From the IMG/VR virus record IMGVR_UViG_3300011114_000480, positions 1-31,224 of that record: 31,224 bases of DNA; one strand, 5' to 3'. Position numbers and translations under genes: made by a program. The notes beneath the pieces were generated by a model, which searched no databases, was not told the DNA's origin, and worked only from the letters and a program-made list of their open reading frames with translations. This DNA is from a virus. Below are positions 1 to 31,224 of the stretch, in pieces. How positions within the stretch are numbered: position 1 is the first letter of the stretch; each line of letters starts with the position of its first letter.

Positions 1-945
1 CAATACTCCACCTTCTACTTATATGGCGTAGCAAAGCAAGGCGTAACTCCTACCAATGCTCCAGCAGCAACTGGTGGCGACAGGATCCTCTTTGACGGCA
101 CCTACTGGTACCACGTCTTTACATCTACTGGCACATTCACACCGAAGAAAGGTTTGAACGCTGACTGCTTAGTTGTTGCTGGTGGTGGTGCTGGTGGTGC
201 GGCTTATGGCGGTGGCGGTGGAGCAGGTGGAATAAGTTATCTGACTTCACAATCACTTACTGCGACTAACTATTCTATAACTGTCGGTGCTGGCGGTGCT
301 GGAACTGCTTTGCCTAGCGGCGGCGGCAGTGCTGCTGGTGGCGGTCAAGGTGGCTCAGGTTCTAATTCACAATTTGCTTCAACAACTGCGGCAACTGGCG
401 GTGGTGGTGGTGGGCGTTATTACGATAGTAACAATGTTCAGTCAACTCGTAACGGTGCTAACGGCGGTTCAGGTGGTGGTGGTGGAGCGGGTACAAATTC
501 ATCATATACAGGAACAGGTGGAACTGGTTCGCAAGGTTCTAATGGCGGTGGCGGTAAAGCCTATGGTGACGGAATTACTTCGTATCGTGGTGGTGGCGGT
601 GGTGGTTATAGTGGCGCTGGAACAACTGCAGATAATTCAGGTGGCGGAGTAGGTGGTGCTGGAACGTCAACTTATTCTTCGTGGGGTTCTGCTACATCAA
701 CAGGACAACTCGTAAGTGGAACTTATTACTATGCTGGCGGTGGTGGCGGTGGTGCTTCATCAGGTTATGCTGGAGGTGCTGGCGGCAATGGCGGTGGTGG
801 TGCTGGAAATGGAACATCATCAGGTTCTGCTGGTACTGCAAATACTGGCGGCGGTGGTGGTGGCTGGGGTAGTGGTGGCGTTGGCGCTGGCTCTGAAGGA
901 CTCAATGGCGGCTCAGGTATCGTGATTGTGAGGTATGCAGCGTAA
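1..945 (+). CDS. Glycine-rich tail fibre/adhesin, C-terminal part (5' end outside window)
   Basis: The frame is open from base 1, so the gene begins upstream; the TTG at 154 is internal. A short segment reading YHVFTSTGTFT leads into DCLVVAGGGAGG, about 240 residues of Gly-rich sequence with Ser, Ala, Thr, Asn and Tyr, and a GSGIVIVRY ending. This entry and exit are typical of glycine-rich receptor-binding domains of phage fibres, where Gly loops form a sandwich of polyglycine helices. The role is host surface recognition at the tail tip (inferred). The stop overlaps the next start by one base (TAATG). GGN codon repeats are prone to slippage, so loop length may vary between relatives. Confidence 0.85.
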   Translation, partial: QYSTFYLYGVAKQGVTPTNAPAATGGDRILFDGTYWYHVFTSTGTFTPKKGLNADCLVVAGGGAGGAAYGGGGGAGGISYLTSQSLTATNYSITVGAGGAGTALPSGGGSAAGGGQGGSGSNSQFASTTAATGGGGGGRYYDSNNVQSTRNGANGGSGGGGGAGTNSSYTGTGGTGSQGSNGGGGKAYGDGITSYRGGGGGGYSGAGTTADNSGGGVGGAGTSTYSSWGSATSTGQLVSGTYYYAGGGGGGASSGYAGGAGGNGGGGAGNGTSSGSAGTANTGGGGGGWGSGGVGAGSEGLNGGSGIVIVRYAA

Positions 946-1292
946 TGGCACACTATGCTCAGATAGATAACAACAATGTTGTTACACAAGTTCTTGTGGT
1001 CAATGACTACTACGAACACACCAATACTGCTCAAGAGTTCCTAGCCAATGAACTTGGTTTAGGTGGAACGTGGGTTCAGACTTCCTACAATGGACGCATC
1101 CGCAAGAACTATGCAGGAATTGGTTATACCTATGACGCAGGACGCGATGCTTTTATCCCGCCAAAGCCATTTGATTCGTGGCTACTCAACGAAGATACCT
1201 GTCAATGGGAAGCACCAGTTCCATACCCAACAGACGGAGAACTATATTCTTGGAACGAAGAACTACAACAATGGGAGAAAGTAAATGTCTGA
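945..1292 (+). CDS. Small tail-fibre-associated protein, 115 aa
   Basis: Begins MAHYAQIDNNNVVTQVLVV and continues with GTWVQTSYNG, YAGIGYTYD and a Trp-rich C-terminus containing WEAPVPYPTDG. This pattern (an 'AQIDENNVV' start, 'YAGIGYTYD', 'W.APVP.P.DG') recurs in small proteins beside tail fibres of marine and freshwater phages. Its biochemical role is not established; a fibre accessory or chaperone is a guess from context. Its start overlaps the fibre stop, so the two are probably translationally coupled. Confidence 0.8.
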   Translation: MAHYAQIDNNNVVTQVLVVNDYYEHTNTAQEFLANELGLGGTWVQTSYNGRIRKNYAGIGYTYDAGRDAFIPPKPFDSWLLNEDTCQWEAPVPYPTDGELYSWNEELQQWEKVNV

Positions 1293-1518
1293 AGCACCAA
1301 CAAAACTAATCGTTGATTGCTCTACTGGTAAGACTGAAATTGTTGCTCTTACCGCAGCAGAACTAGCAGAACGCGACCAGATGGCAGCCAAGGCTGCAGA
1401 AGAAGCCGCTGCTAAGCAGGCTGAAGAAGAAGCAAAGGCAGCAGCCAAGGCTGCAGCAGAGGCGAAGTTAGCCGCACTTGGTTTGACACCAGAAGAAATC
1501 GCAGCAATCTCTAAGTAA
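1285..1518 (+). CDS. Ala/Glu-rich coiled-coil protein, 77 aa
   Basis: After a short beta-like N-terminus (KLIVDCSTGKTEIVAL) the protein is almost wholly Ala, Glu and Lys, in helical heptads from about residue 24 to 65, ending GLTPEEIAAI. It overlaps the preceding gene by 8 bases and has GGGAGAAAGTAA ahead of the ATG. Similar short helical proteins follow the 'YAGIGYTYD' protein in other phages. Function unknown; a fibre-linked structural or chaperone role is inferred from position only. Confidence 0.75.
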   Translation: MSEAPTKLIVDCSTGKTEIVALTAAELAERDQMAAKAAEEAAAKQAEEEAKAAAKAAAEAKLAALGLTPEEIAAISK

Positions 1519-1528
1519 GGAGTGATCC

Positions 1529-3742
1529 TTGGCACCCTATGGTTCTGATATAACCGAACCGATAGTTTATACGCTATCTAATCCTGCAGGCTCGACTAAC
1601 TATCAAGCCACAGGTGTTGCCTACGATATAGCCATCAACGGCTTGCCATTCTTTTTGGCTGCCAGTGATGATTCACCCTATCGTCGTGTCACGGCTCAGT
1701 ACCGTAAGCAACAGTATGACCAGACCCGTGAGGCTGGAGAACAGTCTCTGACTGGCTGGTGGTTCAGATCGCAGTCATCATTTCATCTAGGTCAAGGCAT
1801 CAAATACTTTGAGCCTGCTCAGGATGAATCACTGCGATTCCAATACACCGAATCCAAAGGGTTAGATGTCTGGACTAAAGGACAAGCAACTCTAATCCTA
1901 GATGTGGATGCTACCCATCAGACAACCACGAACCTCAATAGCAACTTGCGTCCTAACCAGTTTCTTCGATCCATCCAATGGACCCAGAGTAGCAATACTT
2001 ATTACGGCTGCTTGATGCTTGATGGCTATGACATTGACAAGATTTTCCCAACCATCACAGCGACTGTCACTAACAAGGCTCTGACATCTAACGTGGCTAC
2101 GTTGACAACCAGCGCTGCTCACGGATTTGCTATTGGCTTTGAAGTTGTAGTAACAGGCGTAGATGCTACCTTCAATGGTACCTACACCATTACCTCAGTA
2201 CCTAGCACAACCACCTTTACCTATGCCAAGACTGCATCTAACGTAGCATCACAGGCCGCTACAGGTACTGTCACCAGCGATGTCTGCCACTTTGTTGACT
2301 ATAACGCAGGTACCGATGACAAGGTATATGGCTACTGTGATGACGGACTAACCTGCTACTGGATTACCAACGTTACCTCTGGTGGCTCAACCAAATTGAC
2401 GATGTACAAGAAGCCACTAACTGGCTACGCAGGTGACTCACCTACGACCACAACTCAGATGTTCCAAGTGACAGGTCTTACCGCATCTAACGTGGTAATG
2501 GAGTTCACCAAGGAACGTATCGTTGCCTGTATCAATAACAAGGTTTATGAGATTTCCACGACAGCAACTGCTCTACCTACTGCTGTCTATACCCATCCAG
2601 TAGATGACTTCGTATACACCAGCATCACATCAAGCGGTGCTGCTATCTATGTCACTGGATTCTCTGGCACCCAATCCAATATCCAGAAGTTTACCTTGGC
2701 ATCTAATGGAACGATGCCCACCCTGACCAGCGCTATTACTGCCGCTGAAATGCCTAGTGGCGAGCGCATCTACAAGATTGCTTACTACCTTGGCTATATG
2801 ATGATTGGTACTACCAAAGGTATCAGAGCCGCTGTGGTATCCGATGATGGATCTCTAGCCTATGGACCGCTTATCTGGGAGAACACCCAACCTGTCTATG
2901 ACTTCTGCTTCCGCGATAGATATGCGTGGGCTGCAACGAGCGTTGAGGATGAACCAGGAACTATTCGACTAGACCTTGGAACACAGATTTCTCCATTAGT
3001 ATTTCCGTATGCCTATGACACATACTCTGCAACTGGCAATACCACCCACGAGACTACTGCCTGTGCATTCATTGATGGTACAGATCGCATAGCCTTTACA
3101 ACCAATGCCACATCTACCGCTAATGGCTCTGTCTATATTGAGTCTGATACAAGGCTTGTATCCTCTGGCTATCTACAGACTGGCTTTGTCCGTTACAACA
3201 CCCTTGAAGGTAAGATATTCAAACTACTTACCCCACGCATTGATACCGCACACGGCGGATTAGATATTGCATCTATTGCTTATGACTATACAGAGTATCC
3301 AATCGGTTCATTCTCACAGGAATCAACCGTCTCTGAGATTGGTATTCCATACCCACAGGGTCCACAGGAATATCTAGGTTTCAAGTTCACACTTACCCGC
3401 GATACCAATGACGACACCCTTGGTCCGTTGTTCACTGGATACCAACTCAAGTCTCTACCAGCAGTACCACGTCAGAGACTTATCCAATATCCACTGTTCT
3501 GCTATGACAGAGAAGCAGATAAGTTTGGAGTACCTGTTGGCTTTGAAGGTTCTGCTTGGGCAAGAATGCAGCAACTTGAAGCAGTAGAAAACGCAGGCGA
3601 TACCATCCGAATAGAGGACTTCCGAACAGGAGAATCCTATATTGGCCTGATAGAAGAGATGGACTTTATCAACCGCACACCACAAGACAAGAGGTTCTCA
3701 GGCTTCGGCGGAACCTTGGTCGTCACCATTCGGAGCGTATAA
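1529..3742 (+). CDS. Large tail protein, 737 aa
   Basis: The start is TTG, chosen because AAGGAG lies at 1517-1522 with normal spacing and no earlier in-frame start follows the preceding stop. The protein is beta-rich throughout. Residues about 178-250 (VTNKALTSNVATLTT, AHGFAIGFEVVVTGV, FNGTYTITSV) match the small beta domain often auto-annotated in phage tail proteins as an E1 FCCH-like domain. The C-terminal third carries IPYPQGPQEYLGFKF and GEGSAW-like stretches that resemble minor tail or baseplate proteins. It sits between the fibre genes and the lysis cassette. A tail tip, hub or fibre-support role is likely; the exact role is unresolved. Confidence 0.8.
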   Translation: MAPYGSDITEPIVYTLSNPAGSTNYQATGVAYDIAINGLPFFLAASDDSPYRRVTAQYRKQQYDQTREAGEQSLTGWWFRSQSSFHLGQGIKYFEPAQDESLRFQYTESKGLDVWTKGQATLILDVDATHQTTTNLNSNLRPNQFLRSIQWTQSSNTYYGCLMLDGYDIDKIFPTITATVTNKALTSNVATLTTSAAHGFAIGFEVVVTGVDATFNGTYTITSVPSTTTFTYAKTASNVASQAATGTVTSDVCHFVDYNAGTDDKVYGYCDDGLTCYWITNVTSGGSTKLTMYKKPLTGYAGDSPTTTTQMFQVTGLTASNVVMEFTKERIVACINNKVYEISTTATALPTAVYTHPVDDFVYTSITSSGAAIYVTGFSGTQSNIQKFTLASNGTMPTLTSAITAAEMPSGERIYKIAYYLGYMMIGTTKGIRAAVVSDDGSLAYGPLIWENTQPVYDFCFRDRYAWAATSVEDEPGTIRLDLGTQISPLVFPYAYDTYSATGNTTHETTACAFIDGTDRIAFTTNATSTANGSVYIESDTRLVSSGYLQTGFVRYNTLEGKIFKLLTPRIDTAHGGLDIASIAYDYTEYPIGSFSQESTVSEIGIPYPQGPQEYLGFKFTLTRDTNDDTLGPLFTGYQLKSLPAVPRQRLIQYPLFCYDREADKFGVPVGFEGSAWARMQQLEAVENAGDTIRIEDFRTGESYIGLIEEMDFINRTPQDKRFSGFGGTLVVTIRSV

Positions 3743-3945
3743 TGACAATAGCAGACTGGGCAATGCTTGTTGCCACCATACTTGGAATAGCCTCAACCTT
3801 ATTGATGGGCCTTCGTTGGCTCGTCAAGTCCTTCTTGTATGAACTCAAGCCTAATGGCGGTAGTTCTATGAAAGACAAGGTAAACGCTCTGGAAGAAAAA
3901 GTAGATTTACTTACCGAACTAGTAAAAGAAGCATTGAGGAGATGA
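3742..3945 (+). CDS. Small single-TM holin-like protein, 67 aa
   Basis: Residues about 5-28 (WAMLVATILGIASTLLMGL) form one hydrophobic segment, followed by a charged tail with the coiled coil MKDKVNALEEKVDLLTELV. The start overlaps the previous stop (TAATG) with CGGAG upstream. One membrane span plus a cytoplasmic coiled coil, directly before an endolysin, is the layout of several actinophage holins or holin accessories. It may instead be a regulator of the second holin-like gene at 4431. Membrane location is clear; the holin role is inferred. Confidence 0.7.
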   Translation: MTIADWAMLVATILGIASTLLMGLRWLVKSFLYELKPNGGSSMKDKVNALEEKVDLLTELVKEALRR

Positions 3946-3948
3946 CCC

Positions 3949-4431
3949 GTGAAACCTGTTGCAAAACGTGCAACACCTGCTGCTATTGCCGTTCTACGGC
4001 AGGCAACTGCGCTTGCGCCCAAGCGGAAGAAAGCATCCGATGGACTCCTACCAAGCAAGGCTCACATCAAGGCAAATCCTAACTCTGACCACAATACAGG
4101 GTTGGCAGTAGACCTAACCCACGATCCTCATAATGGGATTGACTGTGGTGAGATTTACGAGAAACTCAAGGCAGACAAGCGAGTTTCATATCTGATTTTC
4201 AGTGGACGTATCTGGTCTAAAGAACGCGGTGACCGCGTTTACAGTGGACCAAATAAACACGTCAAACATCTGCATATTTCCATCAAGGAAGAATGTGCCA
4301 ATGACACCAGCCCTTGGTTTCCTTGGCTCGATAAACCGAAATGGAATACGGTTGATGCTGCTCGCTTGGCTTATGCCAAAGTGCAGAAGAAGCCGAAGAA
4401 GAAAGATACCCCAAGTCCAAAGGAGAACTAA
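3949..4431 (+). CDS. Endolysin, M15-type D-Ala-D-Ala carboxypeptidase-like, 160 aa
   Basis: The protein carries the zinc-peptidase signature SDHNTGLAVDLTHD (His48, Asp55) and the second metal motif KHLHISI (His107/His109). These are the ligands of the peptidase M15 / D-alanyl-D-alanine carboxypeptidase fold used by phage endolysins to cut peptide crosslinks of peptidoglycan. The C-terminus is Lys-rich (KKPKKKDTPSPK), perhaps for wall binding. No signal peptide is seen, so export through a holin is expected. The start is GTG with GAGGAG upstream; the stop overlaps the next start (TAATG). Family call is strong; substrate bond is inferred. Confidence 0.85.
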   Translation: MKPVAKRATPAAIAVLRQATALAPKRKKASDGLLPSKAHIKANPNSDHNTGLAVDLTHDPHNGIDCGEIYEKLKADKRVSYLIFSGRIWSKERGDRVYSGPNKHVKHLHISIKEECANDTSPWFPWLDKPKWNTVDAARLAYAKVQKKPKKKDTPSPKEN

Positions 4432-4622
4432 TGGACAAGAAGTACAAAGCAATGGCGGCATCCTGGTTCCGCGCTGCAGCATCTGCTGCGGTTGCGTTGT
4501 ATCTAGCAGGTGAGACTGATCCAAAGAAACTTGGAACAGCAGCACTGGCTGGATTCCTCGGACCAGTATTGAAGTGGCTAGATCCAAAGGCCACAGAGTT
4601 TGGTCGCGGAAGTAAGAAGTAG
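4431..4622 (+). CDS. Second holin-like membrane protein, 63 aa
   Basis: Two moderately hydrophobic segments are visible, residues about 11-26 (SWFRAAASAAVALYLAG) and 36-50 (LGTAALAGFLGPVLKWL), joined by a polar turn and ending in a Lys/Arg tail. Small Ala-rich proteins of this form directly after endolysins are commonly holins in actinophages. It is coupled to the endolysin by a TAATG overlap. Together with the gene at 3742 it brackets the endolysin; which one is the pore former cannot be told from sequence. Confidence 0.7.
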   Translation: MDKKYKAMAASWFRAAASAAVALYLAGETDPKKLGTAALAGFLGPVLKWLDPKATEFGRGSKK

Positions 4623-4649
4623 TTTGTAAGAGAACGCTGCGAGGAAAGG

Positions 4650-4687
4650 CCCCTACGGAAAAATCCGTAGGGGTCTATTTTTGTTTT
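4650..4687 (+). terminator. Rho-independent terminator after the lysis cassette
   Basis: A perfect 10-bp stem, CCCCTACGGA (4650-4659) and TCCGTAGGGG (4664-4673), encloses an AAAA loop and is followed by TCTATTTTTGTTTT. It lies 28 bases after the second holin-like stop and ends the plus-strand tail/lysis transcript. The stop of the minus-strand HNH gene sits inside the U tract. Confidence 0.93.
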
Positions 4688-5037
4688 ATATAGTCTTTAT
4701 TTATGAAAGTTTTTAGCCTATGACAATTAGCGCATAATGTCTGTAAGTTATCTATAGAATTATTTTTATTGTTGCCGTCTATATGATCTACGTCTAATTG
4801 ACCAGAGTGTTGAGGTATGAAACCACAAAATTCACAGGAACTTTTCTTGTATTTTTCATAAGGACTGTTTACTTTACCTGGTCTGGTTCTTTCTAATTGT
4901 TTCCATTTTTCCTTACATCTGTACATCATTTTTCCAGATTTTGTAACCTTATATCTTTTCTTTATTTTTACTGGCCCACATACTTTGCAAATAGCCTTCA
5001 TCTCATTATGTGAGATATGAGATAATCTATGTTGCAT
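4675..5037 (-). CDS. Free-standing HNH endonuclease, 120 aa
   Basis: A C-terminal HNH domain is plain: CEFCGF, then LDVDHIDGNNKNNSIDNL and LCANCHRLK, which gives the two CxxC zinc knuckles and the DH...N...H catalytic core. An N-terminal CKVCG...YRC pair suggests a further zinc-binding part. Such proteins nick or cut DNA and often behave as mobile homing endonucleases. The gene is markedly more AT-rich than its neighbours and is wedged into a terminator, both consistent with recent insertion. Start at 5037 is uncertain; an ATG at 5001 is an alternative, and neither has a strong ribosome site. Confidence 0.88.
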   Translation of the reverse strand: MQHRLSHISHNEMKAICKVCGPVKIKKRYKVTKSGKMMYRCKEKWKQLERTRPGKVNSPYEKYKKSSCEFCGFIPQHSGQLDVDHIDGNNKNNSIDNLQTLCANCHRLKTFINKDYIKQK

Positions 5038-5053
5038 ATGGGGGCTTCTTTTT

Positions 5054-5293
5054 TTATGCCTCTTTATCGACGGGGCAAGGAACTTTGACTAGGTTGCCAC
5101 AGTTAGCACATTGACCATCCAATGCCCACCAACAAATCTCGTAATCTTCAAATTGTGCAAAGATAGAAAAGACTGTACAACCACACGAACAAGCGTGGGT
5201 TGGACCAAGAGTACGTAGATCAGCAGCAGTAATGGGTGGTAGGCTATCTTTATATTTCAGCAGCCGAAGTAGACGGAACCACATTCTCTGCAC
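5054..5293 (-). CDS. Zinc-ribbon protein, 79 aa
   Basis: After a basic N-terminus (MQRMWFRLLRLLKYK) comes ITAADLRTLGPTHACSCGC and later CANCGNLVKVPCPV, giving a CxC/CxxC zinc ribbon around an acidic, aromatic middle (FEDYEICWWALDG). Start GTG at 5293 is preferred over the inner ATG at 5284 because GGAGG lies 5 bases before the GTG but 14 before the ATG. It lies upstream of the HNH gene on the same strand. Function unknown; small ribbons of this form occur in phage early regions. Confidence 0.75.
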   Translation of the reverse strand: MQRMWFRLLRLLKYKDSLPPITAADLRTLGPTHACSCGCTVFSIFAQFEDYEICWWALDGQCANCGNLVKVPCPVDKEA

Positions 5294-5429
5294 GGCTCCC
5301 TCCTTGAGGTCGGTCGCCTCTCGGCCTTCGGCCTCGGCACCGACAGGTGCCGTTTATTCGCCTTCGGCTCATATTGTAATCATCCATCAGTGTGTCGCTG
5401 GTGCGACACGCCGTAGTATCCATTACCAT
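5294..5429. promoter_or_regulatory. Divergent intergenic region with a run of hairpins
   Basis: Between the minus-strand ribbon gene and the plus-strand Ntn-hydrolase gene lie three inverted repeats: GGCC-TTC-GGCC near 5322-5332; CGGCACC-GACA-GGTGCCG at 5335-5352, followed by TTTATT; and GTGTCGC-TGGT-GCGACAC at 5392-5409. ATTGTAAT near 5373-5380 could offer a -10-like TGTAAT rightward and TACAAT leftward, but no good -35 partner is visible. Divergent transcription must start here or nearby; the exact promoters are not resolved. Confidence 0.5.
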
Positions 5430-6002
5430 ATGACTGTGACCACATTAGTAGCGATAGAACTAGAAGATAGAGCAGTTCTAGCAGCAGACTCTCAGATTAC
5501 TGAAGATAACCTACGAACTATTAGCACTGCCACGCCTAAGATTATTCACGTCGGTAAGTATCTACTAGGTCTTGTCGGTGATGCTAGGCCAGGAGATATC
5601 CTTGCCTATAACTGGACTCCACCTGCATATAAAGGTGCAGATCCCATCCAGTGGATGGGTAAGAAAGTTATGCCGTCGATACTCACGGCGTTCAAAGAGA
5701 ATGGATATGACCCATATGAAGCGTCGAAAGATAAAGACTCAGGATTCGACTACATTGTCGCGTTTGATGGGAATGTATTCCATATCGCGACGGACTTATC
5801 TTTCATCAAATCTGATCACAAGATTTATGGAATCGGTAGTGGCGGCGCTTATGCTCTTGGTTATCTTTATGACCGTCTGGGTCGTCTCACTATTGGTAAT
5901 GTAGAACAACACGCCGAGAAGTCTGTTCAGATTGCGTCGATGCTTGACGTGAATACTTGTCCACCAATACAGTTGGTAACTCAAATGAGGGAGTTATCGT
6001 GA
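5430..6002 (+). CDS. HslV/20S-proteasome beta-like Ntn hydrolase, 190 aa
   Basis: The N-terminus MTVTTLVAIELEDRAVLAAD aligns with the mature start of HslV and proteasome beta subunits. Taking Thr4 as Thr1 puts Asp at position 17 and Lys at about 34, matching the Thr/Asp/Lys catalytic set, with a propeptide of only three residues. GIGSGGAYALGYL matches the HslV GSGG.YA region. The expected activity is a threonine peptidase, perhaps oligomeric. No HslU-like ATPase is seen in the window. The reading frame is open upstream, but this ATG is the only one giving the family N-terminus. It lacks a Shine-Dalgarno sequence; a leaderless or hairpin-controlled start is possible. Confidence 0.82.
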   Translation: MTVTTLVAIELEDRAVLAADSQITEDNLRTISTATPKIIHVGKYLLGLVGDARPGDILAYNWTPPAYKGADPIQWMGKKVMPSILTAFKENGYDPYEASKDKDSGFDYIVAFDGNVFHIATDLSFIKSDHKIYGIGSGGAYALGYLYDRLGRLTIGNVEQHAEKSVQIASMLDVNTCPPIQLVTQMRELS

Positions 6003-6187
6003 AGAAGAACTGGTCACAGTGGAGTATCTATCTCAATCCTAATAGCCTGCAAAACTGGGGATTAGGTATCAACTACTATCACGAATATGAATCAACACTG
6101 TTTGTGATAATGGCTAGAATTTGTCAGATAGATTTGCTATTCTTCAACATTACAATTACACGATGGGAAAATATACGGTGGCACTAG
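5999..6187 (+). CDS. Hypothetical aromatic-rich protein, 62 aa
   Basis: The GTG start overlaps the preceding stop (GTGA) and has GAGGGA six bases upstream. The product begins MKKNWSQWSIYLNPNSL and ends FFNITITRWENIRWH; it is rich in Trp, Asn and Ile with no recognisable domain or clear membrane span. It runs 25 bases into the next gene. Unknown function; its place between the Ntn hydrolase and the nuclease suggests co-expression only. Confidence 0.6.
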   Translation: MKKNWSQWSIYLNPNSLQNWGLGINYYHEYESTLFVIMARICQIDLLFFNITITRWENIRWH

Positions 6188-7125
6188 ACCCAAAAGAACT
6201 ACTTATCAAGGCTCTACACGAGCGCGAGAATAAGCGACCACGTTCTACTCAGGTACAGGTTGGTCCATCAGAGTTAGGTGGATGCCGTCGTAAGGTTTGG
6301 TACAAACTAAACAACCAGCCAGAGACTAATGAAAACGAAATGAAATTAGCAGCCATTATGGGTACCGCAATTCACGGTTCTATTGAGGCTGCGCTGGCTG
6401 ATAATAAAGATGTTTTGATTGAGCAGACCGTTGAATATAACGGAATGAAAGCACACGTAGATCTCTACATCCCAGAGTCTGGAGATGTAGTTGATTGGAA
6501 GACAGTGAAGGTGAAGAACCTTACCTATTTTCCAAGCCTCCAGCAACGCTGGCAGGTACATACTTACGGATACCTAATAGAACAAAGTGGATTGGGGAAG
6601 GTCCACAATGTGCATCTTGTGGCAATACCACGAGACGGTGACGAGCGCGATGTAAAGGTCCACTCAGAGAAGTACGATTCTTCCATCGCGCTTGAAGCCC
6701 TATCTTGGTTGGCTGGTGTCAAAGAGTCACAGACTCCACCAGAACCAGAGAAGGATGAGTCATACTGCAAGTTCTACTGTAAATACTACGACGCATCTGG
6801 CGAGATGGGATGCGTTGGTCTAAAAAAAGAACGTACAAAAACTGAATTACCGTTGATTGAAGATAGATCTGCTGCTGATAAAGCGCTGACATATCTCCAA
6901 CTGGATAATCAAATAAAAGAATTGACGAATCAGAAAGAGTCTTTGAAAGAAGAACTTGCTGGTGTTGTCGGTGTCACCGATACAGGAGTAGAGGTTCGCT
7001 GGTCTTCTGTTGCTGGTGCCAAACAAGTAGATAAGGAACTGGTCAAAGAACTTTTAGGCTTCGTTCCAACATTAGAAGGTAAGGAAAGTCTACGACTTTC
7101 AATCAAACATACTGGAGGTAAATAG
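6163..7125 (+). CDS. Cas4/RecB-like PD-(D/E)XK exonuclease with Fe-S cysteines, 320 aa
   Basis: From the ATG at 6163 the core reads His71 (GTAIHGSIEAAL), Asp100 (HVDLYIP), Asp111-x-Lys113 (VVDWKTVK) and Gln131...Tyr135 (QVHTY), the ordered motifs of RecB/Cas4-type nucleases. Cys41 in GGCRRKVWY together with Cys202, Cys206 and Cys217 fits the split four-cysteine Fe-S cluster of the Cas4/AddB group. A C-terminal coiled coil (about 250-275) follows. Likely role: 5'/3' DNA end resection in phage recombination or replication. The start is uncertain (TTG 6121, ATG 6163 or GTG 6178); no strong ribosome site is present. No CRISPR is nearby. Confidence 0.82.
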   Translation: MGKYTVALDPKELLIKALHERENKRPRSTQVQVGPSELGGCRRKVWYKLNNQPETNENEMKLAAIMGTAIHGSIEAALADNKDVLIEQTVEYNGMKAHVDLYIPESGDVVDWKTVKVKNLTYFPSLQQRWQVHTYGYLIEQSGLGKVHNVHLVAIPRDGDERDVKVHSEKYDSSIALEALSWLAGVKESQTPPEPEKDESYCKFYCKYYDASGEMGCVGLKKERTKTELPLIEDRSAADKALTYLQLDNQIKELTNQKESLKEELAGVVGVTDTGVEVRWSSVAGAKQVDKELVKELLGFVPTLEGKESLRLSIKHTGGK

Positions 7126-7490
7126 TGGCTGCAAACGAATCAACCAAGTTCCAAGTGAATTTCAAATCACCTGATGGAACTCTTATCAATCTCTACGCTG
7201 CAAACAAGGAGGAACTAGAAGCACTGCTGACCGCAGCGCAAGACTTTTCCGCCCTCATTGGAAGCGTTAGCCAATCTTTCTCAGGCGCTAGACCTGCTGC
7301 GCCCGTATCATCTGGTGGATTTGCACCAGCACCAGCAAAACCGCAAGTAGTTGAAGGACAGACTCCAGAATGTAAGCACGGACAGATGCAGTTCCGTACT
7401 GGCAACGGAGCCAAGGGTCCTTGGAAGGCTTGGATGTGCGCTGCTCCAAAGGGTGCGCCAGACAAGTGCGACGCTATCTGGGTTCGATGA
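7125..7490 (+). CDS. Hypothetical protein with C-terminal zinc-finger-like segment, 121 aa
   Basis: GTG start, with GGAGGT spaced correctly and the stop of the nuclease overlapping it. The N-terminus (KFQVNFKSPDGTLINLYA) looks like a small beta domain followed by a helix. A Pro/Ala linker leads to ECKHGQMQFRTG...WMCAAPKGAPDKC, spaced like a zinc-binding CxH...C...C module of DNA-binding accessory proteins. Coupling to the Cas4-like nuclease suggests a partner or single-strand DNA-binding role, which is inference. Confidence 0.7.
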   Translation: MAANESTKFQVNFKSPDGTLINLYAANKEELEALLTAAQDFSALIGSVSQSFSGARPAAPVSSGGFAPAPAKPQVVEGQTPECKHGQMQFRTGNGAKGPWKAWMCAAPKGAPDKCDAIWVR

Positions 7491-7494
7491 CCCA

Positions 7495-7755
7495 ATGCGA
7501 GGACCTCGTGAGTACGAGAGTCCTCTCTGCGCTCAATCAGGTGGTGACTTTTGGTTCCCAGAACCAGGGCTTGGATCAACTCAAGAAGCCGTACACGCTA
7601 GAAGTATATGTAACTCGTGTATCCATCAAATTGAGTGTGCAGAATGGGGCATCCATTACGAACGTTACGGAATCTGGGGTGGTTTATCAGAGTTCCAACG
7701 CAAGCAAATAAGAAGACAGCGAAACATTGTAGTCAAGGAGGAGAGAAGTGCTTAG
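7495..7755 (+). CDS. WhiB-family Fe-S transcriptional regulator, 86 aa
   Basis: All four WhiB cysteines are present: one in PLCAQSGGDFWFPE, then CNSCIHQIEC (CxxCx5C). The G[VI]WGG turn follows as GIWGGLS, and the basic tail reads FQRKQIRRQRN. WhiB proteins bind a 4Fe-4S cluster and partner the housekeeping sigma factor; they are confined to actinobacteria and their phages, which is the best host clue here. The ATG at 7495 is chosen because it begins just before the first conserved Cys. It has no clear ribosome site and sits 5 bases after the previous stop, so coupling is likely. Confidence 0.93.
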   Translation: MRGPREYESPLCAQSGGDFWFPEPGLGSTQEAVHARSICNSCIHQIECAEWGIHYERYGIWGGLSEFQRKQIRRQRNIVVKEERSA

Positions 7756-8587
7756 ACTTTCACGTGCGTGGCAATCCACAAACGTCAAGGCTACGCCCCT
7801 ACCCGATGTATGGAAGTCTCTCAACTCTACTGATGTGAATGTAAAGTTCAGACGTGGACAAGTCTGTATGGTTGCTGCTGCACCGAACGCAGGTAAGTCT
7901 ATGTTTGCTCTGGTCTATGCGATAAAAGCCAACATACCAACGCTCTTCTTCTCAGCAGATACTGATACCGCTACGGTGATGATTAGAACTGCTGCTCATT
8001 TGTCAGGTCATACACAACTGACAGTTGAAAATCATTTACAAAATAACCCACGTTACTATCAAGATTACCTTGCTGGTATGCAGAACATACAGTGGGTCTT
8101 TGACTCCAGTCCGTCACTCGATGATATCGAGATGGAGATAAAGGCGTATATCGAACTGTATGGAATTGCACCTGAACTTATAGTGATAGATAACCTAATG
8201 AATGTAGCAGCCGAAACAGATAATGAATGGGCTGGACTACGTGCAATTATGATGGAGTTACACGATATGGCACGCAAGACCGAAGCCTGTGTGCTAGTGC
8301 TTCATCACGTATCAGAACAGAGTGAGTATGGATCTCCCACGATGCCCCCTCCTCGTCGTGCTATACACGGAAAGGTAAGTCAATTACCTGCCATCATTCT
8401 GACCCTTGGTTATGACCCCTCCCAAGGAATGCTTCGGGTTGCTGCCGTGAAGAATCGGTTTGGACCTCACTACGCTGATGCTTCACGGTGGGCAACACTA
8501 TTTACAAACTTTGGGGCGTGTCAGATCGGTGACTCTGATGCACAAGGACGGTCATATCTACATTCCAACTTACAGGTGACGCGATGA
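7748..8587 (+). CDS. RecA/DnaB-like ATPase, probable replicative helicase, 279 aa
   Basis: Walker A is APNAGKS at residues 45-51, with Lys50; an acidic FFSADTDTATV follows beta-strand 2; Walker B is LIVIDNL with Asp148; and a sensor-like strand reads CVLVLHHVSEQ. This is the RecF/DnaB-C-terminal/RadA architecture without an N-terminal DnaB domain, common for stand-alone helicase-like ATPases of actinophages. The GTG start overlaps the WhiB stop by 8 bases and has AAGGAGG upstream. With primase genes just downstream it most likely works at the replication fork; a recombinase role is the alternative. Confidence 0.82.
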   Translation: MLRLSRAWQSTNVKATPLPDVWKSLNSTDVNVKFRRGQVCMVAAAPNAGKSMFALVYAIKANIPTLFFSADTDTATVMIRTAAHLSGHTQLTVENHLQNNPRYYQDYLAGMQNIQWVFDSSPSLDDIEMEIKAYIELYGIAPELIVIDNLMNVAAETDNEWAGLRAIMMELHDMARKTEACVLVLHHVSEQSEYGSPTMPPPRRAIHGKVSQLPAIILTLGYDPSQGMLRVAAVKNRFGPHYADASRWATLFTNFGACQIGDSDAQGRSYLHSNLQVTR

Positions 8588-8937
8588 GTAGTTACAACAA
8601 GGCTAAGGGATCTAAGTTTGAGACAGATGTAATGAAATACTTACGCAAACTAGGACACTTCGCCGAGCGCCTCGCTAAAGCGGGCGCCGCAGACGAAGGC
8701 GATATCGTTACCATAATCGCAGGTCAGACCTATATTTTAGAATGTAAGAATCGCAAATCGTTGAACCTGCCTGCCTTCTGGGACGAGGCACAGGTTGAGG
8801 CAAAGAACTATGCGAAGGCACGGGGGATGGTTGCGACTCCTCCTGCCTTCGTTATAGTAAAACGTAGACAACACGGAGTAGAGAAGGCTTGGGTAATCCA
8901 AGACCTAGACCAATGGCTCATAGATAGGAGTAAGTAA
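8584..8937 (+). CDS. Holliday-junction-resolvase-like PD-(D/E)XK nuclease, 117 aa
   Basis: KGSKFETDVMKYLRKLGH opens the fold (conserved Glu). AGAADEGDIV supplies the acidic residue, and YILECKNRK gives the ExK catalytic pair; FWDEAQVEAKNYAKARG follows. This order is that of small archaeal-type resolvase-like nucleases widespread in actinophages. Predicted role: branched-DNA cleavage before packaging or in recombination. Its ATG overlaps the stop of the ATPase (ATGA). Confidence 0.85.
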   Translation: MSSYNKAKGSKFETDVMKYLRKLGHFAERLAKAGAADEGDIVTIIAGQTYILECKNRKSLNLPAFWDEAQVEAKNYAKARGMVATPPAFVIVKRRQHGVEKAWVIQDLDQWLIDRSK

Positions 8938-9056
8938 TGCCAATACCACAAGGACATATCACCACCAGCGATATCTGGAAAGGTGAACCGCAAGATGTAC
9001 AACTACCAGAAGAACCAACTGAGGTAGAAGAGAAGGAAGAAGAGAGAGAGGAATGA
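8937..9056 (+). CDS. Acidic micro-protein, 39 aa
   Basis: A start overlapping the resolvase stop (TAATG), with AGGAG 9 bases upstream, opens a 39-codon frame starting MPIPQGHITTSDIWKG and ending in a Glu/Lys run (VEEKEEEREE). The compact tiling with both neighbours supports translation. No domain is recognised; the acidic tail may mimic nucleic acid or simply mediate protein contact. Confidence 0.6.
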   Translation: MPIPQGHITTSDIWKGEPQDVQLPEEPTEVEEKEEEREE

Positions 9057-9229
9057 TCTGCGATAACTGCAGTGTGGGTGGTGACTTCAACTCACAAGGT
9101 AAGTATGAGAAGTCAGAAGAGTTACACGGGTATTGTAAAGGAGACTGCGGATGCCAGCACAAGACTGGTCCAGGGTGGTACGTAAAAAGAGGATCAAAGG
9201 CACCGCAGATGCAGACTCAATCCCCGTAG
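9053..9229 (+). CDS. Cys-rich zinc-binding protein, 58 aa
   Basis: Starts MICDNCSVGGDFNSQG, with AGAGAGGA before the ATG and a 4-base overlap with the previous gene. CxxC near the start, and HGYCKGDCGCQHKTGPGW further on, give a six-ligand Cys/His set resembling small 'CxCxH...GPGW' proteins of actinophages. The last 79 bases overlap the primase zinc-finger gene in another frame. Function unknown. Confidence 0.65.
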   Translation: MICDNCSVGGDFNSQGKYEKSEELHGYCKGDCGCQHKTGPGWYVKRGSKAPQMQTQSP

Positions 9230-9528
9230 CAGTAATCGTTTCCTACTATGGTGGGGAAGTAAGAGAGGGCAAAAGCGCCAGCGTCAAGTGTTGTATCCAC
9301 GATGATTCAAGGCGTAGTGCAGTAATGAATACGTATGACAACTTATATTTCTGTCATACCTGCGGTAAGGGTGGGTCATCTGTCGCTATTGTGATGGAGA
9401 AGGAGAATCTGGAGTTCAAAGATGCAGTCAAACGAGCAGTCGAAATTGTTACTGGAAGCGGTCACACGTTACAGTCAAAGCATAGACGAGGCAACGCTGG
9501 CCTATCTAGACGGACGTGGAATATCTAA
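9151..9528 (+). CDS. DnaG-type primase zinc-binding part (CHC2-like), 125 aa
   Basis: PVAVIVSYYGGEV leads into VKCCIHDDSRRSAVMN and LYFCHTCGKGGSSVAIVM, the Cys/His zinc site and KGG turn of bacterial/phage DNA primase N-terminal domains, then FKDAVKRAVEIV. This domain recognises template DNA. The ATG at 9151 has AAGGAG upstream; GTG at 9175 is an alternative. The frame stops at 9528, about 107 bases after the TOPRIM gene has already begun in the +1 frame, so the primase is encoded as two polypeptides. The last about 25 residues (HTLQSKHRRGN...) are not primase-like. Confidence 0.85.
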   Translation: MPAQDWSRVVRKKRIKGTADADSIPVAVIVSYYGGEVREGKSASVKCCIHDDSRRSAVMNTYDNLYFCHTCGKGGSSVAIVMEKENLEFKDAVKRAVEIVTGSGHTLQSKHRRGNAGLSRRTWNI

Positions 9529-10066
9529 GGATGTAGCACAAGCCTTTATGCTCGGCACAGTTACCGATCCTGCTCCTGGTCACGAGCAATTTGTAGGGTG
9601 GCTATCCATTCCATATATCACCGCACTTGGGATAGCAACGAGTGTAAAGTTTAGAAGGTTAGATGATGGTAAGCCTAAGTATGGGCAACCAACAGGGCAG
9701 AAACTACATCTGTATAACGTGGTTGATGTAACCCAAGACAGTCATCACATCGTAGTTTGTGAAGGTGAATTAGATACCGTAATTATCTCTGGAGTTCTAG
9801 GTATCCCAGCAGTAGGAGTGCCAGGAGTGGCAGCGTGGAAGCCTTATTACAGTAAGTTATTGACGGGTTTTGATACCGTCTATGTTGTTGGAGACAACGA
9901 TCTGAAAGAGGACGGGACTAATCCAGGAGCAGAGTTTTCTAAGCGCGTGGCGAGTGAGGTTATCAACTCACAGATAGTAAACTTACCTCTAGGTATGGAC
10001 ATCAATGAGTTTTATTTACAGCACGGACCAGAAGAACTATCAACCCTATTAGGAGGAGCGAGATGA
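9422..10066 (+). CDS. DnaG-type primase TOPRIM catalytic part, 214 aa
   Basis: TLAYLDGRGISKDVAQAFMLG is the linker helix seen before TOPRIM in primases. Metal-binding motifs follow: VVCEGELDTVIIS (Glu) and VYVVGDNDLKEDG (DxD). Predicted role: RNA primer synthesis with the zinc-binding subunit encoded just upstream. The ATG at 9422 has its own GGAG at 9411-9414 with a 7-base spacer inside the upstream gene, so independent initiation is well supported. It overlaps the next gene by 4 bases (ATGA). Confidence 0.87.
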   Translation: MQSNEQSKLLLEAVTRYSQSIDEATLAYLDGRGISKDVAQAFMLGTVTDPAPGHEQFVGWLSIPYITALGIATSVKFRRLDDGKPKYGQPTGQKLHLYNVVDVTQDSHHIVVCEGELDTVIISGVLGIPAVGVPGVAAWKPYYSKLLTGFDTVYVVGDNDLKEDGTNPGAEFSKRVASEVINSQIVNLPLGMDINEFYLQHGPEELSTLLGGAR

Positions 10067-10479
10067 ATGAGCAAGAAAAAGGATCTCCAAGAGGCAGCCA
10101 GATTATTGATGGATATGGGGATGATAATAGTCTCGATAGATTACAAGGCTGGGACGATAACTTGCCAGCCAATACCTATAAGAAAATAGATGATGAGTTC
10201 ATCAATGATGTCTGGCGAGTCCTTGATACAGCAGGAAATCTGCTCATCCGCAAGCATCACGATTACGGCCCGAAGAACATCGCTCACAGTCCAGGTGGTC
10301 CACTCAACGGACTCCGCGTGCGAATGTGGGACAAAGTGGCTCGCATCAATAACCTCCTTGATAGCAAAGTTTCTCCCAGTAACGAGTCCCTCCGTGACTC
10401 CTTCATAGACCTGCTCAACTATTCCGCTATTGCAATTATGGTATTAGATAAGAAGTGGCCTGAACTACCCAATGACTGA
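10063..10479 (+). CDS. Nucleotide-modification-associated (Nmad1/DUF1599-like) protein, 138 aa
   Basis: The domain core reads RKHHDYGPKNI, GLRVRMWDKVARINNLL, ESLRDSFIDLLNYSAIAIMVL, matching the all-helical Nmad1 (DUF1599) pattern of KH.DYG..N, KlaR and DllnYa with conserved acidic residues. The family is linked by comparative genomics to phage base-modification or nucleotide metabolism and resembles MazG-like helical folds. A strong GGAGG precedes the ATG, which overlaps the primase stop. No other base-modification gene is recognised nearby, so the role is open. Confidence 0.75.
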   Translation: MNEQEKGSPRGSQIIDGYGDDNSLDRLQGWDDNLPANTYKKIDDEFINDVWRVLDTAGNLLIRKHHDYGPKNIAHSPGGPLNGLRVRMWDKVARINNLLDSKVSPSNESLRDSFIDLLNYSAIAIMVLDKKWPELPND

Positions 10480-10612
10480 GAAGTATTCGTGGTACAAGGC
10501 ATACCAACGCCGCAAAAAAATTGCTAGAAACAAACGTGAGAAGGCTGACCGATACGTAGATGAGATGAATAAGAGAGCCAATGACAAATCAACTACATCC
10601 AATACTCGATGA
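10472..10612 (+). CDS. Basic micro-protein, 46 aa
   Basis: The ATG at 10472 overlaps the Nmad1-like gene by 8 bases, and the frame ends 32 bases inside the sigma-like gene. The product, starting MTEKYSWYKAYQRRKKIARN, is a highly basic helix, possibly nucleic-acid or ribosome binding. No close family recognised. Support is the tight tiling that otherwise leaves an unexplained 101-base gap in a packed operon. Confidence 0.5.
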   Translation: MTEKYSWYKAYQRRKKIARNKREKADRYVDEMNKRANDKSTTSNTR

Positions 10613-11216
10613 CCTCGTTCCCTCTGTGGTGACTACTATTCACCGCAGGTTCAGGGCATACACCGAACGTGGTGACCTCTTACAAGAGGCGTGGGCTTTT
10701 GTCCTCACCCGTGCTGAACATTTCAATGAGGTCCTCTCTGATGAGAACGAGGTTCAGCGTAAGTGGAATGAGAAGAAAGTAGCGTGGCAGATACGCAGAA
10801 CACTAGAGCGTTATGCCAGAAAAGAAAAGGCTAGTAAGTCTGGCTATCATCTCAACGATGAGGCGTACTACGACACAGTTACTATTGCCCAACTTCTACC
10901 CTTTGTAATCAAAAGTTTTATTAGTGATACTGCTTTAGAGCAGAGTCAGATCCTTGTCAATGATGGTACTCCTCGTAAACCTAGCGCCCCTGCTGAAGGT
11001 GGCAACCTGCTGGCTATGCTGGTAGATATCAAGAAGGCTTACGAGAAACTAGATAAACAAGATCAAGATATCCTGCGCCTGAGATACCACGACAACCTGA
11101 CTCTCCAACTCATTTCTGAATACTTAGAGTGTGCTATCTCTACTGCTGATCGTAGATGTACCCAAGCCCTACGCAAACTACAAAACAATATCGGAGGCGA
11201 TTCACCTTGGCAATAG
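10581..11216 (+). CDS. Sigma-70-like transcription factor, 211 aa
   Basis: The N-terminal half carries a region-2-like helix RGDLLQEAWAFVLTRAEHF. The C-terminal half has a region-4-like module, KLDKQDQDILRLRYHDNLTLQLISEYL followed by AISTADRRCTQALRKL, the helix-turn-helix that reads -35 elements. Spacing resembles small ECF-type sigma factors of phages. Expected role: redirecting host RNA polymerase to phage promoters, perhaps together with the WhiB protein at 7495. The start ATG has AAGAGAG upstream. Region 2 is poorly conserved, so a sigma-like regulator rather than a true sigma factor is possible. Confidence 0.75.
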   Translation: MTNQLHPILDDLVPSVVTTIHRRFRAYTERGDLLQEAWAFVLTRAEHFNEVLSDENEVQRKWNEKKVAWQIRRTLERYARKEKASKSGYHLNDEAYYDTVTIAQLLPFVIKSFISDTALEQSQILVNDGTPRKPSAPAEGGNLLAMLVDIKKAYEKLDKQDQDILRLRYHDNLTLQLISEYLECAISTADRRCTQALRKLQNNIGGDSPWQ

Positions 11217-11689
11217 TCATACAACTTTCCCAAGCGGAGGTAAGAGTGTGCGCTCTTATCGCCGTTGAACGTTGGCTAGTCAAGTTCGGGTCAGAAGATA
11301 GACCTAACTACGCTACTGGAAAAAGGTTCGGTAAATTAGAACCAGAGATCAACGCAAACATTAGAGCCAACGTTGCTGAGTGGGCAGTCGCTCGCCACTA
11401 CAACCTCGGCTGGAATATGCCTTGGTATCCCAACGACTTACACAAGGCACGCAAGAACATCTCTGACGTGGGCGACCTTGAGGTTCGCACTATCAGAACG
11501 CAGAGTGCTATCCCCTTTTGGAAAAAAGACGCGGGGCGTACTATCGTTGGAGCCAAGGTCCTCGATGATGAATACTATTCTTTGGTGGAGATTTACGGCA
11601 AGTTCCAAGCCGATGATTATATGAACGATGAGTTTGCCGATCCCTCCATTGAGGGTTGGCGCGTTCCTATTGAAAGGCTAGAGGTATGA
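11207..11689 (+). CDS. Putative PD-(D/E)XK-fold nuclease, 160 aa
   Basis: The start TTG at 11207 is chosen because GGAGG lies at 11193-11197 and the start overlaps the sigma-like stop; an ATG at 11156 is unlikely. The product has RANVAEWAVARHYNLGWN, then DVGDLEVRTIR, then a hydrophobic strand YYSLVEIYG. The G-E-...-D-x-LEVR arrangement resembles phage nucleases of the restriction-endonuclease fold in which Arg replaces the usual Lys. This is pattern-based and tentative; catalytic activity may be lost. Confidence 0.55.
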   Translation: MAIVIQLSQAEVRVCALIAVERWLVKFGSEDRPNYATGKRFGKLEPEINANIRANVAEWAVARHYNLGWNMPWYPNDLHKARKNISDVGDLEVRTIRTQSAIPFWKKDAGRTIVGAKVLDDEYYSLVEIYGKFQADDYMNDEFADPSIEGWRVPIERLEV

Positions 11690-11862
11690 GATACGAATAT
11701 GCCTGCCCTACCTGCTATGTAACTGTCTATGTGGAAAGATCAATACACGCGGAGTCATCTCCTCCTGCGTGTAACGACTGCTCTAAAGATATGAGTAGAA
11801 AGTATGAAGCCCCCGCCATTACATTCAAGGGCAGAGGCTTCTACTCAACCGATAAAGGTTAG
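11686..11862 (+). CDS. FmdB-type zinc-ribbon protein, 58 aa
   Basis: MRYEYACPTC (Cys7, Cys10), CNDC (Cys29, Cys32) and the ending ITFKGRGFYSTDKG match the FmdB/CxxC_CxxC_SSSS ribbon family, whose hallmark is a G-x-GFY-x-TD tail. The family binds zinc and is considered regulatory; its function in phages is unclear. It overlaps the previous gene by 4 bases with AGAGG upstream. Its stop overlaps the stop of the converging minus-strand gene. Confidence 0.85.
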   Translation: MRYEYACPTCYVTVYVERSIHAESSPPACNDCSKDMSRKYEAPAITFKGRGFYSTDKG

Positions 11863-12065
11863 TCTTTCTCGTACCACCTTCCCTTATTCTCCCACACTAC
11901 TCCGTCATATAGAAACTCACAATGGTTACACTCCATAAACAAACAGATATCATCGCATAACTCATTATGGTTGAAGGCAAGTGGGTGTCGCCACTTCCCC
12001 GATCCACCACAGGAAGGGCAGTTGTTCTTTGCCCAATCCACTTCACTCTCGTTTATTTCTTTCAT
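11859..12065 (-). CDS. Zinc-finger protein, 68 aa
   Basis: Cys pairs are seen in NNCPSCGGSGKWRHP and FMECNHCEF, with further Cys in LCDDIC; the CPSCGGSGK stretch is DnaJ-knuckle-like. The N-terminus is acidic and helical. ATG is preceded directly by the extended ribosome motif GAAAGGATAAGT shared with other genes of this array. Last gene of the leftward operon; unknown function. Confidence 0.7.
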   Translation of the reverse strand: MKEINESEVDWAKNNCPSCGGSGKWRHPLAFNHNELCDDICLFMECNHCEFLYDGVVWENKGRWYEKD

Positions 12066-12067
12066 AC

Positions 12068-12208
12068 TTATCCTTTCTTCTTTGGCATTTCATAACCACA
12101 GTTCTTACTATCTGAGCAGAACCAATACCAAGGTGTAGTTCCAACCTTGGGGCTTAGGACGATGTAACTTCCTGACACCATTTCCTTATTACATTTTGGA
12201 CACTTCAT
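12068..12208 (-). CDS. Zinc-ribbon micro-protein, 46 aa
   Basis: MKCPKCNKEMVSGSYIV begins the ribbon and WYWFCSDSKNCGYE completes it (CxxC...Cx5C). ATG is preceded by GAAAGGATAAGT and by a 17-base inverted repeat. It is two bases upstream of the next gene, so both are likely co-transcribed from a start within 12239-12369, downstream of the terminator that ends the larger leftward transcript. Confidence 0.65.
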   Translation of the reverse strand: MKCPKCNKEMVSGSYIVLSPKVGTTPWYWFCSDSKNCGYEMPKKKG

Positions 12209-12238
12209 ACTTATCCTTTCGACCACAAACTTTGTGGT
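12209..12238 (-). promoter_or_regulatory. Leader element: inverted repeat plus extended ribosome-binding motif
   Basis: On the minus strand an 8-bp inverted repeat with one central base (arms ACCACAAA and TTTGTGGT, 12222-12238) ends right before GAAAGGATAAGT (12209-12220) and the ATG. It could be an operator or a hairpin controlling access to the ribosome site. The same motif recurs at 12066, 15674 and 16201. Confidence 0.55.
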
Positions 12239-12438
12239 TCGGAAACTATTTTACTCAGCAGACTTTTTGACTTTTCGATTTTTGATTTGACTTGAACGGC
12301 GACACTCCCGAAAAGCAAGACGACTTGACAAAGTAAATCACTAACAATTCGTTATCAGAAAATAAGAAAGCCCCGCACAAGGCGGGGCAGTCTTACGCTG
12401 ACTCGAAAGGATAAGGAACGGGTCAGCAGTCCTTCATC
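12239..12438 (-). terminator. Leftward rho-independent terminator within a gene-free stretch
   Basis: The stem GCCCCGC / GCGGGGC (12370-12376 and 12382-12388, loop ACAAG) reads leftward into CTTTCTTATTTTC, so it ends the minus-strand transcript just after the transglycosylase-like gene. The rest of the stretch holds no gene. 12270-12330 is AT-rich with several TTGAC elements on the plus strand, including TTGACA at 12325 with no -10 at proper spacing. A leftward promoter for the two genes at 11859-12208 should lie here; TAAAAT-like sequence near 12250 is only a weak candidate. Confidence 0.8.
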
Positions 12439-12864
12439 TTAGTAGTGTTTGTGGGTAAGAGCAAACTTGTAAGCCTTACAAGGTGTTCCATAACGATCAC
12501 CAATGTATCTAAGACCTCTAAGTATTTGGAGTCGAGGATCTCTTGATTCCTCTCCCAAGAGTTGAGCAATTCCGAAGGCACTTGACTTCGGGTTCTGTGC
12601 GTAGTGATCAAACCTGCTCTCTTTGGTCCATAAAGCGAGAAGGCATTTCCACTCTCCTCCTCGCCAACCAAACGCAACCCACGCATATTCTTTTGCGATC
12701 CTTTTATTTTCACGCTTCTCCTCCATTGTTGCCTTTGCCCTGCTGATTTGCGTAGGTTTCTTCGGATCGAGGTGTGTCACTTGTTCTATGTGGAGATAGG
12801 TAAAAACCAGCGTCAGTAGCGGTAGCGCCACTAATATCCAACCACGCCTTTCCATTAGCCTCAT
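12439..12864 (-). CDS. Membrane-anchored lytic-transglycosylase-like protein, 141 aa
   Basis: Residues about 8-24 (GWILVALPLLTLVFTYL) form a signal anchor after a basic MRLMERR. A charged linker leads to an SLT/lysozyme-like core: EWKCLLALWTKESRFDHYAQ with the catalytic-type Glu in ES, SAFGIAQLL, and LRYIGDRYGTPCKAY. This matches the small actinobacterial transglycosylase pattern (W.CL..LW..ES.....A.N..S.A.GI.Q...YI..RYG.PC). Predicted to cleave glycan strands from the outer face of the membrane, during entry, lysis or exclusion. ATG at 12864 has AGAAAGG upstream; an ATG at 12726 with AAAGG would give a shorter form without the anchor. Confidence 0.72.
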   Translation of the reverse strand: MRLMERRGWILVALPLLTLVFTYLHIEQVTHLDPKKPTQISRAKATMEEKRENKRIAKEYAWVAFGWRGGEWKCLLALWTKESRFDHYAQNPKSSAFGIAQLLGEESRDPRLQILRGLRYIGDRYGTPCKAYKFALTHKHY

Positions 12865-13012
12865 CAGATAGCCTTTCTTCTTCCAAGATTTCCTTGAATT
12901 GGTCGGGGTATTGCTGTGCTAGGCGGGTCAATGCTCGCCCTCTTGCTCGTTGGTAATTGCGTAGCCAGACTGCTCGCTTACGCGCTATTTGTTCTCGCTT
13001 ATCTAGGTTCAT
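12710..13012 (-). CDS. Conserved actinophage-type helical protein, 100 aa
   Basis: RKRAVWLRNYQRARGRALTRLA, then YPDQFKEILEEERLSDEANGKAWLDI, is a pattern familiar from small actinophage proteins of unknown function. The start at 13012 is preferred over 13033 because GGGAGG lies correctly before it. The last 51 residues are low-complexity polar and overlap the transglycosylase-like gene by 155 bases in another frame, so the conserved part is essentially the non-overlapping N-terminal half. Confidence 0.7.
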   Translation of the reverse strand: MNLDKREQIARKRAVWLRNYQRARGRALTRLAQQYPDQFKEILEEERLSDEANGKAWLDISGATATDAGFYLSPHRTSDTPRSEETYANQQGKGNNGGEA

Positions 13013-13082
13013 TGAGTTTATCCTCCCATACAATCAGCAGGTAGGCAATAATGGTCACGATTATCACTCCAAGAAAGATCAT
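12999..13082 (-). CDS. Membrane micro-protein, 27 aa
   Basis: GAGGAGG with a 7-base spacer precedes the ATG. The product MIFLGVIIVTIIAYLLIVWE plus a short charged tail is a single membrane span. It overlaps the gene before it by 4 bases and the gene after it by 14. The strong ribosome site and perfect tiling argue for real translation. It could be a holin-like or regulatory peptide; no family is recognised. Confidence 0.6.
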   Translation of the reverse strand: MIFLGVIIVTIIAYLLIVWEDKLNEPR

Positions 13083-13231
13083 TTGCTCGCCTCCTCATAC
13101 TGCTTGAACAGGTAATAACTATCGTGGATACAGTAGTCTTTAGTTCTCTTTCTGTAATGGCGAGAATATCCACAGGCACAGATACTATATTGAGGGATAG
13201 GCGTAGCCTCCCAGTAATGTTCGTGAGTCAT
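13079..13231 (-). CDS. Cys/Tyr-rich micro-protein, 50 aa
   Basis: Starts MTHEHYWEATPIPQYSICAC, with GAGAAGG before the ATG. Cys19, Cys21 and Cys34 plus several His could bind a metal. It overlaps the genes on both sides by 4 bases (ATGA). A longer frame upstream exists but lacks a ribosome site and would overlap the neighbour extensively. Unknown function. Confidence 0.65.
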   Translation of the reverse strand: MTHEHYWEATPIPQYSICACGYSRHYRKRTKDYCIHDSYYLFKQYEEASK

Positions 13232-13455
13232 CGCGCCTTCTCCCTTTCGCTCGTAATCGTAGCCAGCACAAGGGCAGTCACTTCGATCTTGTCGGTGACA
13301 AGCACAGGATCCTCTGTTGTCTCGTCCCATACTGATACAAAGATAGAGTTGTCTAAGCCTCGTCTGAACCACTCCACCGCATCGGTTACGCTCGCCCCTC
13401 CCCACGCAATATCTCCCTTGCGATCCATTACCTCATAAAAGTTGATGAGTTTCAT
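13228..13455 (-). CDS. Hypothetical protein, 75 aa
   Basis: Reads MKLINFYEVMDRKGDIAWGG, then ASVTDAVEWFRRGLDNSIFVSVWD and a beta-rich end. The mixed alpha/beta pattern is typical of small actinophage accessory proteins; no catalytic motif is seen. It overlaps both neighbours by 4 bases, and GGGCGAGGT lies ahead of the ATG. Confidence 0.7.
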   Translation of the reverse strand: MKLINFYEVMDRKGDIAWGGASVTDAVEWFRRGLDNSIFVSVWDETTEDPVLVTDKIEVTALVLATITSEREKAR

Positions 13456-13625
13456 ACCTCGCCCTTCTTTACTTCTCTGATGAGATTATTTACTGCGCTA
13501 ATCGCGCCTTGAAACTCATAGACAGAGGTATCTGCCCCGTCTTGTTGCTTTAGTAACTTGCGTAGATACTTGCGATACCCCTCTAGGTGTGTAAGCATCG
13601 CCTCTCTTTGTATTGTCTTACTCAT
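13452..13625 (-). CDS. Helical micro-protein, 57 aa
   Basis: Starts MSKTIQREAMLTHLEGYRKY and is predicted almost wholly helical, with a basic first half. AGGAGAAAGG lies just before the ATG. It overlaps the next gene by 4 bases and the previous by 8. No domain is recognised. Confidence 0.62.
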   Translation of the reverse strand: MSKTIQREAMLTHLEGYRKYLRKLLKQQDGADTSVYEFQGAISAVNNLIREVKKGEV

Positions 13626-13785
13626 TACCTTTCTCCTCCCGATAGTTGATTAGGTTTAGTTCGTTCAGGGCATTGACCATACGGATCAGGTTCTCTCCTG
13701 CCCTCTTGCTATCTCCCTCGACCATCTGCTTGACCGCTAGGTCACGGCATAGGTCTGCCTTTGCTTGATAGTATTCCTTGTTCAT
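13618..13785 (-). CDS. Helical micro-protein, 55 aa
   Basis: Starts MNKEYYQAKADLCRDLAVKQ and continues with amphipathic helix NLIRMVNALNELNLI. The ATG overlaps the previous stop by one base (TAATG) and has only a weak ribosome site, so it is probably translated by re-initiation. Unknown function. Confidence 0.6.
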   Translation of the reverse strand: MNKEYYQAKADLCRDLAVKQMVEGDSKRAGENLIRMVNALNELNLINYREEKGNE

Positions 13786-13985
13786 TATCTAATCCAATCT
13801 TGTGCGCCGTGTATCTCACAATCGAAGGAGATAAGTTGCTCCTTCTCGTTGGGGTTCGATAGTTCTGTTCCGCAGTTAGAACAGACCCACCACGCACCCT
13901 CTTTCACTAGCGTATGGTCTTTAGTCCAACCACAGACATCAACACAATCGCAGTTCGCCAATACGTATTCTTTCATCTTACTCAT
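13785..13985 (-). CDS. Zinc-finger protein, 66 aa
   Basis: Cysteines in ANCDCVDVCGW and WWVCSNCGTEL, with a later DCEIHG, give a probable zinc-binding fold. GAGGAGAAGG precedes the ATG. Overlaps the upstream gene by 8 bases and the downstream one by 1. A ribbon of unknown target. Confidence 0.65.
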   Translation of the reverse strand: MSKMKEYVLANCDCVDVCGWTKDHTLVKEGAWWVCSNCGTELSNPNEKEQLISFDCEIHGAQDWIR

Positions 13986-14142
13986 TACCCTTCTCCTCCT
14001 CTATTTGTTTTATTAGATCATCTATTTCAGGCGCATAAGGTCTAGCCTCTGCCTTGCTATCTTCCACACCGCACGCCGTCTCAGCGTGCTTGGTCAGCGT
14101 TCTATCTGAGAAGTTCCAGCCACACACTCCACACTTAGGCAT
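13978..14142 (-). CDS. C2HC zinc-finger protein, 54 aa
   Basis: The start MPKCGVCGWNFSDRT, then LTKHAETAC, gives CxxC...H...C, a single classical-size zinc finger, followed by an acidic helix (EIDDLIKQIEEEKG). AGGAGG before the ATG. Might bind nucleic acid or a host protein; unknown. Confidence 0.66.
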   Translation of the reverse strand: MPKCGVCGWNFSDRTLTKHAETACGVEDSKAEARPYAPEIDDLIKQIEEEKGNE

Positions 14143-14314
14143 TGACTACCTCCTCCGAACAGTTGTGTTCGCTTGGTATGCCATACTCACCGCACGCACC
14201 GCACGCCTCCCATTGGCTTTCGTAATCGGGATCATAAACGCACCCTCTCCCGTGATAGGTCGAGATATGCTCGCCACACCCCACGCACTCATCGTTCTTG
14301 TTGTAGTTGCTCAC
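14135..14314 (-). CDS. Zinc-ribbon protein, 59 aa
   Basis: CVGCGEHIS and ACGACGEYG give paired CxxCGE knuckles about 27 residues apart, with a YHGRGCVYD turn between. The start is GTG, supported by AGGAGG and a 4-base overlap with the upstream stop (GTGA). Unknown function. Confidence 0.66.
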   Translation of the reverse strand: MSNYNKNDECVGCGEHISTYHGRGCVYDPDYESQWEACGACGEYGIPSEHNCSEEVVNA

Positions 14315-14415
14315 TTATTAGCCTCCTCTAGGCACTTGAAACAGACCTTTACCTGCTTCGTATTTTTCCTAACGCTTACTGTCTGAACGCCATAATCAGA
14401 ACAGAGATCACACAT
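14311..14415 (-). CDS. Zinc-knuckle micro-protein, 34 aa
   Basis: MCDLCSDYGVQTVSV...VCFKCLEEANK gives CxxC...CxxC in 34 residues, the minimum size for a zinc ribbon. GGAGG precedes the ATG with good spacing. It overlaps its neighbours by 4 and 8 bases. Tiling and ribosome site support translation. Confidence 0.6.
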   Translation of the reverse strand: MCDLCSDYGVQTVSVRKNTKQVKVCFKCLEEANK

Positions 14416-14575
14416 TAGTTTCCTCCTTTTGATAAAGCAGTTGTGTCGTTTCGTCTAATATCTCCCATACTTTTCCGTGAGTAGTGGGATAGATAGGTAG
14501 TTCTTCTAACGCCTGTTCGTATGACTTGGCATTGACTTCAATTTGTTGTTCTATTTGGAAAACATACTTAGGCAC
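14408..14575 (-). CDS. Hypothetical protein, 55 aa
   Basis: The start is GTG at 14575, chosen for AGGAGG six bases upstream; a longer frame to 14617 has no ribosome site. MPKYVFQIEQQIEVNAKSYE, then an ALEELPIYP segment, resembles small alpha/beta domains in which a helix follows 'NAKSYEEA'. Unknown function. Confidence 0.65.
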   Translation of the reverse strand: MPKYVFQIEQQIEVNAKSYEQALEELPIYPTTHGKVWEILDETTQLLYQKEETNV

Positions 14576-14813
14576 GATCGCCCTCCTTGTTGTAAGCCTT
14601 GTTATAGGTAGCCTCATCTATCTCACAAGCGAGATCAAAGTCGTTCTCGTATCGGTCTTTGATAGCGTCAGGCAGTTCTGCCCACCCTCTCACTATCTCG
14701 TAGCCGTGATCTCTTGCCCAAGTAATAAAAAGGCGATAGCCCTTCCCGTTGTGGGTGATCTCAACCTCTCTCTCCCACTCGGTATCGTTGTGACTTATTA
14801 AGTTGATGTTCAT
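14568..14813 (-). CDS. Hypothetical protein, 81 aa
   Basis: MNINLISHNDTEWEREVEIT leads to GYRLFITWARDHGYEIVRGW and an acidic helix. No Cys knuckle. AGGAGG before the ATG, with overlaps of 8 bases downstream and 4 upstream. Alpha/beta fold with no recognised family. Confidence 0.68.
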   Translation of the reverse strand: MNINLISHNDTEWEREVEITHNGKGYRLFITWARDHGYEIVRGWAELPDAIKDRYENDFDLACEIDEATYNKAYNKEGDRA

Positions 14814-14950
14814 TTGACTACCTCCTCCTTTAGTTTTGCCACGATTAGAGGAACGATCTCATCGTTCCAATACATCTTGGCTTGGTCGCTGATTTCTGCC
14901 TGATACCAAAGGCTAGTCATAGCCTCGTCTAATTCCTGTAACACGCTCAT
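14810..14950 (-). CDS. Helical micro-protein, 46 aa
   Basis: Starts MSVLQELDEAMTSLWYQAEI; predicted all-helical and acidic. GGAGG ahead of the ATG, and 4-base overlaps (ATGA) on both sides. Unknown function. Confidence 0.62.
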   Translation of the reverse strand: MSVLQELDEAMTSLWYQAEISDQAKMYWNDEIVPLIVAKLKEEVVK

Positions 14951-15123
14951 TTGATTACCTCCATAATTCCTTGTTCCTTAGCCTGCTCGTATGTCATTAG
15001 GTCTATGTCCTCCGCAAAATAGCGTAGGGCTTTTTCTTGTGGGTCGCTCACTCCCTCAAATAAATGGGCGTGATCCTCCCCTTGCGTGTCATACTCTCTC
15101 GTTATTGTTACTTTGATTTTCAT
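14947..15123 (-). CDS. Hypothetical protein, 58 aa
   Basis: MKIKVTITREYDTQGEDHAH opens a beta strand, then PQEKALRYFAEDIDLMTYEQA. GGAGGG before the ATG. It begins immediately after the upstream stop. No domain recognised. Confidence 0.63.
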   Translation of the reverse strand: MKIKVTITREYDTQGEDHAHLFEGVSDPQEKALRYFAEDIDLMTYEQAKEQGIMEVIK

Positions 15124-15249
15124 TTACTTTCCCTCCTTATCCTTGATTTCTACCTTACTCAGCACCCACAACACGCCACCAATAATCAGCGCGTAGGTTA
15201 TGACTTGGCCTAATCCGTTGATCCAATTCAGAGAAACGTTAAACATCAT
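15124..15249 (-). CDS. Single-TM micro-protein, 41 aa
   Basis: One membrane span (GQVITYALIIGGVLWVL) is followed by a Lys/Glu tail. Two ATG codons are adjacent; the second, at 15246, has better spacing from GGAG. It overlaps the upstream gene by 4 bases. Second very small membrane protein of this array. Confidence 0.6.
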   Translation of the reverse strand: MMFNVSLNWINGLGQVITYALIIGGVLWVLSKVEIKDKEGK

Positions 15250-15371
15250 TTACTCCAACCCGTTAGTAGATTTGCGGTTATACAATTTGAGCAAGCGTTA
15301 TCTCTCCCCTGCTCGGTGTCAATAGTGAAAACGATTTTTTTCTTTTCACATATAAAGCATTTTCCTATCAT
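15246..15371 (-). CDS. Zinc-ribbon micro-protein, 41 aa
   Basis: MIGKCFICEKKKIVFTIDTE then ACSNCITANLL gives CxxC...CxxC about 20 residues apart. The start overlaps the upstream stop by one base, and the ribosome site is weak, so re-initiation is likely. Unknown function. Confidence 0.6.
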   Translation of the reverse strand: MIGKCFICEKKKIVFTIDTEQGRDNACSNCITANLLTGWSK

Positions 15372-15670
15372 CACGCGCTCACCTCTGCCTTCATCTCCAA
15401 TACACGGCGGGCGATAATGTCAAAGGGGCGTGAGCCTTGACCTTGTAACATCTGAGAGATAAACATTCCAGCGATAGGTGAGATGTTTTCCTCCACTAAT
15501 TCGCTCACCCGCTCCGCTAGTTGCTCCCATTCCTCACGGAGATTATCGGAGATAACCGACATACTGTCTCCCTCCTGCTCCAATAATGAGCGATAGGTGT
15601 CGTAATCATTCTCCGCCACCAATAACCAGTCATTAGCGAATTGCTCCGCGTAGGTTGTTTCTGTTTCCAC
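15371..15670 (-). CDS. Hypothetical acidic helical protein, 99 aa
   Basis: GTG start with GAAAGGATAAG just upstream. The product begins METETTYAEQFANDWLLVAE and is acidic and helical (LREEWEQLAERVSELVEE), with a C-terminal FDIIARRVLEM. An 85-base leader separates it from the previous gene, so it may head a sub-operon. No family recognised. Confidence 0.68.
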   Translation of the reverse strand: METETTYAEQFANDWLLVAENDYDTYRSLLEQEGDSMSVISDNLREEWEQLAERVSELVEENISPIAGMFISQMLQGQGSRPFDIIARRVLEMKAEVSA

Positions 15671-15673
15671 TTT

Positions 15674-15741
15674 CTTATCCTTTCGTTGTAGGTATGAAGG
15701 TCTAAGACCTCCCCTCCCCCTGAGGATAGACTAACCCTCAG
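15674..15741 (-). promoter_or_regulatory. Leader of the 15670 gene: motif plus two inverted repeats
   Basis: Contains the extended ribosome motif (15674-15684), an inverted repeat AGGTCT-A-AGACCT (15698-15710) and a hairpin CTGAGG / CCTCAG (15720-15725, 15736-15741) with a 10-base loop. The minus strand between the two repeats is G-rich. This suggests an internal regulatory point in the leftward operon. Confidence 0.5.
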
Positions 15742-15755
15742 AGGAAAGGCAAGCA

Positions 15756-15920
15756 TCAGGCGTTTATGGCTCTCAGATATTCTCTGAATAATCTCCGCGC
15801 CTCTTTTACGGTGTATCCGTAATACACCTTCGTTTCCAAATAGCCCTGATCGCACATTCCTGAGCAGATAATCGATCCGTTCTGAGGGTTGCGGATCGCG
15901 TTGAATATGATCTCTTTCAT
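15756..15920 (-). CDS. Small conserved-type protein with GYTVKEA motif, 54 aa
   Basis: MKEIIFNAIRNPQNGSIICS, then YYGYTVKEARRLFREYLRA. The Y-x-GYT-x-x-EA-x-x-x-F pattern is common to small actinophage proteins that look like a beta-hairpin plus helix. GAGGGGG before the ATG, and the ATG overlaps the upstream stop. Function unknown. Confidence 0.68.
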   Translation of the reverse strand: MKEIIFNAIRNPQNGSIICSGMCDQGYLETKVYYGYTVKEARRLFREYLRAINA

Positions 15921-16039
15921 TACTTTCCCCCTCTAATCGCTTTTTTCTGATTTTTGCGGGCGCACTTACCGCACACGCCCGCCTTCGTGAATTGTGCGAG
16001 TAGATCACTATCATCTCCGCATTGTTGGCACTTACTCAT
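15920..16039 (-). CDS. Zinc-ribbon micro-protein, 39 aa
   Basis: MSKCQQCGDDSDLLAQFTKA then VCGKCARKNQKK: CxxC...CxxC with a basic tail that could contact nucleic acid. AAAAGGTGG upstream; one-base overlaps on both sides. Unknown function. Confidence 0.62.
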   Translation of the reverse strand: MSKCQQCGDDSDLLAQFTKAGVCGKCARKNQKKAIRGGK

Positions 16040-16197
16040 TATGCGCCCACCTTTTCTGAGATCGCTTTAGCGATAATGTCGTGAGTATCCCAGAGATCGG
16101 GATTTACTTTTTCTCCATTGACTACATCAGAGGCAATTTTGGTGATGAGGTAATTGCGTAGAACTAAGGCTTGAAGGTGAGTTAGTTCGATGTTCAT
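16039..16197 (-). CDS. First gene of the leftward operon, helical protein, 52 aa
   Basis: MNIELTHLQALVLRNYLITK is a hydrophobic helix of a type seen in small winged-helix-like or dimerisation proteins, followed by DLWDTHDIIAKAI. It is preceded by the leader motif GAAAGGATAAG and an inverted repeat. As the promoter-proximal gene it could be regulatory, but no DNA-binding motif is evident. Confidence 0.66.
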   Translation of the reverse strand: MNIELTHLQALVLRNYLITKIASDVVNGEKVNPDLWDTHDIIAKAISEKVGA

Positions 16198-16200
16198 TTT

Positions 16201-16226
16201 ACTTATCCTTTCGAACAGTTGTTCGA
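16201..16226 (-). promoter_or_regulatory. Leader element of the leftward operon
   Basis: GAAAGGATAAGT (minus strand, 16201-16212) directly precedes the first gene and abuts an inverted repeat with 7-base arms TCGAACA / TGTTCGA (16211-16226, spacer GT). The arrangement is the same as at 12209-12238, although the arm sequences differ. Confidence 0.55.
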
Positions 16227-16700
16227 TTTGCTTGTGATCGGCGGTTGCCGATGAGAGAAAAATACCAGAAAAGACAGGATAGGCAAGGCTTATCTAACCT
16301 TTTTTGCGGTTATGTCTGGTCAAACCTTTTGGGCAGTTTTGAGGCAGTTCCGCAAGGATCGGGGGAGAAAGAGGTCTAAACCTTTAGTAGAGGTTGAGGG
16401 TTGAAGATTAGTTGAAAGTTCAACCAATTTGGCGAAAGATCGCAAGGCGAGAGAGATCGCGCCGTGAATTATTAAGAAACGGATCAGAGAATTATTAAGG
16501 GGCAGGGGGCGCAAAATCCTGCCGTTGGTGGTATCGCCCCTGCTCACCCCTATCGGGTATCGCTTACGGGGCTTTTGCCTTCAGAAAAGCCAGCCAACAG
16601 ATAACACAGACCCCCCGTTGATAAACTTAGGCGCAGGGTAGTCTATAGACCACAACTAAATATCTCGACTAAAGCGATCTATTTGTCCATATTTATACCC

Positions 16701-16729
16701 CTATTATCGTGACGTTCGTCACATAATAG
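16701..16729. promoter_or_regulatory. Large dyad, likely operator
   Basis: A near-perfect 29-base inverted repeat: outer arms CTATTAT and ATAATAG, inner arms GTGACG and CGTCAC around TT, broken only by one bulged C at 16708. It lies beside the leftward -10-like TATAAA, so a protein bound here could control leftward and perhaps rightward initiation. The size fits a dimeric regulator site. Confidence 0.6.
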
Positions 16730-16876
16730 AGAAATCACCTATTTTTTCTGCCTTATATATAGTAGGGAGCGAATGCGGGACAGCGCTAGCATTCGCGACC
16801 GTAGAGGGCGCTTCGCTTGGTGCTACGCGCCCGATACCATAACCTACTTACCCCCTCGCTCCTAAGGTCGCTTCGG

Positions 16877-16920
16877 GGTGCTAAAGCACCACGTGTGGTG
16901 CGTGGCACCACTTTTAGTGG
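16877..16920 (+). promoter_or_regulatory. Chain of four mutually exclusive hairpins before the terminase
   Basis: A: GGTGCT-AA-AGCACC (16877-16890). B: GCACCAC-GT-GTGGTGC (16886-16901). C: GTGGTGC-GTG-GCACCAC (16895-16911). D: CCACT-TTT-AGTGG (16908-16920). Each arm is shared with the next hairpin, so A+C or B+D can form but not all. They end about 35 bases before the terminase ATG, placing them in its 5' leader. Resembles an attenuator or riboswitch-like expression platform; no ligand class is recognised. Confidence 0.6.
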
Positions 16921-16954
16921 GGTGTATTGTATCCATTCCACAATCTAAGGAATT

Positions 16955-18829
16955 ATGTCAGCCAACCATAAAAACGTACAAGAAGCAGATAGAGCCAAGA
17001 AGGTAATCCTCCAATCTATTGCTGAAGGCTTGACCATAGAGCAGGCTTGTAAGGTGGCTGGTAAATCCATCAAAGCCTATGAGTACTATCGTAGATCTGA
17101 TCCAGTATTCAAATCCCTAGCAGATAGAACCAGACTTGGTTCCATAGACAAGACCTTTGCAGATACCACAGCCTTAGAACTAGACTTTGTTACCTGGCGT
17201 AAGAAGTACCTCAAAAGTGAGACTTTCGCCCACCAGAAGAATTTTATAGATGTCATAGAAGGTCGTGAACCAGGATGGTTCCACCCCTCTATGAAGTATG
17301 AAAAGGGTACCAACGACAATCGTATCCTGATCAACATTCCACCCAACCACGCCAAGTCCATCACAATCACGGTGGATTATGTCACCTACAAGATTGTCAA
17401 TAACCCGAACTTTAGAGTTCTCATAGTTTCCCAAACCCAGCGTTTAGCGGCTGACTTCCTTTATGCTATCAAGCAGCGACTGACGCATCCAATGTACGAA
17501 GAACTACAGCAGGCATATGCCGCTGGGGTTGGGTTCAATACTAAGACTGCTTCCTGGCAGGCCACCCGTGTCACCTTCGGTGATGAACTACGGGAGTCAT
17601 CTGAGAAGGACCCTAACCTAGAAGCCGTAGGTATCGGCGGTCAGATTTACGGTAAGCGTGCAGATATGATCATCATAGATGACGCAGTGACGCTATCCAA
17701 CGCAAATGACTTTGAACGACAGATCAAGTGGCTCACCCAAGATGTACGCTCCCGTCTCAACCCGACAGGTAAACTTATTGTAGTAGGTACCCGCGTATCA
17801 GCCGTAGACCTCTATAAAGAACTACGGTCCCCAGACCGTTACCCTGGTGGCTTAGTCCCTTGGACCTATCTAGCGATGCCAGCCCTACTTGAAGCACACG
17901 AGGAACCTGATAAGTGGGTTACCCTCTGGCCTTTCTCAGACCAGCCCTTTGATGGACAACCAGAAGATCAGAAGACAGAAGAAGGTCTATGGCCCCGCTG
18001 GAATGGACGTAACCTTTTCAACGAGCGTCAGGCTATGGACGCATCTACGTGGGCGCTGATTTATCAGCAGCAAGATATTTCTGATGATGCAATCTTTGAT
18101 CCTGTCTGTGTGAAAGGCTCTATCGATGGAATGCGAAAAGCAGGTCGATTGGTGCCTGGCAGTCCAGGTCATCCCAAAGACCTCAACGGTTTCAGTTTTG
18201 TTTGTGGACTGGACCCAGCAATGGTCGGAGACACAGCGGCAGTATGTTATGCGGTTGATCGGAACTCTCATAAGCGCTACATTGTGGACGCTATCAAGAT
18301 TACGCGTCCTACGCCTGCACAAATCAGACAACTCATTACCGATTGGACTAACGTATATGCACCATCGGAATGGGTCGTGGAGCGTAATGCCTTTCAATCT
18401 TTTCTCACGCAAGATGAGGGAATTAGGCAGTTCCTCGCTTCCAAAGGAACTATCCTAAGAGAGCACCATACTGGTAATAACAAGTGGGATGCAGGCTTTG
18501 GTGTGGCATCTATGTCCACCTTGTTTGGAACCAAGCAACCTGATGGAAAGCATCACAGAGATAATCTGATTCACCTTCCATCTGACCAGACAGAAAATAT
18601 CAAGTCGCTCATTGAGCAGTTGATTACCTGGTCGCCTACGACCAAAGGCAAGACCGATATGGTGATGGCCTTGTGGTTCTGTGAAATCAAAGTACGTGAA
18701 TGGCTCAACCAAGGTATTCACACAACGCACCATATGAAGAATCCATTTTTGTCCCGCTATGAGCGTGGCAAGAGAACAGTTATCAACATTGATAATTTAC
18801 TAGCCGAACAGGAAAGGCAGTTCATCTAA
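16955..18829 (+). CDS. terL: Terminase large subunit, 624 aa
   Basis: Walker A-like IPPNHAKS at residues 128-135, Walker B MIIIDD at 238-243 and the nuclease-domain start CGLDPAMVGDT (Asp420) identify the DNA-packaging motor ATPase/nuclease. The N-terminal 60 residues (IAEGLTIEQACKVAGKSIKAYEYYRRSD) look like a helix-turn-helix of small-terminase type, so DNA recognition may be partly fused to this protein; no separate small terminase gene is seen. AAGG precedes the ATG at 16955. It opens the rightward head operon and is coupled to the next gene (TAATG). Confidence 0.95.
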   Translation: MSANHKNVQEADRAKKVILQSIAEGLTIEQACKVAGKSIKAYEYYRRSDPVFKSLADRTRLGSIDKTFADTTALELDFVTWRKKYLKSETFAHQKNFIDVIEGREPGWFHPSMKYEKGTNDNRILINIPPNHAKSITITVDYVTYKIVNNPNFRVLIVSQTQRLAADFLYAIKQRLTHPMYEELQQAYAAGVGFNTKTASWQATRVTFGDELRESSEKDPNLEAVGIGGQIYGKRADMIIIDDAVTLSNANDFERQIKWLTQDVRSRLNPTGKLIVVGTRVSAVDLYKELRSPDRYPGGLVPWTYLAMPALLEAHEEPDKWVTLWPFSDQPFDGQPEDQKTEEGLWPRWNGRNLFNERQAMDASTWALIYQQQDISDDAIFDPVCVKGSIDGMRKAGRLVPGSPGHPKDLNGFSFVCGLDPAMVGDTAAVCYAVDRNSHKRYIVDAIKITRPTPAQIRQLITDWTNVYAPSEWVVERNAFQSFLTQDEGIRQFLASKGTILREHHTGNNKWDAGFGVASMSTLFGTKQPDGKHHRDNLIHLPSDQTENIKSLIEQLITWSPTTKGKTDMVMALWFCEIKVREWLNQGIHTTHHMKNPFLSRYERGKRTVINIDNLLAEQERQFI

Positions 18830-18978
18830 TGGCAGCAAAAAAGAAAATGAATGCGTTAGACGCAGCAATTATGAAGGGCAAGACTCTGCCATCTAAGAAC
18901 AAGAAGTATCCTGGCGACAGCGATGTTGGAATCCCAGGCTTCAAGAAGAAGCCAGTAATCAAGGTCAAGAAGAAGTAG
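18829..18978 (+). CDS. Lys-rich micro-protein, 49 aa
   Basis: Starts MAAKKKMNALDAAIMKGKTL and ends GFKKKPVIKVKKK; about a third of residues are Lys. The ATG overlaps the terminase stop, and the portal follows 6 bases later. Highly basic, so it may bind DNA during packaging or be a virion-packed peptide; unknown. Confidence 0.7.
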   Translation: MAAKKKMNALDAAIMKGKTLPSKNKKYPGDSDVGIPGFKKKPVIKVKKK

Positions 18979-18984
18979 GGACAA

Positions 18985-20712
18985 ATGTTATCAACCAAGG
19001 ATGTGATTTCTAAGGTAGCGCGTTTACAGACCCGCTATGCTGCTAGAGATCAGCGTATGCGTGACGTGCTATCGGTACGTCAAGGAGACATCAGCAAGGT
19101 CTATCCTGCTATGTTCTCTGAGGAATACCCCAAGCCTCTGGTTGCTAACTTCGTAGATGTGGCAGCACGTGACCTTGCTGAGGTTATGGCTCCGCTTCCT
19201 TCGTTCAACTGCGCTGCTACCAATATGGTTTCAGACAATGCACGCAAAGCCGCAGATACTAGAACCCGTATTGCCAACTATTACGTCGCAGGTTCTGAAC
19301 TACAGATTCAAATGTATAACGGTGCTGACTGGTTCAACACCTACGGAATGCTGCCAGCAATGGTGGAGATGGATTACGAAAGCAACAATCCACGTATCCG
19401 CCTACTCAATCCATTTGGCGTTTATCCAGAGATTGACAGATTTGGTCGTTGTATCTCACTAACTCAGATTACAATTACCGATGCTGAGACTTTATCAGCG
19501 CAATATCCAGAGTTTGCTTCACAGATTATGCCACGTATGCCATTGGCATCTGGCGCACAAGCAGTCACAATGGTTCGTTACCACGACAAAGACCAAGATC
19601 TTATCTTCATCCCAGAACGCAACAACCTTGTTCTATCCAACATTCCTAATCCTGTTGGTAAATGCTTGGCTCGTGTTGCTGTTCGTTCATCTCTTGATGG
19701 CGAAGCACGCGGTCAGTTCGATGATATTCTAGCGGTACAACTAGCACGTGCTCGCTTTGCTGTGTTACAGATTCAAGCAGCAGAGAAATCCATTCAAGCA
19801 CCGATTGCTATTCCGCAGGATGTCCAAGAACTCGCACTTGGCCCTGACTCCATTATGCGCTCTGCTAACCCTCAAGCAATTCGGCGTGTACCGCTAGAAC
19901 TACCTCCTGGAGTCTTTACAGAATCTGGCGTTCTAGAGCGTGAACTTCGTCTCGGTGCTCGTTACCCAGAAGTACGTAGCGGTAACGTTGATGCTTCCAT
20001 CATCACAGGTCGTGGAGTTCAAGCACTTCAAGCAGGCTTTGACACTCAAGTTCGTGCAGCACAAGCACAGTTTGCACGCCTGTTTACTGAACTTGTCTCA
20101 ATCTGCTTTGAAGTAGACGAGAAAATTTTCGGATCTATGACCAAGGAAATCAAGGGCGTAGACGACGGAACACCGTTCAATATGAAATACGTGCCAAGCA
20201 AGGCTATTGCTGGTGAGTATGGAGTAGATGTTCGTTACGGCATTATGTCTGGAATGAATCCAAACAATGCCATCATTGCTTTGCTACAGATGCGTAGCGA
20301 TAAACTTGTAAGCCGCGACTATGTACGCCGCGAGATACCGATGGAACTCAATGTCACTCAAGAAGAACAGCGTGTGGATATTGAAGAGATGCGCGATTCT
20401 CTTCGCGTTGCTGTTGCTCAGTACGCCCAGGCTATTCCTGCGCTTGCAGCACAAGGTCAAGATCCTTCTCAAATCGTTTCCAGAATCGCCGAAGTAATCA
20501 AAGGTCGTCAAAAAGGTTTAGCGCTAGAAAGTATCGTGGAGAAGGTGTTTACACCAGAACCACAACCAGAAATGCCAATGGGCGAACAAGTTCCAGCAGC
20601 AGGTATGGCCCCCGTTCCTGCCTCGCAGCCAACTCCAGAACAAATGGGTGCGGCCCCTGCTGCTGGCGCTCGTCCAGATATAGCAACTCTACTCGCATCT
20701 ATTGCAGGGTAA
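18985..20712 (+). CDS. Portal protein, 575 aa
   Basis: Order and content fit a portal: helical N-terminus (LQTRYAARDQRMRDVLSVRQG), FVDVAARDLAEVMAPLPSF, LLNPFGVYPEIDRFGR, and a crown-like helical C-terminus (NVTQEEQRVDIEEMRDSL), then a Pro/Ala tail. It lies between terminase and capsid genes. Twelve copies would form the vertex channel that docks the terminase and the tail. Start ATG with AGGGA upstream. Function assigned mostly by position and general features; no other gene in the window fits the portal. Confidence 0.88.
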   Translation: MLSTKDVISKVARLQTRYAARDQRMRDVLSVRQGDISKVYPAMFSEEYPKPLVANFVDVAARDLAEVMAPLPSFNCAATNMVSDNARKAADTRTRIANYYVAGSELQIQMYNGADWFNTYGMLPAMVEMDYESNNPRIRLLNPFGVYPEIDRFGRCISLTQITITDAETLSAQYPEFASQIMPRMPLASGAQAVTMVRYHDKDQDLIFIPERNNLVLSNIPNPVGKCLARVAVRSSLDGEARGQFDDILAVQLARARFAVLQIQAAEKSIQAPIAIPQDVQELALGPDSIMRSANPQAIRRVPLELPPGVFTESGVLERELRLGARYPEVRSGNVDASIITGRGVQALQAGFDTQVRAAQAQFARLFTELVSICFEVDEKIFGSMTKEIKGVDDGTPFNMKYVPSKAIAGEYGVDVRYGIMSGMNPNNAIIALLQMRSDKLVSRDYVRREIPMELNVTQEEQRVDIEEMRDSLRVAVAQYAQAIPALAAQGQDPSQIVSRIAEVIKGRQKGLALESIVEKVFTPEPQPEMPMGEQVPAAGMAPVPASQPTPEQMGAAPAAGARPDIATLLASIAG

Positions 20713-20724
20713 GGGAGGTGTAAT

Positions 20725-20856
20725 ATGAAAAAAGGTGGTCGTGAAAAGGCTCCAATGCAACAGCCAACAAAAGGCAAGATGGATACCAAGAAGCCAGCAA
20801 AGTCTGATGTCAAGTTTGGCTATGCTCCAGCAGGACGCAAAGGCAAGAAGGCTTAG
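20725..20856 (+). CDS. Basic micro-protein, 43 aa
   Basis: MKKGGREKAPMQQPTKGKMD followed by a KFGYAPAGRKGKKA tail; strongly basic and unstructured. GGGAGG stands directly before the ATG. Resembles the Lys-rich gene before the portal in composition. Unknown; possibly a DNA-condensing or packaged peptide. Confidence 0.68.
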   Translation: MKKGGREKAPMQQPTKGKMDTKKPAKSDVKFGYAPAGRKGKKA

Positions 20857-20877
20857 TGTTATTTGAAAGGACAGAGC

Positions 20878-21096
20878 GTGGACGAAGATAAAGACTATGT
20901 ACCACGTTCTGTCACTTTCGCAGATTTCTTAGTAGTTATATCAGGATTCGCAGTAAACATAGTTAGAGCCATAGAGATGCTCACTTCAGAATTATTAGAT
21001 TTAGCAGTGTATAACGCAAATAGAAAAACAAAAGTTTCTAAAGTGTGGGAACAATTCACATCAGATTTAGAGAAGATGGAGGACAACAATGGCTAG
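20878..21096 (+). CDS. Small helical, membrane-like protein, 72 aa
   Basis: GTG at 20878 is preferred over TTG at 20863 because AAAGG lies 7 bases ahead. FADFLVVISGFAVNIVRAIEML is hydrophobic and may be a membrane or buried helix, followed by a basic helical end (VSKVWEQFTSDLEKME). It overlaps the next gene by 8 bases. Unknown; a head-associated role is inferred from position. Confidence 0.65.
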   Translation: MDEDKDYVPRSVTFADFLVVISGFAVNIVRAIEMLTSELLDLAVYNANRKTKVSKVWEQFTSDLEKMEDNNG

Positions 21097-21520
21097 AGGA
21101 CCACTCGCAGGCCCAGCAGGTCCAGGCAAGTTCTCCACAAGAACAGATGGATTAGAGTTTCAATCAGATTCCTATGGTGCTGGCGTAGAGATGGCTGCTA
21201 CAAAAGCAGGTGCTCCGCTTGCTAAGACACCAGATGTTCGCGGCGCAAGAGCCTCAGATGTTCGTGCTGCTGCAGGCCAACCAGTAACTCCATTGTACGC
21301 ACCAACACAACGTCCAGAAGAACCAATCACAACTGGTATCCCAATGGGTGCAGGTGCAGGACCAGAAGTTCTTGGAATGAATCAACCATCTGCAGATACT
21401 GATGCAGACAAACAACGACTATTATCATACCTTCCAGCGCTAGAAGCGGTTGCACAATCACCATCATCATCGCAATCGTTTAGAAATTATGTAAGGCTTT
21501 TGAGGGCTAATCTTCTATGA
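21089..21520 (+). CDS. Hypothetical head-region protein, 143 aa
   Basis: The first two thirds are Gly/Pro/Ala-rich and probably disordered (MARGPLAGPAGPGKFSTRTD...). The last 40 residues are helical (DADKQRLLSYLPALEAV, SFRNYVRLLRANL). It overlaps its neighbours by 8 and 4 bases. The disorder-plus-helix shape recalls minor capsid or portal-associated proteins. Function unknown. Confidence 0.7.
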   Translation: MARGPLAGPAGPGKFSTRTDGLEFQSDSYGAGVEMAATKAGAPLAKTPDVRGARASDVRAAAGQPVTPLYAPTQRPEEPITTGIPMGAGAGPEVLGMNQPSADTDADKQRLLSYLPALEAVAQSPSSSQSFRNYVRLLRANLL

Positions 21521-24500
21521 GTGAACGCGAGATAGCGCAACGCATCTACGCAGAGTTGCAGAAGAAAAATAACCCTTCTGCTTTTGACGCTATGGGTGCG
21601 TTTAACCAGTACTACAACAAAGAGAAGACAAACTCATTGTCTGTTCCTTTTGATGTAGCCAAGGCTTTAGATCCGACAGGTCGCCAAGAATTTCTTGATG
21701 CATACCGTCGTCAAGCACAGTATCGTGCTGAACAAGCCAAGCCACCTGGATTTTGGGGAAAGTTATTTCAAGGTCTAGAAACTGCCTATAATCTTTCTGC
21801 TCAAGCGGTTTCATTTGGTCTATTACTTAGTGACGAGAACAATCCACTATTTGCTGGACGCGGTATTAATCCAGATAAAATTCGTGAATCGTGGGATAAG
21901 GCAAGAAACGTATCTCCAGGTCGTGCCTTCATTAAAACATTCGTGGGTGAACCTATCAATCTTGTTGAAGATGCCATTAATGCCGCAACATTTGGTAAGG
22001 CAGGCGACAAGGCTGATAAGTTTATTCAAGATCATTTGCTTTTTGCTGCTAATGAATTTGACATTTATGACAAACAACAGCGCGAAAAGGCTTTCCGTGA
22101 GCAGACCGTAGGTCGTTTCTCGTCATTTACTACAGATGTTATCGCTCGCTTTGTTATTGACCCAACGATTGTAGTTGGTAAAGCAGCCAAGGTTGCCCGT
22201 GCAGCACGATTTGCTGTAGGTGGACCTGGTGAACTCAAGGCTGTACTTGCTGGAGAACAGACTGGCAAGAGAGCAGAACGTATCAAGGCTACATTCCAAG
22301 ACTTCGTAGAGAAGACCGATGGAATGAACTCTGCAGATCTATTCCGTGTCAAGGCTATTCGTGAGTCTGGTAACCCAGCAACTCTTGCAGATGTGTTAGG
22401 TGAAGCCAACAAAATTGATGACTTAGCCACACGTCACAAGGCTAAAGCAGATATCTTGCAATGGGCAATGGGTGATGCAACAGCAGCAGCAAACCTTATT
22501 GACACTCAGAAAAACCTTGCTATCAAGATTGCTAATCTCCAAGATGAGGTTAACTTTGCTAAGTATATGGGCAAAGGCGAAGATGCCACTGGTCAATTTA
22601 CAATGGATCTTGTCAATCAAGGTGATAACCTTGAGAAAAACCAACTACTTGTAGAAACACTACAAAAAGAGTTGGATGATACTTACAAGAAATTAGACCT
22701 TGCTGGAACTCTATCTCCTAATTCCCTGCCTAGATTTGGAACTATCACAAACCTACGTCAGGCTGCTAACCGTAGCCAGTGGTTTACAGATATCCGTAAT
22801 GGCGCAGCAGGGCCAGTAGTTCGCCTTGCTCAAGGCTTTGCCTACAAGCGTCCTAAAGGCTGGATTGATTTTACAGATAACCAATCTGTCCAGACTCTCG
22901 ACAATATGCTTAGTCGAGTTCGTAACTTCTCTGATAACCAAAAGGCAGTTTATGTAACTAAGTTGGGTAATCTTAAGAACCAACTAGAAGTAGCAAAGTC
23001 TGCCGATGAAGCCAAGAGTATCAAGACTCAAATCTCTCGTATTGAGGCTGATATGAAGCAGGCAGAGTTCACAGTAGAAAAGCGTAATACTTTATTTGAT
23101 AAGTATACCTCAGCAGTAGATCCAGATGCCAGAGCACGTGCCTATCAAGAGATTGAAGAAGAAGTTTTCAACACTGTTGCACGTCAATTTGGATTTAGTG
23201 ATAAGGCGGATGTTCGTTCTGCTTGGAGAAAATACTCTACCGCACGTCAAAGCGCATATAATTTAATCCGTGAGCGTGCTTATACTGGCGCAACCAAGAC
23301 TCTTCCTACAGGTCAGGTAGTCCCAGCAGGTGCAAAAGTAACGCCAATCGAAGGTATGGATGGAATTCAACACGTCATTGCTCTACCTTTGAACGAATCA
23401 CAACTTGTACGTCAGTTACCTACCTTAGATGTAGACCAGATGTATAACTCTTTGATGCGTTTTACTAGAGCGCAACGCAGTGGAGCCTATGAATTTGCTG
23501 TTAAAGGACAGAATAAATTTAGCAGTATGGCAGATGGCCTAGATTCTCTACTTAAGTTTGAGGTTTTGGCTCGCGTTGGTTACCCAATCCGTAACGTAAC
23601 CGAAGGTTACCTACGTATTATGAGCACAATCGGACCTATGGCGATTATGAATCGCGTATCCTACGGTCTTGGTGCGGCAGGTCGTAACCTAATCAACTCT
23701 AAGTTCAAGAACGCGTCCATTGAAGATATGTTTAAGTGGAGCAACGCTGTAAAACTGGAAATAAAGAAAGAAGAACTCCAGGCTTTGATGACTGTTGCTG
23801 ATGATACTGATGTCATTGCCAAGCAGATTGAAGAGATTGACGCAATGCTTGCAGGTAAAGTCAAGGTTGTCGACAAATATGGTATGGGCCTTAATGAAAT
23901 CCGTGTCGGAGATAAGGTTGTTACTGTAGAAGATGCTCTTGGCGCAACTCCTGAGCGAGCAAAGTTCATCCGTGATCGCTTTATTGCTAACGCATCACAG
24001 ATTGTAGACAGTCATTTTACTGATGCTAGTACCAGTATGCGTAATGCCTTTGAAACTACAGGCGATTTCGTAATTATCAATGGCACTGATGAGAACTGGG
24101 TAAGCGCTTACCAACGTGTAGTTAATCGCCAAGTACGTAACTCCAAACTTACCAGCATTTTGCTACAAGATAAGCCTCGTCCAAAGTTAATTGCAGAGGC
24201 TAGAGCATTCCTGCTCAAAGACCCAGATGGTCGCAAGATTCTACGCAACCTTGCTTTGGGTCGTGAAGTAGATGACATTATTGAGGCAAACCTAGAGAAC
24301 ATTGATAACCTGTTCCCGCCATTTGCAGTAGAACTCAAGCGTATTGCAGCACAACGTGCAATTACTACAGACGATGTGGCTACATTTTTTAGAAATTCTG
24401 CAGATCGTCCACCCGTTAACGCTGCTCAAGTAGCGCAAGGCAACGGAACTTCATCTATTGCCCAATCGTGGTCTAGATTCCAAGAACGTTTCTATCAGAT

Positions 24501-26175
24501 GGCTGGTGAAGCACCTGAAAGAGCGCTTGTCCGTAACCCTATCTTTGTAGATTTGTACCGTAAGCGTATTGATTCCTTGGTTCGTGGTGCTATCGACACC
24601 TATCCAGGTGACGAAATACCAGCGGCATACTTGCGTAAACTAGAATCTAATGCTCGCCAATGGGCTAGAGCAGAGATGCGTAGAAGTCTTTATGACACCT
24701 CAGAACGTGTAGATGCCGCATCAACTTTGCGTTATGTATTCCCATTTTTTGGTGCATTTGCTGACGTTGTTGAAAAATGGGGCAAGATTGTTGTTAATGA
24801 CCCATCAGTAATTCGCAAACTACAGACTGTTTATGAATCACCAGACCGTATGGGCTTGGTTGAAGAACGCGATGGTATTAAGTATATCAACATTCCTGGT
24901 GAATGGGCTGACCGTCTAATTCCTTTCAATCAAGGTCGTCCTCGTTCTATTCCTAAACCATCACTCAACCTTATCTTCCAGGGTGGTGCGTGGTGGAATC
25001 CAGGTGCTGGATGGTTCGTACAGATTCCAATGTCAGAACTTGTAAAGCGTAATCCTAAATTGGAAAGAAACTTCTTAACTAAAGAAATCTTGCCATACGG
25101 ACCACAAGGAACTGGCTGGAGCGATATTGTTATTCAATCCGCTGGCGTGCGTAAGGCTATGGCAGCACTTGACGTTAATGATCCAGGACGACAGAACCTA
25201 ACAGTTCTTATCGCTGCTGAAGAGAACGCTAAATATGATGCTGGTTTACGCGATACTAAGCCAACAGCATCTGAAATCAACAAGAAAGTAGTAAAGATTC
25301 TACTTCTTGACGCAGCAACACGTCTTACATTGCCATTTGCTACTAACACTCGTAGTCCTTATCAGTTATTTATTGATGAGTTTCATAGACTCCGTGAGCA
25401 AAACCCTATTACTGCAGCAGAAGAGTTCTACAAACTTTACGGTGATGACTACTATGTATTTACAACGAGCCTATCCAAGAACAATACTGGCGTAGCAGCA
25501 ACAATCGAGGCTGATGAGAGAGCATCTCAGTTCTCTGATCTCATTGCCAAGAACCCAGAGTTCGGTTGGTTCGTAGTAGGCGATGCTAATGCTGGTGAGT
25601 TCTCACCTGCTGTCTATAAGAAACAACGCGAACTATCTGTTGCTCCTGGTAGTACAACCAAGTTCCGTGAATCCCAAGATGCTTACGATGCTATCAAAGA
25701 TACCAATGTTGAAAAAGGATGGATTCTTTACAACAAAGGCATGGATAAGATTGAAGCAGCACGTATTGCTCGTGGCCTAAAGTCTCTTCAGTCTAAAGGC
25801 GCTGAGGATCTTAAGGCAGCCAAGGCTCAATTCATAGCAGAACTAGAAGCAGAGAATCGTGACTGGGCAGATGCTCGTGGAAAGATTGATATAAACAAAG
25901 TAAATACTTTCTTGCGATATGCAAGTGAAACTATCAAAGACCCACGTTTGGCTAACCGTCCAGATATGAAGACTATGGCAGAATACCTTGCAGGACGCGA
26001 GCGCGTAAGAGCGGCTCTTGCTACTCGCCAAAGTCAGTCACTTGATAATGAAAGCAACGCAGATATCAAGGCTGCTTGGGATGAATTTATCGGAGAACTA
26101 ATTGACCAAGATGTAACGTTCAACAGAGTTTATACACGTTATCTTGAAAAAGATGATTTGAGGAAAGGTCTGTAA
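21517..26175 (+). CDS. Giant putative internal virion protein, 1552 aa
   Basis: Largest gene of the window, directly after the portal group. Mostly helical and charged, with coiled-coil stretches (about 330-390, 460-520 and the C-terminus) and hydrophobic patches RVGYPIRNVTEGYLRIMSTIG and RYVFPFFGAFADVVEKW. Trp-rich GGAWWNPGAGWFVQIP lies near 1165. No peptidase, lysozyme, polymerase or ADP-ribosyltransferase motif was recognised. Size and place fit the ejected inner-core proteins of short-tailed phages or large polyvalent proteins; a tape measure is less likely because it precedes the capsid gene. Coupled to both neighbours. Confidence 0.8.
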   Translation: MSEREIAQRIYAELQKKNNPSAFDAMGAFNQYYNKEKTNSLSVPFDVAKALDPTGRQEFLDAYRRQAQYRAEQAKPPGFWGKLFQGLETAYNLSAQAVSFGLLLSDENNPLFAGRGINPDKIRESWDKARNVSPGRAFIKTFVGEPINLVEDAINAATFGKAGDKADKFIQDHLLFAANEFDIYDKQQREKAFREQTVGRFSSFTTDVIARFVIDPTIVVGKAAKVARAARFAVGGPGELKAVLAGEQTGKRAERIKATFQDFVEKTDGMNSADLFRVKAIRESGNPATLADVLGEANKIDDLATRHKAKADILQWAMGDATAAANLIDTQKNLAIKIANLQDEVNFAKYMGKGEDATGQFTMDLVNQGDNLEKNQLLVETLQKELDDTYKKLDLAGTLSPNSLPRFGTITNLRQAANRSQWFTDIRNGAAGPVVRLAQGFAYKRPKGWIDFTDNQSVQTLDNMLSRVRNFSDNQKAVYVTKLGNLKNQLEVAKSADEAKSIKTQISRIEADMKQAEFTVEKRNTLFDKYTSAVDPDARARAYQEIEEEVFNTVARQFGFSDKADVRSAWRKYSTARQSAYNLIRERAYTGATKTLPTGQVVPAGAKVTPIEGMDGIQHVIALPLNESQLVRQLPTLDVDQMYNSLMRFTRAQRSGAYEFAVKGQNKFSSMADGLDSLLKFEVLARVGYPIRNVTEGYLRIMSTIGPMAIMNRVSYGLGAAGRNLINSKFKNASIEDMFKWSNAVKLEIKKEELQALMTVADDTDVIAKQIEEIDAMLAGKVKVVDKYGMGLNEIRVGDKVVTVEDALGATPERAKFIRDRFIANASQIVDSHFTDASTSMRNAFETTGDFVIINGTDENWVSAYQRVVNRQVRNSKLTSILLQDKPRPKLIAEARAFLLKDPDGRKILRNLALGREVDDIIEANLENIDNLFPPFAVELKRIAAQRAITTDDVATFFRNSADRPPVNAAQVAQGNGTSSIAQSWSRFQERFYQMAGEAPERALVRNPIFVDLYRKRIDSLVRGAIDTYPGDEIPAAYLRKLESNARQWARAEMRRSLYDTSERVDAASTLRYVFPFFGAFADVVEKWGKIVVNDPSVIRKLQTVYESPDRMGLVEERDGIKYINIPGEWADRLIPFNQGRPRSIPKPSLNLIFQGGAWWNPGAGWFVQIPMSELVKRNPKLERNFLTKEILPYGPQGTGWSDIVIQSAGVRKAMAALDVNDPGRQNLTVLIAAEENAKYDAGLRDTKPTASEINKKVVKILLLDAATRLTLPFATNTRSPYQLFIDEFHRLREQNPITAAEEFYKLYGDDYYVFTTSLSKNNTGVAATIEADERASQFSDLIAKNPEFGWFVVGDANAGEFSPAVYKKQRELSVAPGSTTKFRESQDAYDAIKDTNVEKGWILYNKGMDKIEAARIARGLKSLQSKGAEDLKAAKAQFIAELEAENRDWADARGKIDINKVNTFLRYASETIKDPRLANRPDMKTMAEYLAGRERVRAALATRQSQSLDNESNADIKAAWDEFIGELIDQDVTFNRVYTRYLEKDDLRKGL

Positions 26176-26945
26176 TGGGTGCTTTAGATAATCTAGACAG
26201 TACGCTGTCTGGCGAAACTGGCGGTGCTACTGCCTACACAAATCAAGTGTATCTAGGGCAGCAAGGTCCAAAAGAAGTCCGTATGAAGCGTAGTGGTAAA
26301 ACAATTACAGTACCTTCTGGCGATAAGACTCTTACTATTCAAGAGGCAAAGGCTAAGTATCTAACAGATCCTAATATAGAAAAACAGTGGCTACAAACAT
26401 TACGTAAAAACGGGATAGATACGAACGCTCCAGGCTTTCAAATTAAAGCACGTTCTTTATGGGATTTATCTGTAGATGGGGCATCTGACTGGTACGCGAC
26501 ATCTAATGGAAAACAAAAGGTTACTCCAGAGCAATATCTAGGATGGTATATTGGTGGAACAAAAAAAGCGCCAAAACCTGATATTGCACGTTCTATATAT
26601 GCCTATTCACCAGAGCAAATTGGGGAAGATATTGACAAAGTTGCCCAATCAGTTTTAGGTCGCACCATTAACGAGGAAGATAAAGTTGCTGAATGGTATA
26701 CAGATTTAACAAAGGCTATTACAAAGATGGCCTCTAAAGGAACAACAACTGAAGTTAAAGATATTCGCAATCCTAAGACTGGTAAATTAGAAAGAGTAAC
26801 TACTCAAACTCCAGAATTTACTACTCAAAAGGCTAAAGAAAAAATAAGTACAACACTTCGTGAGGTTGCTCCAGAAGATGTTGCAAGAAAAGAACGAGTT
26901 GATTTTACCAAATGGCTCTTTTCACAAATGGGCGGTAGGGGATAA
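26175..26945 (+). CDS. Putative virion protein, 256 aa
   Basis: GAGGAAAGG precedes the ATG, which overlaps the giant gene's stop. The product contains YLGWYIGGTKKAPKPDIARSI and a helical C-terminal half with a KTGKLERVTTQTPEF hairpin, ending in FTKWLFSQMGGRG. It lacks an enzymatic motif. The giant gene and the next two share coupling and charge pattern, suggesting one internal-core or connector assembly. Function unknown. Confidence 0.72.
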   Translation: MGALDNLDSTLSGETGGATAYTNQVYLGQQGPKEVRMKRSGKTITVPSGDKTLTIQEAKAKYLTDPNIEKQWLQTLRKNGIDTNAPGFQIKARSLWDLSVDGASDWYATSNGKQKVTPEQYLGWYIGGTKKAPKPDIARSIYAYSPEQIGEDIDKVAQSVLGRTINEEDKVAEWYTDLTKAITKMASKGTTTEVKDIRNPKTGKLERVTTQTPEFTTQKAKEKISTTLREVAPEDVARKERVDFTKWLFSQMGGRG

Positions 26946-27775
26946 TGGCTGAACAGAAAAGCGTAAGAGAAAGATTTGGTATAGGTGAAGCCCTTCTTGC
27001 TGACCCAATTTATGGTCCTGACCTAAAAGAAGTATTTGATTTATGGAAAGCAGGCAAAGAGACAGAGGCCGCTGATGCCTATGTGAAATCTGCGTGGGGA
27101 CAACTTGATACAGATGTACAAGACCGTTTGCTTTTACAGGCTGAGAAAAATGATGTTTACAAAGAAAGACTAAAGCAATTCTCAGTAAGACTTCGTAAGC
27201 AAATCGCACCATATGGCGTTGCAATATCTGATCAGGATATTGAAGATTATTACGTCAGAGGCATCGATGAAGATGTAATTCTTGATGAACTAATCAGTGG
27301 TATTGAAGCAGGTGGCGCTGCAGGAACTGCAGCAGATGACCTAGCAGACTTACGTACAGTAGCCCGCAATAATGGGTTTGACTTAGATGTCGATTTTGGT
27401 AATCAGGTTGATGGTTGGCTACAGCGCATTGCTCGTGGCGAGAGCGTTGATGATTTCAAACGACTAATCCGTAATCAGGCTAAGTTAGGTTTACCAGAAA
27501 AGGTCCAAAATCTAATGGATGAAGGATTGGATTTGGCAAATATCTATGCCCCATACCGCAATACAATGGCAGCCTTACTAGAGGTAACTCCAGATTCTAT
27601 CTCTTTGACAGATCCAATCTTACAGTCTGCTTATGGACCAGATAAAGAAACATCAATCTTTGATTTCAAGCGTACAGTCCGTAAGGACCCACGCTGGCAG
27701 TACACCGATAATGCTCGTGAAGAAGTATCCACTGCTGCACTTGGCGTACTTCGTGACTTTGGATTCCAGGGGTAA
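26945..27775 (+). CDS. Putative virion protein, 276 aa
   Basis: Acidic and mainly helical: RERFGIGEALLADPIYGPDL, AWGQLDTDVQDRLLLQAEK, then a middle helical region with GNQVDGWLQRIARGESVDDF and an end reading DNAREEVSTAALGVLRDFGF. One-base overlap with the upstream stop. No family recognised; structural role inferred from its place in the head operon. Confidence 0.72.
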   Translation: MAEQKSVRERFGIGEALLADPIYGPDLKEVFDLWKAGKETEAADAYVKSAWGQLDTDVQDRLLLQAEKNDVYKERLKQFSVRLRKQIAPYGVAISDQDIEDYYVRGIDEDVILDELISGIEAGGAAGTAADDLADLRTVARNNGFDLDVDFGNQVDGWLQRIARGESVDDFKRLIRNQAKLGLPEKVQNLMDEGLDLANIYAPYRNTMAALLEVTPDSISLTDPILQSAYGPDKETSIFDFKRTVRKDPRWQYTDNAREEVSTAALGVLRDFGFQG

Positions 27776-27777
27776 AA

Positions 27778-29100
27778 ATGCCTAAGAAAAAATATACCCA
27801 AGCAGAGTGGTCTAGATTACAGTCCAGATTGCCACAAGAAGATCGTGAGCCATACTCTTCTTCACCAGAAGTTCCAACAACTGAAGAACTTGCAGCAACG
27901 CTAAAGCAAGACGCACAGACTGCAACTCAAAAATCAGATGTTTTATTGAAAGAAATTTCAGCAGATAAGCAAGCAGCACTTGATGCAAAGAAAGAAGCAG
28001 AGAATGCTTTGATTGCTGCAACTGGAGCAAAGACTCTAGCGGGTGCTAAAATTGCTGCAGCCAAACGTGATGTATCTAGAAACCCAGGAGTTATTGAAGC
28101 AAACAAAGCATTAGCAGCAGCAACAGCACAGGCTAATAAAACTGCACAGCAACAATATACTGGCGGTGGAAGTGTTGTAGATACTGGTGCTGCAGAAAGA
28201 CTCAAGGCTGAACAGGCTGCTAGAGCAGCGGCAGAAGAAAAGCGTCGTCAAGGACAATCTGCCTACGACTTATTGTTCTCAGAGTTTGAACGCTATGGTC
28301 TTGGCTCCTTGGTGGCACCATTGCAGCAATTCATTGTAGATGGTTTATCTCCAGCAGAATTTACTCTGCGTTTACGCGAGACAGATCCATACAAGAAACG
28401 TTTTGCCGCCAACACACAGCGCATCAACAAGGGCCTACGTGCTTTATCTGAGGCTGAGTATATTGGCCTTGAAGACCAATATCAGAATGTAATGCGTAAC
28501 TATGGACTACCTGCATCATATTACCAACGTGGTGAGATGGGTGTTCAACAAGGATTTGAGAAGTTTATTAGTGGAGATGTGTCTGCTGCGGAGTTAGAAG
28601 ACCGTATTCAAACTGCACAGAACCGCGTTATCAACGCTGCTCCAGAGGTATCTAAGGCTCTTCGTGAGTTCTACCCTGATATAAGCAATGGTGACATTCT
28701 TGCCTACGCTCTCGACCCAGACCAAGCACTAACTAATATCAAGCGCAAAGTAACTGCTGCTGAAATTGGAGCAGGTGCAATGCAAGCAGGACTTGGAACA
28801 AGCGCTGCTAGAGCAGAAGAACTACAAAGATTTGGCGTTACTGGAGAACAAGCACGTCAAGGATTCCAAACAATCGGTGGATTCTTACCACGAGCAACAC
28901 AACTTGGTGAAATCTATGCCAAGCAAGGTGAGGGACCATTCACACAGACAACAGCCGAACAAGAAGTATTCGGCACAACAGGTGCTGTAGAAGCACAGCG
29001 CAAACGCCGCAAACTTGCTGAACTAGAGACTGCACAGTTCTCTGGACAGACAGGTGTTGCTGGAAGTGCACTAGGCCGCGAACGCGCAGGCCAATTCTAG
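27778..29100 (+). CDS. Putative virion protein with long Ala-rich coiled coil, 440 aa
   Basis: Residues about 35-165 are Ala/Lys/Gln/Glu-rich coiled coil (QAALDAKKEAENALIAA). The remaining part is a helical repeat-like region (YDLLFSEFERYGLGSLVAPL, FEKFISGDVSAAELEDRI, FPDISNGDILAYALDPDQ-like). It ends with Gly/Ala/Arg-rich sequence. The start ATG follows the previous stop by 2 bases. Length and coiled coil would suit an internal core or ejection protein; not identified. Confidence 0.72.
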   Translation: MPKKKYTQAEWSRLQSRLPQEDREPYSSSPEVPTTEELAATLKQDAQTATQKSDVLLKEISADKQAALDAKKEAENALIAATGAKTLAGAKIAAAKRDVSRNPGVIEANKALAAATAQANKTAQQQYTGGGSVVDTGAAERLKAEQAARAAAEEKRRQGQSAYDLLFSEFERYGLGSLVAPLQQFIVDGLSPAEFTLRLRETDPYKKRFAANTQRINKGLRALSEAEYIGLEDQYQNVMRNYGLPASYYQRGEMGVQQGFEKFISGDVSAAELEDRIQTAQNRVINAAPEVSKALREFYPDISNGDILAYALDPDQALTNIKRKVTAAEIGAGAMQAGLGTSAARAEELQRFGVTGEQARQGFQTIGGFLPRATQLGEIYAKQGEGPFTQTTAEQEVFGTTGAVEAQRKRRKLAELETAQFSGQTGVAGSALGRERAGQF

Positions 29101-29220
29101 ACCTGCTAACGGGACGACTGGTCCGTTAGAGCGACAACAAAACCAGTAGTAAGAGCCATATAGATAGCCCCCGAATCTATATGTGGCTTACGAAACCAAC
29201 TAATAAAGGGAGAAGGACCT
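29101..29220 (+). promoter_or_regulatory. Two hairpins in the leader of the scaffold-capsid genes
   Basis: Hairpin 1: CTAACGG / CCGTTAG (29106-29112, 29123-29129). Hairpin 2: AGCCATATAGAT / ATCTATAT..GGCT (29154-29165, 29175-29188, two extra bases on the 3' side). Neither is followed by a U run, so they are not classical terminators; an RNA-processing site, attenuator or leader of a capsid-specific promoter is possible. GGGAGAAGG precedes the next ATG. Confidence 0.55.
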
Positions 29221-29691
29221 ATGTCCAACTACGACTACGAAGATGACGACTTTGAAACACCATCCAATGATGGTAACGATCTCGTCAAACAGTTGCGTAA
29301 AGCAACAAAGCAAAAGGATAAAGAACTGGCTGAACTAAAGGCACAGTATGAAAACTTATCCAAAGCAAATAGAGAACGAGCAATCAAAGATGCCCTCGCT
29401 AGTCGCGGGGTAAATAGCAAGATCGCTTCATTTATCCCACAGGATATAGACCCAACTGAAGAGTCTGTATCTAAATGGCTTGAAGATTATGCCGATGTAT
29501 TCGGCTATCAACAGGCCGAAACCCAGGCAACACCAAATGTAGATCCAGCCCAAGCCAAGGCTTATCAGCGTATGACTAATGCTGTGGAAACAGGAGCAAC
29601 TCCTGAGTTCCAAGCAGATATTCACCGTCGCTTGATGAATGCCAACAGCAAAGAAGAACTGGATGAAATCATTAGGTCGTCTGGACTCTAA
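29221..29691 (+). CDS. Capsid scaffolding protein, 156 aa
   Basis: Acidic N-terminus (SNYDYEDDDFETPSND), then a coiled coil QKDKELAELKAQYENLSKAN and RAIKDALASRGVNSKIASFI, which is the usual signature of scaffolds next to HK97-fold capsid genes. It assists prohead assembly and leaves the mature head. 27 bases separate it from the capsid gene. Call rests on pattern and position. Confidence 0.82.
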   Translation: MSNYDYEDDDFETPSNDGNDLVKQLRKATKQKDKELAELKAQYENLSKANRERAIKDALASRGVNSKIASFIPQDIDPTEESVSKWLEDYADVFGYQQAETQATPNVDPAQAKAYQRMTNAVETGATPEFQADIHRRLMNANSKEELDEIIRSSGL

Positions 29692-29718
29692 TTCCGAACC
29701 TATCCGAAAGGCACTAAA

Positions 29719-30654
29719 GTGGCATTACCTACAGGTACGCTGACTACGACCTCCGACATTACGTCGCTCGTAAAAACAGCATATGACCAGTATGTACGTA
29801 TGGCCCTTCGCTCCATCCCTGTGATGCGTGCGTTGGCAGACGTAAAGCCAGTGCAACAGGCTATGCCAGGTTCGTCAGTTGTATTCTCCATCTACTCAGA
29901 TCTCGCTACTGCGACTGGTACTTTGACAGAATCTTCAGACGTTTCCTCAGTTGCATTTGGTAATCCATCTCAAGTTACTGTTACCTTGAACGAATACGGT
30001 AACGCAGTAACAACCACCAAGAAGTTGAACCTCACATCGTTCAACGACGTTGACGCTGCTCTTGCAGACGTTATCGCTTACAACGCAGCCGATTCTATCG
30101 ACGTAGTTGTAGCAAACGTTCTCACTGGCGGAACCAACGTAATCTACGGTGGTACAGCAACAGGTGCATCAGGCGTAACTGCCTCTGGCACACTCGCAGT
30201 TGCTGACATCCGCGAGGCTGTCACACAACTTCGCACAAACAAGGCTGTTCCTCGTATCGGCGAACTCTATGCTGCATACGTCCACCCACGTCAGTCTGCG
30301 GATCTCCGCGCTGAAGCGGGAACTGGTGGATTCCAGGAACTCACCAAGTATGTTGACCGTACACCATTCGTCGCTGGCTCCGTCGGCGTTATCGAAGGTG
30401 CTTACGTTGTAGAGACACCACGTGTTCTCTCAGCATCTAACGGTGCATCTCCTGCAGTAACTCTCTACAAGGCAGTTGTTGCTGGACGTGAAGCGCTTGC
30501 TGAAGCGCAAGCAGCCGATATTTCAACCGTCATTGGTCCAGAAATCGACGCACTCCGTCGTTTCCGCACCATCGGTTGGTACTACTTCGGTGGCTTTGCT
30601 CGTCTCCGTGAAGCGGCTCTATACCGCATTGAGACAGCATCTTCAATCTCATAG
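29719..30654 (+). CDS. Major capsid protein, N4-gp56-like HK97 fold, 311 aa
   Basis: Typical sequence course: TSDITSLVKTAYDQYVRMALR, VKPVQQAMPGSSVVFSIYSD, LNEYGNAVTTTKKLNLTSF, VHPRQSADLRAE, and a C-terminal GWYYFGGFARLREAALYRIE. These are the landmarks of the N4-gp56 family of major capsid proteins. The start is GTG with AAGG 7 bases upstream. Codons are richer in C-ending forms (GTTGAC, AAC, ATC) than in neighbouring genes, as expected for the most highly expressed virion protein. Confidence 0.92.
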   Translation: MALPTGTLTTTSDITSLVKTAYDQYVRMALRSIPVMRALADVKPVQQAMPGSSVVFSIYSDLATATGTLTESSDVSSVAFGNPSQVTVTLNEYGNAVTTTKKLNLTSFNDVDAALADVIAYNAADSIDVVVANVLTGGTNVIYGGTATGASGVTASGTLAVADIREAVTQLRTNKAVPRIGELYAAYVHPRQSADLRAEAGTGGFQELTKYVDRTPFVAGSVGVIEGAYVVETPRVLSASNGASPAVTLYKAVVAGREALAEAQAADISTVIGPEIDALRRFRTIGWYYFGGFARLREAALYRIETASSIS

Positions 30655-30668
30655 TTGATTGACTGTTG

Positions 30669-30690
30669 GGCAGAGCCTTGAAACTCTGCC
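30669..30690 (+). other. Hairpin after the capsid gene
   Basis: GGCAGAG / CTCTGCC (30669-30675, 30684-30690) with an 8-base loop stands 15 bases after the capsid stop. No U run follows. It may be a weak attenuator or protect the 3' end of capsid mRNA. Confidence 0.6.
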
Positions 30691-30719
30691 TAACGGTAAG
30701 TTCGCTACGAAAGGAAGTA

Positions 30720-31046
30720 ATGAACTACAGACTCACAACTCCTTGGCGCTGGGAAACTTGGGGCGCTCAGTATGGAACCTATGATAAGTACTCACGTCTT
30801 GCTGCCAGAAGAATTACTGGCGGAACGCTGACTGGTCCTATCAATCCATTCATCACTGACATCCCACGTGCATACACTTTGATCGTCAATGGAACTACTG
30901 TGACTGAAGTTCAGACTCCATACCAGAATGATTTGGAAGATGCAGATGCCTACTATCTTGGTGGACACGAATATGTTCTTACCCAAGCAGAAGCACAGAT
31001 TCTGATTGATGCAGGCTATTCTGACTACTTGGAGCCGATTGCATAA
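30720..31046 (+). CDS. Hypothetical head-completion-region protein, 108 aa
   Basis: ATG at 30720 is chosen for AAAGGAAGTA just upstream; the longer frame from 30666 crosses the hairpin. Reads MNYRLTTPWRWETWGAQYGT, then ARAYTLIVNGTTVTEVQ-like beta sequence and an ending HEYVLTQAEAQILIDAGYSD. The 'Y.LGG..Y.LT..EA..L...GY' ending recurs in small proteins downstream of phage capsid genes. A decoration, head-tail or chaperone role is possible. Confidence 0.75.
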   Translation: MNYRLTTPWRWETWGAQYGTYDKYSRLAARRITGGTLTGPINPFITDIPRAYTLIVNGTTVTEVQTPYQNDLEDADAYYLGGHEYVLTQAEAQILIDAGYSDYLEPIA

Positions 31047-31048
31047 CT

Positions 31049-31224
31049 ATGACTAAGAATCCTAACTGTCGTTCTGGGTGTAAGACCCAAGACCACGACT
31101 CATACTCTGACTGTCTGCAAGCAGCAAACTTTGCATTTGCAGGGTGCTTCCCTACTCGGCAAGGCTGGGATAAAGACAGAGAAAAGAAAGACAACAAAGA
31201 ATTGGAATCCTATTACTCTGCTGT
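31049..31224 (+). CDS. Cys-rich conserved phage protein, truncated by window end
   Basis: The ATG at 31049 starts MTKNPNCRSGCKTQDHDSYS, then DCLQAANFAF. The NCRSGC..QDH.SY.DCL pattern (CxxxC, H, C) occurs in a small protein often found beside capsid genes of actinophages and is likely metal binding. The frame is open to the last base, so the 3' end lies outside. Confidence 0.72.
   Translation, partial: MTKNPNCRSGCKTQDHDSYSDCLQAANFAFAGCFPTRQGWDKDREKKDNKELESYYSA

Follow-up and report, generated by a model that had tools for sequence, protein, structure and literature searches.

What do the overlapping inverted repeats just ahead of the terminase gene of an uncultured phage contribute to its biology? 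The repeats lie in a single IMG/VR virus record of 31,224 bp (IMGVR_UViG_3300011114_000480), hereafter the window, and form four hairpins, termed A to D from 5' to 3', whose neighbours share arms in series. The original prediction had derived from these letters a two-state RNA switch, with either A and C or B and D formed at one time, built in the manner of an attenuator or riboswitch. The analysis below leads elsewhere: as judged from its relatives, what had been seen is the 3' end of a larger, conserved leader of the late operon.

Genomic context and likely host

Besides the large terminase gene (terL), the window encodes a portal, a major head protein, a DnaB-type helicase, a primase, an exonuclease and a sigma factor with region 4 (Table 1). 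Short genes run leftward from ~16.0 kb and late genes rightward from terL at 16955, the late operon comprising ~14 kb within the contig; because these two gene sets flank it, the stretch 16210-16954 represents a divergent non-coding region. We found no separate gene for a small terminase subunit between leader and terL. The window TerL shares 46% identity with the TerL of phages E7 and F5, which were isolated on 'Ca. Planktophila' LanE-43, and 43% with its counterpart in Streptomyces Beephvirinae, which points to a freshwater actinobacterium as the likely host. Two side observations concern the proteins: the product of 5232-6002 weakly matches a proteasome subunit (PF00227, E 5e-6), and the terminase N-terminus (16955-17160) contains, judged by eye, a helix-turn-helix-like stretch.

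Table 1. Features of the window discussed in the text
Feature	Position	Strand	Details
Sigma factor, phage-encoded	10581-11216		with region 4
CRP/GlxR-like dyad CGTGACGTTCGTCACA	16708-16723	.	~50 bp upstream of promoter; one mismatch to TGTGA-N6-TCACA
Promoter-proximal inverted repeat AGAAAT...ATTTTTTCT	16730-16749	.	GGGAAAT...ATTTCC in relatives; alignment read by eye
Promoter-like block CTGCCTTATATATAGTA	16748-16764	+	-10-like TATATAGTA; exact copy unique in window
5' hairpin H1	16765-16800	+	GG-GA-GCGAATGC ... GCATTCGC-GA-CC, tandem GA internal loop
Hairpin H2	16806-16832	+	GGGCGC ... GCGCCC
H3 region	16847-16876	+	CTTACCCCC plus hairpin after it
Arms of the repeats, first part			GGTGCT 16877-16882; AGCACC 16885-16890; GCACCAC 16886-16892; GTGGTGC 16895-16901
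Arms of the repeats, second part			GCACCAC 16905-16911; CCACT 16908-16912; AGTGG 16916-16920
Hairpin A (H4)	16877-16890	+	5 bp GGTGC/GCACC, loop UAAA
Hairpin C (H5)	16895-16911	+	GTGGTGC-GUG-GCACCAC, abuts short U run
Conserved 3' block TTTTAGTGGGGTGTATTGTATC	16912-16933	+	profile of 137 leaders selected on TTTAGT
RBS TAAGGA and terL ATG	16946-16957	+	
Terminase large subunit, terL	16955-18829	+	phrog_38, E 2.5e-65; opens rightward late block

Folding of the repeats

All arms of the four repeats are located where they had been reported, and the repeat region ends 34 nt upstream of the terL ATG, which agrees with the ~35 bases given before. As originally drawn, hairpins A and B have loops of just 2 nt and are therefore possible only as 5 bp and 6 bp, respectively, so that the sharing of arms stands and the full length of these two stems does not. 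Nor did folding produce the two near-equal structures that had been expected, as A+C was computed at -18.9 kcal/mol and B+D at -14.4 kcal/mol, a gap of 4.5 kcal/mol; it is instead a third, nested fold, pairing the 5' arm of A with the 3' arm of C and enclosing B, that rivals A+C (-18.3 kcal/mol). In the pair-probability ensemble the nested/B fold is dominant and D remains below 0.05. The overall fold stability of 16850-16960 is mildly unusual (z -1.72), 14 of 200 shuffles being equally stable. Arms are shared in the window, and a switch can be drawn on paper, only because A and C happen to use one word, GGTGC/GCACC; stem A of one relative, L002, is GGGGC/GCCCC and unable to pair with C.

Comparison of homologous leaders

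Homologous leaders were collected by TerL similarity and by motif, and covariation was evaluated in an alignment of 21 distinct sequences, with significance assessed against 500 shuffles. In this alignment 98% of the cells of stem C are paired, with changes on both sides at 4/7 pairs (0/500 shuffles). Hairpin C with at least 5 bp is present in 69/137 leaders, and its arms among these 69 include GTGGTGC/GCACCAC, GCGGTGC/GCACCGC, GCGGAGC/GCTCCGC, GAGGCGC/GCGCCTC, GAGGCTC/GAGCCTC and CCTGC/GCAGG. A homologous stem at the place of A is 93.7% paired and likewise covaries (0/500 shuffles), albeit in another register: the one used by the window is shifted and nearly private, being common only to the window and L006, and the homologous register is kept elsewhere. 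Across the relatives compared, conservation and covariation of C and of the hairpin at the position of A are clearly beyond chance, and the earlier view that a structured RNA leader precedes the terminase is supported by these two stems.

The other two hairpins gave a different picture. B shows no covariation and only 36% paired cells in the 21-sequence alignment, and at least 6 consecutive B-type pairs are possible in only 10/69 leaders, while D occupies near-constant columns of the homologous leaders, with neither both-side changes nor covariation. Compensatory changes are hence found for C and, in its other register, for the stem at A, and not for B or D, and the attenuator- or riboswitch-like build fails in that its mutually exclusive helices do not both covary. 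A switch between A+C and B+D would fit the mutual complementarity of the window arms and the dominance of B and the nested helix in the ensemble, but given these comparative results, two states 4.5 kcal/mol apart and a negligible D, we reject it on covariation and energies as highly improbable; by comparison with the relatives, it is a peculiarity of the window sequence and not a conserved feature.

The stems are almost devoid of G-U pairs, and strand counts of G-U versus A-C, at 45 vs 41, do not tell the strands apart. The plus strand folds lower than the minus strand in 63/87 leaders, which are not independent sequences, and the z-scores of both strands are similar and so do not favour action as RNA over action as DNA. 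In raw MAFFT group alignments the hairpins were misaligned, and RNAalifold was unsuccessful there. Two additional pairings were considered and not adopted. In leaders without hairpin C, a long-range pairing of the AGTAC/GGTGC arm with an upstream GAG-YACYRA reached 6 pairs in 21/121 cases vs ~9 expected, with many clear failures, and a closing pair of CCCC (16851-16855) with GGGG (16919-16922) is constant on both sides and offers no covariation to judge by.

Architecture of the leader

The repeats belong to a predicted multi-helix RNA of ~145 nt with at least five helices, of which hairpin C is the 3' end. Promoter block, hairpins and 3' block follow a nearly fixed layout, with 128-163 nt between promoter and motif in most leaders, and, as far as the collected sequences tell, well over a hundred lake phages related to the window have retained the leader ahead of their DNA-packaging and late genes. 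H3 reads CTTACCCC in relatives, followed by a hairpin with covarying column pairs 10-24 and 15-20. Its conserved block TTACCCCTC-N-GCTGTNGCT serves as an independent search pattern and has terL downstream in 135/138 matches, with the contig ending too early in the remaining three; hence, wherever the H3 pattern (TTACCCC...GCTGT) is followed by enough contig, terL is there every time. No one fold is common to all leaders, as some clades (L015, L021, L026) have rebuilt or lost the middle helices and about half of the leaders do without a strong hairpin C.

This anatomy invites two readings besides an effect on transcription. First, the stems, and H1 in particular, might protect the long late mRNA and keep the RBS region open, for which one could cite the closure of the 5' end in a GG-GA-arm/arm-GA-CC hairpin in 41/87 leaders (arms GCAAATGC, GTAAAAC, GCAAAGC and GCGAATGC) and stem letters that change under a maintained structure; such a stability or translation element is nevertheless unlikely, as it leaves the conserved 22-nt block and the conserved H3 letters unexplained, and the distance from this block to terL varies from ~20 to >500 nt across relatives. 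Second, a compact structured unit with its own promoter-like block might be a small RNA acting in trans, for instance as a polymerase or packaging RNA. It is, however, always found upstream of the terL operon in the same orientation, no robust terminator is common to all leaders, and the terminase does not belong to the phi29 ATPase type, all of which render this reading improbable.

Upstream elements

Motifs of the form GTGA-N6-WCAC, corresponding to the CRP/GlxR-like dyad (site consensus from PMC7999487), occur in 58/82 homologous leaders vs 0.17% of shuffles, and the conserved palindrome suggests that phage late genes may be under host CRP-type control. Lying upstream of the late promoter, it is present in most relatives, and Streptomyces Beephvirinae carry it twice. 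The arms of the promoter-proximal inverted repeat appear to co-vary as well, e.g. CGCGAAAT/ATTTTTCGCG in L026, as read by eye and not counted statistically. The promoter-like block, shared among relatives as CCTGCCTTATATATAGTA, is near-invariant in 87 leaders, whose selection itself used part of the block. A sigma-70 scan of the block revealed no -35 box, and bacterial genome contigs yielded no copy of the block. The phage-encoded sigma factor is a candidate reader of this unusual late promoter.

The 3' block and its linkage to terL

In relatives the 3' block follows the pattern TTTTAGTnGGG...TCTATC and is succeeded by an RBS and either terL or an inserted small gene; variants read TTTTAATCGGG or have lost the T run (L378, L391, L403). 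The seemingly invariant TTTAGT is partly a selection effect, as loci were searched by this pattern, and in terL-based sampling the strict block is missing in 48/231 loci. Small unrelated genes are inserted before terL in relatives, with the leader staying at the operon start. Such differing small genes, here Lys-rich and in many cases ending in KKKK, were seen between leader and terL in L012, L017, L037, L046, L047, L066 and L080, and in one clade (L375-L377, L379, L381, L384, L390, L405, L414, L426) a CACACACAC stretch and GGCAGGTGTAATAGATT replace hairpin C and the T run.

As the T run adjoins hairpin C without a gap and a scan flags this hairpin as terminator-like, C and UUUU might halt the bulk of late transcription after ~150 nt, with read-through only once a phage factor permits it, following the logic of lambda pR'-tR'. 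Streptomyces relatives, too, place a hairpin and then a T-rich run ahead of terL (CTTTT in several). Yet the window has just four U's, roughly every second relative has a weak GC-rich hairpin with a directly following U tract or none, and some leaders have no T run whatsoever. Moreover, the letters beyond the T run are conserved in the 137-leader profile, for which a simple terminator has no need, and the functional unit therefore does not end at the T run. A leader terminator thus seems rather unlikely.

The block might alternatively constitute, together with the hairpin, a pac or cos site for the terminase, as its length and conservation resemble those of a DNA-binding site and it adjoins a terL with no separate small terminase gene found before it. 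A DNA site would not require hairpin C to abut the block at fixed spacing, as it does in about half of the leaders, and of the 86 contig 5' ends near terL, none lay between block and terL or in the 29 nt preceding the block; one was inside terL and most were spread 30-530 nt upstream, with differing sequences. From these positions a cos site at the block is rejected, and a packaging site in general is quite unlikely, somewhat more so than a stability element. Contig breakpoints of relatives cluster ~380-430 nt upstream of the block (e.g. L218, L279, L280, L308) in a variable region with repeated, DnaA-box-like TTATCCACA words, which is possibly a replication origin of these relatives; DnaA-box-like words were not found in the window.

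A proposed cis-acting late leader

We tentatively favour, at somewhat less than even confidence, that the late operon begins with a conserved, structured 5' leader RNA which has the repeats in its 3' part and would act in cis on the elongating polymerase; an effect of this kind on late-operon transcription is our best guess. A phage-type promoter at ~16748-16764 would be read, probably with the phage's own sigma factor and with the help of a CRP-like regulator, the transcript starting near 16765. Its first ~145 nt would fold into the helix chain H1, H2, H3, A and C, followed by the TTTTAGTnGGG...TCTATC block, the RBS and the late genes, and the leader would govern how far transcription continues into the late operon (~14 kb in this contig), in a put- or EAR-like logic and through one conserved helix set instead of alternation between A+C and B+D. 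We infer cis action on transcription because the leader lies between the promoter-like block and a long operon without ending at the U run, and because loop and linker letters are conserved as well as stems. In its favour we also counted the nearly fixed layout, the covariation of C and of the stem at A, the constant place at the operon start ahead of terL, the combination of a phage sigma factor with region 4 and a promoter without a sigma-70 -35 box, as well as the same plan in other letters in Streptomyces Beephvirinae; the clade-variable helices, the leaders without a strong C, the scarcity of G-U pairs and the similar strand z-scores were counted against it. Behind this reading, the possible rivals rank in the order leader terminator, stability or translation element, packaging site and trans-acting RNA.

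Relation to known leaders

The putL site of HK022 is located just downstream of its promoter, and put enables polymerase to pass terminators that are 10 kb or more distant (PMC9378689). Like the HK022 put RNA (polymerase-utilization, putL/putR), the leader is a structured phage RNA close downstream of a phage promoter, which here is predicted from sequence, and it would share with put its action in cis. Unlike put, which has ~70 nt, two stem-loops and a place in early operons, the leader has at least five helices over ~145 nt and is late; neither the two-stem-loop put fold nor its sequence was found in it, and no sequence relation to put was shown.

In phage lambda, the late region consists of the late promoter, a short leader with a terminator-like hairpin and then the late genes. 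This pR'-tR' arrangement, subject to Q-dependent antitermination, has the same order of elements as our locus. Our locus differs in its covarying helices and in the conservation of letters past the T run, many relatives have a weak terminator or none, and we identified no homologue of Q. Lambda Q engages RNAP at the late promoter (PMC6606751).

The terL leaders of Streptomyces Beephvirinae (WRightOn, Manuel, Immanuel3, FlowerPower) resemble the window group in their CRP-like dyads, a TATATATA promoter-like block and a long non-coding leader with a hairpin of compensated arms, a T-rich spacer and a conserved block before terL, but this block is GCCGCACGGCGTYTGAGTTGC where the window group has TTTTAGTnGGG...TCTATC. 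Rfam riboswitches and amino-acid attenuators are likewise structured leaders before coding genes; a conserved alternative pairing was not found here, and the window had 0 Rfam matches at the gathering threshold and only weak, chance-level ones at relaxed E-values, in line with the earlier impression of no known class. Within the open literature (subscription papers and preprints aside) we found no description of the leader, which is a candidate for a new structured cis leader RNA uncatalogued in Rfam.

Implications for freshwater phages

The relatives are mostly metagenomic and, at a distance, include isolates on 'Ca. Planktophila' (order 'Ca. Nanopelagicales'), abundant freshwater bacteria; for such phages, the same literature yielded no description of how late genes are switched on. 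It is conceivable, although on balance doubtful, that the leader represents a new late-leader RNA family in abundant freshwater phages, namely a put-like antitermination RNA that acts on RNA polymerase in cis outside the lambdoids, downstream of a promoter that uses the phage sigma factor and bears a host CRP-type site. Given a conserved leader RNA that is uncatalogued and coupled to a phage sigma factor and a CRP-like site, the question of late-gene activation can be put to the test, and the Streptomyces relatives, which share the leader plan, provide hosts that can be cultivated.
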